Part shown: positions 1-64,000 of the stretch, piece by piece
Layout of the letters: the number at the start of each line of letters is the position of its first letter
How positions within the stretch are numbered: the stretch's first letter is position 1
Assembly: GCA_015489955.1 (NCBI GenBank)
Contig: WFYR01000114.1
Location: forward strand, 61,558-125,557
Length of the DNA: 64,000 nt
From: Mesoaciditoga sp.
Lineage (GTDB): Bacteria > Thermotogota > Thermotogae > Mesoaciditogales > Mesoaciditogaceae
Direction of reading: 5' to 3'
Position numbers and translations under genes: made by a program
The notes under the pieces: generated by a model
The model's database searches: none
What the model saw: only the letters and a program-made list of their open reading frames with translations
What the model was told of the DNA's origin: nothing

Positions 1-1191
1 CTCTTCGATGAAATTAAAAGAGCTCAAAAGTTTGGAATAAGCGTTGAAAATCCAGGAATAGATATTAAAAAAGTGGTTTCACGCACAAATAGGGTTGTGT
101 TGAGAAACAGAAAGGGAATTGAGTTTCTTCTTAAAAAGAATTCCGTTGATTTCTTCAACGGGCATGCAGAAGTTAAAAGCACAAATAGGGTAAAAATAGG
201 AGATAAAGAGGTAGAATCTAAATATCTGCTCCTTTCTCAAGGCTCACATCCTATAAAATTCCCTCCATTTGATGTTGATGGAGTTCTAACAAGCGATGAA
301 ATTTTTTCGATAAATGAAATCCCTCAAAAGTTGTTAATAGTCGGTGGTGGCGTTATAGGAGTGGAAATGGCAACTTTCTTTTCCTCCTTCGATTGCCAAG
401 TTACCATCGTGGAGATAATGGATCACATTCTTCCGGCAATGGATGAAGATGTGGTGGAAGTTGTTTCCAACTCTTTGAAAAAACGTGGAATACAGCTTCA
501 TGTCAAAACCAAGACTCTCTCCGTGGAGAAAAAGGAAGACAAGTACCTTGTCACCTTTGAAGGAGAAGAAAAGTTTGAAGACGAATTTGACAAAATACTT
601 TTAAGCGTTGGAAGAAAATCAAACGTTTTTGACGATGTGAAATCGCTTGGAATAGAATTGGACAAGAGAGGAAATGTCATAACGGATCTTAGCATGAGAA
701 CAAACATAGAAAATATATATGCCGCAGGAGATATAAATGGAAAATACATGTTGGCACATGTGGCATCACGTGAGGGTATTGTAGCGGTAAGCAATATGAA
801 TGGGAAAAAATCGGAGATAGATTACAGAGCCGTGCCAAGCGTTGTCTTCTCGAAGCCAGAGATTGCAATGGTGGGTAAAGGAGAAGATGAACTGAAAAAG
901 GAGGGAATAGAGTACAAAAAGGGTGTCTTTCCGATGAGTGCTCTTGGAAGGGCTCGAACTTTGGAATCAAATGAAGGATTTGCCAAGATACTTAGCGATA
1001 AAAACGGAGTGATACTTGGTTTAACCGCAGTTGGCCCGATGACAACGGAAATTCTCATGGAAGGTGTTTTAGCAGTCCAAAACGAATTTACACTCGAAAA
1101 GCTTGTTGAACACATTCATCCTCATCCAACGATATCCGAAATAGTGATGCAGAGCGCAGAAGATGCGTTGGGAATGCCAATAGACAAGTGA
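1..1191 (+). CDS. lpdA: Dihydrolipoamide dehydrogenase / pyridine nucleotide-disulfide oxidoreductase, 5' end truncated by the window edge
   Basis: Frame stays open to base 1 upstream of the listed GTG at 73. NAD-binding LLIVGGGVIGVEMATFF, FAD motif IYAAGDINGKYMLAHVA, C-terminal HPHPTISE. Confidence 0.9.
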   Translation, partial: LFDEIKRAQKFGISVENPGIDIKKVVSRTNRVVLRNRKGIEFLLKKNSVDFFNGHAEVKSTNRVKIGDKEVESKYLLLSQGSHPIKFPPFDVDGVLTSDEIFSINEIPQKLLIVGGGVIGVEMATFFSSFDCQVTIVEIMDHILPAMDEDVVEVVSNSLKKRGIQLHVKTKTLSVEKKEDKYLVTFEGEEKFEDEFDKILLSVGRKSNVFDDVKSLGIELDKRGNVITDLSMRTNIENIYAAGDINGKYMLAHVASREGIVAVSNMNGKKSEIDYRAVPSVVFSKPEIAMVGKGEDELKKEGIEYKKGVFPMSALGRARTLESNEGFAKILSDKNGVILGLTAVGPMTTEILMEGVLAVQNEFTLEKLVEHIHPHPTISEIVMQSAEDALGMPIDK

Positions 1192-1194
1192 AAC

Positions 1195-1242
1195 GTAGTG
1201 GCACGTGGCTTTTATGCGGAAGCGGAAGCTACGCGCCACTAC
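1195..1242. terminator. Long hairpin between convergent lpd and pelE, probable bidirectional terminator
   Basis: GTAGTGGC (1195-1202) pairs with GCCACTAC (1235-1242). After one A/C mismatch the stem continues as CGTGGCTT with AAGCTACG (one G-T wobble). T-rich DNA follows on the + side. Confidence 0.7.
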
Positions 1243-1243
1243 A

Positions 1244-2023
1244 TTATTTTTCAAAAGCCTCTTTTACCGTATCGGGAAATCGAGTGGAAATTGCCCGCGC
1301 GATATCGTATCTCCTGCATTTTATAGCTTCCTTAAACAACATCGATAAAATTTCCAAAGAAGAAGTTTTCTCAAATCCTTTTTCAAGGTAGTCAATATCA
1401 GAGGTGGCTTCGTACATGATTTTGTAATACTCCTCCGGAAAATGATCTTTTACCAACTTGGCTTTTTGAATGAGAATATCCTCGTAGTAATCTTTTAACT
1501 GTCCAACTATTAAGTCCGTTTTGATGACGTTCAAAATGGTTTTGCAAAATTCAATAATGTCTTGGGGACTAGAGGCATGTTCGAGACTGGCTATTCTATC
1601 TATGTAATAGCCTTCTATTTCATTTACGGCTTCAGAAGCGTAAAGAGCAACGTCCTGGTTATCACTTGAAAGAAAATACACGAGAACTTTCATATTTTGT
1701 TTCACTTCAACTCCTTTTTTCACCAACTCCTTCAATTCCAATATGGCTGCTTTCTTTTGAGCGGCGCTTCCAAGCTTTGATATAACCCTCAGCGGCATGC
1801 TTTCCAGATATTTTGAGCTTCTAAACTTTTCATTCCTTTCAATTAACGAGTCTGGTAATTTGGAAAAGGCGTCTTTCTTCACCCAGATAGGTACAAAAAG
1901 TCCAAGGGGATACGTTAAAATGGCTATAACCACAGATGAAATGTCGCGATGAATCGCGTAAAGAAGTAGGACGTTAAGCGCACCTATAACGAGATTCCAC
2001 ACGTTTACGTGTTTGATCATCAA
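1244..2023 (-). CDS. pelE: PelE-like protein: two N-terminal TM segments followed by a helical repeat region
   Basis: 259 aa, hydrophobic N-terminus (VWNLVIGALNVLLLYAIHRDISSVVIAILTYPLGLFVPIWV) then a soluble helical region; directly downstream of pelD. Confidence 0.65.
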   Translation of the reverse strand: MMIKHVNVWNLVIGALNVLLLYAIHRDISSVVIAILTYPLGLFVPIWVKKDAFSKLPDSLIERNEKFRSSKYLESMPLRVISKLGSAAQKKAAILELKELVKKGVEVKQNMKVLVYFLSSDNQDVALYASEAVNEIEGYYIDRIASLEHASSPQDIIEFCKTILNVIKTDLIVGQLKDYYEDILIQKAKLVKDHFPEEYYKIMYEATSDIDYLEKGFEKTSSLEILSMLFKEAIKCRRYDIARAISTRFPDTVKEAFEK

Positions 2024-2051
2024 GTAAACATTTGCAATGCCAACAATGCCG

Positions 2052-3254
2052 TTAGCAATTGACAGAAATTGATACTTTACCTTCGTACTTATTTTTGAGT
2101 CTATTCGCTATCAACTCCTTATTTTTTTCATCGCAAACGGAAAGCAACACTTTCAGCGTTACCTTTCCATTTTCCTTTCTTAGAACTGTTACAAAATCAT
2201 CTTTTCTGAATTCTCGAATCACACTTTTAAAAACTTCCTTACTCACTTCTAAACACAATATAGAATATGGTATTCCAAATCTCTTTTTCCTTTCGGCGTA
2301 ATCTTTTTTCATCTTATCAAAATAATCTTCATCCCAGGTGCCATCAGTCATTCTATGTTGGGAAACGAATTGAGAATCCATCACTTTGGCATTTTCTATG
2401 TTCGCATGAAACCATTGAGCAAGGGCACGTAAATGTTCGGCGAATTGACGTGAAAGCTTGTCAACATCTTCCACAACTATTACCCCATCATTATTTTTAG
2501 GATCTCCTATTAAAACCGCAACCCATGGTTCGTACTCTTCTATCTCATTGGAGAGAAGAACATCTGAAATAAGGGCTGCTCCGTTTTCAAAGGCATTCTT
2601 TATTACCAAAGAATCTTCAAGTTTCAACGAATTTGGAAGGTATCTCCTTCCTTTGCCGACGAAGAACCTCAAATACCCGTTGTTTTCCCTATAGATAGAT
2701 ATTGATTTAACACCGAAAACTTCGGAAATTATTTCCACAAATCTGGAAAACATTTCCTCTACATCAAAGATTTCCAATTCGCGCAGGCGTTGAAAGACAA
2801 GGGAAAGCCCATTTCCCTCCAAAAACAAGTTTCCTTTAAGGTTTTCAAGCGTTTGTTTCATTTCTCCAATCGTGTTCTTTAAATCCAGAATTTTTTCTTC
2901 TTTTTCTTCTTTCTCACGCTCAAGCTTTAAAATCTTTCTTTTGTGTGATTCCCCCACTATTCCCAACAAAGAACCAAAGATGGCGGCTACAAGGAGTGAA
3001 GAAGAAAAAAGAAATGGGTTCACTGGCATTTTTTGAATGTAAAAGGAAAACATAAGAACGATTATAAATTCAACAGACGTCATCAAAAAAGCATCCAAAC
3101 CCCACCATGCGCTTGCAAGAAAAATCGTTATCCAATAGGGATTAAACGAATATCCCACAAAGCCTTTGTGCTTGCCAAATACATCTATTAAAAAAATTGC
3201 CAAACTTAAAGCGCTCGTTTCCAATAAGAGCTTCACATCTTTATGTTTTTTCAT
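2052..3254 (-). CDS. pelD: PelD-like membrane c-di-GMP receptor (TM + GAF + degenerate GGDEF)
   Basis: N-terminal TM helices, coiled coil, GAF-like middle, C-terminal degenerate GGDEF with RxxD (FRKDDFVTVLRKENGKVTLKVLL). Overlaps pelG by 14 nt. Confidence 0.75.
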   Translation of the reverse strand: MKKHKDVKLLLETSALSLAIFLIDVFGKHKGFVGYSFNPYWITIFLASAWWGLDAFLMTSVEFIIVLMFSFYIQKMPVNPFLFSSSLLVAAIFGSLLGIVGESHKRKILKLEREKEEKEEKILDLKNTIGEMKQTLENLKGNLFLEGNGLSLVFQRLRELEIFDVEEMFSRFVEIISEVFGVKSISIYRENNGYLRFFVGKGRRYLPNSLKLEDSLVIKNAFENGAALISDVLLSNEIEEYEPWVAVLIGDPKNNDGVIVVEDVDKLSRQFAEHLRALAQWFHANIENAKVMDSQFVSQHRMTDGTWDEDYFDKMKKDYAERKKRFGIPYSILCLEVSKEVFKSVIREFRKDDFVTVLRKENGKVTLKVLLSVCDEKNKELIANRLKNKYEGKVSISVNC

Positions 3255-4623
3255 TCTTCCACACCTTTACCTTCCCACTCTTTAATGTGCTCTTTTGTCT
3301 TGTATATTCCACGTATATGAGCGAATCGTATTTTTTGAAAAAAGTGTACATCAAATACACCGTTCCTATCATGAAAGCAACTGTAAATCCTAAAGCGGGA
3401 TAAGATTTCGTAGTTAAGATGGAAATCACAAAATTCGTTACAAAAGTTAACAAAGTCGCACGGTAGGCTATCTCTCTAAAATCAAAGTAAAAAACTATGA
3501 GCAAAAAGAAAAGAAAAAACGCGTTAAAAGTGGCTCCCAAGATCCCGAGTCGTAGTATTTTCAAAGATTCTATTGGCAAGTTCAAGTAAATTACAAGCGG
3601 AAAACTCATTATCATCCCCACAAAAGAAGAAGCTATTTGAACTGCAAAAACCGTTAAAATAGCGTGATGGAGATACATGTCCATAAGTTTTTTTCTTTTT
3701 TTAATCTCTTCTAAAGTACCGTTACGTTCCAACAAATCGTAAAAAGCTTTGTATTGCTCGTAAAATCCGACTTCTACGTTTATTACAAACAATATCATGG
3801 TAGGTATCACGAAAAGGTATGAAATGAACATGGGTATATCGTAAAGTGGGGCAAGCCTGTATCCGTCGTAAAAATTTCTTCCAATCATGATCCAAGCTAT
3901 GAAATCGTCAATCCAAATAGAAGAGTAGTAAAACACGCCAACTAACATATTTTCCCAGTATTTTCTAACCTGCGAAAAGATCTCAAACGAAATGCCATTG
4001 CTCTTAAGGTTTTTGAAAATTATGAAGTGTAAAGCGTAAACGATAAATCCAATTCCGATATCATACAAGAAATAAGTCCATTCTTCATTCAAATGAAGTA
4101 GTGAAATTGTAACCAATGAAAATGAATTTCCAAGGACAAAAGCCAAAATAAGGTAAGAAAATTTTTCTATCATTGAAGCGTAAATGACCTGTATCCATAA
4201 AACTGAAAGGGTAACGAAAAGGTATGAAGAGAAAAGTATTTGATAGAATCTATAGTCATGATGGAAAAGGTAGAAAATCACAGAAATGCTTAACGATATC
4301 ACAAATACCAAGAAGATATTGGCAGAATACTCTTTGTATACTCTTTTGACATCTTTCATGTAAACTAGATCCGAAATCCTTCTGTTTATAACGAAACTGA
4401 GAAAACCGTCTATGATGGTTGAAAATATGAAAGCATAAGCCAGGGAAATTCTAAAAAAACCTATGTTCAACCCGAACAAAAAATGTTGAATGAAAAAGAC
4501 GTTTAGAGACATGATCAGCCACGGGCCAGCCGAAATCAGGGCGGAGTAAAGTAGCGCAAGCGTCGTGCTTGTAAGGGTATCTTTCACCAACATTTTTTGA
4601 AGTTTAAAGCCTATGCCAGCCAA
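3241..4623 (-). CDS. pelG: PelG-like polytopic membrane exopolysaccharide transporter
   Basis: PelG-like N-terminus MAGIGFKLQKMLVKDTLTSTTLALLYSALISAGPWLIMSLN; multiple TM segments. Confidence 0.88.
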   Translation of the reverse strand: MAGIGFKLQKMLVKDTLTSTTLALLYSALISAGPWLIMSLNVFFIQHFLFGLNIGFFRISLAYAFIFSTIIDGFLSFVINRRISDLVYMKDVKRVYKEYSANIFLVFVISLSISVIFYLFHHDYRFYQILFSSYLFVTLSVLWIQVIYASMIEKFSYLILAFVLGNSFSLVTISLLHLNEEWTYFLYDIGIGFIVYALHFIIFKNLKSNGISFEIFSQVRKYWENMLVGVFYYSSIWIDDFIAWIMIGRNFYDGYRLAPLYDIPMFISYLFVIPTMILFVINVEVGFYEQYKAFYDLLERNGTLEEIKKRKKLMDMYLHHAILTVFAVQIASSFVGMIMSFPLVIYLNLPIESLKILRLGILGATFNAFFLFFLLIVFYFDFREIAYRATLLTFVTNFVISILTTKSYPALGFTVAFMIGTVYLMYTFFKKYDSLIYVEYTRQKSTLKSGKVKVWKNEKT

Positions 4624-4638
4624 AACGATCAGCCTTTC

Positions 4639-6846
4639 TCAAAATACTTTTATCTTCATAATGCGAGAAAACATTTCTATAACGTACAAATTCGAATGGT
4701 GGTACTTGTACAGGATCTTTCCTCCTTCTAAATTCACCTTTTCGCTCGTTCTAAAGAAAAAATAACGCGGAAGATCACAACCATAAGGCAATAAAACGTC
4801 TATCTCATCTTTTTCTCTTTTATAAATTGGAACCTGGGTAAAATAACTTTTAAATATCTCGGCAGCCTCGTAAGCGTAATGATTTTCAAGCCATGGGTAA
4901 TAATTTTTCATCGTGAAAAGGAATTCTTCCATGCTTCTCTTCATCTCTTGCCAACTTTTGTGAAGGGGATTTCTATCTGGGGAAAAGAGATCATCTGGAT
5001 GGAAAAAGTACTGATAGGTTCCAAAGTTCATAACGGCAGAGATGGAATCTTTTAAGAGACGAGATACAGGGTAGTATCCGGCTGTGGTTCTCGGCAATAT
5101 GACCGTACCATCGATTATTCCGTATTCACCAAATGTTCCGGTACTATCGTATGAAGTGCCAACTAATTTCAAAGAGGGAAAAACACTTTTAAGAGCCTTT
5201 AATCCTTCTTCATCTATCATGTTATTTGGAGCTATAAAACTTACCGGCCTGTAATCGTTACCAGACACCACTTTCATGAAAGTGGCCAGAGCTTTATATG
5301 CGTTTTTCAAATTCGAAAAAGTCCAGTTTCTGGAAATCGGAGATTGGTGATTGTAACCATGAAGCCCCAAATTGTATCCATCTTTTTGAACACTTTTCAT
5401 CTCAAGAAGTGGATACGGTGTAAGAAGAAAGGCAGAAAAATCGTAAGGCCATTTCTTTTTTCCATTGTAACTGGTAACAACGGCGGTGGTGTACTTCAAA
5501 TTCATTTCTTTTCCTATCTTTTCTATATCTTTCCACCAGATATTGTAGTAAAAATCCCCATCCGTTACATCTCCAAATTCCTTTGTTATCATCTCTCTCT
5601 TTATTCCATAAGAGGGAAGTGGAAAATCGTCTATGAAAACAGTATAGGAATTTACCACAGACTGAATCGAGTTCCTCACGCTCGCCATGAGAACTTGAAG
5701 AAAAAGTCCCCTTAAAGATTTATCCTTACTCATCTTTACAGGGTAAAAGATGAGTTTTCCTTTTCCAATATTCAAGGACCAAACTAATGGTATTTTCTTC
5801 TCTGAAGACCAAATCAACACTCGGGAGTTCTTATAAGGCTTAACAACGCTTAAGGTTGTCGAAATTGGCATGTGGAAATCTGGTGGCAATGGAAAAACGT
5901 CCTGACTCACATCGGCAGATTTAACATAAATTTCTTCGCTGCCGCTCCCCAAAATCATCACCACTCCACCGGAAGAAATGTAATTCATCAACAACGAGCT
6001 TTTAATCGGTAATTTACCATTCACTTCTACAACCGCCATGTAGCGTTCAACGTAATCAACTGGAACGCTAGAAATATCGTAAGGGAGTAAAGCGTAATCC
6101 AAAGATCTTTCGATATTTTCGTCCTTTCCCATTAGAAGTATTCTATTTTGCATTTTTAAGCTTCCAATTATAAAAGCGGAAATGAGTTTTGAAAAGTCCA
6201 AAACAGCGTTTCCGCTTGAATCGAAGATGAAATTGAAGAGAGCAATGCCACCATTTGTTCCAAGAGTGATAAGAGGGTAAGTTTTTCCATCAACTTGCGC
6301 GCTTTCTATAACATCGACATTCTTTGAAAAAACGGTGTAGAGTTCCAAGCCTCGTTTTCCGTAATCTGGTGTGTGATGAATGTATTCTCGATCAAATTTC
6401 AAGTTCTCAATTTTTGCCTCTTTCCAACCACCCCTGTAAGAAATTCCCAAGAAGTTGTAAACTGCGTTTAATTTTGATAGAGAAACAAGCTTTCCGCTTT
6501 CGTCTTTAGAAGCTCCTATGTTGTTTATAATGAAAAGCTTTCCACCCTTCATCAGGAAAAATGACAATTTTTTAAGGTACTCTTCTGGATTTTTCATTCT
6601 TGAAGAATAGTAACAACTCACAACAAAATTGTATCCTTTCAAAGACAATTTGGTGGCTTCCACATCAACAAGTTTGTAATTTTCGTTATCAGCCTTAAGT
6701 ACTGGCACAATGTAATTTTTCAGAATAGAAAGGCCATAACCATTCTCAGAGCCTTTGTACAACAAAAGTGTGTTAGAAAAAGCGCTGATGAAAAAAGATG
6801 CCAACAGAACAAGAAAAAGAATTTTCGTCTTCATAACATGATTCAC
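4639..6846 (-). CDS. DUF2194-type secreted protein with CE4-like deacetylase signatures (PelA deacetylase-like)
   Basis: Signal peptide; YTVFIDDFPLPSYG (Asp-Asp) and LGLHGYNHQSP (HxxxH); position in the pel cluster. Confidence 0.7.
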   Translation of the reverse strand: MNHVMKTKILFLVLLASFFISAFSNTLLLYKGSENGYGLSILKNYIVPVLKADNENYKLVDVEATKLSLKGYNFVVSCYYSSRMKNPEEYLKKLSFFLMKGGKLFIINNIGASKDESGKLVSLSKLNAVYNFLGISYRGGWKEAKIENLKFDREYIHHTPDYGKRGLELYTVFSKNVDVIESAQVDGKTYPLITLGTNGGIALFNFIFDSSGNAVLDFSKLISAFIIGSLKMQNRILLMGKDENIERSLDYALLPYDISSVPVDYVERYMAVVEVNGKLPIKSSLLMNYISSGGVVMILGSGSEEIYVKSADVSQDVFPLPPDFHMPISTTLSVVKPYKNSRVLIWSSEKKIPLVWSLNIGKGKLIFYPVKMSKDKSLRGLFLQVLMASVRNSIQSVVNSYTVFIDDFPLPSYGIKREMITKEFGDVTDGDFYYNIWWKDIEKIGKEMNLKYTTAVVTSYNGKKKWPYDFSAFLLTPYPLLEMKSVQKDGYNLGLHGYNHQSPISRNWTFSNLKNAYKALATFMKVVSGNDYRPVSFIAPNNMIDEEGLKALKSVFPSLKLVGTSYDSTGTFGEYGIIDGTVILPRTTAGYYPVSRLLKDSISAVMNFGTYQYFFHPDDLFSPDRNPLHKSWQEMKRSMEEFLFTMKNYYPWLENHYAYEAAEIFKSYFTQVPIYKREKDEIDVLLPYGCDLPRYFFFRTSEKVNLEGGKILYKYHHSNLYVIEMFSRIMKIKVF

Positions 6847-7742
6847 TCCCCTTGAATGCCAGGAATGACATTCAAATTGTTCAACTTCATATTGCTCCTG
6901 GCAGCGTAAGGCACAAGACCACTTTTTCTCGCAAGTTCCACGTAATCTTCAATTCTTTCCATATTTTCACCGCTGTAACCGCTTCCATCGTCAACGTAAT
7001 CTACTGAAAGCACCTCTACACCATTTTCAATAAACGGTTTTATCTCATTCAAAATTGAAGAATAATACGATGTTCTTCTTTTACGCGTTTTCAAATAAAA
7101 TAGGCTCTCCACGCTTAGGTAATTCACCAAATTCACGATTGAGTGGTCAAAGTCGTATAGGTCGTAAGCATTTAGTATGGATATCTTTTCCTCACTTCCT
7201 AACCATTTTCTTACATCTTTTAAAAGCGTCACCATTTCACCTGCATGCTTCTTTTCATCTTGAAATGATTTGTAAGCGTCTACACCATCCAGATAAACCC
7301 CATCAAAACCGGCATTTTTTATCTTACTCACGTATTGATGCATCGCATTTTCCCATATCGGGTTGTCAAAATCCAAAATCAGGTGTTCGCCACGCCACCT
7401 TGTGTCATCATTTCCAACAAAAGTGGCATTTTTTATTTTGTTCCAGTAAAACCTCCATTCCTCAGCGTAACCAACGTTCATGTAAGCCAGCACGATCTTT
7501 CCTCCGCTCTTCATCTCTTCAACTTCCGTTGCATTTAAGGCTTTAGAGTCACTTCCATCGTAGGAATAGTCCACCACAACGATGTTGAAATTCGTTTTGG
7601 ATATAGAAGAGGGTGAAAAATTTTGAAATTGGCATAACCACGTTTTCGCATTTTCAGTCTTATTGGCCTTTGCGCATCCACTTAAAATTAAGATCGTAAC
7701 GACAAAAAAGACCGTTAAAATGTATTTGTAATATCTCATCAT
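6843..7742 (-). CDS. GH114 / TM1410-like glycoside hydrolase lipoprotein (PelA hydrolase-domain-like)
   Basis: Lipobox LILSGC; TIM-barrel motifs IVVVDYSYDG, KIVLAYMNVGYAEEWR, GFDGVYLDGVDAY. Overlaps the next gene by 4 nt. Confidence 0.78.
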   Translation of the reverse strand: MMRYYKYILTVFFVVTILILSGCAKANKTENAKTWLCQFQNFSPSSISKTNFNIVVVDYSYDGSDSKALNATEVEEMKSGGKIVLAYMNVGYAEEWRFYWNKIKNATFVGNDDTRWRGEHLILDFDNPIWENAMHQYVSKIKNAGFDGVYLDGVDAYKSFQDEKKHAGEMVTLLKDVRKWLGSEEKISILNAYDLYDFDHSIVNLVNYLSVESLFYLKTRKRRTSYYSSILNEIKPFIENGVEVLSVDYVDDGSGYSGENMERIEDYVELARKSGLVPYAARSNMKLNNLNVIPGIQGE

Positions 7743-7857
7743 TCTTATTTTATCACGTTAACAAGTGCCACCTTTCACTTTTTTATCTCTACACCCTTTA
7801 TCATATACGCACTGAAGTGGCAAAAGATGATAAAATATCAGTTAAGAGGTGAAAAGT
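7743..7857. promoter_or_regulatory. Divergent intergenic region between the two pel arms with mirrored elements
   Basis: TGATAAAAT on the minus strand (ATTTTATCA 7747-7755) and on the plus strand (7828-7836), each preceded by TGGCA (minus, complement of 7766-7771; plus, 7817-7822). Confidence 0.45.
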
Positions 7858-8235
7858 GTGAGCAAGCGTCAAATTATTCTCTTTGTCGTCTTTTCATCGT
7901 TGGCCATAGTGTTTGTCCTTTTGATCAACGGAAGGAGAAGTATGGAATTGAGGGGTGATAAGCCTATCGATTTCGTTTACGCGATAGAAGATTTAGACGC
8001 TGCAATGAATTTTGGAAATGAAAGCGAATCTTTGAAATATTTCAACGCGCTTCTGAACACACAAAAACTGATAACTCAAAGGGCGGAAGAGCTTTACAAG
8101 CTGGGCATGTGCAACGAAAAAATCGTTGAATATCTCATGGCAAACGATCCAAAATTCATACTTAACAACGCTTCTTTAGAGGAAAAAGCAAAAGCTGAAA
8201 AGATCATAGAATTGGTGTACGGTGGCAAAAAGTGA
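7858..8235 (+). CDS. Small single-pass membrane protein, pel-associated, unknown family
   Basis: GTG at 7858 after SD GAGGTG; N-terminal TM QIILFVVFSSLAIVFVLLI; 4-nt overlap with pelF. Confidence 0.6.
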   Translation: MSKRQIILFVVFSSLAIVFVLLINGRRSMELRGDKPIDFVYAIEDLDAAMNFGNESESLKYFNALLNTQKLITQRAEELYKLGMCNEKIVEYLMANDPKFILNNASLEEKAKAEKIIELVYGGKK

Positions 8236-9632
8236 AAGTTGGGATTGTGGTCGAAGGGACCTACCCGTATATAACCGGTGGAGTTTCTTCGTGGTTACAA
8301 ACGTTAATAGAAAACCTCCCTGACATCGATTTTAAGATAATCTACCTTGGACCAAAGGAAGAAGAAAGAGCATTTGCCTACGAAATCCCTTCTAACGTCT
8401 CGGAAATATGGTCTCAATCTCTCTTTTCTCAGTTTCAGAACAAAAATAAAAAGTTGAAAAACGCTTCACTTCTTTCGATGAAGATAAAGCGCCTAATAGA
8501 TATAAACTGGTCAAAAAGGATTGAAGAAACGCGAGAAATACTTCATTTAATCCTTGAAAACGATTTTTTAGAATTTCTAAAAAGTAGGGAGTTTTGGGAT
8601 GCAATGGTTGACGTCTATGAGCGCTATTTCTCAGATGAAGGATTCACCAGATATTTCTGGACCGTCAAAGGATTTTTTTTGCCTATAGTGAACTCATTTT
8701 CCATAGCTCCGCCGCCAAAATGTGATATTTACCATGCCATCACGACAGGTTACGCTTCGCTAAAAGCCATCAGGGGAAAGTATGAATACAATTCGAAGAT
8801 GATCGTGACGGAACACGGTATTTACCATCGCGAAAGAGAAAGAGAGATAATAACTTCAAGGCTAATTCCAGAGATTTATAAAACCCCATGGATAGAACTT
8901 TTTAAACTTATAAGTGCTGTTTCCTACGAGGAAACTGATCTGTTGACGACGCTTTTCAAAAAAAATCAGCAATTTCAACTCGAATTAGGGGCCAGTAAAG
9001 AAAAAATGCGAATCATTCCAAATGGCATAAACGTTGAGAAGTTCAACGTGAAAAGGGTTTCTCACTTCACTTTTATAATAGGCTTTGTTGGACGTGTAAC
9101 GGAAATAAAAGATTTGAAAACGGCTTTTAAGGCTGTAAAACTGGTATCAACCGAGGTAAAAGATCTCAAATTTCTTCTAATAGGGCCGACAGACGAAGAA
9201 CCAGAATATTACGAATTTTGTTTGGAATTAGTTGAAAGTTTAAGACTCCAAAATGTGGTTGAATTCGTGGGAAAGGCAAATGTTTTGGATTATTATCCTC
9301 TCATCGACGTTTTAATTTTGAGTAGTATTTCGGAAGGTCAACCCTTGGTGATCCTCGAGGCCATGGCAGCTGGCATCCCAGTTGTCGCCACGGATGTCGG
9401 AGCGTGCAGGGAGCTTCTTGAAGATGAAAATGGTCAAAGCGGATTCGTGGTACCGCCTAAAGATTACACCAACCTCGCCAACGCCATTTTAAAGCTTTAC
9501 AACGATAAAGAACTTTCTCTTGCATTTTCTAAAAATGGCAAAGAAGTGGTAAGGAAGAAATACACTCTGGAGAAGATGATAAATTCGTATAAAAAACTTT
9601 ACGAAGATGCCATAAACAAGCCTTCAAACTAA
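8232..9632 (+). CDS. pelF: PelF-like GT4 glycosyltransferase
   Basis: MKVGIVVEGTYPYITGGVSSWLQTLIENLP; IIPNGINVEKF; SSISEGQPLVILEAMAAGIPVVATDVG. Confidence 0.9.
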   Translation: MKVGIVVEGTYPYITGGVSSWLQTLIENLPDIDFKIIYLGPKEEERAFAYEIPSNVSEIWSQSLFSQFQNKNKKLKNASLLSMKIKRLIDINWSKRIEETREILHLILENDFLEFLKSREFWDAMVDVYERYFSDEGFTRYFWTVKGFFLPIVNSFSIAPPPKCDIYHAITTGYASLKAIRGKYEYNSKMIVTEHGIYHREREREIITSRLIPEIYKTPWIELFKLISAVSYEETDLLTTLFKKNQQFQLELGASKEKMRIIPNGINVEKFNVKRVSHFTFIIGFVGRVTEIKDLKTAFKAVKLVSTEVKDLKFLLIGPTDEEPEYYEFCLELVESLRLQNVVEFVGKANVLDYYPLIDVLILSSISEGQPLVILEAMAAGIPVVATDVGACRELLEDENGQSGFVVPPKDYTNLANAILKLYNDKELSLAFSKNGKEVVRKKYTLEKMINSYKKLYEDAINKPSN

Positions 9633-10516
9633 AATGATGATCCCTTTAAAACGAATTTCACCCATTTCTTAAGCTTTTGAACATCCTTTATTTTGGAAAC
9701 AAAAACCATGTTTATTCCCTTTTCTTCCGCGCTTAAGGAAGAAAAACCTTTCGATTTAAATTGAGAAACCAAATCGTCCGTTGAAATACTCTTTCCTTCA
9801 AACAAATACACGACAATCTCCCCCACACTTTTTGTCACTCCTTTTACCAATACGATAGAGATATCGTTTACCCTTATTGAAGTGATACTCACGTTGTTAA
9901 GATGGTAAATCATCTTCCATACTTCTATTTCCATCGCACTTGGTGGAGTATTTATAACTTTAAATTTTTCTATAACTTTTTCAAAATAAAAAGCGGGAAC
10001 TTTTTTTATCGAATTGTACGTTATCGTTAATTGACCATTCGCACGTTGAACGTTAAGTTTTACAAGTAAAAAAGATGGCTTCAAAAAAATGCCCACGTAA
10101 GTGGCGCTCTTGTTTTTTACTTCTACTTTGTAAGCTTTATTTCCGTTATAATCGACAACCGCCGTAGACAATTCAGTTGGTGTTGAAGCGAGACATTTCA
10201 TGAATTTTCTTTCCATATCGACTATCATAGCCGGGGATCTTTTCATTTCATTTTCAAAAACCACGTACGTCTTCCCATCCAGATAAGCCCACTCAAAAAA
10301 ATCGGGAGCCACAACTTTCACTATTTCGTTGTATCCTTTTCTTAAAATTTTTTCGTAACGCACCTTCGTACCCTTTTCAGATTGCTCTACAACTATTCTC
10401 TGTCCTTCTACAACCTGCGAGGCGTAAGCCGAAATTATGTTTTCTCTCAAATCTCCAAACACGCTTACGCTTAAAGCAAAAAAGACCACAATTAAAAACC
10501 ACACGTTTTTACTCAA
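9629..10516 (-). CDS. Secreted RseB/LolA-like protein linked to the anti-sigma factor
   Basis: Signal peptide; MucB/RseB-like N-terminal pattern (ISAYASQVVEGQRIVVEQSEKGTKVRYEKILRKGYNEIVKVV); overlaps the anti-sigma ORF by 4 nt. Confidence 0.55.
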   Translation of the reverse strand: MSKNVWFLIVVFFALSVSVFGDLRENIISAYASQVVEGQRIVVEQSEKGTKVRYEKILRKGYNEIVKVVAPDFFEWAYLDGKTYVVFENEMKRSPAMIVDMERKFMKCLASTPTELSTAVVDYNGNKAYKVEVKNKSATYVGIFLKPSFLLVKLNVQRANGQLTITYNSIKKVPAFYFEKVIEKFKVINTPPSAMEIEVWKMIYHLNNVSITSIRVNDISIVLVKGVTKSVGEIVVYLFEGKSISTDDLVSQFKSKGFSSLSAEEKGINMVFVSKIKDVQKLKKWVKFVLKGSSF

Positions 10517-10959
10517 AATTGATCACTCACATCTTTTATGTGAATCATGTAAGTGAAATCGTTACTTCTATTACTTCTTTCAACGCTCGGAGAGGCTGCT
10601 GAAGTGCTCTTCAACATTTCAATGCCCCTGGAAGCTACACGTTGGTACACTTTCTGATTACTTGTAAAGGGCTTCCAAACGAAAAAAGCACCTATTGCTA
10701 TTACGGCTGCGGTTGAGACGCTTGCCATGTACAATTTTTTAAGACTCTGCCGTTTCTTAACTTTTGAAAGCACCTTTTCTTTTAATTCACTTGAAGGAAC
10801 GTAATCAATCCTCGCTTTCATAAAGCTTTTCACATTTTTGTACCTTTCAACGAAAATACGACATTCATTACAGTGTTTTAAATGCTCTTCAAAGGCTTTT
10901 TTTTCTGCGGGGGTCATTTCACCATGTATGAATTTTTCTCTATACTCATTACAATTCAT
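10513..10959 (-). CDS. zf-HC2 transmembrane anti-sigma factor
   Basis: HLKHCNEC (HxxxCxxC) in the N-terminal domain plus one TM segment (ASVSTAAVIAIGAFFVWKPF). Confidence 0.8.
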   Translation of the reverse strand: MNCNEYREKFIHGEMTPAEKKAFEEHLKHCNECRIFVERYKNVKSFMKARIDYVPSSELKEKVLSKVKKRQSLKKLYMASVSTAAVIAIGAFFVWKPFTSNQKVYQRVASRGIEMLKSTSAASPSVERSNRSNDFTYMIHIKDVSDQF

Positions 10960-11534
10960 CTCTCACTCTCCCCACTTTCGTTTCTTCTTTCCAATATCGC
11001 TTTTAATTTCTCTCTCGCATAGTGTAATCTGCTTTTCACCGTGCCTACAGGTTTTTCAACCACGGCTGCGATTTCAGCATAACTCATATCTTCTATTTCC
11101 CTTAGCGTTATGAGAAGTCTATCCTCTTGTGATAGAGCCTCAATTGCCTTTCGTATTTCTTCCTCAGAGATTTCCTTCAAAAACTCATCCGACGGTTTGT
11201 TTTCTTCCACCGGTTCCAAAAAGCTTTTTTCGTCATCTTCCTCGAGTCCAAAACTCGTCAAGATCTCCTTTTTTCTATGCTTTTTTGCGCGCATATCTTT
11301 ACACACGTTAACGGTTATACGGTATATCCACGTCGACAAAGAAGAATCTCCTCTGAACTTTTTAATGTTCTTGTAAACCCTTATGAAAACTTCCTGAACG
11401 ACGTCTTCAACGTCATCAACGCCAAGATAAGATTTCGCTATTCTTCCTATCCTGTTCACGTGTTGAGCGTACAGTTTTTCGTAAGCTTCTGCCTTTCCTT
11501 TTTTTAAATCTCTTATAAGTTTTAACTCATCCAA
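10956..11534 (-). CDS. ECF-type RNA polymerase sigma factor
   Basis: Sigma2 (DVEDVVQEVFIRVYKNIKKFRGDSSLSTWIYRITVNVCKDM) and sigma4 (LLITLREIEDMSYAEIAAVVEKPVGTVKSRLHYAREKLK). TTG start at 11534 preceded by GGTGGT; the ORF could extend to 11588. Confidence 0.9.
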   Translation of the reverse strand: MDELKLIRDLKKGKAEAYEKLYAQHVNRIGRIAKSYLGVDDVEDVVQEVFIRVYKNIKKFRGDSSLSTWIYRITVNVCKDMRAKKHRKKEILTSFGLEEDDEKSFLEPVEENKPSDEFLKEISEEEIRKAIEALSQEDRLLITLREIEDMSYAEIAAVVEKPVGTVKSRLHYAREKLKAILERRNESGESER

Positions 11535-11601
11535 GTGATTACCACCTATCACCACGTATTGGACTAAAAGCACCTCAAATAAGTTCAAAAAATAAAAATC
11601 C

Positions 11602-11617
11602 CCGTTACGATTAACGG
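11602..11617 (-). terminator. Rho-independent terminator of rpsT
   Basis: Minus strand CCGTTA-ATCG-TAACGG followed by GGATTTTTATTTTTT. Confidence 0.7.
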
Positions 11618-11642
11618 AGATCTTTAATCAAAATAAAAATTC

Positions 11643-11912
11643 TCATTTTGCTTGTTGAAGGGATCTTATCTTTTTTATCAATCTCGCTTTTCTCCGTGCC
11701 GCTTGATTTTTATGAATGGCCCCGCTTTTGGCGGCTTTATCTATTTTGGAAAAAGCCTCACTTATCTTGTCTTGAAGATCTTCTTCACCATTTTCAGCAG
11801 CACTCAAGGCCTTTTTCACTGCGGTTTTGAATTTGCTTTTTGCAATTTGATTCATCAGTCTTTTTCTTTCCGAAGCCCTCGCACGTTTCTTGGCGGATCT
11901 CGAATTTGCCAT
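11643..11912 (-). CDS. rpsT: 30S ribosomal protein S20
   Basis: MANSRSAKKRARASERKRLMNQIAKSKFKTAVKKALSA; MANSRSAKK start chosen (ORF opens at 11930). Confidence 0.96.
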   Translation of the reverse strand: MANSRSAKKRARASERKRLMNQIAKSKFKTAVKKALSAAENGEEDLQDKISEAFSKIDKAAKSGAIHKNQAARRKARLIKKIRSLQQAK

Positions 11913-11959
11913 CTGCCATCCTCCTTTCATTTCACGCGTGATATTTTACCATATAGCCA

Positions 11960-14602
11960 CTAAAAATTCAAGCCAATCTTGTACACGAGACCATTTTTTA
12001 AATGATCATAAGCGATCCTTACCTCAAACTTAAATTCGCTGTAAAAAAGGGAATCGAAATTAAAATCGCCCTGAAGTCCAATTTGAAAATCGTGATTTGT
12101 TACGTTGAAATTCGAAAACTGCAGAAGATCTACGCTTTTGAAACCAAGTGTGCCAGTTAAATTGTACCATCCAACTTCCATTCTTGGAAAAGAGATGGCT
12201 TGCAGAAGATCCACACTGGAATTTTTGTTTCTTATTCCAAGGCTTGAAACTATTCCAAATAACGGAAAAGAAGTGCTAACGGACACATCATGAGTTGGCG
12301 TTGACGCTTTTAAAGGTGAAAAATTCATATTCCATACGCAGGAAAAAGAATTTACCCCCATGGAATTATTAGGTACGAAAGATGGATCAAAGACGTATTC
12401 GCCACTGAAGTTAAAGTCATCGGTGATTTTCTTTCCTTCTTTTTTTACGGTGTATTCAATTTCAGGGTAAAGAAGAGCATCTCTTCCCCACATCACAAAA
12501 GATACTGGTATGGATAAAGTCGCGTCTATTCTCTGTTTTTGCAAACTCATTAAACCTTCCAACTCTAAATTGTACTTCCCGTAATTCACCATCCCCACCG
12601 CAAGGCTATCCTCTGTACTATCGGTTGAAAGCAACGCCAGCGCGTAAAAGTTGTTCCATCCCAGCTTATCTCTTAAGATATCAAAACCTACAACGCTGTA
12701 CTTTGCTTTAAGATTTGTGGAAGAAGCGCTCGAAAAAGAAACACCTGGTATCAATCCCTTCGCTACAGTTTCAAAAGGGGAATGATAAGTTTTTGATTTT
12801 TCTTCAACGTTCAGGTATATCTCGGTTAAATTCAAACTATTTTTATACTCTTTTCCACTCCAATCAAAATAGTCTACCTTCTTTAAAGTGGAAGCCCATC
12901 TGTCCAGGACAAAAAGGTTGTATCCATTCTCCGTGTAAGAAGTGTAGAAGAGTTTATTTCCACTCAAAAGCGGCGAAAAAGCTCCAAGCTCGACGTTGGT
13001 AACCTGATAAAATTTCTTTTCAACGGTATCGAAGAAGTAAACGTTAAAAACACCGTTTTTATTGGCGGGAGAAGCTGAAAAGAACACGTATCTCCCATCT
13101 TCACTGACAAACGGATCCATTTTCAAATAAGGACCGCTTATTATCTTTTTTACTTTTCCATCTTGGAAAAGCTCGTATATATCTTCAAAATTTCCATCGT
13201 AAGCCGAGAAGTAAATATCGCTTTCATGAGCTGTCATTGAGGTTATCACCAGTGGCGAAAGGTGCATCAAAGTTTTAAACGTTCCACTTTTTAAGTTATA
13301 CTCTCTTACAGCATAAAGTCCACCATCTTCTTTCGAATAAGCCAACATATCATTCGTTACCCACACAACATCAAGTGGAGATCTCAGTGGAAGTTGAAAA
13401 ATGGAATGTTTCTTCAAATTAAGTACAAAGCACACACTTTGATTGACAAAGCCTTCGTCTTTTGGTACGAATCTAACGAATGCAAGCTTTTGTCCATCTG
13501 GAGATATTGCCATAGATCTTACGTATCCCCCTTCGTATAAAAAACCACCCAGAGAATAAACATTCCGCTCAGTTGAATTTGAAATATCAAATTCTTTTAT
13601 TCTCGGAATATCGCTGGAAGACTCAGAGTAAAAGAAGATGCTTTTACCTGAAAGCGCGCTAACAAATGCGGTCCATCTACCGCTGTGAGTCAATTGAGTT
13701 CCTACTATCTTTTCGCCTACTCTTGAAAGCTGTGAATTCACTTCCTTTTTCACATCGCTTATCCAATTATCAACCAATTTTGCAAAAGGAAGTTTTGTGG
13801 CCTTCGAAAAAGCGTTCGCCACTCCGAGAATATGATGAGATGAAAGAATATTTACCGCTCTTTTTAGAGTTGCGCTTCCAAATGTGGAAGAGATGTACCT
13901 AACAAAACTTCCTCCAATTATGTATGGAGCGCCCATTGGGTACCAGCCATCCGAATTGTAAGTGGCAGCGCCTCCAAAACCGTTAAACCTTTTAGAAAGC
14001 ACTAAACCCTTGAGATACATTTCAAACATCGGATCGTTGAGGCGTCCCTTTTCTTTGTTGAAATGTGTCTCTGAATATTCTGCCAATCCTTCTTGAAGGT
14101 AAGCCGGTATAAATGCCGAATTGTAAACGGTTGAAAGCGGATTTCCATAAACTCTGACTTGAGGAAGGCCTCCCATCTGAGTGAGCAAGATGTGGGTAAG
14201 TTCATGAGTGAAAACAAAATCAACCCAATTTCCAACGCTTTGCGTGAAAAAGGCCCTTTGGGAAGAATTGAGAAATATGTATATAACGTTGTCTACTGGA
14301 TCTGCAGCTGAATTTACCAAACTGGTGTCGTTTTCAAAGACAACGGTTAATTTAGAAAAAGGCTGAACGTTGTAAAAATCGGTGATTTTTTTGTATATGT
14401 CGTCACAATTCTTCAAGAATTGGTAAACGGCCCACTCGCTGGATGGTTCGTACACAACGTTAAGGTATTTCGTTGAAACGACCTTGTATGATACATTTGG
14501 ATTGGAAATTAGAGGAACAAAAGGGTTCATTGCTCCATAAGAAATCACCATGATTCCAATCAAAAATGCCGCCAGCGTTAACGATCGTCTCAACATTTTC
14601 AT
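11960..14602 (-). CDS. Secreted HExxH metalloprotease with TolB-like beta-propeller and C-terminal beta-rich region
   Basis: WVDFVFTHELTHILLTQMGG with downstream LQEGLAEYSETHF; propeller-like repeats (SPDGQKLAFVRF, SEDGRYVFFSAS); C-terminus ends ...GLVYKIGLNF. Confidence 0.75.
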   Translation of the reverse strand: MKMLRRSLTLAAFLIGIMVISYGAMNPFVPLISNPNVSYKVVSTKYLNVVYEPSSEWAVYQFLKNCDDIYKKITDFYNVQPFSKLTVVFENDTSLVNSAADPVDNVIYIFLNSSQRAFFTQSVGNWVDFVFTHELTHILLTQMGGLPQVRVYGNPLSTVYNSAFIPAYLQEGLAEYSETHFNKEKGRLNDPMFEMYLKGLVLSKRFNGFGGAATYNSDGWYPMGAPYIIGGSFVRYISSTFGSATLKRAVNILSSHHILGVANAFSKATKLPFAKLVDNWISDVKKEVNSQLSRVGEKIVGTQLTHSGRWTAFVSALSGKSIFFYSESSSDIPRIKEFDISNSTERNVYSLGGFLYEGGYVRSMAISPDGQKLAFVRFVPKDEGFVNQSVCFVLNLKKHSIFQLPLRSPLDVVWVTNDMLAYSKEDGGLYAVREYNLKSGTFKTLMHLSPLVITSMTAHESDIYFSAYDGNFEDIYELFQDGKVKKIISGPYLKMDPFVSEDGRYVFFSASPANKNGVFNVYFFDTVEKKFYQVTNVELGAFSPLLSGNKLFYTSYTENGYNLFVLDRWASTLKKVDYFDWSGKEYKNSLNLTEIYLNVEEKSKTYHSPFETVAKGLIPGVSFSSASSTNLKAKYSVVGFDILRDKLGWNNFYALALLSTDSTEDSLAVGMVNYGKYNLELEGLMSLQKQRIDATLSIPVSFVMWGRDALLYPEIEYTVKKEGKKITDDFNFSGEYVFDPSFVPNNSMGVNSFSCVWNMNFSPLKASTPTHDVSVSTSFPLFGIVSSLGIRNKNSSVDLLQAISFPRMEVGWYNLTGTLGFKSVDLLQFSNFNVTNHDFQIGLQGDFNFDSLFYSEFKFEVRIAYDHLKNGLVYKIGLNF

Positions 14603-14608
14603 TCTTCT

Positions 14609-16693
14609 TCACTTCCTCACTTCTAGAGAAATTTTGAAGGTCTTACTTTGATGAGGACCAACGTTGAATTTCCAAGCAGGTGTTAACGATGTTCCCTGAT
14701 AGACCTTTTCAAATCCTCCTTCTGAATACGAAATGGTGTACACTGGATAAACGAAAAATTCGGCTTTTTCACTTACCTCCAAATTAACGTGAACGCCTTC
14801 ATACTCTGCATTAATTTGAACTTCATTTGCACTAAACGTGCCTTTGTAAGAAGCGTGGTGTTTTTCTCCATTCCATTCTAAATACCTATCATCCGCAGAT
14901 GGTGCCATCAAATTGCACATCATTTCGCTTCCAAAATGAAGTTCCACAGTGTTTGAAGAGTCATTCGTTATCTCGTAAGAAACTTCAAGAGAGTTCCCTT
15001 TTAATTCAAATTCCTTTTTCACGCTTATTGGTACCCAATCTGCTCCTATCCAAACGTGTCCGTGCCTTAAAAAGACGTTATTTTTTACCAATTCGTATGG
15101 CTGATTGACGAAATCGCCCTGTTCAGGATATCTCGAATTCGAATAACCATCTAGGGTGAAGTTCTTCCCGAAAAAATGGTCAATATAGGAGAACCTCTCG
15201 TACCAATCCGTGCTCAAAAACTCTTCCAAACCTTTTTCCTTTGTTAGAATCACATCGTGAATCGTCTTAGATTTTCCCTCTTTTTCCATTTCTTCATGCG
15301 TTATCGCTTTGGAAATCCATTCGTGGTAAACTTCGTATCTTCTGGTCAATGAGTTTATCAAATTAAACTCAGCCTTTCTGAGATCCAATTCCAAAACCCG
15401 TGCACCATAATCTACATCCACCACCACGCTTATATCTTCATTTTTAAGTAAAACTTCATCAAATCCATCTTTGTCATAATCAAGCATCTCTATTCTCTCG
15501 CCACTTTCATTGCTTGATTTTTCCAATTCTTTCTCAGCTTTTATGAGATGTTTATAAACGGCAGCTCTAAGATGGGGGAGATAAAGACCTCCAAAGACAC
15601 CGTGCCAATAAACGTCATTGCATTGTCCTTTCCAGTACTCGTCCAACACTTCGGGAGGCACACTTTGAACTTTTTTTATTTTTTCATGAATGTGAAGAAA
15701 CTTCTTGTGCATTAAATTAGATTCAGTGTACTTTGCCAAAAACGTTCTCCACATTCCTCCCTTTAAAAACATTTCCATGTTTTCGTACTTATTTTCTTTC
15801 TTGAGTGAAGAAACAAGCGATTCAAACTCAGCTTTTGCCCTGGTGGGAAGAGCCCATTCCATCATTTCACTGTAAGAAGAAATTGGAAGGTAAACCCGTC
15901 CTTTAGAAGGAAATCTATCAACGTATTCAGAAAACGTAATTGTTTTAAGCCATTCTTCATTTTCTTCCAGGGCTGAAAAGAATTCATCTAACCAACCCTC
16001 ATTGTAAACTCGTTCATAAGTCCCGGGCCAAACACCAAATTTTTCTCCGTCATCAAACATGACGATAGCATTGCTTCCATCTTCTGTTGAAGAGTTTTTA
16101 AGCAGTTGCAAACTATCTTGTATTTCCTCAAACGGAATCAAATAACGCATTTTTTTGGAAATTGGAAAGACCTTCAAAGTGTACCCTTCTTCCTCAGTTA
16201 CAAAATAACCCGTAAGCTCGTCTTCATAGTAGCCGGCATTTTTGAAATGATTGTCATCCACCACGATGTATTCCACGCCAGCTAATGCCAAAGATTTTGC
16301 GATTTGCGGTTCCCAAACACGCTCTGCTAGCCACATGCCGCGTGGTCTTTTACCGAAAAGTCCTTCAACGTAATCGGAGAGTTTGTTTATCTGTCCTATT
16401 CTGTCTTCTTCCGGAATGACCGGTACTATTGGTTCGTAGAACCCTCCGGTAAACACTTCAATTTGACCTTTTTGAACAAGATCGCGTATCTTGTAAATGT
16501 AATCAGAGTGACTTTGAACTATTCTTTCAAGTAACCATCCCGTGAAATGTACCGCCATTTTCACTTTAGGATGTTTTTCAAGCACATCTATAAAAGGTTT
16601 GTAAGATTTTTCAAAGGCATCTTCAACCACAAAATCAAAGTTTCCAACTGGCTGATGGTTGTGAATTCCAAAAAGAAAATTTATTTTTTCCAT
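14609..16693 (-). CDS. GH57 family 4-alpha-glucanotransferase / alpha-amylase
   Basis: INFLFGIHNHQPVGNFD; GGFYEPIVPVIPEEDRIGQI; GMWLAERVWEP; VMFDDGEKFGVWPGTY; DUF1926-like C-terminal region. Confidence 0.92.
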   Translation of the reverse strand: MEKINFLFGIHNHQPVGNFDFVVEDAFEKSYKPFIDVLEKHPKVKMAVHFTGWLLERIVQSHSDYIYKIRDLVQKGQIEVFTGGFYEPIVPVIPEEDRIGQINKLSDYVEGLFGKRPRGMWLAERVWEPQIAKSLALAGVEYIVVDDNHFKNAGYYEDELTGYFVTEEEGYTLKVFPISKKMRYLIPFEEIQDSLQLLKNSSTEDGSNAIVMFDDGEKFGVWPGTYERVYNEGWLDEFFSALEENEEWLKTITFSEYVDRFPSKGRVYLPISSYSEMMEWALPTRAKAEFESLVSSLKKENKYENMEMFLKGGMWRTFLAKYTESNLMHKKFLHIHEKIKKVQSVPPEVLDEYWKGQCNDVYWHGVFGGLYLPHLRAAVYKHLIKAEKELEKSSNESGERIEMLDYDKDGFDEVLLKNEDISVVVDVDYGARVLELDLRKAEFNLINSLTRRYEVYHEWISKAITHEEMEKEGKSKTIHDVILTKEKGLEEFLSTDWYERFSYIDHFFGKNFTLDGYSNSRYPEQGDFVNQPYELVKNNVFLRHGHVWIGADWVPISVKKEFELKGNSLEVSYEITNDSSNTVELHFGSEMMCNLMAPSADDRYLEWNGEKHHASYKGTFSANEVQINAEYEGVHVNLEVSEKAEFFVYPVYTISYSEGGFEKVYQGTSLTPAWKFNVGPHQSKTFKISLEVRK

Positions 16694-16712
16694 ACTCGCC
16701 TCCAACAACACC

Positions 16713-18206
16713 CTATTTTTTCGTTCTCTTGTTCCTATTTTTTTTCTTTACATGTTTGTAAGTGATCGTATACGTAAAAGGAACGGGATTATCGTATGAA
16801 ATGTTTACGCTTATCTTTAAATTTTTGGAGAGCTCTTGCATTCTTTTATCATCTATGAACGCTTTCAACGCTTCGTGTGCACTGATATCAACGGCATTTA
16901 TGGAGTTTTCTTTTTCCAATTCTTCTAATTCATGGATCAAATTTCTAGCCTGATGTAAGGGAGAAAGCACGCTTCCCAAGCCATTACATGAAGGACATTT
17001 CATCTCGTAAAATTCTCTCAACGGCGGAGAAGTCCTTTTTCTCGTCATCTCAAGAAGACCCAATTTTGAAAATTCAACTATTGACGTTTTAACTTTGTCT
17101 TTTTTCAATTCTTCTTCCAGAACATGCATAACCAATTGCCTTTCCGATTCTTGAGCCATATCGATAAAATCAACTATTATAATTCCACTTTCATTTCTAA
17201 GTCTTAACTGCCTCGGAATTTCCCTGGCACTTTCTATGTTCGTTTTCAGTATCAAATCTTCAGAATCCGCTCCGGAAATGTTGGAACCGCTGTTAACATC
17301 TATAACCAACAACGCTTCTGTTGCATCAAAATAAAGCACTCCTCCACTTGGAAGTCTTACAACTCTTGAAAGAGCGCTCATTATTTGCTTTTCGACACCC
17401 ATCTTTCTAAATGCGTCTCCAGCTATGAGACGAATTATAGGTTTGTGAGTCGGCTTGTAAGATTCTACAACTTTTTTTACCATCTCATACGTTCTTTCGT
17501 CATCCGTTATTATCTCATCAACGGTATCGTCAAGCCGTTCCCTTAATATGTACTCTATCATCCCAGGGTCTTCATACAAAACCTGTGGCTTTCTTGCATA
17601 CTTAAAGCGTTTTTGAATATGTTCCCACTTTTTTCTTAAATTTTCTATCTCTTCTTCCAATTTCTCTTTTTCAACACCTTCAGCCACAGTTCTAACGATA
17701 ACACCCTGTCCTTTTGAAATTTCTCTGGCTATGTTGTGAAGTCTCTTCCTTTCATTCACATCTTCTATCTTCTTCGAAACTCCTATGTTGGATATTTGAG
17801 GCATCAAAACCACATATCTTCCGGCTAGACTTATATAAGAAGTAACTTGAGGCCCTTTTAAACCCATGGCATCCTTTTTAACTTGAACCATTATCTTTTG
17901 CTTTGGTTTCAACATTTCAACTTTTAAAAAACCACCATTTCTTGGTTTAGATGCATAGAGATCTTTTTCCCTCAAAAAAGCATTTCTTCCTTCTCCAATA
18001 TTAACAAAAGCCGCCTGGAGGTTAGGTACAACGTTTTCAACCCTTCCAAGATAAATGCTCCCAGTTAAAGATTCTTCATCGGCCTCTTCAAGATAAACTT
18101 CAAATAATTGATCATCTTCCAGCATTGCAAGTCTCAAGCCTTCGAACTCTGAATTGCTTACAACTATTCTTTTCAAAGATGTTCTACTCGTTACGATGGT
18201 TACCAC
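16713..18206 (-). CDS. rng: Ribonuclease E/G family protein
   Basis: S1-like GSIYLGRVENVVPNLQAAFVNIGEGRNAFL; LLVIDVNSGS; KCPSCNGLG; LEMTRKRTSPPL. Confidence 0.93.
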   Translation of the reverse strand: MVTIVTSRTSLKRIVVSNSEFEGLRLAMLEDDQLFEVYLEEADEESLTGSIYLGRVENVVPNLQAAFVNIGEGRNAFLREKDLYASKPRNGGFLKVEMLKPKQKIMVQVKKDAMGLKGPQVTSYISLAGRYVVLMPQISNIGVSKKIEDVNERKRLHNIAREISKGQGVIVRTVAEGVEKEKLEEEIENLRKKWEHIQKRFKYARKPQVLYEDPGMIEYILRERLDDTVDEIITDDERTYEMVKKVVESYKPTHKPIIRLIAGDAFRKMGVEKQIMSALSRVVRLPSGGVLYFDATEALLVIDVNSGSNISGADSEDLILKTNIESAREIPRQLRLRNESGIIIVDFIDMAQESERQLVMHVLEEELKKDKVKTSIVEFSKLGLLEMTRKRTSPPLREFYEMKCPSCNGLGSVLSPLHQARNLIHELEELEKENSINAVDISAHEALKAFIDDKRMQELSKNLKISVNISYDNPVPFTYTITYKHVKKKNRNKRTKK

Positions 18207-18268
18207 CTCTTGTTCATATACTTGGAGTTCATTTACTTCATCACATCGCCATACACAGAATTATAACA

Positions 18269-19030
18269 TTAAAAACTGTTTAAAAGGCCCGAAATTACAA
18301 GATCCCATCCATTTACCAAAACAAATAAAAGCAACTTAAAAGGAAGAGATACCATTACAGGGGGTATCATTATCATCCCCATAGCAAGCAAGATGGATGC
18401 CGTAACCATATCAATCAATATAAATGGAATGTAAAGCAACACGCCAATTTTGAATGCAATCTTCAACTCGCTTATCACAAAAGCGGGAATTAAAATAGAA
18501 GTCGGTATGTCCGAGAGTTTCTTGGGATACTTCATCTTTCGGTACCGAGTGAATATCATTATGGCATCACCATTTTTGTGTCTCACTATTTCCTTGTACA
18601 TGAACTCCCTAAAGGGTTGTATGCCATCTTTTATCGCCTGTTGATAGCTTATTCTTCCATTCATGTACGGTTTAACAGCGTTATTGTAAGCGGCCGTAAA
18701 AGTGGGCTGCATTATAAAAAAAGTCATAAACAGCGCTAGCCCTATAAGAATTTGATTTGGCGGAGATTGTTGAGTGCCCATTGCGTTTCTCAGCAAAGCA
18801 AAGACAACGACTATTCTCGTAAAAGAAGTCATTAGCACCAAAATTGCCGGTGCTAACGATAATACCGCTATTACAAACAGAATGGTAAGCGTGGTTGTAA
18901 GCTGACCGTTTGTCGGCGTTCCACCGACGGTAATGTTCAAGCTTGGAAGGGGAGAGGTTCCAGCCGCATTGCCCAAAGTGGCCAGCGTTCCCACAATAAG
19001 AAGGGATAAAATAGCCTTTTTCCCTTTCAC
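18269..19030 (-). CDS. fliP: Flagellar export apparatus protein FliP
   Basis: MTSFTRIVVVFALLRNAMGTQQSPPNQILIGLALFMTFFIMQP; ILLAMGMIMIPPVMVSLPFKLLLFVLVNGWDL. Confidence 0.97.
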   Translation of the reverse strand: MKGKKAILSLLIVGTLATLGNAAGTSPLPSLNITVGGTPTNGQLTTTLTILFVIAVLSLAPAILVLMTSFTRIVVVFALLRNAMGTQQSPPNQILIGLALFMTFFIMQPTFTAAYNNAVKPYMNGRISYQQAIKDGIQPFREFMYKEIVRHKNGDAIMIFTRYRKMKYPKKLSDIPTSILIPAFVISELKIAFKIGVLLYIPFILIDMVTASILLAMGMIMIPPVMVSLPFKLLLFVLVNGWDLVISGLLNSF

Positions 19031-19425
19031 TTCAATTCATCTATCCTATCTATTTGATCTTTCAAGAATCTCTTTCCTAGCTTTGAAAAAAGAATCTTCG
19101 AAAATCCTTCTTCATTTTCTCCGATCTCAATGTCTTTTATATCATCTTCATTCTTTAATTCCATCAACACTTGCGTGTTTGATGGAGTGCATGCCATAAA
19201 AAAATATCTGTTTTTCAATTTAACCAGATATATAACGGTGCCCTTTCCTACAGGCAACACATCAAGTATCTTCATGTACTTGGACTTTACATGCTTTACG
19301 CCAATTCTTTTAACAAAGTAAAGAACAAACAGCAAAGCCGCTATTATTATTACAGTTGAAAAAAAGAAGATCAAACTTGGACCTACCAGGGTGGAGGTTG
19401 GCGTGGCAGAAGCCACATCTAACAC
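19027..19425 (-). CDS. fliO: FliO/FliZ-like flagellar biosynthesis protein
   Basis: One N-terminal TM, MKILDVLPVGKGTVIYLVKLKNRYF motif, overlaps fliP. Confidence 0.8.
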   Translation of the reverse strand: MLDVASATPTSTLVGPSLIFFFSTVIIIAALLFVLYFVKRIGVKHVKSKYMKILDVLPVGKGTVIYLVKLKNRYFFMACTPSNTQVLMELKNEDDIKDIEIGENEEGFSKILFSKLGKRFLKDQIDRIDELK

Positions 19426-19426
19426 C

Positions 19427-19795
19427 TCACTTACTTATCTTAGAGAGCGCTTCTACCACTCTTCCTTGTTGGAAGGGCTTTACTATAAAATCTTTTGCCC
19501 CTGCTTGAATTGCTTCAACAACCATCATCTGTTGTCCCATAGCGCTGCACATTATGACGTTGGCATTTGGATCTATCTTCATAATCTCTTTGGTAGCCTC
19601 TATTCCATTCATTTCTGGCATCGTTATGTCCATCGTAACTATATCAGGCTTTAACTCCTTGTATTTTTCAACGGCTTCTGCCCCATTTGACGCTTCTCCA
19701 ACCACTTCATATCCCGCTTTTGTTACGATATCTTTAAGTAACATTCTCATGAATGCCGCGTCATCCACTATAAGTACTTTCTTAGCCATTTCCAT
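19427..19795 (-). CDS. cheY: Chemotaxis response regulator CheY
   Basis: KVLIVDDAAFMRMLLKDIV; PDIVTMDITMPEMNGIE; KDFIVKPFQ. Confidence 0.95.
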   Translation of the reverse strand: MEMAKKVLIVDDAAFMRMLLKDIVTKAGYEVVGEASNGAEAVEKYKELKPDIVTMDITMPEMNGIEATKEIMKIDPNANVIMCSAMGQQMMVVEAIQAGAKDFIVKPFQQGRVVEALSKISK

Positions 19796-19801
19796 TCCTC
19801 C

Positions 19802-20257
19802 TTAAATTTCGTTTACTTCATCGTTTATGAACGCAGAGACGTCTATAAGAATAAGAAGCCTTTCTCCCTTTTTTACAACACCCTTGAAGTACTTGGATTC
19901 CTCAACTTTTATTCCGGAATCAATTTCATTTGGATTGACCCACATAACCTCGGTAACCCCATCAACCAGAAAACCTATCTCGGTTCCATCTATTTTGGTA
20001 ACGATAACGTTCGCGTCTTTTTTGTCTTCGTAATACTCTAAATTTAAAATGTTTCTAAGATCCACGACTGGCACTATTCTACCACGTAAATTCATCACAC
20101 CTTTTATGAAGGATTTAGAATTTGGTACGGGTGTAATCTGATTCTCTTCAACTATCATTTCCACAATGCTTATTTCTATCGCGTATTCATGTTCACCAAA
20201 CTTGAAACCCAAAATTTCAAATGGAGCCGTCATGTCTTTTACATTCACCTTCATCAC
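19802..20257 (-). CDS. cheW: Chemotaxis coupling protein CheW
   Basis: [18 protein letters not shown]...[28 protein letters not shown]. Confidence 0.95.
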
Positions 20258-22380
20258 CTCGAAAGTGCTTTCTGGATTAAAGAAGGAACGTCAATAATGA
20301 GTGCTATAGACCCATTACCTAGTATTGCCCCCCCACTGAATTCTTTGACATCTTTGAACAGTTTTCCAAGTGCTTTTATGACTATATCCTGTTGTCCAAG
20401 CAATCGATCCACGATAAAACCGTATTTCTTCTCTTTGTATTTGGTAACGACCAGATCGGCTTTTTCGTTCTTAACTTCCGAATTGAATATTTCTCTCAGG
20501 TCAATAACCGGTACTATTTCACCTCGGATGAGGACAGTTTTTCTCCCTTCAACGTCTTTTATATCCTTTTGCTCGATGGAAAGTGTGCTATCAATAGCCG
20601 AGATTGGAATGGCATAAACGTTTTTTTCAACTTCAATGAGGAGCGCTTGAATTATCGAAAGCGTCAACGGTAATTTTATAATGACCTTTGTTCCTTTCCC
20701 TTCCACACTTTCAAGGTAAACATTTCCGTTCAACGATTCTATAGTCTTTTTAACAACGTCCATTCCCACTCCTCTACCGGAAACTTCCGTGGGATTATCG
20801 TTCGTTGAAAAGCCCGGTTCAAATGTCAAATTGAAGATCTCTTCCGGAGTTAAACTTGCAACCTCATACTCTTGAATTATTCCCTTTTCTAACGCTTTTT
20901 TTATTATTTTTTCCTTGTTAAAGCCTCTTCCATCGTCATCGACCTCTATTATAACGCTATCGCCTTCTTGCCTGGCAGAGAGGGTAACCGTTCCTGTCGG
21001 TGGCTTGCCAGCTCCTATTCTTTCCTTTTCAGACTCAATACCGTGATCTATGGCGTTTCTTATCATGTGAACAAGCGGTTCACCTATCTCATCAGCGACA
21101 GTTCTATCGAGTTCTGTGTCTTCACCTCGAATCACAAAATTTATTTTCTTATTCAATTTCTTTGAGAGATCTCTAACCATTCTCGGAAATCTATCAAACA
21201 CAAAAGAAACAGGTATCATTCTTATCTTCATCACGATGCTTTGAAGGTCAAGCGTAATTCTTCCAAGTTGTGAAAGACTTTCATCTATTTCTTTGATCTT
21301 GTACTTCTTAAGAGTTTCTTCTATTCTGCTTCTGCTTATGACCAACTCGGCCATCAAGTTCATGAGTGTGTCCAATTTTTCAACGTCAACTCTTACACTT
21401 TGAGTGAGTTTAGCCCTTCTTTTAGCGCTGTCCGTAACTTTTGAAGCCGCCTTAGATTTAACTTGAGATGGATTCTTTTTTTCTTCAGCTTTCTTCGTTT
21501 TATCCTCTTCGGAAATGCCATTGTTTTCCTTTAAATCGAAGGGCTTGATAATGACTTTTTCCACCTCCGAAACGTTAGAAATAAGATTTTGAAATTCTTC
21601 TATTTTCATGGAGGTTATAACCACAAGCTCCACAGTCGTGTCAAAATTCTCTTTTTCTATCTCTTCAGTTGGAGGAACGGAATGTATTATCTGACCACCA
21701 CTTTCTTCTATTCTATGAAAGATTATATACATCCTTGCCGATTTCATAACGGAATCTTTTACCAGATGAATGACCACCTTGTAAACGTTCAAATTTTCAT
21801 TCAATGCCTTTTGTGCGACGTCACGCACGGCTTCCAATTCGTCGTTAGTGAACTCCATTTCTTCACTCTCAGTTTTTTCAACTTCCTCTGAATTCTTTTC
21901 ATTTTTTTCCGCGGAGTTTTTGGTACTTTCACCTTGTGGCTCTTCTTTAGCCTCTTCGGTTTTTTCGGGCTCAGACGAAGTGGACGCCGCTTTGCTGTTT
22001 TTGGAAATTTCTTCCATTATCTCATCAACGTCCAATTCAGAATCGTCTCCGCCATTTTCTATGTTTTCCACCGTGTCGTTCAGCATATCGATTCCAGAAA
22101 AGAGCAAATCTATCAAATCTTCAGTCACCTTTTGTTTGCCACTTCGCACCTTATCTAAGAGATTTTCCAAAGCATGGCACACCTTCGACATCTTCGAAAA
22201 TCCCATCGTTGCCGAAGAACCCTTCAAAGTATGCATCAAACGAAATATCTCGTTTATAGCGTCTTGTGAAGATGGATCTGATTCAAGTTTTAAAATTGCG
22301 TCATTTAGCCCCTGGAGATTTTCCTTAGCTTCATCCACGAAAACACTTAAGTACTGACTCATATCCATGGAGAATCGCAC
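20254..22380 (-). CDS. cheA: Chemotaxis histidine kinase CheA
   Basis: HPt motif [14 protein letters not shown]; HATPase [39 protein letters not shown]; CheW-like C-terminus. Confidence 0.97.
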
Positions 22381-22500
22381 TCCTCCCTATTTACTTTTTT
22401 AAAATACCTTCGTTGTAATTATCGGCACACGAGTCCTTGTAAAATAACTTTTAAATTTGTTTTATTATATCATTTTGACTTTTTTCGCAAAAACCAAATT

Positions 22501-23268
22501 TTAGAATTCTTCACGATCTTCCATCAAAACAGCATTTGAAATATGAATGAAGTCTTCTAAATTTAACTCTTGAGCCCTTGATCTTGGTGAAATTCCAAGA
22601 TCCGTTAAGAACGTTTCATCTATCCCAAGAGAAGAAAGATTGTTTTTCAACATTTTGCGTTTATGAGAAAAGGCCATTTTGACTATCTCTTCGAATTTTT
22701 TTGAATCCTTTATCATTGAAACCCATTTATTCGTTCTCTTTAATTTTATCACCGTTGAATCAACTGAAGGTGAAGGAAAAAATGAACCCTTTTCAACGTC
22801 AAAAAGCTTCGTCACTTTATATCTTACTTTCACAAAAACAGTTAAAGAACCGTAATCTTTCGTTCGCGGAAGGGCTAAAATTCTATTGGCATACTCTTTT
22901 TGAACCATTAAAGTGATATCGTTAGTTTTCCATGAAAACAATTTTTTTATTATTGGAGTTGTTATGTTATATGGAATATTCGAAACACATCTATCAAAAG
23001 AGAGGCATTCATCGTACTTCAAAAAATCTTGAAAGATGAATCTCACTTCTTTGCCTGAAAACTCCCTTCTTAACCCTTCAAAAAGATCCCTGTCAATTTC
23101 AAAGGCGATCACGTTAGCACCAGCGTTTAAGAGTTCGCGTGTTAGAATTCCTTTGCCGGCACCTATCTCTAAAATCGTTTCTCCTTTTTTAACACCAGCT
23201 TTTTCTACAATTTTTTTTGCTATTGAAGGATCGGTTAAAAAATTCTGTGAAAATCTCTTCTTTGGCAT
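22501..23268 (-). CDS. rsmA: 16S rRNA (adenine1518/1519-N6)-dimethyltransferase
   Basis: KKRFSQNFLTDPSIAKKIVEKAG; ILEIGAGKGILTRELL; VSNIPYNITTPII. Confidence 0.95.
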   Translation of the reverse strand: MPKKRFSQNFLTDPSIAKKIVEKAGVKKGETILEIGAGKGILTRELLNAGANVIAFEIDRDLFEGLRREFSGKEVRFIFQDFLKYDECLSFDRCVSNIPYNITTPIIKKLFSWKTNDITLMVQKEYANRILALPRTKDYGSLTVFVKVRYKVTKLFDVEKGSFFPSPSVDSTVIKLKRTNKWVSMIKDSKKFEEIVKMAFSHKRKMLKNNLSSLGIDETFLTDLGISPRSRAQELNLEDFIHISNAVLMEDREEF

Positions 23269-23294
23269 TTATTTCCTCCGTCTAAACAAAAGAT

Positions 23295-23311
23295 GAGGGC
23301 CTTCAGCCCTC
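23295..23311 (-). terminator. Rho-independent terminator of tRNA-Ser
   Basis: Minus strand GAGGGC-TGAAG-GCCCTC then ATCTTTTGTTT. Confidence 0.75.
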
Positions 23312-23315
23312 ACTC

Positions 23316-23405
23316 TGGCGGAGAGAGTGGGATTTGAACCCACGGAGCGGTTTCCCGCTCATACGCTCTCCAGGCGTACGCCTTCGACCCCTCGGCCATC
23401 TCTCC
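23316..23405 (-). tRNA. tRNA-Ser (anticodon GGA), CCA encoded
   Basis: Minus strand GGAGAGATGGCCGAGGGGTCGAAGGCGTACGCCTGGAGAGCGTATGAGCGGGAAACCGCTCCGTGGGTTCAAATCCCACTCTCTCCGCCA; anticodon loop CTGGAGA; long class II variable arm. Confidence 0.97.
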
Positions 23406-23645
23406 ATAACTTGCACAAATTTGCGTTGTGATTATACCCGAAAACGCCCTCATGCGTCAAGTCTTTGCATTAAAAATTATCATTCTCTTATGTTGTTCAT
23501 GAACATTACAGAGTTCATATTTTCTGACAAGCACTTCAAGGATGAGATTTAATCTCTTTTCAATCCGTAGCATTGATACATATGTCGAGATATCTACATT
23601 TAAAAGAATATCCTTCGTTTCTATTGTGGTAAAATCTTAACGTAT

Positions 23646-24182
23646 ATGGAGGTGTTACGCGTGCGAATAGGAGTTATAGGATATTCTGGGAATGTAAACG
23701 AAGAACCCGTGAAATCTCTTAAAAACATCTGTGAAGAAGTTGGAAAGTCAATAGCAAAAAACGGTTATGTGCTTGTAAGTGGTGGAAGAGATGGAATAAT
23801 GGAATTGGTGTCAAAAGCGGCAAAACAAGAAGGAGGACAAGTTATAGGTGTATTGCCAGGATTGGAAAGTGGAAATGATCATCTTACTTTTGCTCTGAAT
23901 ACTGGTATGGATTTTTCAATGCGTTCAATACTCATGATGTACAACGTTGACGTTGTGATAAGCATAGGTGGAAAATCCGGAACCGCCCTTGAACTTTTTG
24001 CGGCGTACAGCCGTTCCATTCCAATATTCTTGTTAAGAGGAAGTGGTGGATGGACTGATAGGATTACAAAAGTTCTATTAGAGGGAAAATATCTGGACGA
24101 AAGAAAAAGCGTTGAATTGAAAAGTGTATGGAGTGTTAAGGAAATAATGGAAGAAATCAGAAAATTGGAGGAGAATTCATGA
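23646..24182 (+). CDS. LOG/SLOG-like Rossmann protein (TIGR00725-like)
   Basis: GVIGYSG; VLVSGGRDGIMELVSKAAKQEGGQVIGVLPG; VVISIGGKSGTALELFAAYS. Confidence 0.75.
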   Translation: MEVLRVRIGVIGYSGNVNEEPVKSLKNICEEVGKSIAKNGYVLVSGGRDGIMELVSKAAKQEGGQVIGVLPGLESGNDHLTFALNTGMDFSMRSILMMYNVDVVISIGGKSGTALELFAAYSRSIPIFLLRGSGGWTDRITKVLLEGKYLDERKSVELKSVWSVKEIMEEIRKLEENS

Positions 24183-25576
24183 TCAGAGTTAGATTTGCTC
24201 CAAGTCCAACTGGATATCTTCATGTGGGAGGAGCGAGAACGGCTCTCTTTGATTGGCTATTTGCAAAGAAAAACGGTGGAAAATTCATACTTAGAATAGA
24301 AGACACCGATACTGAACGCTCCACAAAAGAATCCGAACATTCCATTGTAAACGATCTAAAGTGGTGTGGTTTAACCTGGGATGAAGGACCAGATGTCGGA
24401 GGAGAATATGGTCCTTACAGGCAAAGTGAGAGGGTTGAAAAAGGAATCTATCAGCCATACGTGGATAAACTGGTAAGTATACAAAGGGCTTATTACGCCA
24501 TTTACGATAAAGAAGATATGAAAAAGATCGTAAAAAAAACTTTTTCTTCGCAAGAAGCCACTCTTTACAAAGAAAAAGGGCACAGTGTAACCGTTAATTT
24601 CATGGTTGAAGAAGGCAAAACAATTTTTCACGATCTGGCAAAAGGAAAGATGGAATTTGATAATTCTACCTTTGACGATATAGTTATAGTTAAATCCAAT
24701 GGCTATCCAACTTACAACTTCGCTGTGGTAGTTGATGATCATCTTATGAAGATAACACACGTTGTTAGAGGAGAGGATCATCTTACCAACACACCGAAGC
24801 AGATAATGATATACAAAGCGTTAGGCTGGAAATTGCCCGTTTTTATGCATATCCCGTTAATTCTTGGACCAGATAAATCACCTTTAAGCAAAAGGCATGG
24901 CGGCACATCTGTTAGTTATTTTAGAAATTACGGCATAACGAGCAAAGCATTTGTAAATTATCTTGCATTGCTTGGTTGGGGAAGAAAAGAAGAAATCTTC
25001 GATCCTTTTAAAGAGATAAAAGAGTTTGAACTCGAAAAGATTTCCAAAAAGCCATCTATTTTTGATTACTCTAAATTAGAATGGATAAACGGTCAACATT
25101 TAAGAAAAATGCCTCTTGATGAAGTCATGGAAGAGTTTAAAAAATGGGCGTTGATAAACGCAAAAGAAAGTCTCTCTTGGCTTGAAGATGAAGAATACGC
25201 TCAAAAGGTTTTCGAAATATGCAGACAAAAAGTGAACACGTTGAAAGTACTCTACGAATTTTCGTACCCATTTTTCTGTGAAGAACCTCCTTTTGAGGAA
25301 AAAGCAAGAGAAATTCTTAAAAATGAGTGCGCTCCAAAGTGTTTAGGGATCGCAAAAGAAAATTTGAGTAAACTGGATGAATGGAGTATTGAAAATATAG
25401 AAGATAAAATACGAGAAATTGCCTTGAGAGAAGATATCTCAAAAAAGAAATTCTTTCAAGTTTTGAGAGTTGCACTACTTGGAAAAACGGTTACGCCAGG
25501 CCTCTTTGAAAGTATTTACGTCCTTGGAAAAGCTCGAACCATTCAAAGGCTTTCCATTGTCATGAAAAGAATCTAA
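24179..25576 (+). CDS. gltX: Glutamyl-tRNA synthetase
   Basis: VRFAPSPTGYLHVGGARTALFDWLFA; LRIEDTDTERST; PLSKRHGGTSVSYFRNYG. Confidence 0.95.
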   Translation: MIRVRFAPSPTGYLHVGGARTALFDWLFAKKNGGKFILRIEDTDTERSTKESEHSIVNDLKWCGLTWDEGPDVGGEYGPYRQSERVEKGIYQPYVDKLVSIQRAYYAIYDKEDMKKIVKKTFSSQEATLYKEKGHSVTVNFMVEEGKTIFHDLAKGKMEFDNSTFDDIVIVKSNGYPTYNFAVVVDDHLMKITHVVRGEDHLTNTPKQIMIYKALGWKLPVFMHIPLILGPDKSPLSKRHGGTSVSYFRNYGITSKAFVNYLALLGWGRKEEIFDPFKEIKEFELEKISKKPSIFDYSKLEWINGQHLRKMPLDEVMEEFKKWALINAKESLSWLEDEEYAQKVFEICRQKVNTLKVLYEFSYPFFCEEPPFEEKAREILKNECAPKCLGIAKENLSKLDEWSIENIEDKIREIALREDISKKKFFQVLRVALLGKTVTPGLFESIYVLGKARTIQRLSIVMKRI

Positions 25577-25591
25577 AAAGGAGATGGTAAG

Positions 25592-26938
25592 ATGAAGTAC
25601 CTTTTCAAAGATATCGCCCATTTAGAAACGTTTGGACCAATGGGAAAACTGGAAAACGCCTATGTAGCAGTCGAAAAAAACGTCATAACTTATGTTGGCA
25701 AAGAAGAACCAAAGGGAGAATTCGACAGAGTTGTAGACTGTTCAAATATGGTTATGCTTCCTGGATTCGTAAACACACATCATCACTTGTACCAATCACT
25801 TACTCGAAACGTGAAAAAAGTTCAAAATTCGAAATTATTCGATTGGCTTGTAAATCTTTATGAGATATGGAAAAATTTAGATGAAGAAGCTTCTTACGTT
25901 AGCGCGGCAGTGGCAGCCGCAGAAATGGCCATCAGTGGCGTAACGACGACAAGTGATATGCTTTATTTGTATCCAAAAGGAAGAAATGAGATCTTCGATG
26001 AAGAGATAAAAGGTGTTTCTCATATCGGTCTAAGATTTCATCCCACACGAGGATCTATGTCTATGTCCAAAAAAGATGGTGGTTTACCACCAGACTCTGT
26101 TGTTCAAAGTGAAGATGAAATTCTTTCCGAGTACGAACGGGTAATTTCGAAATACCATGATCCTTCCAAGTACTCCATGCTCCGTATCGCTTTGGCTCCA
26201 TGTTCGCCATTTTCCGTAACAGAAAAGCTTATGATAGAAACCCTGGAAATGGCGGAGAAAAAAGACGTCCTTCTTCACACTCATCTTTCAGAAACAAAAG
26301 ATGAAGACGAATTTTGCGTTGAAAAATTCGGCCTAAGACCAGTCGACTACATGGAAAAGCTTGGATGGCTAAATCCAAGGGTTTGGTTCGCACATCTTGT
26401 TCAATTAACGGATAAAGACATCGAAAAACTTAAAGCTAATGACGTTGGAGTGGCTCACTGTCCATCATCCAACATGCGTTTAGGTTCTGGAATAGCGCCC
26501 ATTATGAAGATGAAGGGAATGAGAATATCGTTAGGTGTAGACGGAAGCGCTTCAAACGATACGGGAAACATGATATTAGAAGCCAGAAATGCCATGCTTC
26601 TTCAAAGGGTGAAATACGGCGCAGATGCCATAACTCCAAGGGAAGCGTTGGAATTTGCAACTTTAGGAGGAGCAAAAGTGCTTCGAATGGATGATTACAT
26701 TGGAAGTATAGAAGTTGGGAAGGCGGCCGATATAATCGCGTTCAACATGAACAAACTTGAATTTGCCGGTGGTCTCGACGATCCAGTGGGAGCGATTTTA
26801 ATGTGCGACGCAAAGAAAGTGGATTTCAACATGATTAACGGTAACGTGGTGGTGGAAAACGGTGATCTCGTTGTCAACGACATTCAAGATCTTATAAAAC
26901 GCCACAACGAGATTTCTAAAAGATTGTTAGAGGGGTGA
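25592..26938 (+). CDS. Amidohydrolase, 8-oxoguanine deaminase-like
   Basis: MLPGFVNTHHHLYQSLTRN; RFHPTRGSMSMSKKDGGLPPDSVVQ; LLHTHLSET; SLGVDGSASNDTGNM. Confidence 0.82.
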   Translation: MKYLFKDIAHLETFGPMGKLENAYVAVEKNVITYVGKEEPKGEFDRVVDCSNMVMLPGFVNTHHHLYQSLTRNVKKVQNSKLFDWLVNLYEIWKNLDEEASYVSAAVAAAEMAISGVTTTSDMLYLYPKGRNEIFDEEIKGVSHIGLRFHPTRGSMSMSKKDGGLPPDSVVQSEDEILSEYERVISKYHDPSKYSMLRIALAPCSPFSVTEKLMIETLEMAEKKDVLLHTHLSETKDEDEFCVEKFGLRPVDYMEKLGWLNPRVWFAHLVQLTDKDIEKLKANDVGVAHCPSSNMRLGSGIAPIMKMKGMRISLGVDGSASNDTGNMILEARNAMLLQRVKYGADAITPREALEFATLGGAKVLRMDDYIGSIEVGKAADIIAFNMNKLEFAGGLDDPVGAILMCDAKKVDFNMINGNVVVENGDLVVNDIQDLIKRHNEISKRLLEG

Positions 26939-26942
26939 AAAT

Positions 26943-28436
26943 ATGGAAACGAAAGAAATGTACGATTACATGAAAGAAATCACCAAGCTTCACAACGCCG
27001 TTTCTTTAATTGAATGGGATTTGAGAACGAAAATCCCGCCAAAGGGTGCTGCTGCAAGGGCAGACGTGGTTGGAAAACTTGCAAGAATGATATTTGAAAT
27101 GTCAACCGCGCCAAAGGTCGCCGAATTCGTGGAGTATTTCAATCGCCCAAAGGTATACGACAAGCTTAACGAGTTTGATAGAAGAAACGTAGATCTCATG
27201 ACAAAAGAATATAGACGACAAAAAGCGATTCCCCCCGAAAAATTCGAGAAATTTTCCATAGCGTGTTCAAGAGGTGAAAGTATCTGGCAGGAAGCAAAAG
27301 CAGAAAAGAATTTTTCCAAATTTAAGCCTGTTTTGAAAGAAATAGTGGGTTACCTGAGAGAATTCGCTGAAATGTACGGATATGAAGAAAATCGTTATGA
27401 TGCTTTAATAGAAGGCTTTGAACCCTCCACCACTACAAAAGATCTCAAAAACGTTATAGAAGGCTTGAAAAAAGATCTGGTTCCCTTCATAAGAAAAATT
27501 TCAGAGGCTAAAGCTCCAGATGAATCGATACTTACAGGAGAATTTGACAAGTCCCTCCAGGAAAAATTGTCAATAGAAGCTTTGAATGCCATGGGATACG
27601 ATTTCGAAGGTGGAAGGTTAGATGAAACCGAACATCCTTTCACAATAGGGATAGGATTGGGAGACGTTCGAATCACCACGAAATACGATCAAAAGGATCT
27701 GCGTCCATCTCTCTTTGGTACCATGCATGAAGGTGGTCATGCCCTTTACGAACAAGGCATAAATAAGGAGTACTACGGAACCCTTGTTGGAAACGGCGCA
27801 TCCATGGGTATTCATGAATCACAATCGAGGACATGGGAAAATCTCATAGGAAGATCGAAAGAATTCTGGAAATTCTTCTATCCAAAATTCGTGGAAATAT
27901 TCCCCGGATATTCTTCCATCCCAATGGAAGATTTCTACAAGGCAATAAACGTGGTTAAACCTTCTCTCATAAGAATAGAGGCAGATGAGGTTACATACAA
28001 TTTGCACATAATTTTGAGATTTGAAATAGAAGAAGCGCTCATAAACGAACACATAAAAGTCGATGATTTACCAGATGTATGGAATGAAAAGATGGAAGAG
28101 TATTTTGGAATAAAACCGTCTGACGATGCCGAAGGCGTCCTTCAAGACGTTCACTGGGCAGGGGGACAAATGGGGTACTTCCCGTCTTACATGCTTGGCA
28201 ATATTTACGCTGCCCAATTCTTTGCCACCGCGCAAAAGGAAATACCAGATCTTTCTGAACGTATAGAAAACGGAGATTTAAGAACCTTCAGAGAATGGCA
28301 AAGAGAAAAGATACACAAGTACGGAGCGCTTTACGATCCTAAAGATCTTATCGTTAAAGTTACAGGCGAACCTCTTAATCACAAATATTTCATGGATTAC
28401 GTAACCAAAAAATTCTCCCAGATTTACGAATTTTAA
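26943..28436 (+). CDS. M32 family carboxypeptidase Taq
   Basis: FGTMHEGGHALYEQGI; GIHESQSRTWENLIGRS; AGGQMGYFPSYMLGNIYAAQ. Confidence 0.95.
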   Translation: METKEMYDYMKEITKLHNAVSLIEWDLRTKIPPKGAAARADVVGKLARMIFEMSTAPKVAEFVEYFNRPKVYDKLNEFDRRNVDLMTKEYRRQKAIPPEKFEKFSIACSRGESIWQEAKAEKNFSKFKPVLKEIVGYLREFAEMYGYEENRYDALIEGFEPSTTTKDLKNVIEGLKKDLVPFIRKISEAKAPDESILTGEFDKSLQEKLSIEALNAMGYDFEGGRLDETEHPFTIGIGLGDVRITTKYDQKDLRPSLFGTMHEGGHALYEQGINKEYYGTLVGNGASMGIHESQSRTWENLIGRSKEFWKFFYPKFVEIFPGYSSIPMEDFYKAINVVKPSLIRIEADEVTYNLHIILRFEIEEALINEHIKVDDLPDVWNEKMEEYFGIKPSDDAEGVLQDVHWAGGQMGYFPSYMLGNIYAAQFFATAQKEIPDLSERIENGDLRTFREWQREKIHKYGALYDPKDLIVKVTGEPLNHKYFMDYVTKKFSQIYEF

Positions 28437-28500
28437 TTGAAAGAGCTTAAGTGCGAAAAAAAAGTACGCACCAAAAAAGTACAAATAAAAGCAAAAAGCC

Positions 28501-28533
28501 AACCAAGTGCGAACAGATTACTCGCACTTGGTT
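28501..28533. terminator. 12-bp perfect inverted repeat downstream of the M32 gene
   Basis: AACCAAGTGCGA-ACAGATTAC-TCGCACTTGGTT; weak T tract. Confidence 0.55.
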
Positions 28534-28597
28534 TTGGTATATAAAAAGTATAACGCCGTAAATCCTTATTTCATAGGCATATTCATTTTTCTTAAAT

Positions 28598-28616
28598 TTT
28601 GGCACGCTTTTTGCTT
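28598..28616 (+). promoter_or_regulatory. Candidate sigma-54 -24/-12 promoter
   Basis: TTTGGCACGCTTTTTGCTT: TTGGCACG-N4-TTGCT matches the YTGGCACG-N4-TTGCW consensus, 52 nt before the SPW gene ATG. Confidence 0.6.
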
Positions 28617-28667
28617 AAACAAGGTGCGAGAAAGTTCTTGAAAATAAAATTTGAGGAGGTGTTTCAA

Positions 28668-28991
28668 ATGTCTTGGAAAGGTTGGGTTGCACTTATTCTG
28701 GGTATCTGGTTTGTAGTTGCGGCTTTCATTCCTGGAATGCTTGGAATTGGAAACCTCGTCAACGATTTGATCGTGGGTATCGTACTTGCAATCGTTGGAT
28801 TCATGATGATACCATCTGGTTCTGCATGGCAAGGCTGGATCATAGGTCTTATCGGTGGTGTGTGGATGATAATCGCGGCATTTATACCGCAGATTACGCA
28901 CAGCTACACCATCAACATGACCAACGATTTAGTCGTAGGCATATTGGTTCTCATAATTGCCCTTTTCGAAAGATCAAAGAAAAAAGCTTAA
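28668..28991 (+). CDS. SPW-repeat-like small membrane protein
   Basis: ATG at 28668 after GAGGAGGTG; two repeated halves GWVALILGIWFVVAAFIP / GWIIGLIGGVWMIIAAFIP. Confidence 0.78.
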   Translation: MSWKGWVALILGIWFVVAAFIPGMLGIGNLVNDLIVGIVLAIVGFMMIPSGSAWQGWIIGLIGGVWMIIAAFIPQITHSYTINMTNDLVVGILVLIIALFERSKKKA

Positions 28992-29013
28992 TATCAAAAA
29001 TGCTGATTTTTTG

Positions 29014-29037
29014 AAAGGCTGGTGCATACCAGCCTTT
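29014..29037 (+). terminator. Rho-independent terminator
   Basis: AAAGGCTGGT-GCAT-ACCAGCCTTT followed by TTG and T-rich sequence. Confidence 0.85.
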
Positions 29038-29052
29038 TTGTTTGATGTTTTT

Positions 29053-29068
29053 ATGAAAACGTTTCCAT
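29053..29068. promoter_or_regulatory. Candidate LacI-family operator
   Basis: ATGAAAACGTTTCCAT, near palindrome centred on CG, upstream of a lacI-type gene. Confidence 0.5.
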
Positions 29069-29297
29069 AACCCACTCTAAGGATCATTTTTTTGAATTTC
29101 AAAATTAACTTTACCATCACTTCTAAGAAGCTCATTTAAATGATGAAATCAATAGATATAATACGAAAAACGAAGATATTTTAAAAAAATATAAGATATT
29201 TACGTTTAATTATGAAAAACTATGAATAAATAAGAAAAATCATATTTTTTATTTAAAAATAAGGCTTGGAACTTTTTAAATTTTGTGTCAAAATGTA

Positions 29298-29313
29298 ATG
29301 TAAATGTTTTCAT
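29298..29313. promoter_or_regulatory. Second, weaker LacI-family operator-like site
   Basis: ATGTAAATGTTTTCAT shares the GTTTTCAT half-site with the 29053 element (reverse complement); 32 nt before the lacI ATG. Confidence 0.35.
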
Positions 29314-29344
29314 TAAATATCTTATTAAAAAATGGAAGTGAAAA

Positions 29345-30319
29345 ATGGCAAGTATAAAAGATGTTGCCAAAGAGGCGAGAGTTTCAATTGCAACAGTTTC
29401 TCGAGTTTACAACAATCCAGAAATTGTAAGCAAAAAGACAAAAGAAAAAGTTTATTCCGTCGCTAAAAGATTGGGTTACACACCGAATTTTTTGGCGCAA
29501 AACTTGAAAAAGAGCGTGGTGGGCACTATTATCGCCGCGATTCCTGATATGTCTAACACTTTTTTCATAGACATAGTGCTTGGCATTCAAGATTACGCTG
29601 AATCAAGAGGATACAACGTTTTAATGGGAAGGTTCGACCCGGAAAAATTTAACATAAGTAAGTACGTTAAGATCGTTAAATCTAAAGCTGCAGATGGCAT
29701 CGTTTTAGCTACTGGTCACAACAGATATTACGAGACTGTTGCCGAAGCGGAAGATGTTCCCATAGTTACAATAGAAGAAGAATTCATGTCTAAACCACAC
29801 ATATATGTGGACAATTTTGAGGCGGTAAGAAAGGTAATAGATTATCTTCTCTCAAAAGGGAGAAAGAGGATGGCCTTTCTTGGCTACAAAACGGAAATTG
29901 AACGCGCCAAAGCCTTCGAATTGGTTATGAAAGAGTATGGTTTAGAATACGACAAAAAAATAACGTGGAAGTGTGATGAGAGAGAAGAAGAAATCCCGGC
30001 TCAAACAAAAGAGTACGTTGATCTTTTGATGAAAAAAGAACTCCCGGAGGCAATTGTGTGCGCTTCTGATTTGTTGGCAGCCGGTACGATAAAATGGTTG
30101 GCAAAAAAAGGAGTTAGAATCCCCGAGGATGTTGCGGTTACAGGCTTTGACAACGTAGAAATAGCCGCCATATTCAACCCTGGAATAACAACCGTTGAAC
30201 AACCAAGAAAAAGCATGGGACAAGAGGCCGCTCGTATGCTTATAAACATGATCGAAGGTCATGAAATAGCCAAGAAGATCACCTTTCAAACGAAAATTGT
30301 GATAAGAGAGTCAGCGTAA
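29345..30319 (+). CDS. LacI family transcriptional regulator
   Basis: MASIKDVAKEARVSIATVSRVYNNPEIVSKKTKEKV HTH; ligand domain ending VAVTGFDNVEIAAIFNPGITTVEQP. Confidence 0.95.
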   Translation: MASIKDVAKEARVSIATVSRVYNNPEIVSKKTKEKVYSVAKRLGYTPNFLAQNLKKSVVGTIIAAIPDMSNTFFIDIVLGIQDYAESRGYNVLMGRFDPEKFNISKYVKIVKSKAADGIVLATGHNRYYETVAEAEDVPIVTIEEEFMSKPHIYVDNFEAVRKVIDYLLSKGRKRMAFLGYKTEIERAKAFELVMKEYGLEYDKKITWKCDEREEEIPAQTKEYVDLLMKKELPEAIVCASDLLAAGTIKWLAKKGVRIPEDVAVTGFDNVEIAAIFNPGITTVEQPRKSMGQEAARMLINMIEGHEIAKKITFQTKIVIRESA

Positions 30320-30369
30320 CGATATCAAAGGCCCAGTGGGCTTTTTAAAAATCAAAGGGAGGGATCAAC

Positions 30370-31611
30370 GTGAAGAAAAGTGTTCTTTTGGTACTTGCAA
30401 TGATAGCGGTGTTAGTATTCGCTTCTTTTGCAACTACCATCGTAATGACGGCGGGTGCTGTTGGACGAGAGTACCAAGTCCTTCAACAGCAGATAAAGGT
30501 TTTTGAAAAAGAGAATCCCGGCATAAAAGTTGTTTTAATGCCCATGCCAAATTCTTCAACCGATCGTTACAATTTGTACGTAACTTACCTGAGTGCGGGA
30601 ATGCCACAACCAGATGTTTTGATGTTAGACGTTATTTGGCCTCCGGCGTTTGCGAACTTCCTCGTGAATTTGAATCCATACTTCAGTAAAGACGAATTAA
30701 AGGATTTCTTTCCGGGTGCCATAAGGGCAGATACCTACAACGGAAAATTGGTAGCTGCACCGTGGTTTATAGATGCAGGACTTCTCTACTACCGAAAAGA
30801 TCTTCTCAAAAAATACGGCTTTGAGCCACCAAAAACGTGGGATGAACTTATACACGAAGCACAGGTTATATCTCAAAAAGAGGGAATAAAAGGCTTTGTA
30901 TGGCAAGGCGCTGCCTATGAAGGTTTAACGTGCGATTTCATGGAATACGTCCATTCTTACGGAGGAGCCATTTTAAACGATAAAGGACAGGTCGTTTCTG
31001 ATTCTCCAATGGTCAAAAAAGCCCTTCAAACGATGGTAGATATGATATACAAATACAAAATTAGCCCCGTTGGTGTTACAACGTACATGGAAGAAGAAAC
31101 AAGGCATATATTCCAAAATGGTGATGCGGTATTCATGAGAAATTGGCCTTATTGTTGGCCACTGCTTAACGGAAAAGATTCAAAAGTTGCCGGAAAAGTT
31201 GGAGTCGAACCTCTTCCAGAAGGAACTGGCTTCGCAGGTGTTCACCATTCCGCAACCCTTGGTGGTTGGCAGCTTGGAATAAATAAAAATAGCGAACATA
31301 TAGCGGCGGCCGTGAAGCTTATTAAATTCTTGACTTCACCACAGCAAGAAGCTTACAAGGCTATCAATGCGGGGCAGAATCCATCAAGATTATCCGTTTA
31401 CAACAACCCAGCCATCATCAAAGCAAATCCATTCTACAAATCCCTCTGGCCGGTTTTCAAAAATGCAGAACCAAGGCCAAAATCTCCCATATACGCCCAA
31501 ATTTCCGAAATACTTTATACCAACGTCAACGCAGCGCTTACAAAACAGTTAACCGTCGATCAAGCCGTTGCTAAAATCACAAAACAACTTAAAGATCTAC
31601 TTGGACAATAA
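30370..31611 (+). CDS. Sugar ABC transporter substrate-binding protein
   Basis: Signal peptide; family 1 extracellular binding protein pattern (QQQIKVFEKENPGIKVVLMPMPNSSTDRYNLYVTYLSAG). Confidence 0.93.
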   Translation: MKKSVLLVLAMIAVLVFASFATTIVMTAGAVGREYQVLQQQIKVFEKENPGIKVVLMPMPNSSTDRYNLYVTYLSAGMPQPDVLMLDVIWPPAFANFLVNLNPYFSKDELKDFFPGAIRADTYNGKLVAAPWFIDAGLLYYRKDLLKKYGFEPPKTWDELIHEAQVISQKEGIKGFVWQGAAYEGLTCDFMEYVHSYGGAILNDKGQVVSDSPMVKKALQTMVDMIYKYKISPVGVTTYMEEETRHIFQNGDAVFMRNWPYCWPLLNGKDSKVAGKVGVEPLPEGTGFAGVHHSATLGGWQLGINKNSEHIAAAVKLIKFLTSPQQEAYKAINAGQNPSRLSVYNNPAIIKANPFYKSLWPVFKNAEPRPKSPIYAQISEILYTNVNAALTKQLTVDQAVAKITKQLKDLLGQ

Positions 31612-31616
31612 CGATG

Positions 31617-31641
31617 AAGAAGCGGGTTCTACCCGCTTCTT
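31617..31641 (+). terminator. Intercistronic hairpin between binding protein and permease genes
   Basis: AAGAAGCGGG-TTCTA-CCCGCTTCTT then TGTTT. Confidence 0.65.
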
Positions 31642-31671
31642 TGTTTATTAAATTTGCGAAGGGAGGACGAA

Positions 31672-32574
31672 ATGTTTTCCAGAAAAGACCCCTTGCATCG
31701 CAGTGATCCAATTTACGCAGCTGCTTTTATAATTCCAACTCTTGCAGTTATAGCTTTTATAGCTTTTTGGCCTTTAGGACAAACTCTCTACAACAGCTTT
31801 TTTAGGTTTGCCTTGATGTATCCACAAAGCAAAGTTTTTGTTGGTGTATCCAATTACGGAAAACTATTTCACGATCCACGTTTTTTAAACGATCTGTGGA
31901 ACACGATTCGTTTCACAATTTGGTCCGTTGGTATAGAAACGATCTTAGGTATACTCATTGCTTTGATGTTGAACAAAGAATTCAAATTGAGGGGCTTTGT
32001 TAGGGCGGCGGTACTTATTCCCTGGGCAATTCCAACCGTGGTTTCTTCACAGATGTGGAGATGGATGTACAACGACAACTATGGAATAGTAAACACCCTA
32101 CTTATGGAATTTCACATCGTGAAAAATCCAATAGTGTGGTTAGGTTTTCCATCTACCTCCATGCCGGCAATAATAAGCGTTGACGTGTGGAAAACAACTC
32201 CTTTTATGATCCTTCTGATATTGGCAGGTCTTCAAATGATTCCAAAAGAGCTCTATGAAGCTGCTAGAATAGACGGTGCCAACGCGTGGCAAAGATTCTG
32301 GTCAGTAACGTTTCCAATAATACGTCCCACGCTGGGAATCGCTCTTATATTCAGAACTTTGGATGCCATGAGGGTTTTTGACATAGTTTATGTTATGACA
32401 AAAGGAGCTGCCAATACCGAAACTATTTCCGTTTACAATCAATGGGTACTCTTCACAAAAGGATTCATAGCTCCATATTTTGGCTATGGAAGCGCTATAT
32501 CGGTAACCATTTTTCTAATCATAAGCGCTTTCGCGTTTTTGTACGTCAAAATGATGAAGATCAAACTTGACTGA
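31672..32574 (+). CDS. Sugar ABC transporter permease, MalF-like
   Basis: ATG at 31672 after GGAGGACG; EAA loop ELYEAARIDGANAWQRFWSVTFPIIRP. Confidence 0.94.
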   Translation: MFSRKDPLHRSDPIYAAAFIIPTLAVIAFIAFWPLGQTLYNSFFRFALMYPQSKVFVGVSNYGKLFHDPRFLNDLWNTIRFTIWSVGIETILGILIALMLNKEFKLRGFVRAAVLIPWAIPTVVSSQMWRWMYNDNYGIVNTLLMEFHIVKNPIVWLGFPSTSMPAIISVDVWKTTPFMILLILAGLQMIPKELYEAARIDGANAWQRFWSVTFPIIRPTLGIALIFRTLDAMRVFDIVYVMTKGAANTETISVYNQWVLFTKGFIAPYFGYGSAISVTIFLIISAFAFLYVKMMKIKLD

Positions 32575-32587
32575 GGTGTTTGAATTT

Positions 32588-33418
32588 ATGAAAAGAAAAA
32601 AAATAAGGAAAATATTTTTCTACATTGGAGTTATCGTTGTTTTGGTTTACTTTCTCTTTCCATTTTACTGGGCGGTTGTCTCTTCTTTGAGGATACCCTC
32701 AGAATTATTTTCATCGCACCAAAGTCTATTTCCCCTTAAAATACAATTTAAAAGCTACGTTCAAGTTTTCACGGAGCGTCCTTTTGCTCGTAATATTCTA
32801 AACAGTACCATAGTTGCAGGCGCGGCCACTTTGCTTTGTCTGGCAATAGGATCTTTAACTGGTTACGCGATAGCTCGTTTGAAATTCGCAGGAAAAGTTG
32901 TGGTTATGCTGTTCATACTATCTGTAAGCATGTTTCCACAAGTATCAATTCTCGGAGCGCTCTTTCAAATTCTCAGATCGGCAAAGCTTATAAATACTTA
33001 TCCCGGTCTCATAATACCGTACATAGCGCTTACAATTCCTTTAACTGTTTGGACACTCCAGAATTTTTTCAGAGAGATGCCAAAAGAATTGGAAGAAGCG
33101 GCCTACATAGACGGAAGCGGAAAATTTTCTACGTTTTGGAGAATAGTGCTTCCACTTTCGGCACCCGGATTAGTGGCAACGGGACTTTTAACGTTTATAT
33201 TCTCCTGGAACGAATTTCTGTTCGCCTTAACGTTTGAACAACTCCCGCAGATGTACACTGTTCCGGTGGCAATTGCGATGTTTACCGGATATTACATTGT
33301 GCCTTGGGGACAGATAATGGCAGCTTCTGTTATAGTAACGGTGCCTCTCGTCGTGTTAGTGCTTGTCTTTCAAAATAAAATCATATCTGGTATGACGGCC
33401 GGTTCTGTGAAAGGCTAA
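32588..33418 (+). CDS. Sugar ABC transporter permease, MalG-like
   Basis: EAA loop ELEEAAYIDGSGKFSTFWRIVLPLSAPG; start at 32588 (ORF opens 32567). Confidence 0.94.
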   Translation: MKRKKIRKIFFYIGVIVVLVYFLFPFYWAVVSSLRIPSELFSSHQSLFPLKIQFKSYVQVFTERPFARNILNSTIVAGAATLLCLAIGSLTGYAIARLKFAGKVVVMLFILSVSMFPQVSILGALFQILRSAKLINTYPGLIIPYIALTIPLTVWTLQNFFREMPKELEEAAYIDGSGKFSTFWRIVLPLSAPGLVATGLLTFIFSWNEFLFALTFEQLPQMYTVPVAIAMFTGYYIVPWGQIMAASVIVTVPLVVLVLVFQNKIISGMTAGSVKG

Positions 33419-33433
33419 ATATCATTTTACTTT

Positions 33434-34345
33434 TCAGTTCAGGAATTCACGTATGGATTTGGTGTAGACGCCATGAGCTTTTTCCTCAAGAGGTTGGTAC
33501 CAACCGTTAAGACCATATTCATCGATAATTGAAAGGGCGTACTCGTATTCTTCCCTTGTTATCTTGCGATCCAATTCCGGTATTTTTTTAGCTTTGTAAA
33601 CCGGAAAGTATTGGGACATAAGCGAAATAGGTACAGATGTCGAAAGCTCTTCCGCAACGAACCTCATCGCTTCTTTGGTTCCAGAAACTCTATTTGGAAG
33701 AATTAAATGTCGAACTATAAGCCCTTTCATTCTTTCTTCGTTAAAGGCGCCAACTTGCCTGTACATCTCTCGCAAAGCTTTTTTTGTTACCTTCCAATAA
33801 TCTGGCACCATTGAGTACTTCAAGGAAAGTTCATCGTTTGTATACCTAATATCAGCAAGGTAGATGTCTATTATTCCCTCCAATTCTCTCAGAGTTTCCG
33901 TATTCACATAACTGGAAGTGTTGAAGACAACGGGAAGATCAAATCCCTTCTTCAAAGCTTTTATCAAAGCGGAAAGTATGGAACGAAGATGAGATTCAGG
34001 GGTAACAAGATCCAGCGTCTTCGCTCCCGTCTTTTGAAAGGCAATGAATATTTCAGCCAATTCTTGATCGCTTACTTCTCTGCCGTTGTTCAAATGACTG
34101 AAAGCAAAATTTTGGCAGTACACGCATCTCATTCCACATCCACTGAAAAAAACTGCGCCAGCACCCTTTTCGCCAACAAGCGGAGGTTCTTCACCAAAGT
34201 GGAGAAGTGCTCCGCTGATCTTTGCATTTGTTTTCTGGCCGCAAAATCCCACTTGAAAGAGCCTATTTACGTGGCAATTTCTCGCGCACATGGTGCAATC
34301 TTTTATATTTTCTTCAAAATAACTCAAAGCATCTTCTAAACGCAT
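33434..34345 (-). CDS. Radical SAM protein, PflA-related
   Basis: FFSGCGMRCVYCQNFAFSH (CxxxCxxC). Start set at 34345 because the longer ORF (to 34429) would encode the terminator hairpin at 34407-34428. Confidence 0.88.
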   Translation of the reverse strand: MRLEDALSYFEENIKDCTMCARNCHVNRLFQVGFCGQKTNAKISGALLHFGEEPPLVGEKGAGAVFFSGCGMRCVYCQNFAFSHLNNGREVSDQELAEIFIAFQKTGAKTLDLVTPESHLRSILSALIKALKKGFDLPVVFNTSSYVNTETLRELEGIIDIYLADIRYTNDELSLKYSMVPDYWKVTKKALREMYRQVGAFNEERMKGLIVRHLILPNRVSGTKEAMRFVAEELSTSVPISLMSQYFPVYKAKKIPELDRKITREEYEYALSIIDEYGLNGWYQPLEEKAHGVYTKSIREFLN

Positions 34346-34406
34346 CTTATCAAGCACGTAGGAAACCTTCTCCTTTTTAATTATAGATACATCTATAAGA
34401 AAAATG

Positions 34407-34428
34407 TGCCCTCTGCGATAAGAGGGCA
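34407..34428 (-). terminator. Terminator of the Fe-ADH gene
   Basis: TGCCCTCT-TATCGC-AGAGGGCA on the minus strand then CATTTTTCTT. Confidence 0.7.
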
Positions 34429-34448
34429 AAAGAGTCCATTTGCTTATT

Positions 34449-35609
34449 TTACATACAAAGCTTCAGAATTTCTCTAACGTCATCTGGATACAATCTTTTT
34501 AATTTTCCAAAAGGCGTTCTCATCGAAGCGTTTTCAACGACTTTTTCTATCTCATCTTCAGGTATCTTCGCTTCTTTCAAAGTTACAGGAAGCCCTATAG
34601 TTCTGAACCATTCTTTAAGTTCTTCTATTCCTTTCACAGCCGCTTCTTCGTCATTTTCTGCTGAAACGTTGAAAACTTTCCTGGCCAATCTGGCAAACTT
34701 TGCTACATCTTCTTTGTAAACGTACTTCATCCACGCAGGAAAGACAACGGCCAGACCAGAGCCATGCGCTATATCGTAAAGGGCACTTAAAGAATGCTCT
34801 ATGGCATGGCTCGACCAATCCCCACCATTTCTTCCCGTTCCATTTATACCATTCAACGCAAGCGTGGCGCTCCAGACCAAATTTGCCCTTGCATCGTAGT
34901 CATGGGGAGATTTTATTAAAGTTTCCGTAGAAGAGATTATGGTTCTAATTATTCCCTCTGAAAGTTCATCGAGTATCAGTGTATTGGGAGTGCCGTCAAA
35001 ATACAATTCCAAAACGTGAGCAATGGCGTCAGCTGCGCCATTAAGCGTTTGGATTGGTGGTAAGCTGAACTGAACACTCGGATCCAATATTGACACTTTT
35101 GGGTAACTGGCATTTGTCCAAAAAGAGAACTTCTGCTTCGTTTCTTCGTTCGTGATAACAGCCCCCCCATTCATTTCTGAACCGGTGGCTGAAATGGTGA
35201 GAACAACGAAAATTGGAAGTGATCTTTCCACTTTGTACTTTCCTACAAATGCATCCCATATATCTCCATCGTAATAAAAACCTGCCGCTATAGTTTTACA
35301 CGTGTCAATAACGCTTCCACCTCCAACGGCAACAATTGCCCCAACATTTTCTTTTCGGGCAATTTTTATTCCCTCTTTTACTTTGCTCAAAACAGGATTT
35401 GGTTTAACTCCAGACAATTCCACAAAGGTAACACCATTTTCTTTCAGCGACTTGGTCACTTCGTCGTAGACACCATTTCTCTTTACACTTCCTCGCCCGT
35501 AAACTAAAAGCACTTTGGAGGCATACGGTTTAACTTCTTCACCCAATTTTGAAATTTTTCCTTTTCCAAAAATTATCTTTGTGGGATTTTGAAACACGAA
35601 ACCTTTCAT
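34449..35609 (-). CDS. Iron-containing alcohol dehydrogenase (butanol dehydrogenase-like)
   Basis: IIFGKGKISKLGEEV; AIVAVGGGSVIDTCKTIAAGF; HAIEHSLSALYDIAHGSGLAVVFPAWM. Confidence 0.93.
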   Translation of the reverse strand: MKGFVFQNPTKIIFGKGKISKLGEEVKPYASKVLLVYGRGSVKRNGVYDEVTKSLKENGVTFVELSGVKPNPVLSKVKEGIKIARKENVGAIVAVGGGSVIDTCKTIAAGFYYDGDIWDAFVGKYKVERSLPIFVVLTISATGSEMNGGAVITNEETKQKFSFWTNASYPKVSILDPSVQFSLPPIQTLNGAADAIAHVLELYFDGTPNTLILDELSEGIIRTIISSTETLIKSPHDYDARANLVWSATLALNGINGTGRNGGDWSSHAIEHSLSALYDIAHGSGLAVVFPAWMKYVYKEDVAKFARLARKVFNVSAENDEEAAVKGIEELKEWFRTIGLPVTLKEAKIPEDEIEKVVENASMRTPFGKLKRLYPDDVREILKLCM

Positions 35610-35610
35610 A

Positions 35611-36234
35611 TTATTTCACCTCCGTCATCTCAAAATATGTAATTATTCCATAATCTATGGCTAACGCCTCTTTCCAAATGTTCAATGGGTTTCTCAACCA
35701 TTTTTCTCTACTAACACACGAGATAAAGCTACTTTCTATTAACACGGCTGGAACTTTTGCAAGCCTTAAAACTTTAAAATCGTTCCTTATAACTTTCCAA
35801 CGTAGGTTTAAAGCTTTTCCAACTGCACTTGCCAATTCCTCCGCGGCCAGTTTGGAAGTATCATTTTTATTCCAATAGTAAGCCTCGGTTTCATCAAAAT
35901 CAGGATATCCCTGCAGCGAATTGTGATGTATGCACACGAAAAGATCGGCGTGTTTCTTATTTGCCAATTCTATCCTATCTTGTAAGTAAACGTATTTATC
36001 ACTCGTTCTTGTCATGTACACGGTCGCTTGCTGCGCTTTCAACAATTTCGCGAGATCCAAAGCCAATTGCAAGTTGATAACTTTTTCTAAAAGCCCACGT
36101 GGTCCCGTCGCTCCATTGTCAACACCACCATGTCCAGGATCAAGAACCACGATTTTTCCATACAAATCACCACCAAAAATGGCGGAATAAACCAAAGAGG
36201 AAAAAAACAACAAGAATACTATTTTTCTTTTCAA
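35611..36234 (-). CDS. N-acetylmuramoyl-L-alanine amidase (Amidase_3)
   Basis: IVVLDPGHGGVDNGATG; LLEKVINLQLALDLAKLL; DLFVCIHHNS; signal peptide. Confidence 0.92.
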   Translation of the reverse strand: MKRKIVFLLFFSSLVYSAIFGGDLYGKIVVLDPGHGGVDNGATGPRGLLEKVINLQLALDLAKLLKAQQATVYMTRTSDKYVYLQDRIELANKKHADLFVCIHHNSLQGYPDFDETEAYYWNKNDTSKLAAEELASAVGKALNLRWKVIRNDFKVLRLAKVPAVLIESSFISCVSREKWLRNPLNIWKEALAIDYGIITYFEMTEVK

Positions 36235-37493
36235 TGTTTCAGATCCTCTGGAAAGAAAGTGTGCGATTTTATTTCAGGAATTATCACTTCTAAAGCTTTT
36301 CGCAACTGCGCATCTTTTTGGGGATTAACCTTCGCCGTACTTTGAGTCGAACTTACAACACTTTCTATAAGTGCCTTGTAACTCTCACTCTTCGTTGGAG
36401 TAGCGTTTGATTCCTTGACAACGTAGTCCGGCATTATTCCCTTCAAGTTTATGTCCTGACCGTTTGGGGTAAAGTAGTGATTTGTCACCAACAAGAGCAA
36501 ACCACCGTTTGAAAGCCTGAATTCGGTTTGGACTGCGGCTTTTCCGTAAGTTCTTTCTCCCACCAGCACGGCATAACCGTTATCTCTTAGAGCTGCAGAA
36601 ACTATTTCAGAAGAAGACGCAGAACCATGGTTGACAAGTATCACTATAGGAAGCCTCTTAAAAAGGTTTCCATATGACCTGTATGGTCTCTCGACGCCGT
36701 ATCTGTTTCGCATCGTTACGATGAGATCTCCTTTTGGCAAAAAGTCACTCGCCACTTCCAGAGCCTGTGAAAATAAACCACCAGGATCGTCTCTTAAGTC
36801 TATTATCAAACCGTCAATTTTTTCATCGTAAAGCTTGTTCAAAGCCTTTTCAAACTCTGCTCCAGTTGTCTCACTGAAATTCGTTATTCTAACGTAACCA
36901 ATTTTCGTTCCAGAAGCCTGCAAAGTGGTGTACTTTACCGTTTTCAACTTTATAAGAGCGCGTGTTATAACAATGTCCAATGTGGCTTTCTCACTCGGGC
37001 GATAAATTTCAACTTTTACTTTCGAACCCGGTTTACCCCTCAACGCGTTAACTGCCGAAATGTATCCCATCGCTTTAACTGAAGAGCCATCTATTGAAAT
37101 TATGAGATCTCCACTTTTCACTCCCGCCTTTTCCGCCGGAGAACCGTACATTGGGCTTATCACTTCTACCGCGTCTCGTGTTGAATTGTAGGTGACTTCC
37201 GTTCCTATCCCGCCGTATTTAGAGGATGTCTGTATGTCGAATTCTTTTACCTCATCGGGTGAGAAGTAGTATGTAAATCTGCTACCTAAAGCTTTCACAA
37301 TGGCCTTTATGGCGCTATCTTCCAATTTCTGGTAATTCACGGAAGTGGCGTTGTAGTAATAATTTTGAATAAGCTGCATAACCTGAGAAACCGAATTCGT
37401 TCCACCGTTCAGAACTCCTTGAGTGGCCCAAGAAACGGTTACAAGACTTGCAAGAAGTATCACCATCACCAAAGTTTTTTGGTACTTTTTCAT
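36231..37493 (-). CDS. ctpA: S41 family C-terminal processing peptidase
   Basis: PDZ (KAGVKSGDLIISIDGSSVK); NHGSASSSEIVSAAL (Ser) with downstream GKAAVQT (Lys). Confidence 0.94.
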   Translation of the reverse strand: MKKYQKTLVMVILLASLVTVSWATQGVLNGGTNSVSQVMQLIQNYYYNATSVNYQKLEDSAIKAIVKALGSRFTYYFSPDEVKEFDIQTSSKYGGIGTEVTYNSTRDAVEVISPMYGSPAEKAGVKSGDLIISIDGSSVKAMGYISAVNALRGKPGSKVKVEIYRPSEKATLDIVITRALIKLKTVKYTTLQASGTKIGYVRITNFSETTGAEFEKALNKLYDEKIDGLIIDLRDDPGGLFSQALEVASDFLPKGDLIVTMRNRYGVERPYRSYGNLFKRLPIVILVNHGSASSSEIVSAALRDNGYAVLVGERTYGKAAVQTEFRLSNGGLLLLVTNHYFTPNGQDINLKGIMPDYVVKESNATPTKSESYKALIESVVSSTQSTAKVNPQKDAQLRKALEVIIPEIKSHTFFPEDLKH

Positions 37494-37511
37494 CTTTTAG
37501 CCTCCCATTCT

Positions 37512-37772
37512 TCAGAGGTGCTTGAAAAGCAGCCTCATGAGTTTTTCCATTCTTTCTATGCCTTCATCTGAAGACATCTCTTTAACACAGGAAACTGCGT
37601 AGTCTTTCACGACTATTCGTGCGACTGATTCCAGCGCCGCTCTTGCTGCAACTATCTGAGTTAAAATTTCAGTGCATTCCCTTTCTCCTTCTACCATCGT
37701 TCGAATGCCTTTTACTTGACCTTCTATTTTTTTTAGACGATTTAGAATCTGTTCTCTTTCGTTTTCTTTCAT
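37512..37772 (-). CDS. CsoR-family transcriptional regulator
   Basis: ILNRLKKIEGQVKGIRTMVEGERECTEILTQIVAARAALESVARIVVKDYAVSCV; ATG at 37772 after GGAGGA. Confidence 0.88.
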   Translation of the reverse strand: MKENEREQILNRLKKIEGQVKGIRTMVEGERECTEILTQIVAARAALESVARIVVKDYAVSCVKEMSSDEGIERMEKLMRLLFKHL

Positions 37773-39879
37773 CTTCTTCCTCCAACACGAAATCGATCTG
37801 CCCCTTTGTCTTGTCAACGGATAAAACTTTCGCTTTTAGCTTGTCTCCCAATTTGAAGACTCTGCCCTTTCTTTCTCCTATTAAAGCCCCCATCTTCTGA
37901 TTGTAAACGTAGTAATCGTCTAAAGAAGAGATGTGAATCAAACCGCTTATCGCTTTGTCGGTTATCTCAACGAAAATGCCGAATTCCGTCACATCCGTTA
38001 TCACAACTTCAAAAACCTCTCCCACATGTTGACTCATGTACTCCACTTTCTTGAGAGATATCAAGTCTCTTTCAGCCTGATCCGCCACGACTTCTCTTTT
38101 TGAACTCTGATGGGCAACTATTGGAAGGATCTCCATGTACTTTTTAATCTGTTTTCTCTTGAATCCCTTGTTGTCTATGTATGTTTTTAACAGCCTGTGC
38201 ACAACCAAATCCGGATACCTTCGAATTGGACTTGTGAAATGCGTGTAATTCAACGAGGCAAGCCCAAAGTGACCAACGTTTGTTTCAGAATAAACGGCCT
38301 TTTTCATGGATCTCACCAACAAACGCTGGATTATAGATTCAAGCGGATGACCTTTAATCTGTTCTAAAATTCTTTGCAACAAAATTGGTTGGATGTCCTC
38401 TGTGAACTTGAACTTAAGGCCTATAGCTTTTAAATATTCAGAAAGTTTTTCTAAAGCTTCAGGATCTGGCCTGCTGTGGACCCTGTAAATAAATGGAAAA
38501 TGTTGAATGTCGAATATTTCGGCCACGGCCTCGTTGGCCAAGATCATAAACTCCTCTATCATAGCCTCTGAAACGCTTTGCCTTCTTAACACTATATCTT
38601 TAACATTTCCATTCTTATCGAGGATGACCTTAACATCGTTGGATTCGAACTCCATGGCACCCCTTCCAAGGCGGCTCGTTTTAAGCGTATGGGCAAGTTC
38701 TGCCATGGTTTTCAATTCTTCCTCCAAAAACCCTATCTCTTCTCTCAATTTGTCATCTGGATCTTCCAGCAGTTTGGCGACTTTTTCATACGTAAGTCTT
38801 TTCACAGATCTGATCACGCTTTTAAAGAAATCTTTTTTAACAACACGACCGTATTCATCTATCTCCATTTCGACCGAAACGGTTAACCTATCTTTTCCTT
38901 CCACCAGACTGCATAGATCATTTGATAACTCAAATGGAAGCATTGGTACAACGGTATTCAAAAGGTAAACACTTGTTCCCCTTTTGAAGGCCTCTTTGTC
39001 TGTAGCGCTCCCTTCTTTTACGTAATGCGAAACGTCAGCGATGTGCACGCCTAACAAATAATTACCATTTGGAAGCATTTCTATGGAAACCGCGTCATCA
39101 AAATCTTTTGAATCTTCACCGTCTATCGTAAAAATGTGCTTTTTCCTTAAATCTCTTCTTTCTCTTAGCTCTTCTTTATCGATTTCCTTTGGAAGTTTTC
39201 TAACTTCTCTCAAAACAGAAGTCGGAAATTCTCCAGGAGCTGGAAGTTGGTATTTTGCGAGAATACTTGGAACATCAACTTCATGGGAATCCGCCTTGCC
39301 AAGTACAGCTGTAATCTTTGCCATTCCTTCAGATTCTTCGCTTGGATATTTCGTTATCTCTCCAACCACTTTATCTTTATCGGTTGCATTCATAGAATCA
39401 TCTTTTGAAACCCTGAATTCGTATATTATCTTTGAATCGTCTGGAGCAATGTAGCCAAAATTAGTTCCCTGAGCCTTGTAAATACCCACTATCATCTTTA
39501 AAGCCCTCTGAAGAATTTTTACAACTTTTCCGTGAGGAATGTCATCATTCTTAACTTCAAAGAGTTTGACAAGCACTTTGTCTCCGTTAAGTGCCCATGC
39601 GGTATCCACCACTTCGACCAACGCTTCTTTTCCAGAAAAGGACGTAACAAAAGCCTTCCGTCCCGACCGTGTAAACTTAATCTCTCCGATCAATTCACCA
39701 TCTGAAACAACGTGCCACTTCCAATTTTTTGAACGATAAATTAAATCTTCTTCTTCTAATAATTTCAAAATCTTGTTTACCTCTTTCGGATCCTTACCAA
39801 TCTTTCTGGCAATCACAGATGTTGTGGATGGAACGTATTGCGGTGACTTTAGATATTCAATTAGTTCTTCTGTCTGCAT
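37669..39879 (-). CDS. rnr: Ribonuclease R
   Basis: FTIDGEDSKDFDDAVSIE; LGVHIADVSHYV; FGLASLNYTHFTSPIRRYPDLVVHRLL; C-terminal S1 domain and basic tail. Confidence 0.95.
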   Translation of the reverse strand: MQTEELIEYLKSPQYVPSTTSVIARKIGKDPKEVNKILKLLEEEDLIYRSKNWKWHVVSDGELIGEIKFTRSGRKAFVTSFSGKEALVEVVDTAWALNGDKVLVKLFEVKNDDIPHGKVVKILQRALKMIVGIYKAQGTNFGYIAPDDSKIIYEFRVSKDDSMNATDKDKVVGEITKYPSEESEGMAKITAVLGKADSHEVDVPSILAKYQLPAPGEFPTSVLREVRKLPKEIDKEELRERRDLRKKHIFTIDGEDSKDFDDAVSIEMLPNGNYLLGVHIADVSHYVKEGSATDKEAFKRGTSVYLLNTVVPMLPFELSNDLCSLVEGKDRLTVSVEMEIDEYGRVVKKDFFKSVIRSVKRLTYEKVAKLLEDPDDKLREEIGFLEEELKTMAELAHTLKTSRLGRGAMEFESNDVKVILDKNGNVKDIVLRRQSVSEAMIEEFMILANEAVAEIFDIQHFPFIYRVHSRPDPEALEKLSEYLKAIGLKFKFTEDIQPILLQRILEQIKGHPLESIIQRLLVRSMKKAVYSETNVGHFGLASLNYTHFTSPIRRYPDLVVHRLLKTYIDNKGFKRKQIKKYMEILPIVAHQSSKREVVADQAERDLISLKKVEYMSQHVGEVFEVVITDVTEFGIFVEITDKAISGLIHISSLDDYYVYNQKMGALIGERKGRVFKLGDKLKAKVLSVDKTKGQIDFVLEEEDERKRKRTDSKSSKKNRRSSKRHSNDGRRRKGMH

Positions 39880-41361
39880 TCAACCCCCTCTTTTCATTCC
39901 TTCTTTTACAAGGTTAAGAATTCTCTCAAATTCGTCTCCCAAATACGCATCACCTTCTGTTTCCTCTAGACTCAGCTTTTTAACATAATCTTGCAAAAAC
40001 GCACTCGTTTTCAAAGGTTCATGAAATTTTATAGCCCTGGCAGCGAGCATGGCTTCAATTGCGACAACCTTAGCGGTGTTTTCAAATATCATTCTCGCCT
40101 TTCTCGCGGCTATAGTGCCCATTGAAACGTGATCTTCTTGATAGGCGGATGTTGGAATAGAATCCACGCTAGCAGGATGAGCAAGCACCTTATTTTCACT
40201 TACCAACGAAGCCGCTGTGTACTGCCAAATCATCATACCAGAATTAAGACCTGATTTTCCACTTGCCAAAAAGGCTGGCAATTCTGAAACGAGTGGGTTA
40301 ACAAGTCGATCTATCCTTCTTTCGGTTATGTTGGCGAGTTCACTTAAGGCTATTCCCAGAAAATCGCTTGCCAAAGCCACCGGCTCACCATGGAAATTTC
40401 CACCGCTCAAGGCTCCATCGTCAAAGATAAGAGGATTATCGGTAACGGAATTCATCTCCGTTACCACAACACTTTCAACGTAATCAATGGTATCTTTGAC
40501 AGCTCCTAAAACTTGTGGCGCGGCTCTTAAACTGTAAGCATCTTGCACTTTTGAACAATTCAAATGTGAAGCCCTTATTTCACTTCCCCTCAAATATTCA
40601 AGAAGTTTTTTTGCCACGTACGCTTGCCCCTTGTGTGGTCTCAATTCATGAATTCTTGTATCAAATGGAGTTGTCGATCCCTTTAACGCGTCTATGGCAA
40701 TTGCAGCACTTAAAAGTGCGAATTCAAACAAAATTTTTGAATCATGAATTGTTAAAGCCAAGACCGCAGTTATAGCCTGTGCACCATTTGTCAAAGCTAA
40801 TCCTTCTTTTGCTTCATATTTAACTGGTTTTATTCCAGCCGCCATTAATGCTTCTGAGGCTTTCATCTTCTCTCCCTTGTAAAAAGCGTATCCTTCACCC
40901 ATCATACAGAGCGCTATGTGTGCCAGAGGCGCCAGATCCCCACTCGCGCCAACTGAACCTTGAGAGGGAACAAATGGTGTTACCCCTTTATTCAACATGT
41001 TGATCAATCCATTAACGACTTCCACTCTTACTCCAGAGTAACCTTTTGCCAGAGAAAAAGCCCTCAAAAGCATCATAGCTCTAACTTCGTCTTCTCTAAA
41101 AACCGGTCCTACTCCAGCCGAATGGCTTCTTACGAGATTTATTTGAAGCTGATCTATGTCTTCTTTGTCTATCTTGACATTTGCCAGAGCCCCAAATCCC
41201 GTGTTTATTCCGTACATTGGTTTATCAGAATTCAAAAATTTCTCAACTCGTTTTCTGGATTCTTCTATTCTCTTTTTTGCCTCATCGGACAAGCGAACTT
41301 CTTCAAATTCCCTCGCCACTCTCACAAGGTCAGAAATGTTCATTTCATCCCTTATTATCAT
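39880..41361 (-). CDS. hutH: Histidine ammonia-lyase-like (MIO enzyme)
   Basis: GSVGASGDLAPLAHIALCMMGEG MIO motif; MYGINTGFGALANV; VTDNPLIF. Confidence 0.92.
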   Translation of the reverse strand: MIIRDEMNISDLVRVAREFEEVRLSDEAKKRIEESRKRVEKFLNSDKPMYGINTGFGALANVKIDKEDIDQLQINLVRSHSAGVGPVFREDEVRAMMLLRAFSLAKGYSGVRVEVVNGLINMLNKGVTPFVPSQGSVGASGDLAPLAHIALCMMGEGYAFYKGEKMKASEALMAAGIKPVKYEAKEGLALTNGAQAITAVLALTIHDSKILFEFALLSAAIAIDALKGSTTPFDTRIHELRPHKGQAYVAKKLLEYLRGSEIRASHLNCSKVQDAYSLRAAPQVLGAVKDTIDYVESVVVTEMNSVTDNPLIFDDGALSGGNFHGEPVALASDFLGIALSELANITERRIDRLVNPLVSELPAFLASGKSGLNSGMMIWQYTAASLVSENKVLAHPASVDSIPTSAYQEDHVSMGTIAARKARMIFENTAKVVAIEAMLAARAIKFHEPLKTSAFLQDYVKKLSLEETEGDAYLGDEFERILNLVKEGMKRGG

Positions 41362-43214
41362 GCTTCCTCCTCCAATCTTTTCATTTCTTTTTCTAAATTC
41401 TCTATTTCCCTTAAAAGCTCTTCCATTTTCTTTTCAACTTTTTCTCTTTCAAGATTCAACGCGTTTAATTTAACGTGATCGCTCGCATATCTGCGCATTT
41501 CACTTTCCAATCTTTTCAAATCTTCGTCAAGAGAATCAAAACCTCTTTCACTTTCTTCTATCTTCTTTTCAAGAGACTTTTTCTTGTTTTTCAAAGCTTT
41601 TTTCTTTTCGTAATCGTTTTCCCTTTCAAAATTTCCCACATTCCTTCGAGAAAAAGCTCCTTGCATGAATTCAACCGCTCTTTCATGATCTTGAAAATAA
41701 CTGATCTTTCCACCTGACATCACGAAAAAACGATTTGCCGTGTGTTTTGCGAATTCAATATCGTGGGTGCTGAAAAGCAAAGTACCATCATATCTCTTTA
41801 AAGTGCTTTCCAAAGCTTCTATCATGTAAACGTCAAGATGATTTGTCGGTTCATCCATTATCAAGAAATTTGGTTTCTTCAAGAGAGCCTTTGCTATCTC
41901 AAACCTTACAAACTCTCCGCCACTTAAATCACACACATTTTTGAACACATCTTCTCCTTCGAAACCAAATCTTCCCAAATATCTTCTTACTTCATAGTCA
42001 GGCTTATCTTTCATAAATTCCCATATCACAGACATCAAAGTTCTCTTTTCTCTTTCAGCACCTACTGTATCAACGTAGGCAAGTCTGGTATTGGGTCCAA
42101 ACAGTACATTAGGTGGCTTTTCATTTATTTTCTTCAACAAAGTCGTTTTCCCTACCCCATTTTTTCCAAGTAACGCCACTTTTTCACCATTTTTTATCTG
42201 AAAAGAGAAGGTTCCTATGTATTTATCTCCAGCTGAAACTTCAAGAGAATTAACACTTAACACAACATCTTCCGTTGCTTTCTTTACACTCAAATTCAAC
42301 CTGTTGAACTTTTTACTCGAATTCAAAACGTACCTTTTCTTCTCAATTGAAAGCTTTTTTATAAGCTTTTCCTTTGATTTTGCCTGTTTTATAGCTTTTT
42401 CTCTACCCCATTTTTTGTACTTCTCAACAACTTCATGAAGGTGTTTTATCTCTTTTGAAATGTTCTTTTCCTTTGCTTTTACGCTCTTAACGTAATTCTC
42501 CTTTTGAACCAAGAAGTCATGGTATTTTCCCTTGTAAATTCTCACAGTGCCAAAGTCCATATCCCAAATCTCGTCCGCCACGCTTTCCATGAGGCTTCTA
42601 TCATGAGTTGCCATTAAAACCGTGCTTTTAATTGAAAGAAGGGCATTTTTTAAAAAAATCATGCCGTAAACGTCTAAATAATTTCCAGGTTCGTCTAAAA
42701 CGAGTAAATCGGGTTCGTTTATCAACAACTTTGCCAGTTGAAGGCGTGTTATTTCACCTGCACTTAAAGTGGAAAGCTTTCTATCGAACTCTTTTTCTGT
42801 GAAGCCAACACCCTTGAGCATCATTCTCACTTTCTTTTCAACAGCGTAAACGTCCAGCATTTCCGCTTTTTCAAGATGTTCATCGTATGATTTTAAATTC
42901 AACTCGTTTGCGCTTTTTAAAGCTTCTTCGTAAGCATCCAAGGCCTCTTTGAAAGTGGATAAGCCTTCTTCGTACAAGGTTCTGTCTTTTTCCAAGCGAA
43001 ATTGCCTGATATATCCAATCTTCTTGCCGAAAAAAGATACATCTCCTTCCAATGGTTCTATTTCTCCAGTTACTATTTTCAAAAAAGTTGTCTTTCCACA
43101 TCCATTTGGTCCAAGCAAAATGGCTTTACGACCATTTTCCAAAGACAAATTCACATTTGAAAAAAGCGTTCTCTCACCAAATCTCATACTCAGATTCGAT
43201 ATACTCATTATCAT
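41358..43214 (-). CDS. ABC-F family ATPase
   Basis: Two ABC cassettes (GPNGCGKTTFLKIV; GKNGVGKTTLLKKI), LSAGE/LSGGE signatures, linker, C-terminal coiled coil. Confidence 0.93.
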   Translation of the reverse strand: MIMSISNLSMRFGERTLFSNVNLSLENGRKAILLGPNGCGKTTFLKIVTGEIEPLEGDVSFFGKKIGYIRQFRLEKDRTLYEEGLSTFKEALDAYEEALKSANELNLKSYDEHLEKAEMLDVYAVEKKVRMMLKGVGFTEKEFDRKLSTLSAGEITRLQLAKLLINEPDLLVLDEPGNYLDVYGMIFLKNALLSIKSTVLMATHDRSLMESVADEIWDMDFGTVRIYKGKYHDFLVQKENYVKSVKAKEKNISKEIKHLHEVVEKYKKWGREKAIKQAKSKEKLIKKLSIEKKRYVLNSSKKFNRLNLSVKKATEDVVLSVNSLEVSAGDKYIGTFSFQIKNGEKVALLGKNGVGKTTLLKKINEKPPNVLFGPNTRLAYVDTVGAEREKRTLMSVIWEFMKDKPDYEVRRYLGRFGFEGEDVFKNVCDLSGGEFVRFEIAKALLKKPNFLIMDEPTNHLDVYMIEALESTLKRYDGTLLFSTHDIEFAKHTANRFFVMSGGKISYFQDHERAVEFMQGAFSRRNVGNFERENDYEKKKALKNKKKSLEKKIEESERGFDSLDEDLKRLESEMRRYASDHVKLNALNLEREKVEKKMEELLREIENLEKEMKRLEEEA

Positions 43215-43421
43215 GTTTCAATTATACCATCGTACAGAGCGTGCATGCTTGCTTTGAAATGAATTTTCTTTTTTACCCATGTTGTGCGCGAATGTTTTAC
43301 GAAAGATAATTTTTTCGAAGTCCGTCAGAACGGATGCTTGGTAAACAGTTTTGCCCTTTTATTGGGTCCATAAACTTAAAGCATGTTGAGAGTTAAAAAT
43401 TTCGAAAGATTTATGGCAGAT

Positions 43422-44087
43422 TCAGAATTTCTCCTGAAGATCTTTTAAATCCGTGGAAAGAGATATTCCAAACTCAAAGAGTGGGGATTTGAAGATAAAG
43501 GAGTCTGAAAAATAGAAAGTGCCGCTGGTCAACAAGGAAAGTCTAAAACCTTTTTGAAGCAAAAAAGAATACGCCGTTTCCACCATTACAGAGTTAAATT
43601 CTTCGCCATTGGAATTTGGAGGTGAAAGGAAAAAAATACCCTTCGAAAGGTTTTTTGCGATGCTTGAAAAAAACCTTGAGTAAGAAAGAGAAGCTTTTAA
43701 ATTTTCTCCATGGATAGCCATCTCCGCCCAAATATAATTTCTTCCCACTTCACTTATTTTTGATGTAGATAGAGGATACGAAATCTTTCCTATTTTTGTC
43801 TTTGCACCAAGCGACAAAGAAAGAAAAGCATTCTTCCAAATCTTTAAGCCCATGTTCATGTAAAAAACGGGAGTTGATTCTCTAAACATCACCTGAGCGT
43901 AATAGTTTTCGCCAATTCTTAAAGAAGAATAGGGATAACCAACATTTAAAGTGAGAATGGAGGAATTCACATTAACAGAAGTTTCAAAGTTAGAAAGGTA
44001 AAAAGTTATTCCCGCCGCAAATGAACTTGCCACAACAAACAGCAAGAAAAACGATAAAAGAAGTGAAAAACGTGCTTTTACCTTCAT
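43422..44087 (-). CDS. Hypothetical secreted beta-rich protein downstream of flgL
   Basis: Signal peptide (FSLLLSFFLLFVVASSFAAG) and alternating beta-strand pattern; no family recognised. Confidence 0.5.
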   Translation of the reverse strand: MKVKARFSLLLSFFLLFVVASSFAAGITFYLSNFETSVNVNSSILTLNVGYPYSSLRIGENYYAQVMFRESTPVFYMNMGLKIWKNAFLSLSLGAKTKIGKISYPLSTSKISEVGRNYIWAEMAIHGENLKASLSYSRFFSSIAKNLSKGIFFLSPPNSNGEEFNSVMVETAYSFLLQKGFRLSLLTSGTFYFSDSFIFKSPLFEFGISLSTDLKDLQEKF

Positions 44088-44091
44088 AGTA

Positions 44092-45417
44092 TTACCTCAA
44101 AAAATCTGCGAGAGTGGGCAAAAGGGCTTTTGCACTCGATTCTAACGCGGCTTTGTAAACATTCTCTTGCATTGAAAGATCCGAAATTACCTTCACCATA
44201 TCGGCATCCTGCGTTTTGGAAAGCAATTGCGTGATGTACGAGTTGAAATTCGCGTTTTCGTTTATCAATTGAGAAATTATCTGCTCTCTCGAACCTATAT
44301 CCGCCGTCACTTTCTCAAGAGAATTTTCATAGCTTTCCAGATCCTTAAGGTCTTCACCTCGCACTTTGTCAACGTTGTTATCATCCAGATCTTTTATTAT
44401 TTTGTCCAATAATCCTTCTTTTATTCGAGCTATCTTGGTATTTTTAGACAAAGTCGTTACACTGCTTCCAGACGCGTGATTAAGAGTTACATTTGAAGAA
44501 GTGATAACTGCTTCGTTTTCTCCTGATTCTCCTGACAAATCTACACTTCCACCAACGATGGTTAACGATGCCCCAGCGGAAAGCGTTTTAGAACCACTTC
44601 CCGAAGCGATCACCTTACCATTTATAATTACAGAAGTCGCTCCTGAATAGCTTACAGTTGCGCTCGCTCCACTAACATTTTCGACTACCGCATTTATGGT
44701 GCCACCACTTTCTTGAATCTTTCCACCGCTTGATAGATCTATCTTCATGGCGCCATTCAAAGTCATGGCGCTATTTGTAGTCACGTTAAAAGTGCTCAAA
44801 GTGGTCCCACCGGCGGTGGTGTAAGACAACAAACTGTTTGAAACGCTTCCGTTGTAGTGAAAGAGATCTGGCAAAGTCAAATTCGTCTTCACTATAGAAG
44901 TTCCAACTTTTAGATAATTGGCATTTGAAGTTACAGAATTGCTAACGTAATAATAAGTTTCATTTGTTCCGGAACCGGAAGTGACTATGGGAACGCTTGC
45001 CTTTGAACCACTGTAAAGGTACGAATCTCCAACCTTCGTATTTCCAACTTCTACTATGAATTCCCTTATCCTCTTTATTTCATCTGCTATTGCCTTTCTA
45101 TCCGCCGGAGTATTGGTATCGTTAGACGCTTGAACTACCAAAGCATGGACCCTTTGAATAGAAGATGTTAGTTGGCTGAGCATAGAATCGTATCCTTTCA
45201 AATTTCCTTCAACCTGTTCAAGCGAGCTCTTGTAAGCATCTAACTGCCTCAAAGATGAATCGTAAGTTGACGCGAGAAAAGCCCCACTCGGATCTTGCGA
45301 TGGAAATTCAAATTTCTTCCCAGTTGCCGCTTCATGGTGTAAATTTGCCAATCTTTTTAAGATGTTATCAACATCGTTTATAAGCATGTTTTTCATCATG
45401 CTCTGGCTAACTCTCAT
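44092..45417 (-). CDS. flgL: Flagellar hook-associated protein 3
   Basis: MRVSQSMMKNMLINDVDNILKRLANLHHEAATGKKFEFPSQDPSGA; C-terminal VISDLSMQENVYKAALESSAKALLPTLADFLR. Confidence 0.93.
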   Translation of the reverse strand: MRVSQSMMKNMLINDVDNILKRLANLHHEAATGKKFEFPSQDPSGAFLASTYDSSLRQLDAYKSSLEQVEGNLKGYDSMLSQLTSSIQRVHALVVQASNDTNTPADRKAIADEIKRIREFIVEVGNTKVGDSYLYSGSKASVPIVTSGSGTNETYYYVSNSVTSNANYLKVGTSIVKTNLTLPDLFHYNGSVSNSLLSYTTAGGTTLSTFNVTTNSAMTLNGAMKIDLSSGGKIQESGGTINAVVENVSGASATVSYSGATSVIINGKVIASGSGSKTLSAGASLTIVGGSVDLSGESGENEAVITSSNVTLNHASGSSVTTLSKNTKIARIKEGLLDKIIKDLDDNNVDKVRGEDLKDLESYENSLEKVTADIGSREQIISQLINENANFNSYITQLLSKTQDADMVKVISDLSMQENVYKAALESSAKALLPTLADFLR

Positions 45418-45424
45418 CTTCTCA

Positions 45425-47308
45425 TCACCTGACCATATTAACCAACGTTTGAATCATTGAATTCACCGTTGAAATAACCCTTGCGGATGCCGTGTAAGCG
45501 TTCTGATACAAAAGCATTTGAGACATCTCATCGTTTATAGATACGCTTGAAACTTCTTGACGATCGTGTTCTATTTGGTTGACAAGCGAGGAAGTGTTGT
45601 TGTACATTGCCGATGCATTTTGCCCTTCAATACCAATTTTACTCACGAAATTTCCGAAAAAACCGTCCATTGAGGTAACGTTGTCGTAATCGTAAGTTTT
45701 CAAATCCACTATTAGTTGCATACCTCCTGAACCTTGTTCACCTGTCGGGGAAAGCGTTCCCACGGCAGATGAAGGCAAGAACTGTGGAGAAAAATCCGTA
45801 GCCACTCTGCTCGGATCGGAAAGTAAAGAAGAGTTCACACTCATGTGCAAAACGGGGTTGTTAAAAGAAACGCTCAACACTTGAGTTTCATCGGCAACTT
45901 CGGCGTAATGTTTTAAATCTACAGAATAATCACTTTTTAACGTAAATCCAAGAGATTTCAGCAAGGCCTTTGCTCCATCACTTACAGCTTTTATCTCCAC
46001 CGGATTTTCATTTCCATTCGCCTGCCTTAACAGATCGTAGTTGTCATCCTTAGTTGCCCTAACAACCAAATTTCCACGTGGAGCAAGAGAAAATTCCACG
46101 CCAACTTTTGCGGCGTTAACTTTGGATATCAAATCATCCAGTGAATCGTTTGCATTTACCTTTATCAACGCGCCGTTCACATTCAAAGTAACGTCTCCGG
46201 ATATCCCGGCAAAGAGTTCTGAAAGCTTCTTTCTCGGATCGTAAACAATTCCATCTGGAGGATTGGAAGACTCTATTCTGTAAAGCGCGTTGGTTTGTCC
46301 CGGAACGGTTTCAAAGTTAAAAAGAGACTGTCCATGATTTCCGTTCTGATCGTATGATTGGTTTAAAATGGTATTCACCTTGTCGCCCAAATTGAGCATA
46401 AATCCATTCAAAACACTTTCGTAATTAGATACAACTTTATCTCTCAAATGAAATAGCGCACCTATCTTTCCTTCAGTCGGAATGAGTGGAATATTGTTAA
46501 CGGATAAAAAAGATTTGTTGGGCTTTCCATTTATGCGTTGAAACTTAAGCGGCACGTACTTTTGACCTGAAAGCACGTTTATTCCATTTATAGTTATCGC
46601 TATTTCACCGTCTTTGTACGTAACCATCTTAAAATTCGTTTCCTTTGACAGCTTGTCTAAAAGCAAATCTCGTTTGTCAAGCAAATCGTTTGGCTTATTT
46701 CCCAAAACCGATGATTCCCTGATCTTAACGTTCAAATCCGCAATATTTTTGAGAATGGAGTTAACATTTTCCGCCTCAGCTTCAAGTTGATGGGTGTAAT
46801 TGCTTTTCATGGCTTCAAGCGATTTGTAAACGCTTTGAACCTTTTCCAACAAAGCTTTCGCCGATTGAACGAACTCTGCCTTTGCTCCTACACTTGAAGG
46901 AGTGGTGGCAACTTGTTGAGCAGCTTTCCAAAATTCATCGTATTGGCTTCTCAAGCCGGTGCTTCCAAGCATACCAACAAGCTGCTCTATATATTGAAAT
47001 TGTGTGTTAACCTCATCCCAAAAGCCAAGTTTCGAGTTTGCTTGCCTGTATTGCAAATCCAAAAAGGAATCGCGTATCCTCTGAACATCTTTTACCTTTG
47101 AACCAGTTCCAAAGGAAATGGGCATATTAGTTTGAGTTAGTGTTTGCATTGGAAGAGGTGGCATGGTCGTTATTACGGCACGCTGACGCGAAAAACCAGG
47201 CGTGTTGGCATTCGCAATGTTATGCGCAACAACGGACATTGCCATCTGTTGAGTGTACATTCCAAGTACACCCGTGTTTAAACTCATGAACAAACCAGCT
47301 TCCGGCAT
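45425..47308 (-). CDS. flgK: Flagellar hook-associated protein 1
   Basis: LNTGVLGMYTQQMAMSVVAHNIANANTPGFSRQRAVI; C-terminal VSINDEMSQMLLYQNAYTASARVISTVNSMIQTLVNM. Confidence 0.96.
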   Translation of the reverse strand: MPEAGLFMSLNTGVLGMYTQQMAMSVVAHNIANANTPGFSRQRAVITTMPPLPMQTLTQTNMPISFGTGSKVKDVQRIRDSFLDLQYRQANSKLGFWDEVNTQFQYIEQLVGMLGSTGLRSQYDEFWKAAQQVATTPSSVGAKAEFVQSAKALLEKVQSVYKSLEAMKSNYTHQLEAEAENVNSILKNIADLNVKIRESSVLGNKPNDLLDKRDLLLDKLSKETNFKMVTYKDGEIAITINGINVLSGQKYVPLKFQRINGKPNKSFLSVNNIPLIPTEGKIGALFHLRDKVVSNYESVLNGFMLNLGDKVNTILNQSYDQNGNHGQSLFNFETVPGQTNALYRIESSNPPDGIVYDPRKKLSELFAGISGDVTLNVNGALIKVNANDSLDDLISKVNAAKVGVEFSLAPRGNLVVRATKDDNYDLLRQANGNENPVEIKAVSDGAKALLKSLGFTLKSDYSVDLKHYAEVADETQVLSVSFNNPVLHMSVNSSLLSDPSRVATDFSPQFLPSSAVGTLSPTGEQGSGGMQLIVDLKTYDYDNVTSMDGFFGNFVSKIGIEGQNASAMYNNTSSLVNQIEHDRQEVSSVSINDEMSQMLLYQNAYTASARVISTVNSMIQTLVNMVR

Positions 47309-47773
47309 TTAAGCCCTCCTGTTGAAAACCGTTCCGCTCTTCCCTTTCTCGTATTTGTCGTAAGTTATCCTTTTTCCTCTAATGGCATCCATTAAAACGT
47401 CGAATTCCTCGAGTCTGTAAGCTATCATTTGCTGAATGCCAAGATTCAAAAGGCTCACTTCATTGAGCAATTCGGTCAGCCTCGCTGCCATAAGAGTTAG
47501 ATCGTGACGCAAAGGTTCACCAATGTGCGTCAACAATTCGGATATGGTAGGTTCTACATTGTATCCATTTGCTATTTGTCTGGTAATATCCAATCTTTCA
47601 CTTTCTATTTTGTTTAAATCATCTACCGTCTTCTTTTCTTTTTCCAAAATACTTTTCAACGAGACTGTATCATTTTTTTCAATGGCCTCTCTCTTATCTT
47701 TTAAAACCTCTATCAACTCTGTAACCTTTTCTTTTTCTTCTTCCATCATCTTCATTAATTTTTTTTCCATCAT
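47309..47773 (-). CDS. flgN: FlgN-family flagellar chaperone
   Basis: Helical protein directly upstream of flgK; FlgN-like pattern. Confidence 0.75.
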   Translation of the reverse strand: MMEKKLMKMMEEEKEKVTELIEVLKDKREAIEKNDTVSLKSILEKEKKTVDDLNKIESERLDITRQIANGYNVEPTISELLTHIGEPLRHDLTLMAARLTELLNEVSLLNLGIQQMIAYRLEEFDVLMDAIRGKRITYDKYEKGKSGTVFNRRA

Positions 47774-48054
47774 AGCTTCCCACCCATCGCGTCGATCATC
47801 CTTCTTGCCAGCTTTTCCGTATCAACGCTGTATTTGCCTGAAAGGACCAACTCTTTGATCTCCATAACGCGCTTTTGCCTTGTTCCTTCACCTTTCATGG
47901 AATACTTCAAAGCCTCCATGAACGATTCGAAATCGACGCCTTTTCCACGTGTGTGTGTGAAAACTTCCCCATTGTATTTTTCTGCTTTGGAAGAGCGTTT
48001 TCCTTTGTTGTTTTCAATAGGTTGTGGAGCGGATGGCACACCATCTATTCGCAT
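47770..48054 (-). CDS. flgM: FlgM-like anti-sigma-28 factor
   Basis: C-terminal RVMEIKELVLSGKYSVDTEKLARRMIDAM; overlaps flgN by 4 nt. Confidence 0.8.
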   Translation of the reverse strand: MRIDGVPSAPQPIENNKGKRSSKAEKYNGEVFTHTRGKGVDFESFMEALKYSMKGEGTRQKRVMEIKELVLSGKYSVDTEKLARRMIDAMGGKL

Positions 48055-48137
48055 CTCATGTCACCTCCATTTTCCTTCCATAAAGATAATCGGCACAATC
48101 GAGCTTTTCTTTACCTTTTGTCTTTTGCAAAAAATAA

Positions 48138-48159
48138 AACGGCCTTTAAAAAGCCCGTT
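48138..48159 (-). terminator. Terminator downstream of the ion permease
   Basis: Minus strand AACGGGC-TTTTTAAAG-GCCGTT then TTATTTTTT (imperfect stem). Confidence 0.5.
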
Positions 48160-48196
48160 AGTCTTTTGCAATTCTTTTTAATACCTATGCACAACA

Positions 48197-49498
48197 TCAA
48201 AGCACGTACCTTGCGATCAGGTAAGCACTTGCCGTTACCCCGGATAGCACAACAGCCGGAAGTGCGTATTTGAAGTACGGACTGAATTCCAGTTTCCCCC
48301 TTTCGAGTTTTTGGGTCATTCCGGCAACAACCATATTCGCCGCGGCTCCAACTATCGTTAAGTTTCCTCCAAGGCATTGTCCCATAACCAAAGCCCACCA
48401 CACCAAAGAATTAGAACCAAATATCTTTTCAAAGCCATGAATTATGGGAATCATTATCATAACCGTTGGAACCGCGCTTAAAATCGATGCCATAACCAAA
48501 GCGAGCCAGAAAACGACTATCGTCAAAACGAAGTTGTTTGGTATTAAAATGGATAAAGTGCTGGATATCATATCAGCTATTCCAGTTTGTTCTAAAGCGT
48601 ACACCAATGCAAACATACCAATGAAGAAAAAGATCGTGGGCCAATCTATCCTCGCATAAACTTTTTCCATGGTCTTTGAATTGGCATCTATTAAAAGGAG
48701 AAGCACGGCAGCGGCAACGATGGCAACCGTTGAAGGTGAAATGTTCCAAGATTGTGGAAGAACAAAACCCACTATCGCGCCCAAAAACGTTAAGCTTGAT
48801 TTAATGGCAAGCTTTTTATCGGTAATGGCTGAAAAAGGATTCATATCTTCACGCTTTTCTCTCTTAGGCATTTTAAAGTAATTTTTTTCCTTTCTAAGCC
48901 ACAGGAAAAGCACCACCACCATGGCAAGAACCACACCAGGTGTCGCATTGACGGCGAAGTCAATAAAAGAAAAGTGGTTGGCAAAACCGACGATCATGTT
49001 TGGAGGATCCCCTATTAGGGTCATGCCACCACCAAAGTTCGCAGAAAAAATTATCATCATCAAAAAGGGGAATGGATCCTTATCCAGAGATTCTGTAATG
49101 GCTAAAATAACCGGGACAAAAACCATAACCGTTGAAACGTTGTTTAAAAATGCGGAAGAAAGTGCCACAGTGAAAGCCGTTAAAATGTAAAGCAATTTGA
49201 GGTTTCCTTTACTTATTTTCAGCACCAAAACGGCCAAAAATTGAAAGACTCCTGCGTCACCCATAAATGGAATGATAACCATCAATCCAAGTAAAAGTGC
49301 TATCGTATCAAAATCGACAAACTCTCCGACATGATTTATGGCCAGCTTTGGAACCATGCCAGTAATGGAATTCACTCCTATGATCAAAGCCCCAGCGACA
49401 AAAGAAACACCGGCTTTATCCATTTTTCCAGTTATTATGAAATAATACGCAAACACGAAAAGTGCCACCGTTACAAGTTGCATGGCAAGCATTTTCAT
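48197..49498 (-). CDS. ArsB/NhaD/citrate-transporter-like (ion transporter superfamily) permease
   Basis: SAFLNNVSTVMVFVPVILAI; NFGGGMTLIGDPPNMIVG; GQCLGGNLTIVGAAANMVVAG. Confidence 0.88.
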   Translation of the reverse strand: MKMLAMQLVTVALFVFAYYFIITGKMDKAGVSFVAGALIIGVNSITGMVPKLAINHVGEFVDFDTIALLLGLMVIIPFMGDAGVFQFLAVLVLKISKGNLKLLYILTAFTVALSSAFLNNVSTVMVFVPVILAITESLDKDPFPFLMMIIFSANFGGGMTLIGDPPNMIVGFANHFSFIDFAVNATPGVVLAMVVVLFLWLRKEKNYFKMPKREKREDMNPFSAITDKKLAIKSSLTFLGAIVGFVLPQSWNISPSTVAIVAAAVLLLLIDANSKTMEKVYARIDWPTIFFFIGMFALVYALEQTGIADMISSTLSILIPNNFVLTIVVFWLALVMASILSAVPTVMIMIPIIHGFEKIFGSNSLVWWALVMGQCLGGNLTIVGAAANMVVAGMTQKLERGKLEFSPYFKYALPAVVLSGVTASAYLIARYVL

Positions 49499-49514
49499 TC
49501 ACACTCCGTCTTTA

Positions 49515-50471
49515 TCAGTTTTTCAAAGCGTTTGCAACGTATTCTATACTCTTTTTCACAGCGGGAGTTTTGAAAACTTTTGCAATATCATCGAGGCGAA
49601 CCAACCAGCCATCTCTTCTGCGTTTCACGGTTATGTAGTACAGTTGTGGAAATTTACCATCAACCCCGATCACTCTCAAGACGTACTCATCTCTTCCCTT
49701 AAAAAAGCCCCTGAATTCGACAAACAATTCGTTCTCACGAAATCTCATGGTAGAGAGTGTTTCAAGTTTCTTACTTACCACTTCTTCAGAAATTTCTTTT
49801 ATGTGGGCGTGAGGCAAATCTTGTCCCTCCAGTATCCTATTTATTTCAAAATTTTTTGGATGAGAAATTATAGACCAGCTTTTTCTGCCTAACCTTTCCC
49901 ATTTTCTTCCGTACTTGGTGGCTTTTATCGGTTTTAATGTATGGGTAACATGATCTATTTCCAGCTCTTTTAAGTTATTAACAGTCCATTCAAAATAAAA
50001 AGCGTCGTCTGTAACCGCTACGAATTTTCCAGAATCCTTTAAAATGGAAGAAACAACCTTCAAAAAATCTTTCTCAAAAAGCCTCTTTCCCTCTTGAGAC
50101 TTCTTTGGCCATGGAATCGGGTAAAAGGCAAGGAACAGATCAACGCTCTTATCGCCAAACAGTTCTCTTGCCAGAAACTTTGCATCTCCCCTTACAAATT
50201 TCACATTTTCAATCTTCATATCGTAAGCCCTTTTTACAGCTTTTTCGCAAGATATTTCGGAATTCTCTATTCCTATGAATAGATCTTTTTTTCTGGCTTT
50301 TGCCATTCTCGTGATCAATTCTCCATTACCGAATCCTACTTCTACCACGATTTTTCCACTTATGGAAAATGAGCTATCGAAGAATGGGGTTTTCAAAATG
50401 TAAGGATCCAAAAGATATTTTTCAAACGCTTTCGATATTCTCAAAGTTTTGGAGACGGTAGAGTTTTGCAT
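49515..50471 (-). CDS. trmB: tRNA (guanine-N7)-methyltransferase with C-terminal extension
   Basis: VVEVGFGNGELITRMAKARKKDLFIGIE; FLAFYPIPWPKKSQEGKRLFEKDFLKVV; SD GGAGGAG; about 120 extra C-terminal residues. Confidence 0.87.
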   Translation of the reverse strand: MQNSTVSKTLRISKAFEKYLLDPYILKTPFFDSSFSISGKIVVEVGFGNGELITRMAKARKKDLFIGIENSEISCEKAVKRAYDMKIENVKFVRGDAKFLARELFGDKSVDLFLAFYPIPWPKKSQEGKRLFEKDFLKVVSSILKDSGKFVAVTDDAFYFEWTVNNLKELEIDHVTHTLKPIKATKYGRKWERLGRKSWSIISHPKNFEINRILEGQDLPHAHIKEISEEVVSKKLETLSTMRFRENELFVEFRGFFKGRDEYVLRVIGVDGKFPQLYYITVKRRRDGWLVRLDDIAKVFKTPAVKKSIEYVANALKN

Positions 50472-52374
50472 AAACTCCTCCTAATTTAAGCAATTCGCTG
50501 TGACTTCCTTCTTCAACTATCCTTCCATCGTGAATAACTATTATTCTACTGACGTCTCTTATTGTGGAAAGGCGATGGGCTATTATCAATGTTGTCCTTG
50601 ACGTGGTAAGCTTTTTTATCGCTCTTTGAATCATTGCTTCCGTTTCAACATCTATATTGGCAGTGGCCTCATCCATTATAACAACTTTAGGATCTCTAAC
50701 AAAGGCCCGAATGATCGAGATCAGTTGGCGTTGCCCTGTGGACAAATTTGTTCCACCTTCTCTAACTTTTGTTTCAATTCCATTGGGAAGAGAATTGATG
50801 AATTTTTCTAATTCTAAATCTCTCACAGCTTTTAACACCTTTTCCCTGCTTATGCTTTTATCCCAGAGTGTTATGTTGTCTTCAACACTCCCTGAAAAAA
50901 GCATCACTTCCTGAAGAACTATGTTTACTTTCTTTCTGAGCTCTTCAAATGGGCACTCTTTTACTTCTACTCCTCCGATTTTAACGCTTCCACGTTTGTA
51001 CTCATACAAACCCGTTAGAATGGATGAAATGGTCGATTTACCGGCTCCCGTATGTCCAACAATAGCCACTTTTTCCCCATCTTTCATTTTGAAAGAAATG
51101 TCTTTCAGGATCCAATCCTCGTCGTTGTAAGAAAACCAAAGATCTTTAACTTCTATATCTCCACTTTTAATAACAAAAGAAGTTCTTGGATTTTGGGGAA
51201 GGGGCCTATTCAACAATCCCTTTATTCTTTCAACAGATGTCATAGACGATTGAAGATTTGAGAAATTTTCCGCCATGTCGTTTATAGGATGAAATAGCAT
51301 TCCAATGTAACTCACAAACGCAAAGAGGGTACCTATTTCCAGGTTTCCGGCAATTATTGATTTAGCTCCAAACCATATTAAAAGCGTTATGGCAAAGTAC
51401 CTCGTAAAGTCTATAGTTGGTCTAAAGATGGCGTAAATAAAAACCATTTTCATCGATGAATGGTAATAATCGTTGTTGATGACGTAGAATTCTCTGGACT
51501 TCTCTTTTTCTTTGTTGAAAAGAAACGTTACTATCATACCGTTTAAATGTTCTGCAAGAAAAGCGTTTAGCGCTGCCAGCTTTGCCCTCATAATTCTGTA
51601 AGCTTTTCTAGAGAAAAATCTGAAAACGTAAATTATAAAAGCCACAAATCCAAAGACTGGCAGCAGTATCAAAAACAATCGTGGATTCATCACGAACATC
51701 ACGTAAAGAATACCAGCTATCAATACCGCATCTTTGAACGTGGAAGCGATTATCTTTGAGAACATATCGTTAAGATTTTGAACGTCGTTGGTAACTCTCG
51801 TAACAAGACGTCCACTTATATTTGAATCAAAGAATTTCATTGGCTGTCTGAGCACGTGAGAAAACAATGTATTTCTTACATCGTTAACGGTTCTTATGGC
51901 AACGAGCTGTGATGTCCACTCCTCAAGATAAGTTATGATAAAGATGAAAAGATATATCAAAAACACTTCAAACGCTATAACGCTCACTTCGTAAATTCTC
52001 ATTCTATCAAAAGAAGAAACGTTGACTTTGTATCTCAGTTTTTTCCCCACGATGTACATTTGGCCCTTCTCTTTTTCGATTTCGTACTGACCATTTTTCT
52101 TTGGCACGAAGTAATTATTCCCACCCTTTACCGCGTAAGGTTTTGGATGTTGAATCATCATGTAGGTTGTAGGATGAAGATAAAAATTTATGGCATTTTT
52201 CATCAAAAAAGGCGGTATTAAAGAAAGAAGACTCACGGAAATCATCAATATTATGGACAGAGTTAACATCTTCCAATACGGTTTTATGTACTTAAAAGCC
52301 CATCGAAAAAGTTCTACATTCTCAAAAAACGAAACATTGTACTCTTCTCTTTCTCTTTGATTTGATGCATTCAT
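50422..52374 (-). CDS. ABC exporter half-transporter (degenerate signature LSTGQ, canonical Walker B Glu)
   Basis: VGHTGAGKSTISSIL; NLSTGQRQLISIIRAF; VVIMDEATANID; large loop after the first TM. Confidence 0.92.
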   Translation of the reverse strand: MNASNQREREEYNVSFFENVELFRWAFKYIKPYWKMLTLSIILMISVSLLSLIPPFLMKNAINFYLHPTTYMMIQHPKPYAVKGGNNYFVPKKNGQYEIEKEKGQMYIVGKKLRYKVNVSSFDRMRIYEVSVIAFEVFLIYLFIFIITYLEEWTSQLVAIRTVNDVRNTLFSHVLRQPMKFFDSNISGRLVTRVTNDVQNLNDMFSKIIASTFKDAVLIAGILYVMFVMNPRLFLILLPVFGFVAFIIYVFRFFSRKAYRIMRAKLAALNAFLAEHLNGMIVTFLFNKEKEKSREFYVINNDYYHSSMKMVFIYAIFRPTIDFTRYFAITLLIWFGAKSIIAGNLEIGTLFAFVSYIGMLFHPINDMAENFSNLQSSMTSVERIKGLLNRPLPQNPRTSFVIKSGDIEVKDLWFSYNDEDWILKDISFKMKDGEKVAIVGHTGAGKSTISSILTGLYEYKRGSVKIGGVEVKECPFEELRKKVNIVLQEVMLFSGSVEDNITLWDKSISREKVLKAVRDLELEKFINSLPNGIETKVREGGTNLSTGQRQLISIIRAFVRDPKVVIMDEATANIDVETEAMIQRAIKKLTTSRTTLIIAHRLSTIRDVSRIIVIHDGRIVEEGSHSELLKLGGVYAKLYRLQNFENIESV

Positions 52375-53711
52375 CCTGCCGACTCACCGCTTTGCTTGTG
52401 TAACAATTTTTGAAGGATGAATATTTTTTCTCTGACCTTTGAATTTCCCTTTCTAAGGGATTCTTCAACCTTCTTGCATGAGTAAACGACGGAAGAATGA
52501 TCTCTTCCAAACCATGCGCCTATGTCGGCAAAAGTTTTATGAAGGTATTTCCTCGCGAAATACATACCAACTTGCCTGGCACGTGAAAGATTGGCGGTTC
52601 TTATCTTCGCATCTAATTCAGCCGGCAATACGTCAAAAACGCTGGAAAGCATTTGGAAAAAAGCTTCTTTTTCAGAAACACTTTCCTTCATAGTAGGAAT
52701 ATTTCCAACTATGTCCTTTACCGCTTTCATTACGGTTTTTTCATTTACTCCCTCTTTCATGCTTTTAAAGGCAAGCTTTGTCACTATACCTTTAATCGTT
52801 CTAACGTTGTTAGAAGATAAAGCTATCTCCCTTGCCATTTCGTTACTTAAAAGAATTCCATTTCTCTGTGCAAAAGTTCTCGCTATCTGCATGGATGTTT
52901 CAACGTCCGGATCGTAAACTTTTACCACCAAGCCCATTTGAAATCTTGAAACAAGCCTCGGTTGAAACTCCGAAAGTTGGGTGGGAGTTCTGTCGCTACA
53001 CAACACTATCTGCTTTGAATGGTCCAGAAGGTGGTTTAAGGTGTGAAAAAGTTCAGATTGAATACCATTCTTTCCCATTAAAAATTGTATGTCATCTATC
53101 ATCAAAACGTCTATCTTTTCCCTGAAGTTCTTTCTAAATTCCTGCGTTGAATTGTTTCTTATTGCCATGATAAGATCGTTCATAAATTTTTCAGCTGTTA
53201 CGTACATAACTCTTACATCGGGAGAGTTTTGCAAAAGATAATTACCCATTGCATGCAAAAGATGTGTCTTTCCCAGTCCCACTCCACCGTAAATAAAGAA
53301 AGGATTCATCTTTCCTGGAGTCTTCGTCACTTCTAAAGTACCATCGTAAGCTTCTTCGTTAAAAGGGCCAACAACGAAGTTCTCAAAGGTATACTCCTTG
53401 TTGAATTCACTGTATACAACTGGCCTTTTTCTTATAAGTCTTTCGACTTTTTTTTCTCTTTTTGGCTCTTCGTTTGCCAGTTCGTCTTCTATGACATAAG
53501 GAATATTCCTTCCAAAAACCTCTTTTATCGTTTCTTTGAATTGCTTGTGGTACTTTTGATTCAACCAGTCTTTTATGAATATGTTTCCAACGGAAAAAGT
53601 GATCAGCGTCTCAGAAATCTCTTTCACGCTGAAGGTTCCAAACCACATCTCCCACGACTTTTTTGAAAGTTTTGACTTCAGAATCCTTATTATCTCTTCA
53701 GATTTTTCCAT
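52371..53711 (-). CDS. dnaA: Chromosomal replication initiator DnaA
   Basis: FFIYGGVGLGKTHLLHAMGN; VLMIDDIQFLMGK; ADIGAWFGRDHSSVVYSCKKVEE. Confidence 0.98.
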   Translation of the reverse strand: MEKSEEIIRILKSKLSKKSWEMWFGTFSVKEISETLITFSVGNIFIKDWLNQKYHKQFKETIKEVFGRNIPYVIEDELANEEPKREKKVERLIRKRPVVYSEFNKEYTFENFVVGPFNEEAYDGTLEVTKTPGKMNPFFIYGGVGLGKTHLLHAMGNYLLQNSPDVRVMYVTAEKFMNDLIMAIRNNSTQEFRKNFREKIDVLMIDDIQFLMGKNGIQSELFHTLNHLLDHSKQIVLCSDRTPTQLSEFQPRLVSRFQMGLVVKVYDPDVETSMQIARTFAQRNGILLSNEMAREIALSSNNVRTIKGIVTKLAFKSMKEGVNEKTVMKAVKDIVGNIPTMKESVSEKEAFFQMLSSVFDVLPAELDAKIRTANLSRARQVGMYFARKYLHKTFADIGAWFGRDHSSVVYSCKKVEESLRKGNSKVREKIFILQKLLHKQSGESAG

Positions 53712-53797
53712 TTTTATATGTCCTTTTTAAGAAGAGTTGTGAAGCGAATATTATAATACCAAAAAATTCTTCTTCAAATGAAAAAATAAGATGAATT

Positions 53798-55516
53798 TTA
53801 AGCACCAATTTCCCTTTCAAGCTGTTGAATCATGAAAAGCTCGTAGTACAAACCTTTTTTTCGCATGAGTTCTTCATGTTTTCCGCTTTCAACGATATGT
53901 CCTTCATCCATAACGAAAATCAGATCGCTGTTCTTTATAGATGCCAAATTGTGTGTAACTACAACCACCGTGGAATTCTTTAAAGATTTTGACAGATCTG
54001 TCAGTATTCTTGAGGCGGTTTCTGAATCCACGGCGGAAAGAACATCATCCAATACTATCATTTCGGCGCCTTTGAATATTCCTCGTGAAAGAGCCAGGCG
54101 TTGACGTTGCCCACCTGATAACGTGACGCCGCGTTCCCCTACCACTGTTTCGTACGATTTATCGAACTTAACAACTTCTTCATGAAAATGGGCTGTCTTT
54201 GAAGCTTCCTCAACATCATGATAAGAAAATTCTTCAAATCCAAATGCAATGTTCTTTGAAACGGTGCTACTGAAGAGAAAAGAATCTTGAGGAATCAACA
54301 ACACTTTTTCTCTTAAGGATTTTTCATTCAAATCCACAATGTCAACATCGTTGTAAAAAACGTGCCCTCTTTCCACTTTGTACAATTTGAGTAAAACCTT
54401 TACCAACGTGGATTTTCCACATCCCGTTCTCCCAACTATTGCAACTTTTTGTCCTTTTTTTATATTCAAATTGACATCGTCAAGAACTTTTACGCCATTA
54501 CCATATGAAAAAGAAAGCGAATTGACTTTAAGCTCTTCAAACGAATTCGGAAAAACCTTTTCTCCCTCTTCTTTCTCTCTCTCTTTCATCAGATCGTTTA
54601 ACCTTTCAAAAGACGCTCGTCCCCTTTGAAGCACGTTAACGACGTATCCCAAAGCTATAAAGGGCCAAACAAGCATACCAAGATATGCTATAAAAGCAAC
54701 AAAATCCCCCAAACTTACGGTACCTGCTATGACCATCCTCCCACCGTAAAAAAGGGCTATTGCAGAAGTCACAGCAGCCAGAAAATCTATTAGCGGATCG
54801 AAAACGGCGGATATCTTCAACAAAGAAATGTTGTTGCTGACAAAGCCATCGCATTCTTTTGAGAACAATTCTTCAAAATTCTCTTCTACCCCATACGATT
54901 TTATCGTTTTAACATTGGAAAAACTTTCCTGCGCGCGTTCGCTTATGGAGGAAAAATATTTCTGAACTTTCTTAAATCTCGAATGAATTTTTCCACCAAA
55001 AGACCACGAAGCCAATGCCACAAAAGGAAGTGGGATTAAAGAGATCAAAACCAACCTGTAATCAACACTCGTGAGCATCCCTAAAAAAACGAAGATCGTC
55101 ATTGCCACTGAATCAGTAGTCATCACGACACCCTGGCTTAACGAAGCCCTTACAGCCATGATATCGTTGCTGAAGTAGGCCATCAAATCTCCCACCCCCT
55201 TTTTTTCAAAAAAAGAGATGGGAAGTCTTAGAAATTTATCGAAAAGCTCCTGGTGGGCGAATCTCTCAAACTTTCTCGCTCCACCTATTATCAACAATCT
55301 CCAGACCAACCTTCCCCCCATAACGCCACCCGCTATTGCAAGGATGCTCATAGCGTAAATAAAAATCAGATGAACGTTTATGGGGGAAATGGTCAAAAGA
55401 TTAACGGTTTTTCCGATAAACTTCGGCACCAATATTTGGAGGTAATCTATGAAAACCAAGAACGCCATGCCAACGGCGTATCTCAGCCAATTCTTCTTAA
55501 GAAATTTCCATATCAA
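53798..55516 (-). CDS. ABC exporter half-transporter (canonical LSGGQ, Asp replacing catalytic Glu)
   Basis: VGRTGCGKSTLVKVL; TLSGGQRQRLALSRG; MIVLDDVLSAVD; VVVVTHNLASI. Confidence 0.92.
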   Translation of the reverse strand: MIWKFLKKNWLRYAVGMAFLVFIDYLQILVPKFIGKTVNLLTISPINVHLIFIYAMSILAIAGGVMGGRLVWRLLIIGGARKFERFAHQELFDKFLRLPISFFEKKGVGDLMAYFSNDIMAVRASLSQGVVMTTDSVAMTIFVFLGMLTSVDYRLVLISLIPLPFVALASWSFGGKIHSRFKKVQKYFSSISERAQESFSNVKTIKSYGVEENFEELFSKECDGFVSNNISLLKISAVFDPLIDFLAAVTSAIALFYGGRMVIAGTVSLGDFVAFIAYLGMLVWPFIALGYVVNVLQRGRASFERLNDLMKEREKEEGEKVFPNSFEELKVNSLSFSYGNGVKVLDDVNLNIKKGQKVAIVGRTGCGKSTLVKVLLKLYKVERGHVFYNDVDIVDLNEKSLREKVLLIPQDSFLFSSTVSKNIAFGFEEFSYHDVEEASKTAHFHEEVVKFDKSYETVVGERGVTLSGGQRQRLALSRGIFKGAEMIVLDDVLSAVDSETASRILTDLSKSLKNSTVVVVTHNLASIKNSDLIFVMDEGHIVESGKHEELMRKKGLYYELFMIQQLEREIGA

Positions 55517-55989
55517 AGCTCTATCACTTCGTACTTTCCACTTTCAGCATCAAGCAGCACGCATGTTGATTTTCCGCTTAGATATCCACAGAGCTCGCCA
55601 GGGTTGATCACAATAGTTTTTCCAACTTTTTCGATTGATAGCTCATGAGTGTGTCCAAAGAAAACGTAATCGTAGATTTGGGAAGATTTGGCCGCTTCCA
55701 GCGCGAATGGCTGATGCATCATAAAGATCTTCTTACCTTCGAACTCCACTTCGGTGGGGCTTCTTCTTATCTTGTTTGCCGCCTTTTCTTGGAGAAACAA
55801 AAGATCTCCGTCGTTGTTTCCAAAAACGCCAAAGAATTCGTAATTTTCCTTCAATAAATGTGAAAAGACAAAAGGAGAGTTGAAATCCCCCATATGGAAA
55901 ACCGCACTCACGTTGTTCTTTATCGCCACCTCTACGGCTTTGTCTACCTTTTCAAGATTATCATGAGAATCGGATATAAGAAGCCACAT
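55513..55989 (-). CDS. YfcE/MJ0936-type metallophosphoesterase
   Basis: MWLLISDSHDNLEKVDKAVEVA; VFHMGDFNSP; GNNDGD; VFFGHTHELSIEKVGKTIVINPGE. Start chosen at MWLLISDSHD (ORF opens at 56025). Confidence 0.88.
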   Translation of the reverse strand: MWLLISDSHDNLEKVDKAVEVAIKNNVSAVFHMGDFNSPFVFSHLLKENYEFFGVFGNNDGDLLFLQEKAANKIRRSPTEVEFEGKKIFMMHQPFALEAAKSSQIYDYVFFGHTHELSIEKVGKTIVINPGELCGYLSGKSTCVLLDAESGKYEVIEL

Positions 55990-55999
55990 TTTCAATCCC

Positions 56000-57700
56000 T
56001 CACTTTTTGTATATTCTTTCTCCAAAGATCTTTGTGCCTATTCTTACCACGTTAGCGCCTTCTTCTATCGCAACTTTGTATGAATTGGACATTCCCATCG
56101 ACAAAAATTTCATGCTTACATTTGGTATTTGCGCCTCTTTTATCTCATCAAAAATTTCCTTTGTCAATTTGAAATACGGCCGCGCCTCCTCCGGTTCCCC
56201 TGTTCGTGGTCCCATCGTCATAAGCCCCAAGATTCTAACATTTTTCAAAGTCGAAATGCGAATTACGACCTCTTTTACATCTTCCGGCATGACGCCAGAT
56301 TTTTGTGGCTCTCTTCCACTGTTCACTTCGATAAGAATGGGCATTATCCTACCTATTTTCGCACATCTTTTATCAACCTCTTCAGCCATTTCAAAGGAAT
56401 TTATGGTCTCTATCATGTCAAAAATACGAATTATCTTGTTTATTTTGTTCTTTTGCATGCTTCCTATAAAATGCCATTCCGCTTTTTCTTTGACAAGTGG
56501 GAAAACATTTTGGGCTTCTTGAACGTAATTTTCTCCTATTATCTTCACACCTGCCCTTATAGCTTCTTCTATCTCTTCGGCCGTCCTTGTCTTCGCGGCA
56601 GCCACTAAGTGAACATACTCTGGTATTTCCGATAGAATTTCCTTGACATTATGCGTTATATTAGACATTCTTATCACCTCTCTCACGCTTTCGCTTTTCA
56701 CTTTCATTTTTGAAATCACAAAGTGAAGAAAATCTAAAAACAGGAAAAGTTTTAAGAAATTCTCTTTCGTTCCAAACCTTGATGAAATTCCGTGCTCAAT
56801 GGCATGCCTGTTCAGTTTATGATCCAGATCGTCGTACTCCGCAAACTTAACCCACCTGTAAAAAGGGATTTTGTCTTCTCTGCTGACCATGTTCATGATC
56901 ATCCTCATAACGGCTTCAACCGTGACGAATTTTCTGTTTTGAAACTTTATCATCTCTTCCATCTCGCCTTCCATCGGGTTGGTGTGAGACAAAAAATCCC
57001 ATACAACTCCTTCGGTTTGTGGAAGAAGGGCGTATATTGCGAGTTCCAATTCTTTTCTCTCATAGGCGCTTATTATCGATCTTATTATCTTTTTTCTCCT
57101 GGAAAAATATTTCACATCAAACCACTTTTTGCTCATCTCAACCAGTTTTTCTGGAGAAGAGTACATTTTTCTGATCTTTTCGTAAATGCTCCTGGAACTG
57201 ATATTAGAAGAAGATCTGAAACGCATCTTTGAAATTACATCCGGTGAGAAAAACCATCCTATCTTAGCCGAATTTTGAATTATTTTAATGCGCTTTTCCC
57301 CATCGATCAGATCTTTGTATTCCTTTACAGCCAGCTCCAATTTCTCACTGAAACTTTTCTTCCACTTTTCCACCACATTTTGCCACATTCTCTCGCTTTC
57401 GGCGGCTCTTTTCACCCTCAACGCATTTCGGAAAGAATTGTAAAAAGGCTTTCCCTCTTTTGGTGAATAACTTTCAAAAAAACCGTTGGCTTTTGCCAGA
57501 GAGAAAGATAGCTCCCTCAGGTGTTTCTCTTTCACCTTTTCGAGTTCTTTTTTGGTTAGATCAACAGAAAGAAGTTCTACCAAACGAAAGAAGAATGCCT
57601 TCGACTTTTTCTCTTCGTTGGCTTTGTTGTAAGAAACACTATCTATATTTAGGTCTATCGTAAACTTTCTCAAATTCGTTTTCCATATGCTTAGCAGCAT
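56000..57700 (-). CDS. Single ORF: N-terminal HEPN-like domain (RHAIEH) joined in frame to a C-terminal YggS/PLPBP domain
   Basis: C-terminal YggS (LVAAAKTRTAEEIEEAIRAGVKIIGENYVQEA; WHFIGSMQKNKI; LGLMTMGP; FLSMGMSNSYKVAIEEGANVVRIGTKIFGER). N-terminal LNRHAIEHGISSRFGTKENFLKLFLFLDFL. SD GAGAGAGGTGAT directly before the internal ATG of MSNITHNVKEIL (near 56669). Confidence 0.75.
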   Translation of the reverse strand: MLLSIWKTNLRKFTIDLNIDSVSYNKANEEKKSKAFFFRLVELLSVDLTKKELEKVKEKHLRELSFSLAKANGFFESYSPKEGKPFYNSFRNALRVKRAAESERMWQNVVEKWKKSFSEKLELAVKEYKDLIDGEKRIKIIQNSAKIGWFFSPDVISKMRFRSSSNISSRSIYEKIRKMYSSPEKLVEMSKKWFDVKYFSRRKKIIRSIISAYERKELELAIYALLPQTEGVVWDFLSHTNPMEGEMEEMIKFQNRKFVTVEAVMRMIMNMVSREDKIPFYRWVKFAEYDDLDHKLNRHAIEHGISSRFGTKENFLKLFLFLDFLHFVISKMKVKSESVREVIRMSNITHNVKEILSEIPEYVHLVAAAKTRTAEEIEEAIRAGVKIIGENYVQEAQNVFPLVKEKAEWHFIGSMQKNKINKIIRIFDMIETINSFEMAEEVDKRCAKIGRIMPILIEVNSGREPQKSGVMPEDVKEVVIRISTLKNVRILGLMTMGPRTGEPEEARPYFKLTKEIFDEIKEAQIPNVSMKFLSMGMSNSYKVAIEEGANVVRIGTKIFGERIYKK

Positions 57701-57777
57701 TCATTCATCCCTCAATGTTGATTATACACCACCGAAAGTGCTAAAATCGACGTGAAAAGTAAAAAAAGAGGTGAATT

Positions 57778-58128
57778 ATGAAAAGATTTTTTCTCCACGC
57801 GAAAATTCATAGGGCAAGAATAACAAATAAAAGCCTTGAATATGAGGGATCCATAACCATAGACGAAACGCTTATGAAAGCTGTTGGAATAGAAGAAGGT
57901 GAATTGGTTCAAGTTGTCAACATAGAAAATGGCAAAAGATTTGAAACTTACGTTATAAAAGGCCCAGCCGATTCCGGAGCGATCGAATTGAACGGCGCAG
58001 CTGCAAGAATGGGAGAACTTGGAGATAGAGTCATAATAATGGCTTACGGTCTTTTCGATGAGAATGAAGAACACAAGGCTAAAACCGTAGTTGTAGATGC
58101 GAAAAACAGAATCAATCGGATACTTTAA
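57778..58128 (+). CDS. panD: Aspartate 1-decarboxylase
   Basis: FFLHAKIHRARITNKSLEYEGSITIDETLMKAVGI; NGAAARMGELGDRVIIMAYG. Confidence 0.95.
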   Translation: MKRFFLHAKIHRARITNKSLEYEGSITIDETLMKAVGIEEGELVQVVNIENGKRFETYVIKGPADSGAIELNGAAARMGELGDRVIIMAYGLFDENEEHKAKTVVVDAKNRINRIL

Positions 58129-59002
58129 GATCTTCTCTTCTCGCTAATTTTTCTCCACGAACAACTCCAAACATTATAAGTGCCCCTCCTATGTAAACGA
58201 TAAAAGGAGGGGAATTTTTAAGCATCAAAGAATCCGCGGAAACGGAAACAACCGGTATTAAATACAAAAGGTTGTTTGTCGTACGCGAACCTAACGTTTT
58301 TATACCGTGATTCCATGTAACGTACCCCAACCCTGAGCATAAAATTCCCAAAAATAGAATCCATAAAAGAATGTCTGGGCGAAAAACATACGTCAAATGT
58401 GGTTTAACTATCAAGTATTCTATTGTGGAAAACGGAATGAGAAAGATGAATCCCCACTTCGTCATGGCAAGTGTTGAAACGATGTTATCGGCCTTTTCGA
58501 GTTTGTCCACGTAAAGTGTGTACATTCCCCACGAAAAAGCCGCAATGAGTATGAAAACGTCGCCCACCATGCCGTAGCTGAAGGTTAAACCGTGAGAAAA
58601 GACTATGAGTGCGACACCTGCAAGAGAAATGAACGACAAAAGATATAACTTAAGTGAACTCATTCTTTTTCGTTGAATGTCCTGGATTATTATGGTGAAT
58701 ATTGGCACGGAGCTTACGATCAAAGAGGCTTGTGAAGGAGTGGTAAACTTGACTCCTATGTTCTCAAAAATGAAATACATGGTTATTCCCCAAAAACCGG
58801 CAAGAATTGCGTTTTTTCTTTCCTCTTTTGAAAGTTTTGTTTTATTAGATGAAGCTTTGACGACTATTTTCAATACTAACAGGGAAATCAGAAATCTGAA
58901 TGTTGCCAAAGTTATAGGAGGAATCTCCTTCACGACAACTTTCGTTGCCACGAAGGAGATCCCCCAGAAAAATATCGTTATCAACGCCAAAAAAAGCGCC
59001 AA
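58112..59002 (-). CDS. EamA/DMT family transporter
   Basis: Duplicated EamA-like halves; FFWGISFVATKVVVKEIPPITLATFRFLIS; C-terminal overlap with panD. Confidence 0.9.
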   Translation of the reverse strand: MALFLALITIFFWGISFVATKVVVKEIPPITLATFRFLISLLVLKIVVKASSNKTKLSKEERKNAILAGFWGITMYFIFENIGVKFTTPSQASLIVSSVPIFTIIIQDIQRKRMSSLKLYLLSFISLAGVALIVFSHGLTFSYGMVGDVFILIAAFSWGMYTLYVDKLEKADNIVSTLAMTKWGFIFLIPFSTIEYLIVKPHLTYVFRPDILLWILFLGILCSGLGYVTWNHGIKTLGSRTTNNLLYLIPVVSVSADSLMLKNSPPFIVYIGGALIMFGVVRGEKLARREDLKVSD

Positions 59003-59003
59003 A

Positions 59004-60167
59004 TCAGTCCTCGCTTTCTCCCAACAAGTTGGTTAAAGCGTTAACTATATCAAATGGAGAGATCAATTGGCCATCTTCTCTTAACACCGTTTGCATCGGT
59101 ACTTGGCGTTTGTTTATTCTACTTACTTCGTGTGAGAATTGTCCCATATTCATCTCTGCAACCACAATACCGGAAACCTTGTTTAATATCTTTTTTAACG
59201 GAACCGAAGGGAATGGCCAGATCGTTATAGGCTTGAATAAGCCCACCTTTATCCCATTTGCCCTGGCAAGTTTCATGGCCCTGTAAGCGCTTCTTGCGGT
59301 TATACCGTAAGCAATTATGACGTACTCAGCATCTTCCATCATGTACGTGTCGTAAATAAGAATATCATCAAGATGGAGTTTTATCTTGTTTATGAAATGT
59401 TTCATGAGCTGAGAAGCAATTTCTGACTCTCCGACGGGAAACCCACTTTCATCGTGGAACAATCCCGAAACGTGAAATCTTGATTTTCCCATGGAAACAA
59501 GTGGCTGAATGTCATCATACAATTCCGAATCTTCCAAGAAAGGCTGATAGACCGTTTCGTTTTTCAGCTCATTCGTTTGAATTCTTTCAACAATATCGAA
59601 TTCCATTGGAGATGGAAGGTAAAAACTTTCTCGCATATGTCCCAACGTTTCATCCATCAAAAATACGACAGGAGTTCTGTAAAGTTCTGCAAAGTTAAAG
59701 GCCGTCACTATGTACCTGTAAACTTCTTCAACACTAGAAGGGTACAAAGCGATAACCGCATGGTCCCCATGTGTTCCCCATCTTGCCTGCATTATGTCAC
59801 CCTGTGCTGGTTTTGTTGGAAGACCAGTGCTTGGACTTCCACGCTGTACGTCAACGAAAACCGTTGGAGTTTCCGTCATAGAAGCATATCCAAAAGCTTC
59901 TTGCATAAGACTGAACCCCGGTCCGCTCGTTGCGGTCATCGATTTGACACCTGCCAACGAAGCACCTATTATGGCTGCAGCGCTTCCAAGCTCATCTTCC
60001 ATTTGAATGAAAGTGCCTCCAACTTTTGGGAGCTCTCTTGACATAACCTCAGCTATGTCCGTTGCGGGAGTTATGGGATATCCCGCAAAAAATCTACATC
60101 CAGCTACTAAAGCTCCCATAGCACACGCTTCATCGCCCTGCATTATCACGAATTTTTTCTCACTCAT
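59004..60167 (-). CDS. korA: 2-oxoacid:acceptor oxidoreductase alpha subunit
   Basis: GDEACAMGALVAGCRFFAGYPITPATDIAEVMSRELP; ATSGPGFSLMQEAFGYASMTETPTVFVDVQRGSPSTGLPTKPAQGD. Confidence 0.92.
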   Translation of the reverse strand: MSEKKFVIMQGDEACAMGALVAGCRFFAGYPITPATDIAEVMSRELPKVGGTFIQMEDELGSAAAIIGASLAGVKSMTATSGPGFSLMQEAFGYASMTETPTVFVDVQRGSPSTGLPTKPAQGDIMQARWGTHGDHAVIALYPSSVEEVYRYIVTAFNFAELYRTPVVFLMDETLGHMRESFYLPSPMEFDIVERIQTNELKNETVYQPFLEDSELYDDIQPLVSMGKSRFHVSGLFHDESGFPVGESEIASQLMKHFINKIKLHLDDILIYDTYMMEDAEYVIIAYGITARSAYRAMKLARANGIKVGLFKPITIWPFPSVPLKKILNKVSGIVVAEMNMGQFSHEVSRINKRQVPMQTVLREDGQLISPFDIVNALTNLLGESED

Positions 60168-60382
60168 TTCTTTTCCACCACTTTTCTTGGCGTGACTTCT
60201 ATGGCAAAATCCGGACACAAATTAACACATTGCATGCACCCAATGCACTTATCCATATCGGATATCTTTGGAGCCTGCAATTCACCTTCTACTATCGTGT
60301 GTGTTGGACAAACCCAGTAACATATTCCACACGATTTGCATGAATCATAGTCTATATCCACGCTAAAGAGTTTTTTCGCCAT
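60164..60382 (-). CDS. korD: 2x[4Fe-4S] ferredoxin-type delta subunit
   Basis: CKSCGICYWVCP and CIGCMQCVNLCP; 4-nt overlap with korA. Confidence 0.93.
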   Translation of the reverse strand: MAKKLFSVDIDYDSCKSCGICYWVCPTHTIVEGELQAPKISDMDKCIGCMQCVNLCPDFAIEVTPRKVVEKK

Positions 60383-60403
60383 AAGCGCACCTCCTCCTCG
60401 TCC

Positions 60404-61558
60404 CTATTTTAACATTGAAAGGAACACTCCTGCAACCAAAGCAGAACCAATGACACCGGCAACGTTTGGTCCCATCGCCTGCATCAAAATGAAATTGTGA
60501 GGGTCTTCCTTCTGAGCCACTTGTTGCGCTACTCTGGCAGCGTCCGGTACTGCCGAAACACCGGCTGCCCCTATAAGAGGATTTATCTTGTTTTTCAAGA
60601 AAAGATTCAAGAATTTTACAAATAAAACTCCGCCAGAAAGCGAAGCCGCGAAGGCTATTATTCCAAGCAATAGTACTTTAAGAGTGCCGGGAGTCAAAAA
60701 AGTTCCAGCCTTCGTTGTGCCACCAACAGAAAGCATCAACAATATTTCAACTATGTCAAGTAAAGCATGGCCGGCGGTATCGGCAAGCCTCTTCGTGAGA
60801 GGAATTTCATTTAAAAGGTTGCCAAGCATCAAAAAACCTATCAGAGGCAACGCTTTCGGAACCAATGTACCCGCGATTATGGTTGTGGCTATTGGAAATA
60901 TGATTCTTTCCTTTTTTGAAACCACTCTCGCCTGTTTCATCCTTATTCGTCTTTCCTTTTTCGTCGTGAAGAGTTTTTGAATAGGCGGCTCTATGAAAGG
61001 AATAAGTGCAATGTAGGTGTACGCCGCAACGGCAACAGTCCCCAGGATATCAGGTGCAAGACGCGATGTTAAAAATATCGAAGTAGGTCCATCTGCCCCG
61101 CCGATAATTCCTATTGAAGCCGCCTGAAATATGTTGAAACCTATCATTTTCGCCACTATAAATGCGGTCATAATGCCTATTTGAGCTGCTCCTCCAATTA
61201 AAAACAATATGGGTCTGGCTAAGACGAAAGAAAAATCGGTTATGGCTCCTATTCCAAGAAATATCAAAGGAGGATAAACACCCGCATACATTCCCTGCTG
61301 AATGTACCACATAACACCCCCAGAGATGTGAACCCCATTTACAACAGTGGGAGGTGCAAAAAGTCCAGATGAAATGGCTGGAATATTAGAAACGATCATT
61401 CCAAAAGCCAGTGGTATAAGCAGTAACGGCTCAGCGTGATATTTGTACGACGCGTATATCATGAAAATGGCTATTCCTATCATAAATAGATTTCCAACCG
61501 TGAAAGTATACAACGCGCTTGTTGAAAAAACCGTTTGAAGCGAGGCCAAAATGTTCAT
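60404..61558 (-). CDS. oadB: Na+-translocating decarboxylase beta subunit (OadB/GcdB-like)
   Basis: AASIGIIGGADGPTSIFLTSRLAP; GVSAVPDAARVAQQVAQKEDPHNFILMQAMGPNVAGVIGSA. Confidence 0.94.
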   Translation of the reverse strand: MNILASLQTVFSTSALYTFTVGNLFMIGIAIFMIYASYKYHAEPLLLIPLAFGMIVSNIPAISSGLFAPPTVVNGVHISGGVMWYIQQGMYAGVYPPLIFLGIGAITDFSFVLARPILFLIGGAAQIGIMTAFIVAKMIGFNIFQAASIGIIGGADGPTSIFLTSRLAPDILGTVAVAAYTYIALIPFIEPPIQKLFTTKKERRIRMKQARVVSKKERIIFPIATTIIAGTLVPKALPLIGFLMLGNLLNEIPLTKRLADTAGHALLDIVEILLMLSVGGTTKAGTFLTPGTLKVLLLGIIAFAASLSGGVLFVKFLNLFLKNKINPLIGAAGVSAVPDAARVAQQVAQKEDPHNFILMQAMGPNVAGVIGSALVAGVFLSMLK

Positions 61559-61613
61559 AAGATCATCATCACCTCTTCAAATTATTTAGAAAAGTAACTT
61601 ATTTTTTCATGAA

Positions 61614-61647
61614 AAATGGCACACGTCAAAGTGTGCGTGTGCCATTT
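61614..61647 (-). terminator. Terminator of ppdK
   Basis: AAATGGCACACG / CGTGTGCCATTT, 12-bp stem, then TTTCATGAAAAAATAAG on the minus strand. Confidence 0.7.
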
Positions 61648-61661
61648 CATTTAAAGAGTTA

Positions 61662-64000
61662 TTATCCATTTTTAGATTCGACAACCGCTTGAGCCGCTGC
61701 CAATCTCGCTATAGGAACTCTGTAAGGAGAACAGCTTACGTAATTCAAGCCTATTTCGTTCACTATCTTTATAGAAGCTGGATCTCCACCGTGTTCACCA
61801 CAAATACCCAACTTGAGTTCTGGCTTGACACTTCTTCCTTTTTCTTTGGCCATTCTTACAAGTTCTCCAACACCATCTTTGTCCAACGTTTTAAATGGAT
61901 CCACTTTTAAGATTCCCTTATCGAGATAATCTTTAAGGAATTTCCCGCTGTCATCTCTACTGAATCCAAACGTCATTTGAGTGAGATCGTTAGTTCCAAA
62001 TGAGAAGAAATCAGCTTCAGTCGCAATTTGATCTGCTGTAACAGCCGCGCGAGGAACTTCTATCATCGTTCCAACGAGATATTTGAGTTCCACTCCACTT
62101 TCTTTGATAAGCGCGTCCGCAGTTTCCACTATAACGTTTTTAACGTATTTCAATTCGTTAACGTGTCCAACAAGTGGAACCATTATCTCTGGAATGACCT
62201 CGATATTCTCTTCTTTCTTCAATTCGATGGCTGCCAGGATGATAGCTTTAGTTTGCATGACCGCTATTTCTGGGTAAGTGATCGCCAAGCGGCATCCTCT
62301 GTGCCCCATCATGGGGTTGAATTCTTGAAGAGATTCGACTATTTCTTTAACTCTTTCAAAGCTTATGCCCAAATCTTTGGCAAGTTTTCTCTGCGCTTCT
62401 TCCTCTTTTGGAAGGAACTCGTGGAGAGGCGGATCTATGAGCCTTATGGTAACTGGCAATCCTTTCATTTCCCTAAAGAGACCTTTGAAATCCTCTTTCT
62501 GCATTGGAAGGAGTTTGTCAAGTGCTTTTTCTCTCTGTTCCTTCGTTTCAGAAGCGATCATTTCACGCACAACCGGAATCTTTTCGTTATCGAAGAACAT
62601 GTGTTCCGTTCTGCACAGTCCAATCCCTTCCGCACCAAAAGCCCTTGCCACTTTGGCATCCCTTGGGATATCCGCATTTGTTCTTACACCCAATTTTCTT
62701 ATCTCGTCGGCCCATTCAAGAATGGTGGCAAGATTTCCTTCTAGTCCTTGTGGTTTTATGGCCTTTATATTCCCAAGGAAAACTTCTCCGGTTGAACCGT
62801 CAATGGAGATCCAATCTCCTTCTTTAACGGTTATATCGCCAACATGGAATTCTTTTTTCTCTTCATCAACTTCTATGGCTTCGCATCCAACAACGGCGCA
62901 CTTGCCCATTCCTCTTGCAACAACAGCTGCGTGCGAAGTTCTTCCACCTCTTGCGGTAAGAATTCCCTGAGCGGCAACCATTCCGGCAACGTCTTCAGGA
63001 GAAGTTTCGGGTCTAACCAACACAACGGGTTCCTTCTCGCCGAGTTCCTCAGCCAATTTGGCAGAGAAAACCACCTTTCCAGAAGCCGCGCCTGGAGAAG
63101 CGGGAAGACCCTTGGCTATCAATCTCTTTTCCTCAATCGCTTTTTTCTTTTCATCAGGGACGAACATAGGATGGAGAAGCTGGTCGACATGATCTGGGGT
63201 TACCCTCATAACGGCTTCTTCTTTTGTGATGAGGCCTTCGTTCACCATATCCACGGCTACCCTAACGGCTGCCATTGCCGTTCTCTTGGCGGATCTTGTT
63301 TGGAGCATGTAAAGTTTTCCTCTTTCAACGGTGAACTCAACGTCTTGCATGTCCCTGTAATGTTTTTCAAGGATATCGAATATTCTAAACAATTCGTTGT
63401 ACGCTTCTTCTGAAACTTTCTTCAAACCTTCCAAACTTTCAGGCGTTCTTATACCGGCAACAACATCTTCACCCTGTGCATTCCTCAAAAATTCTCCGTA
63501 TCTTCTCTTTTCGCCGGTAGAAGGATCTCTTGTAAACGCAACACCAGTTCCGCTCGTGTCACCCATGTTACCAAATACCATGGAGACAACACTTACGGCC
63601 GTTCCAAGAAGGGCATCTTCTGGAATGTGGTTAAGCCTTCTGTAGTCAACCGCCCTCTTGTTCATCCATGAGCCAAAAACGGCATCTATGGCTATCCATA
63701 ACTGTTTCATAGGATCTTGTGGGAATTCTTTTCCTTCCCTCTTGTAAAGATCCTTATAACGTTCAACTAACTCTTTTAGATCTTCAACTGTCATCTCGGT
63801 ATCTAACTCTATACCGCGTTTTTCTTTTATCACTTCTATTTCTTGTTCAAATTTTCTATGTTCTATTCCAAGTGCAACATCACCAAACATTTGAATAAAA
63901 CGCCTGTAAGCGTCATAGGCAAATCTTTCATTGTCCGTTAATTTTGCCAACCCCAGCACGCTTTGATCGTTCAAACCGAGATTCAAAATCGTATCCATCA
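61662..64000 (-). CDS. ppdK: Pyruvate, phosphate dikinase (N-terminal part lies outside the window)
   Basis: GGRTSHAAVVARGMGKCAVVG; GLCRTEHMFF; MMGHRGCRL; GICGEHGGDP. Frame open to the window edge. Confidence 0.95.
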   Translation of the reverse strand, partial: MDTILNLGLNDQSVLGLAKLTDNERFAYDAYRRFIQMFGDVALGIEHRKFEQEIEVIKEKRGIELDTEMTVEDLKELVERYKDLYKREGKEFPQDPMKQLWIAIDAVFGSWMNKRAVDYRRLNHIPEDALLGTAVSVVSMVFGNMGDTSGTGVAFTRDPSTGEKRRYGEFLRNAQGEDVVAGIRTPESLEGLKKVSEEAYNELFRIFDILEKHYRDMQDVEFTVERGKLYMLQTRSAKRTAMAAVRVAVDMVNEGLITKEEAVMRVTPDHVDQLLHPMFVPDEKKKAIEEKRLIAKGLPASPGAASGKVVFSAKLAEELGEKEPVVLVRPETSPEDVAGMVAAQGILTARGGRTSHAAVVARGMGKCAVVGCEAIEVDEEKKEFHVGDITVKEGDWISIDGSTGEVFLGNIKAIKPQGLEGNLATILEWADEIRKLGVRTNADIPRDAKVARAFGAEGIGLCRTEHMFFDNEKIPVVREMIASETKEQREKALDKLLPMQKEDFKGLFREMKGLPVTIRLIDPPLHEFLPKEEEAQRKLAKDLGISFERVKEIVESLQEFNPMMGHRGCRLAITYPEIAVMQTKAIILAAIELKKEENIEVIPEIMVPLVGHVNELKYVKNVIVETADALIKESGVELKYLVGTMIEVPRAAVTADQIATEADFFSFGTNDLTQMTFGFSRDDSGKFLKDYLDKGILKVDPFKTLDKDGVGELVRMAKEKGRSVKPELKLGICGEHGGDPASIKIVNEIGLNYVSCSPYRVPIARLAAAQAVVESKNG

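Follow-up and report, generated by a model that had tools for sequence, protein, structure and literature searches.

A probably complete inner-membrane pel system without PelB and PelC in a diderm thermophile of the Thermotogota

Well-studied diderm bacteria export synthase-dependent polysaccharides through a dedicated TPR-barrel porin, such as PelB, PgaA, or BcsC. A pel type without PelB and PelC has been described in monoderms (PMC7112168, PMC13254593), and in 2026 the PelADA deacetylase of Bacillus cereus was shown to deacetylate alpha-1,4-GalNAc oligomers (PMC13254593). Thermotogae were named in 2020 among the groups with pel operons (PMC7112194), and Thermotogales possess a toga with an outer membrane (PMC3387000, PMC5487896). 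We found no discussion of Pel export in diderm Thermotogota or Fusobacteriota in the open-access literature. Here, we analyzed a stretch of 64,000 nucleotides from Mesoaciditoga sp. (GCA_015489955.1, contig WFYR01000114.1, positions 61,558 to 125,557; hereafter the window), and propose that this stretch very probably equips a diderm thermophile with a full inner-membrane pel system of the PelB/PelC-less type. This confidence covers the identity of the system and the absence of PelB and PelC, not the exit route of the polymer. By gene content, a diderm here carries the "Gram-positive" type of pel.

The pel locus spans positions 1244-9632 of the window and comprises seven genes in two divergent arms approximately 110 bases apart (Table 1). 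Transcribed from around position 7742, the minus arm carries, in order, the GH191 hydrolase, the DUF2194 protein, PelG, PelD, and PelE, and the overlap or close spacing of these genes suggests a single transcript. The plus arm consists of a small one-helix membrane protein followed by PelF. All seven genes lie where the original prediction had placed them, and the two-arm split that it described is present here, but the phylum has other arrangements as well. A promoter scan of the divergent gap gave scores no better than those of shuffled sequence, so that promoters in this gap are presumed only, and a promoter candidate there was dropped. Downstream, an operon unrelated to pel (window 9629-11588) is convergent, end to end, with PelF; it encodes an ECF sigma factor, a zinc-finger anti-sigma factor, and a secreted 295-aa protein that is possibly RseB-like and had no family match, and was seen in this genus only. 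Further along (window 11960-14602), a secreted 880-aa protein with WD40-like repeats has the kind of C-terminus that outer-membrane barrels usually show (GLVYKIGLNF) and is likewise found close to pelF in this genus only.

Table 1. Features of the Mesoaciditoga pel locus, in window coordinates.
Feature	Position	Strand	Length (aa)	Characteristics
PelE-like inner-membrane protein	1244..2023	-	259	N-terminal membrane segments, then helical repeat-like region
PelD-like c-di-GMP receptor	2052..3254	-	400	Membrane helices, long helix, GAF, degenerate GGDEF, I-site R350xxD353
PelG, polysaccharide flippase-like exporter	3241..4623	-	460	PF16933, E 1e-98
PelADA-type polysaccharide de-N-acetylase (DUF2194)	4639..6846	-	735	N-terminal signal/anchor; PF09960, 2.4e-142
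GH191-type endo-galactosaminidase, predicted lipoprotein	6843..7742	-		TIGR01370 above cut-off
Divergent intergenic region	7743..7857			Presumed shared control region of both arms, from sequence
Small single-helix membrane protein	7858..8235 (alternative GTG start 7849)	+	~125	Candidate accessory subunit
PelF, GT4 glycosyltransferase	8232..9632	+		Chain polymerization; NF038011 and DUF3492

Library HMMs identified PelF through the NF038011 PelF equivalog (353 bits against a cut-off of 100, E 2.3e-105) and a DUF3492 match (1.3e-75), and PelG through a PF16933 match covering nearly the whole profile. In an unrooted tree with few rows from outside the Thermotogota, a 100/99 branch splits proteobacterial PelBC-type PelF from DUF2194-type PelF, and in similarly sampled unrooted trees the Thermotogota PelF and the Thermotogota PelG each form one well-supported group far from the characterized enzymes. 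The expectation that HMM searches would assign all four core proteins held for PelF and PelG, but PelD and PelE gave no usable Pfam or NCBIfam match and were assigned by profile-profile comparison, with an additional fold search for PelD. Profiles built from 16 Thermotogota and five proteobacterial PelD proteins matched each other with a probability of 98.3 (E 1.6e-14), and R350 and D353 of the window protein align with R367 and D370 of the L060 PelD, the established RxxD site for c-di-GMP, a motif that is invariant in 16/16 Thermotogota sequences. The eight best PDB matches to the AlphaFold2 model of PelD (mean pLDDT 83.7) were all PelD structures; we take their low global TM-scores to reflect different domain angles. 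With its GAF domain, degenerate GGDEF domain, and c-di-GMP I-site, this PelD presumably places the system under c-di-GMP control, and the 12 GGDEF matches in the genome mean that c-di-GMP synthesis is probably possible. For PelE, a profile of 16 Thermotogota relatives matched the proteobacterial PelE profile with a probability of 94.3 (E 1e-7), and the protein comes after PelD in the loci examined; profile match and position together give moderate support for its identification as PelE.

The hydrolase and deacetylase activities of PelA had been assigned to two separate proteins, and matches to PDB structures bear this out. The DUF2194 protein (4639-6846) matched B. cereus PelADA (PDB 9ZAU) at E 2.3e-30, and its residues D406, D407, H496, H500, P540, R586, H616, and D619 correspond to the PelADA active site (D262, D263, H350, H354, P405, R458, H488, and D491). 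These eight residues are kept in 20/20 Thermotogota and Fusobacteriota sequences, except for P540 (19/20, with one Pro to Ala change); the locus thus has the separate DUF2194-type deacetylase with a complete active site that marks Gram-positive-type pel. The hydrolase (6843-7742) matched both GH114 (9.1e-22) and the TM1410-type model (7.7e-54) in library searches, and the TM1410 structures PDB 9EUX/2AAM at E 6.4e-50. Its D152 and E212 align with the catalytic D156 and E225 of TmGH191 (PMC12054363), placing it in GH191, so that the description "GH114-like" holds for the match, but is refined to the TM1410 family GH191 instead of GH114 proper (PMC12054363). A lipobox (LSGC) occupies residues 20-23. 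TmGH191 itself had no activity on fungal GAG, whereas its relative Env-GH191 was active (PMC12054363). The assignment of the locus to Pel is accordingly upheld by library HMMs for PelF, PelG, the DUF2194 protein, and the hydrolase, by profile comparison for PelD and PelE, and by fold for PelD.

Across a survey of 103 Thermotogota genomes, of which 82 reach a completeness of at least 90%, we found PelG in 40, PelF in 41, and DUF2194 in 35, in each case above the cut-off. PelF occurred in 40/40 genomes with PelG, and PelG in 35/35 genomes with DUF2194; five genomes (G052, G053, G054, G058, and G061) had PelF and PelG without a DUF2194 match above the cut-off. Within the family of the window, PelG is confined to its genus (0/8 in sister genera), both genomes of which carry pel in the same split arrangement (L031 being the sole other one searched). 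Gene order in the phylum ranges from single operons (D-E-small-F-G-DUF2194-GH) to loci with a convergent F, duplicated clusters, and split loci. Genus g27 has two distant pel loci, PelG-PelD-PelE and PelF-DUF2194 (L079-L082 and L039-L042), and the Thermotoga-type genomes L047 and L088 have duplicated PelG-PelD-PelE-PelF sets on either side of a single GH191/DUF2194 pair. A protein identical to Thermotoga maritima TM1410 over 274 residues is encoded in two genomes of the phylum (L046 and L088), which identifies the phylum as Thermotogota, the origin that the original prediction had read from the DNA.

The small protein upstream of pelF has a single hydrophobic helix (residues 8-26, counted in the longer frame that starts at GTG 7849), and its predicted structure is a helix plus a helical domain (pLDDT 74). 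Similar one-helix proteins precede pelF in families f1 and f7 and in parts of f8 and f9, matching the window protein weakly (probability 43.7 over 36 columns). Judging by our inspection of the sequences, pelF is preceded by an FKBP-like gene in genera g27 and g28 and by a fucU-like gene in f3, and no gene in this position was seen in f10. A role as a phylum-wide Pel subunit was ruled out, given that other genes or none precede pelF in several groups and that homology is weak.

Neither PelB nor PelC occurs in the window or in the rest of its genome, which is 88% complete in 120 contigs, so that its absences alone are not final. The PelB barrel (PF24604) reached the cut-off in 0/103 Thermotogota genomes; four fragments matched weakly, at E above 0.01. 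A PelC profile built from four sequences found nothing at E 0.1 in the same 103 genomes. Both searches detected positive controls: PelB of Cupriavidus, Azonexus, and Pseudoalteromonas exceeded the cut-off (2e-78 to 2.4e-37) and that of Azospirillum was detected below it (6.8e-6), while PelC was found in Cupriavidus (2.5e-64) and Azospirillum (6e-21), neither of which was used to build the profile. The absence of both proteins, previously noted for the window, therefore extends to the genome and the phylum survey. The genome encodes the outer-membrane assembly factor Omp85 (6.6e-24), which indicates a diderm host. The locus consequently departs from the Gram-positive type in that its host has an outer membrane (Omp85; toga), and from proteobacterial pelABCDEFG in having neither the PelB barrel nor PelC. 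No TolC-type OEP was found in the genome, although one is present in T. maritima. The idea of a conserved outer-membrane gene within Thermotogota pel loci was dropped: scanned neighbors were housekeeping genes, and a screen of these loci for a signal peptide plus a C-terminal aromatic residue revealed nothing shared, while the same screen detected a Fusobacteriota protein. All these exit searches (PelB, PelC, OEP, and locus screen) are blind to an exit protein of unrelated sequence encoded elsewhere in the genome. With Omp85 present and no PelB barrel, PelC, or TolC-type OEP in the genome, the original prediction was fair in leaving open how the polymer crosses the toga.

Fusobacteriota are also diderm, and the pel loci of Cetobacterium somerae (L058) and Fusobacterium vincentii (L059) are DUF2194-type. 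No PelB barrel was found in the records searched, namely, one F. vincentii record (2.1 Mb) and one Cetobacterium plasmid. The former (NZ_CP084075.1) is a Fusobacterium "plasmid" in PLSDB and is, judging by its size, more likely the chromosome. In both genera, PelG has a C-terminal extension of approximately 250-310 residues, and pelG is directly followed by a gene for an unannotated, barrel-like protein of 305-316 aa (L059:11320-12270 and L058:11108-12025; 30% mutual identity) with a signal peptide and a C-terminal Phe. The F. vincentii protein matches an OMP beta-barrel family at the cut-off, and within the plasmid collection this protein occurs beside pelG only. We found no description of it in open-access papers, and regard it, from sequence, as a candidate PelB substitute.

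Strong homology and kept active sites suggest how the system might work. PelF would polymerize a UDP-GalNAc-type sugar in the cytoplasm, and PelD, switched by c-di-GMP, would act with PelE and PelG to pass the chain through the inner membrane. As the chain emerges, the anchored DUF2194 protein would strip off its N-acetyl groups, yielding a cationic Pel-like polymer, which the GH191 lipoprotein may then trim. We infer that the product is Pel, a polymer of alpha-1,4 GalNAc/GalN. That a Pel-type synthase here makes a different sugar polymer would fit the separate, well-supported groups of Thermotogota PelF and PelG and the inactivity of TmGH191 on GAG (PMC12054363), but we consider it quite improbable, since the deacetylase and hydrolase families act on alpha-1,4-galactosamine chains and the catalytic residues are kept. 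Still more improbable is that PelB and PelC are present but went undetected, owing to an incomplete genome or to excessive divergence: the 88% completeness and 120 contigs of this genome would allow it, but absence from all 103 genomes, 82 of which are at least 90% complete, with models that reach the diverged Azospirillum pair, largely refutes this reading.

For the exit of the polymer, crossing of the toga by a route unrelated to PelB, be it an outer-membrane protein, porins, or gaps in the toga, seems likeliest, and retention beneath the toga is the main alternative. A dedicated outer-membrane protein, unrelated to PelB and encoded away from the locus, has a precedent in the Fusobacteriota, diderms in whose searched records a barrel-like protein stands beside pelG and no PelB barrel was found; we give it somewhat less than even credence, as the searched Thermotogota pel loci hold no conserved counterpart and no candidate gene emerged. 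Were the polymer instead confined to the space outside the inner membrane and beneath the toga, it would not be an exopolysaccharide, but might, for instance, form part of the amorphous layer or fill the large polar periplasm. Inside the toga are an enlarged periplasm and an amorphous layer of undefined composition (PMC5487896), the hydrolase lipobox points to an envelope location, and PelB, PelC, a TolC-type protein, and a conserved outer-membrane protein in the loci are all lacking, yet we judge retention unlikely, because PelG in 40/103 genomes does not make a universal toga component and the gene set is otherwise that of extracellular Pel in Bacillus. The broader notion that the amorphous layer is Pel in all Thermotogota is incompatible with the same count. 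More speculatively, and with more doubt than confidence, we envisage a distinct PelBC-independent Pel pathway in nonproteobacterial diderms, with a new pelG-linked outer-membrane barrel in Fusobacteriota and no dedicated exit in the Thermotogota locus, where a cationic galactosamine polymer would either be secreted through the toga by another protein or be kept beneath it.

With a Pel synthase in 40/103 genomes and a PelB barrel or PelC in 0/103, the Thermotogota represent a clear, testable exception to export through a TPR-barrel porin. Their pel loci are also a source of thermostable Pel enzymes, and a polymer under the toga, if it exists, would bear on toga composition.

Among known systems, pelDEADAFG with the divergent pelAH of B. 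cereus ATCC 10987 shares PelD, PelE, PelF, and PelG with our locus (PMC7112168, PMC13254593). Both have a separate DUF2194-type PelADA and a separate hydrolase, and both lack PelB and PelC; c-di-GMP control through PelD has been shown in B. cereus and is predicted for the window locus. Unlike B. cereus, the window host is a diderm with a toga, and its locus differs in gene order, with PelF on the other arm and an extra small membrane protein before pelF. The pelABCDEFG operon of Pseudomonas aeruginosa has the PelDEFG core and the c-di-GMP I-site in common with our locus, which, in contrast, has neither the PelB barrel nor the PelC ring and carries the two PelA activities on separate proteins. 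The Fusobacteriota loci of C. somerae and F. vincentii are likewise DUF2194-type, without a PelB barrel and in diderm hosts, but their pelG is extended C-terminally and followed by the gene for the conserved barrel-like protein, which has no counterpart in Thermotogota loci. The T. maritima TM1410 (GH191) locus has the same type of hydrolase; in L046 and L088, where TM1410 is identical, it lies beside DUF2194 and PelG/D/E/F, in a gene order that differs from that of the window and has no small protein before pelF.
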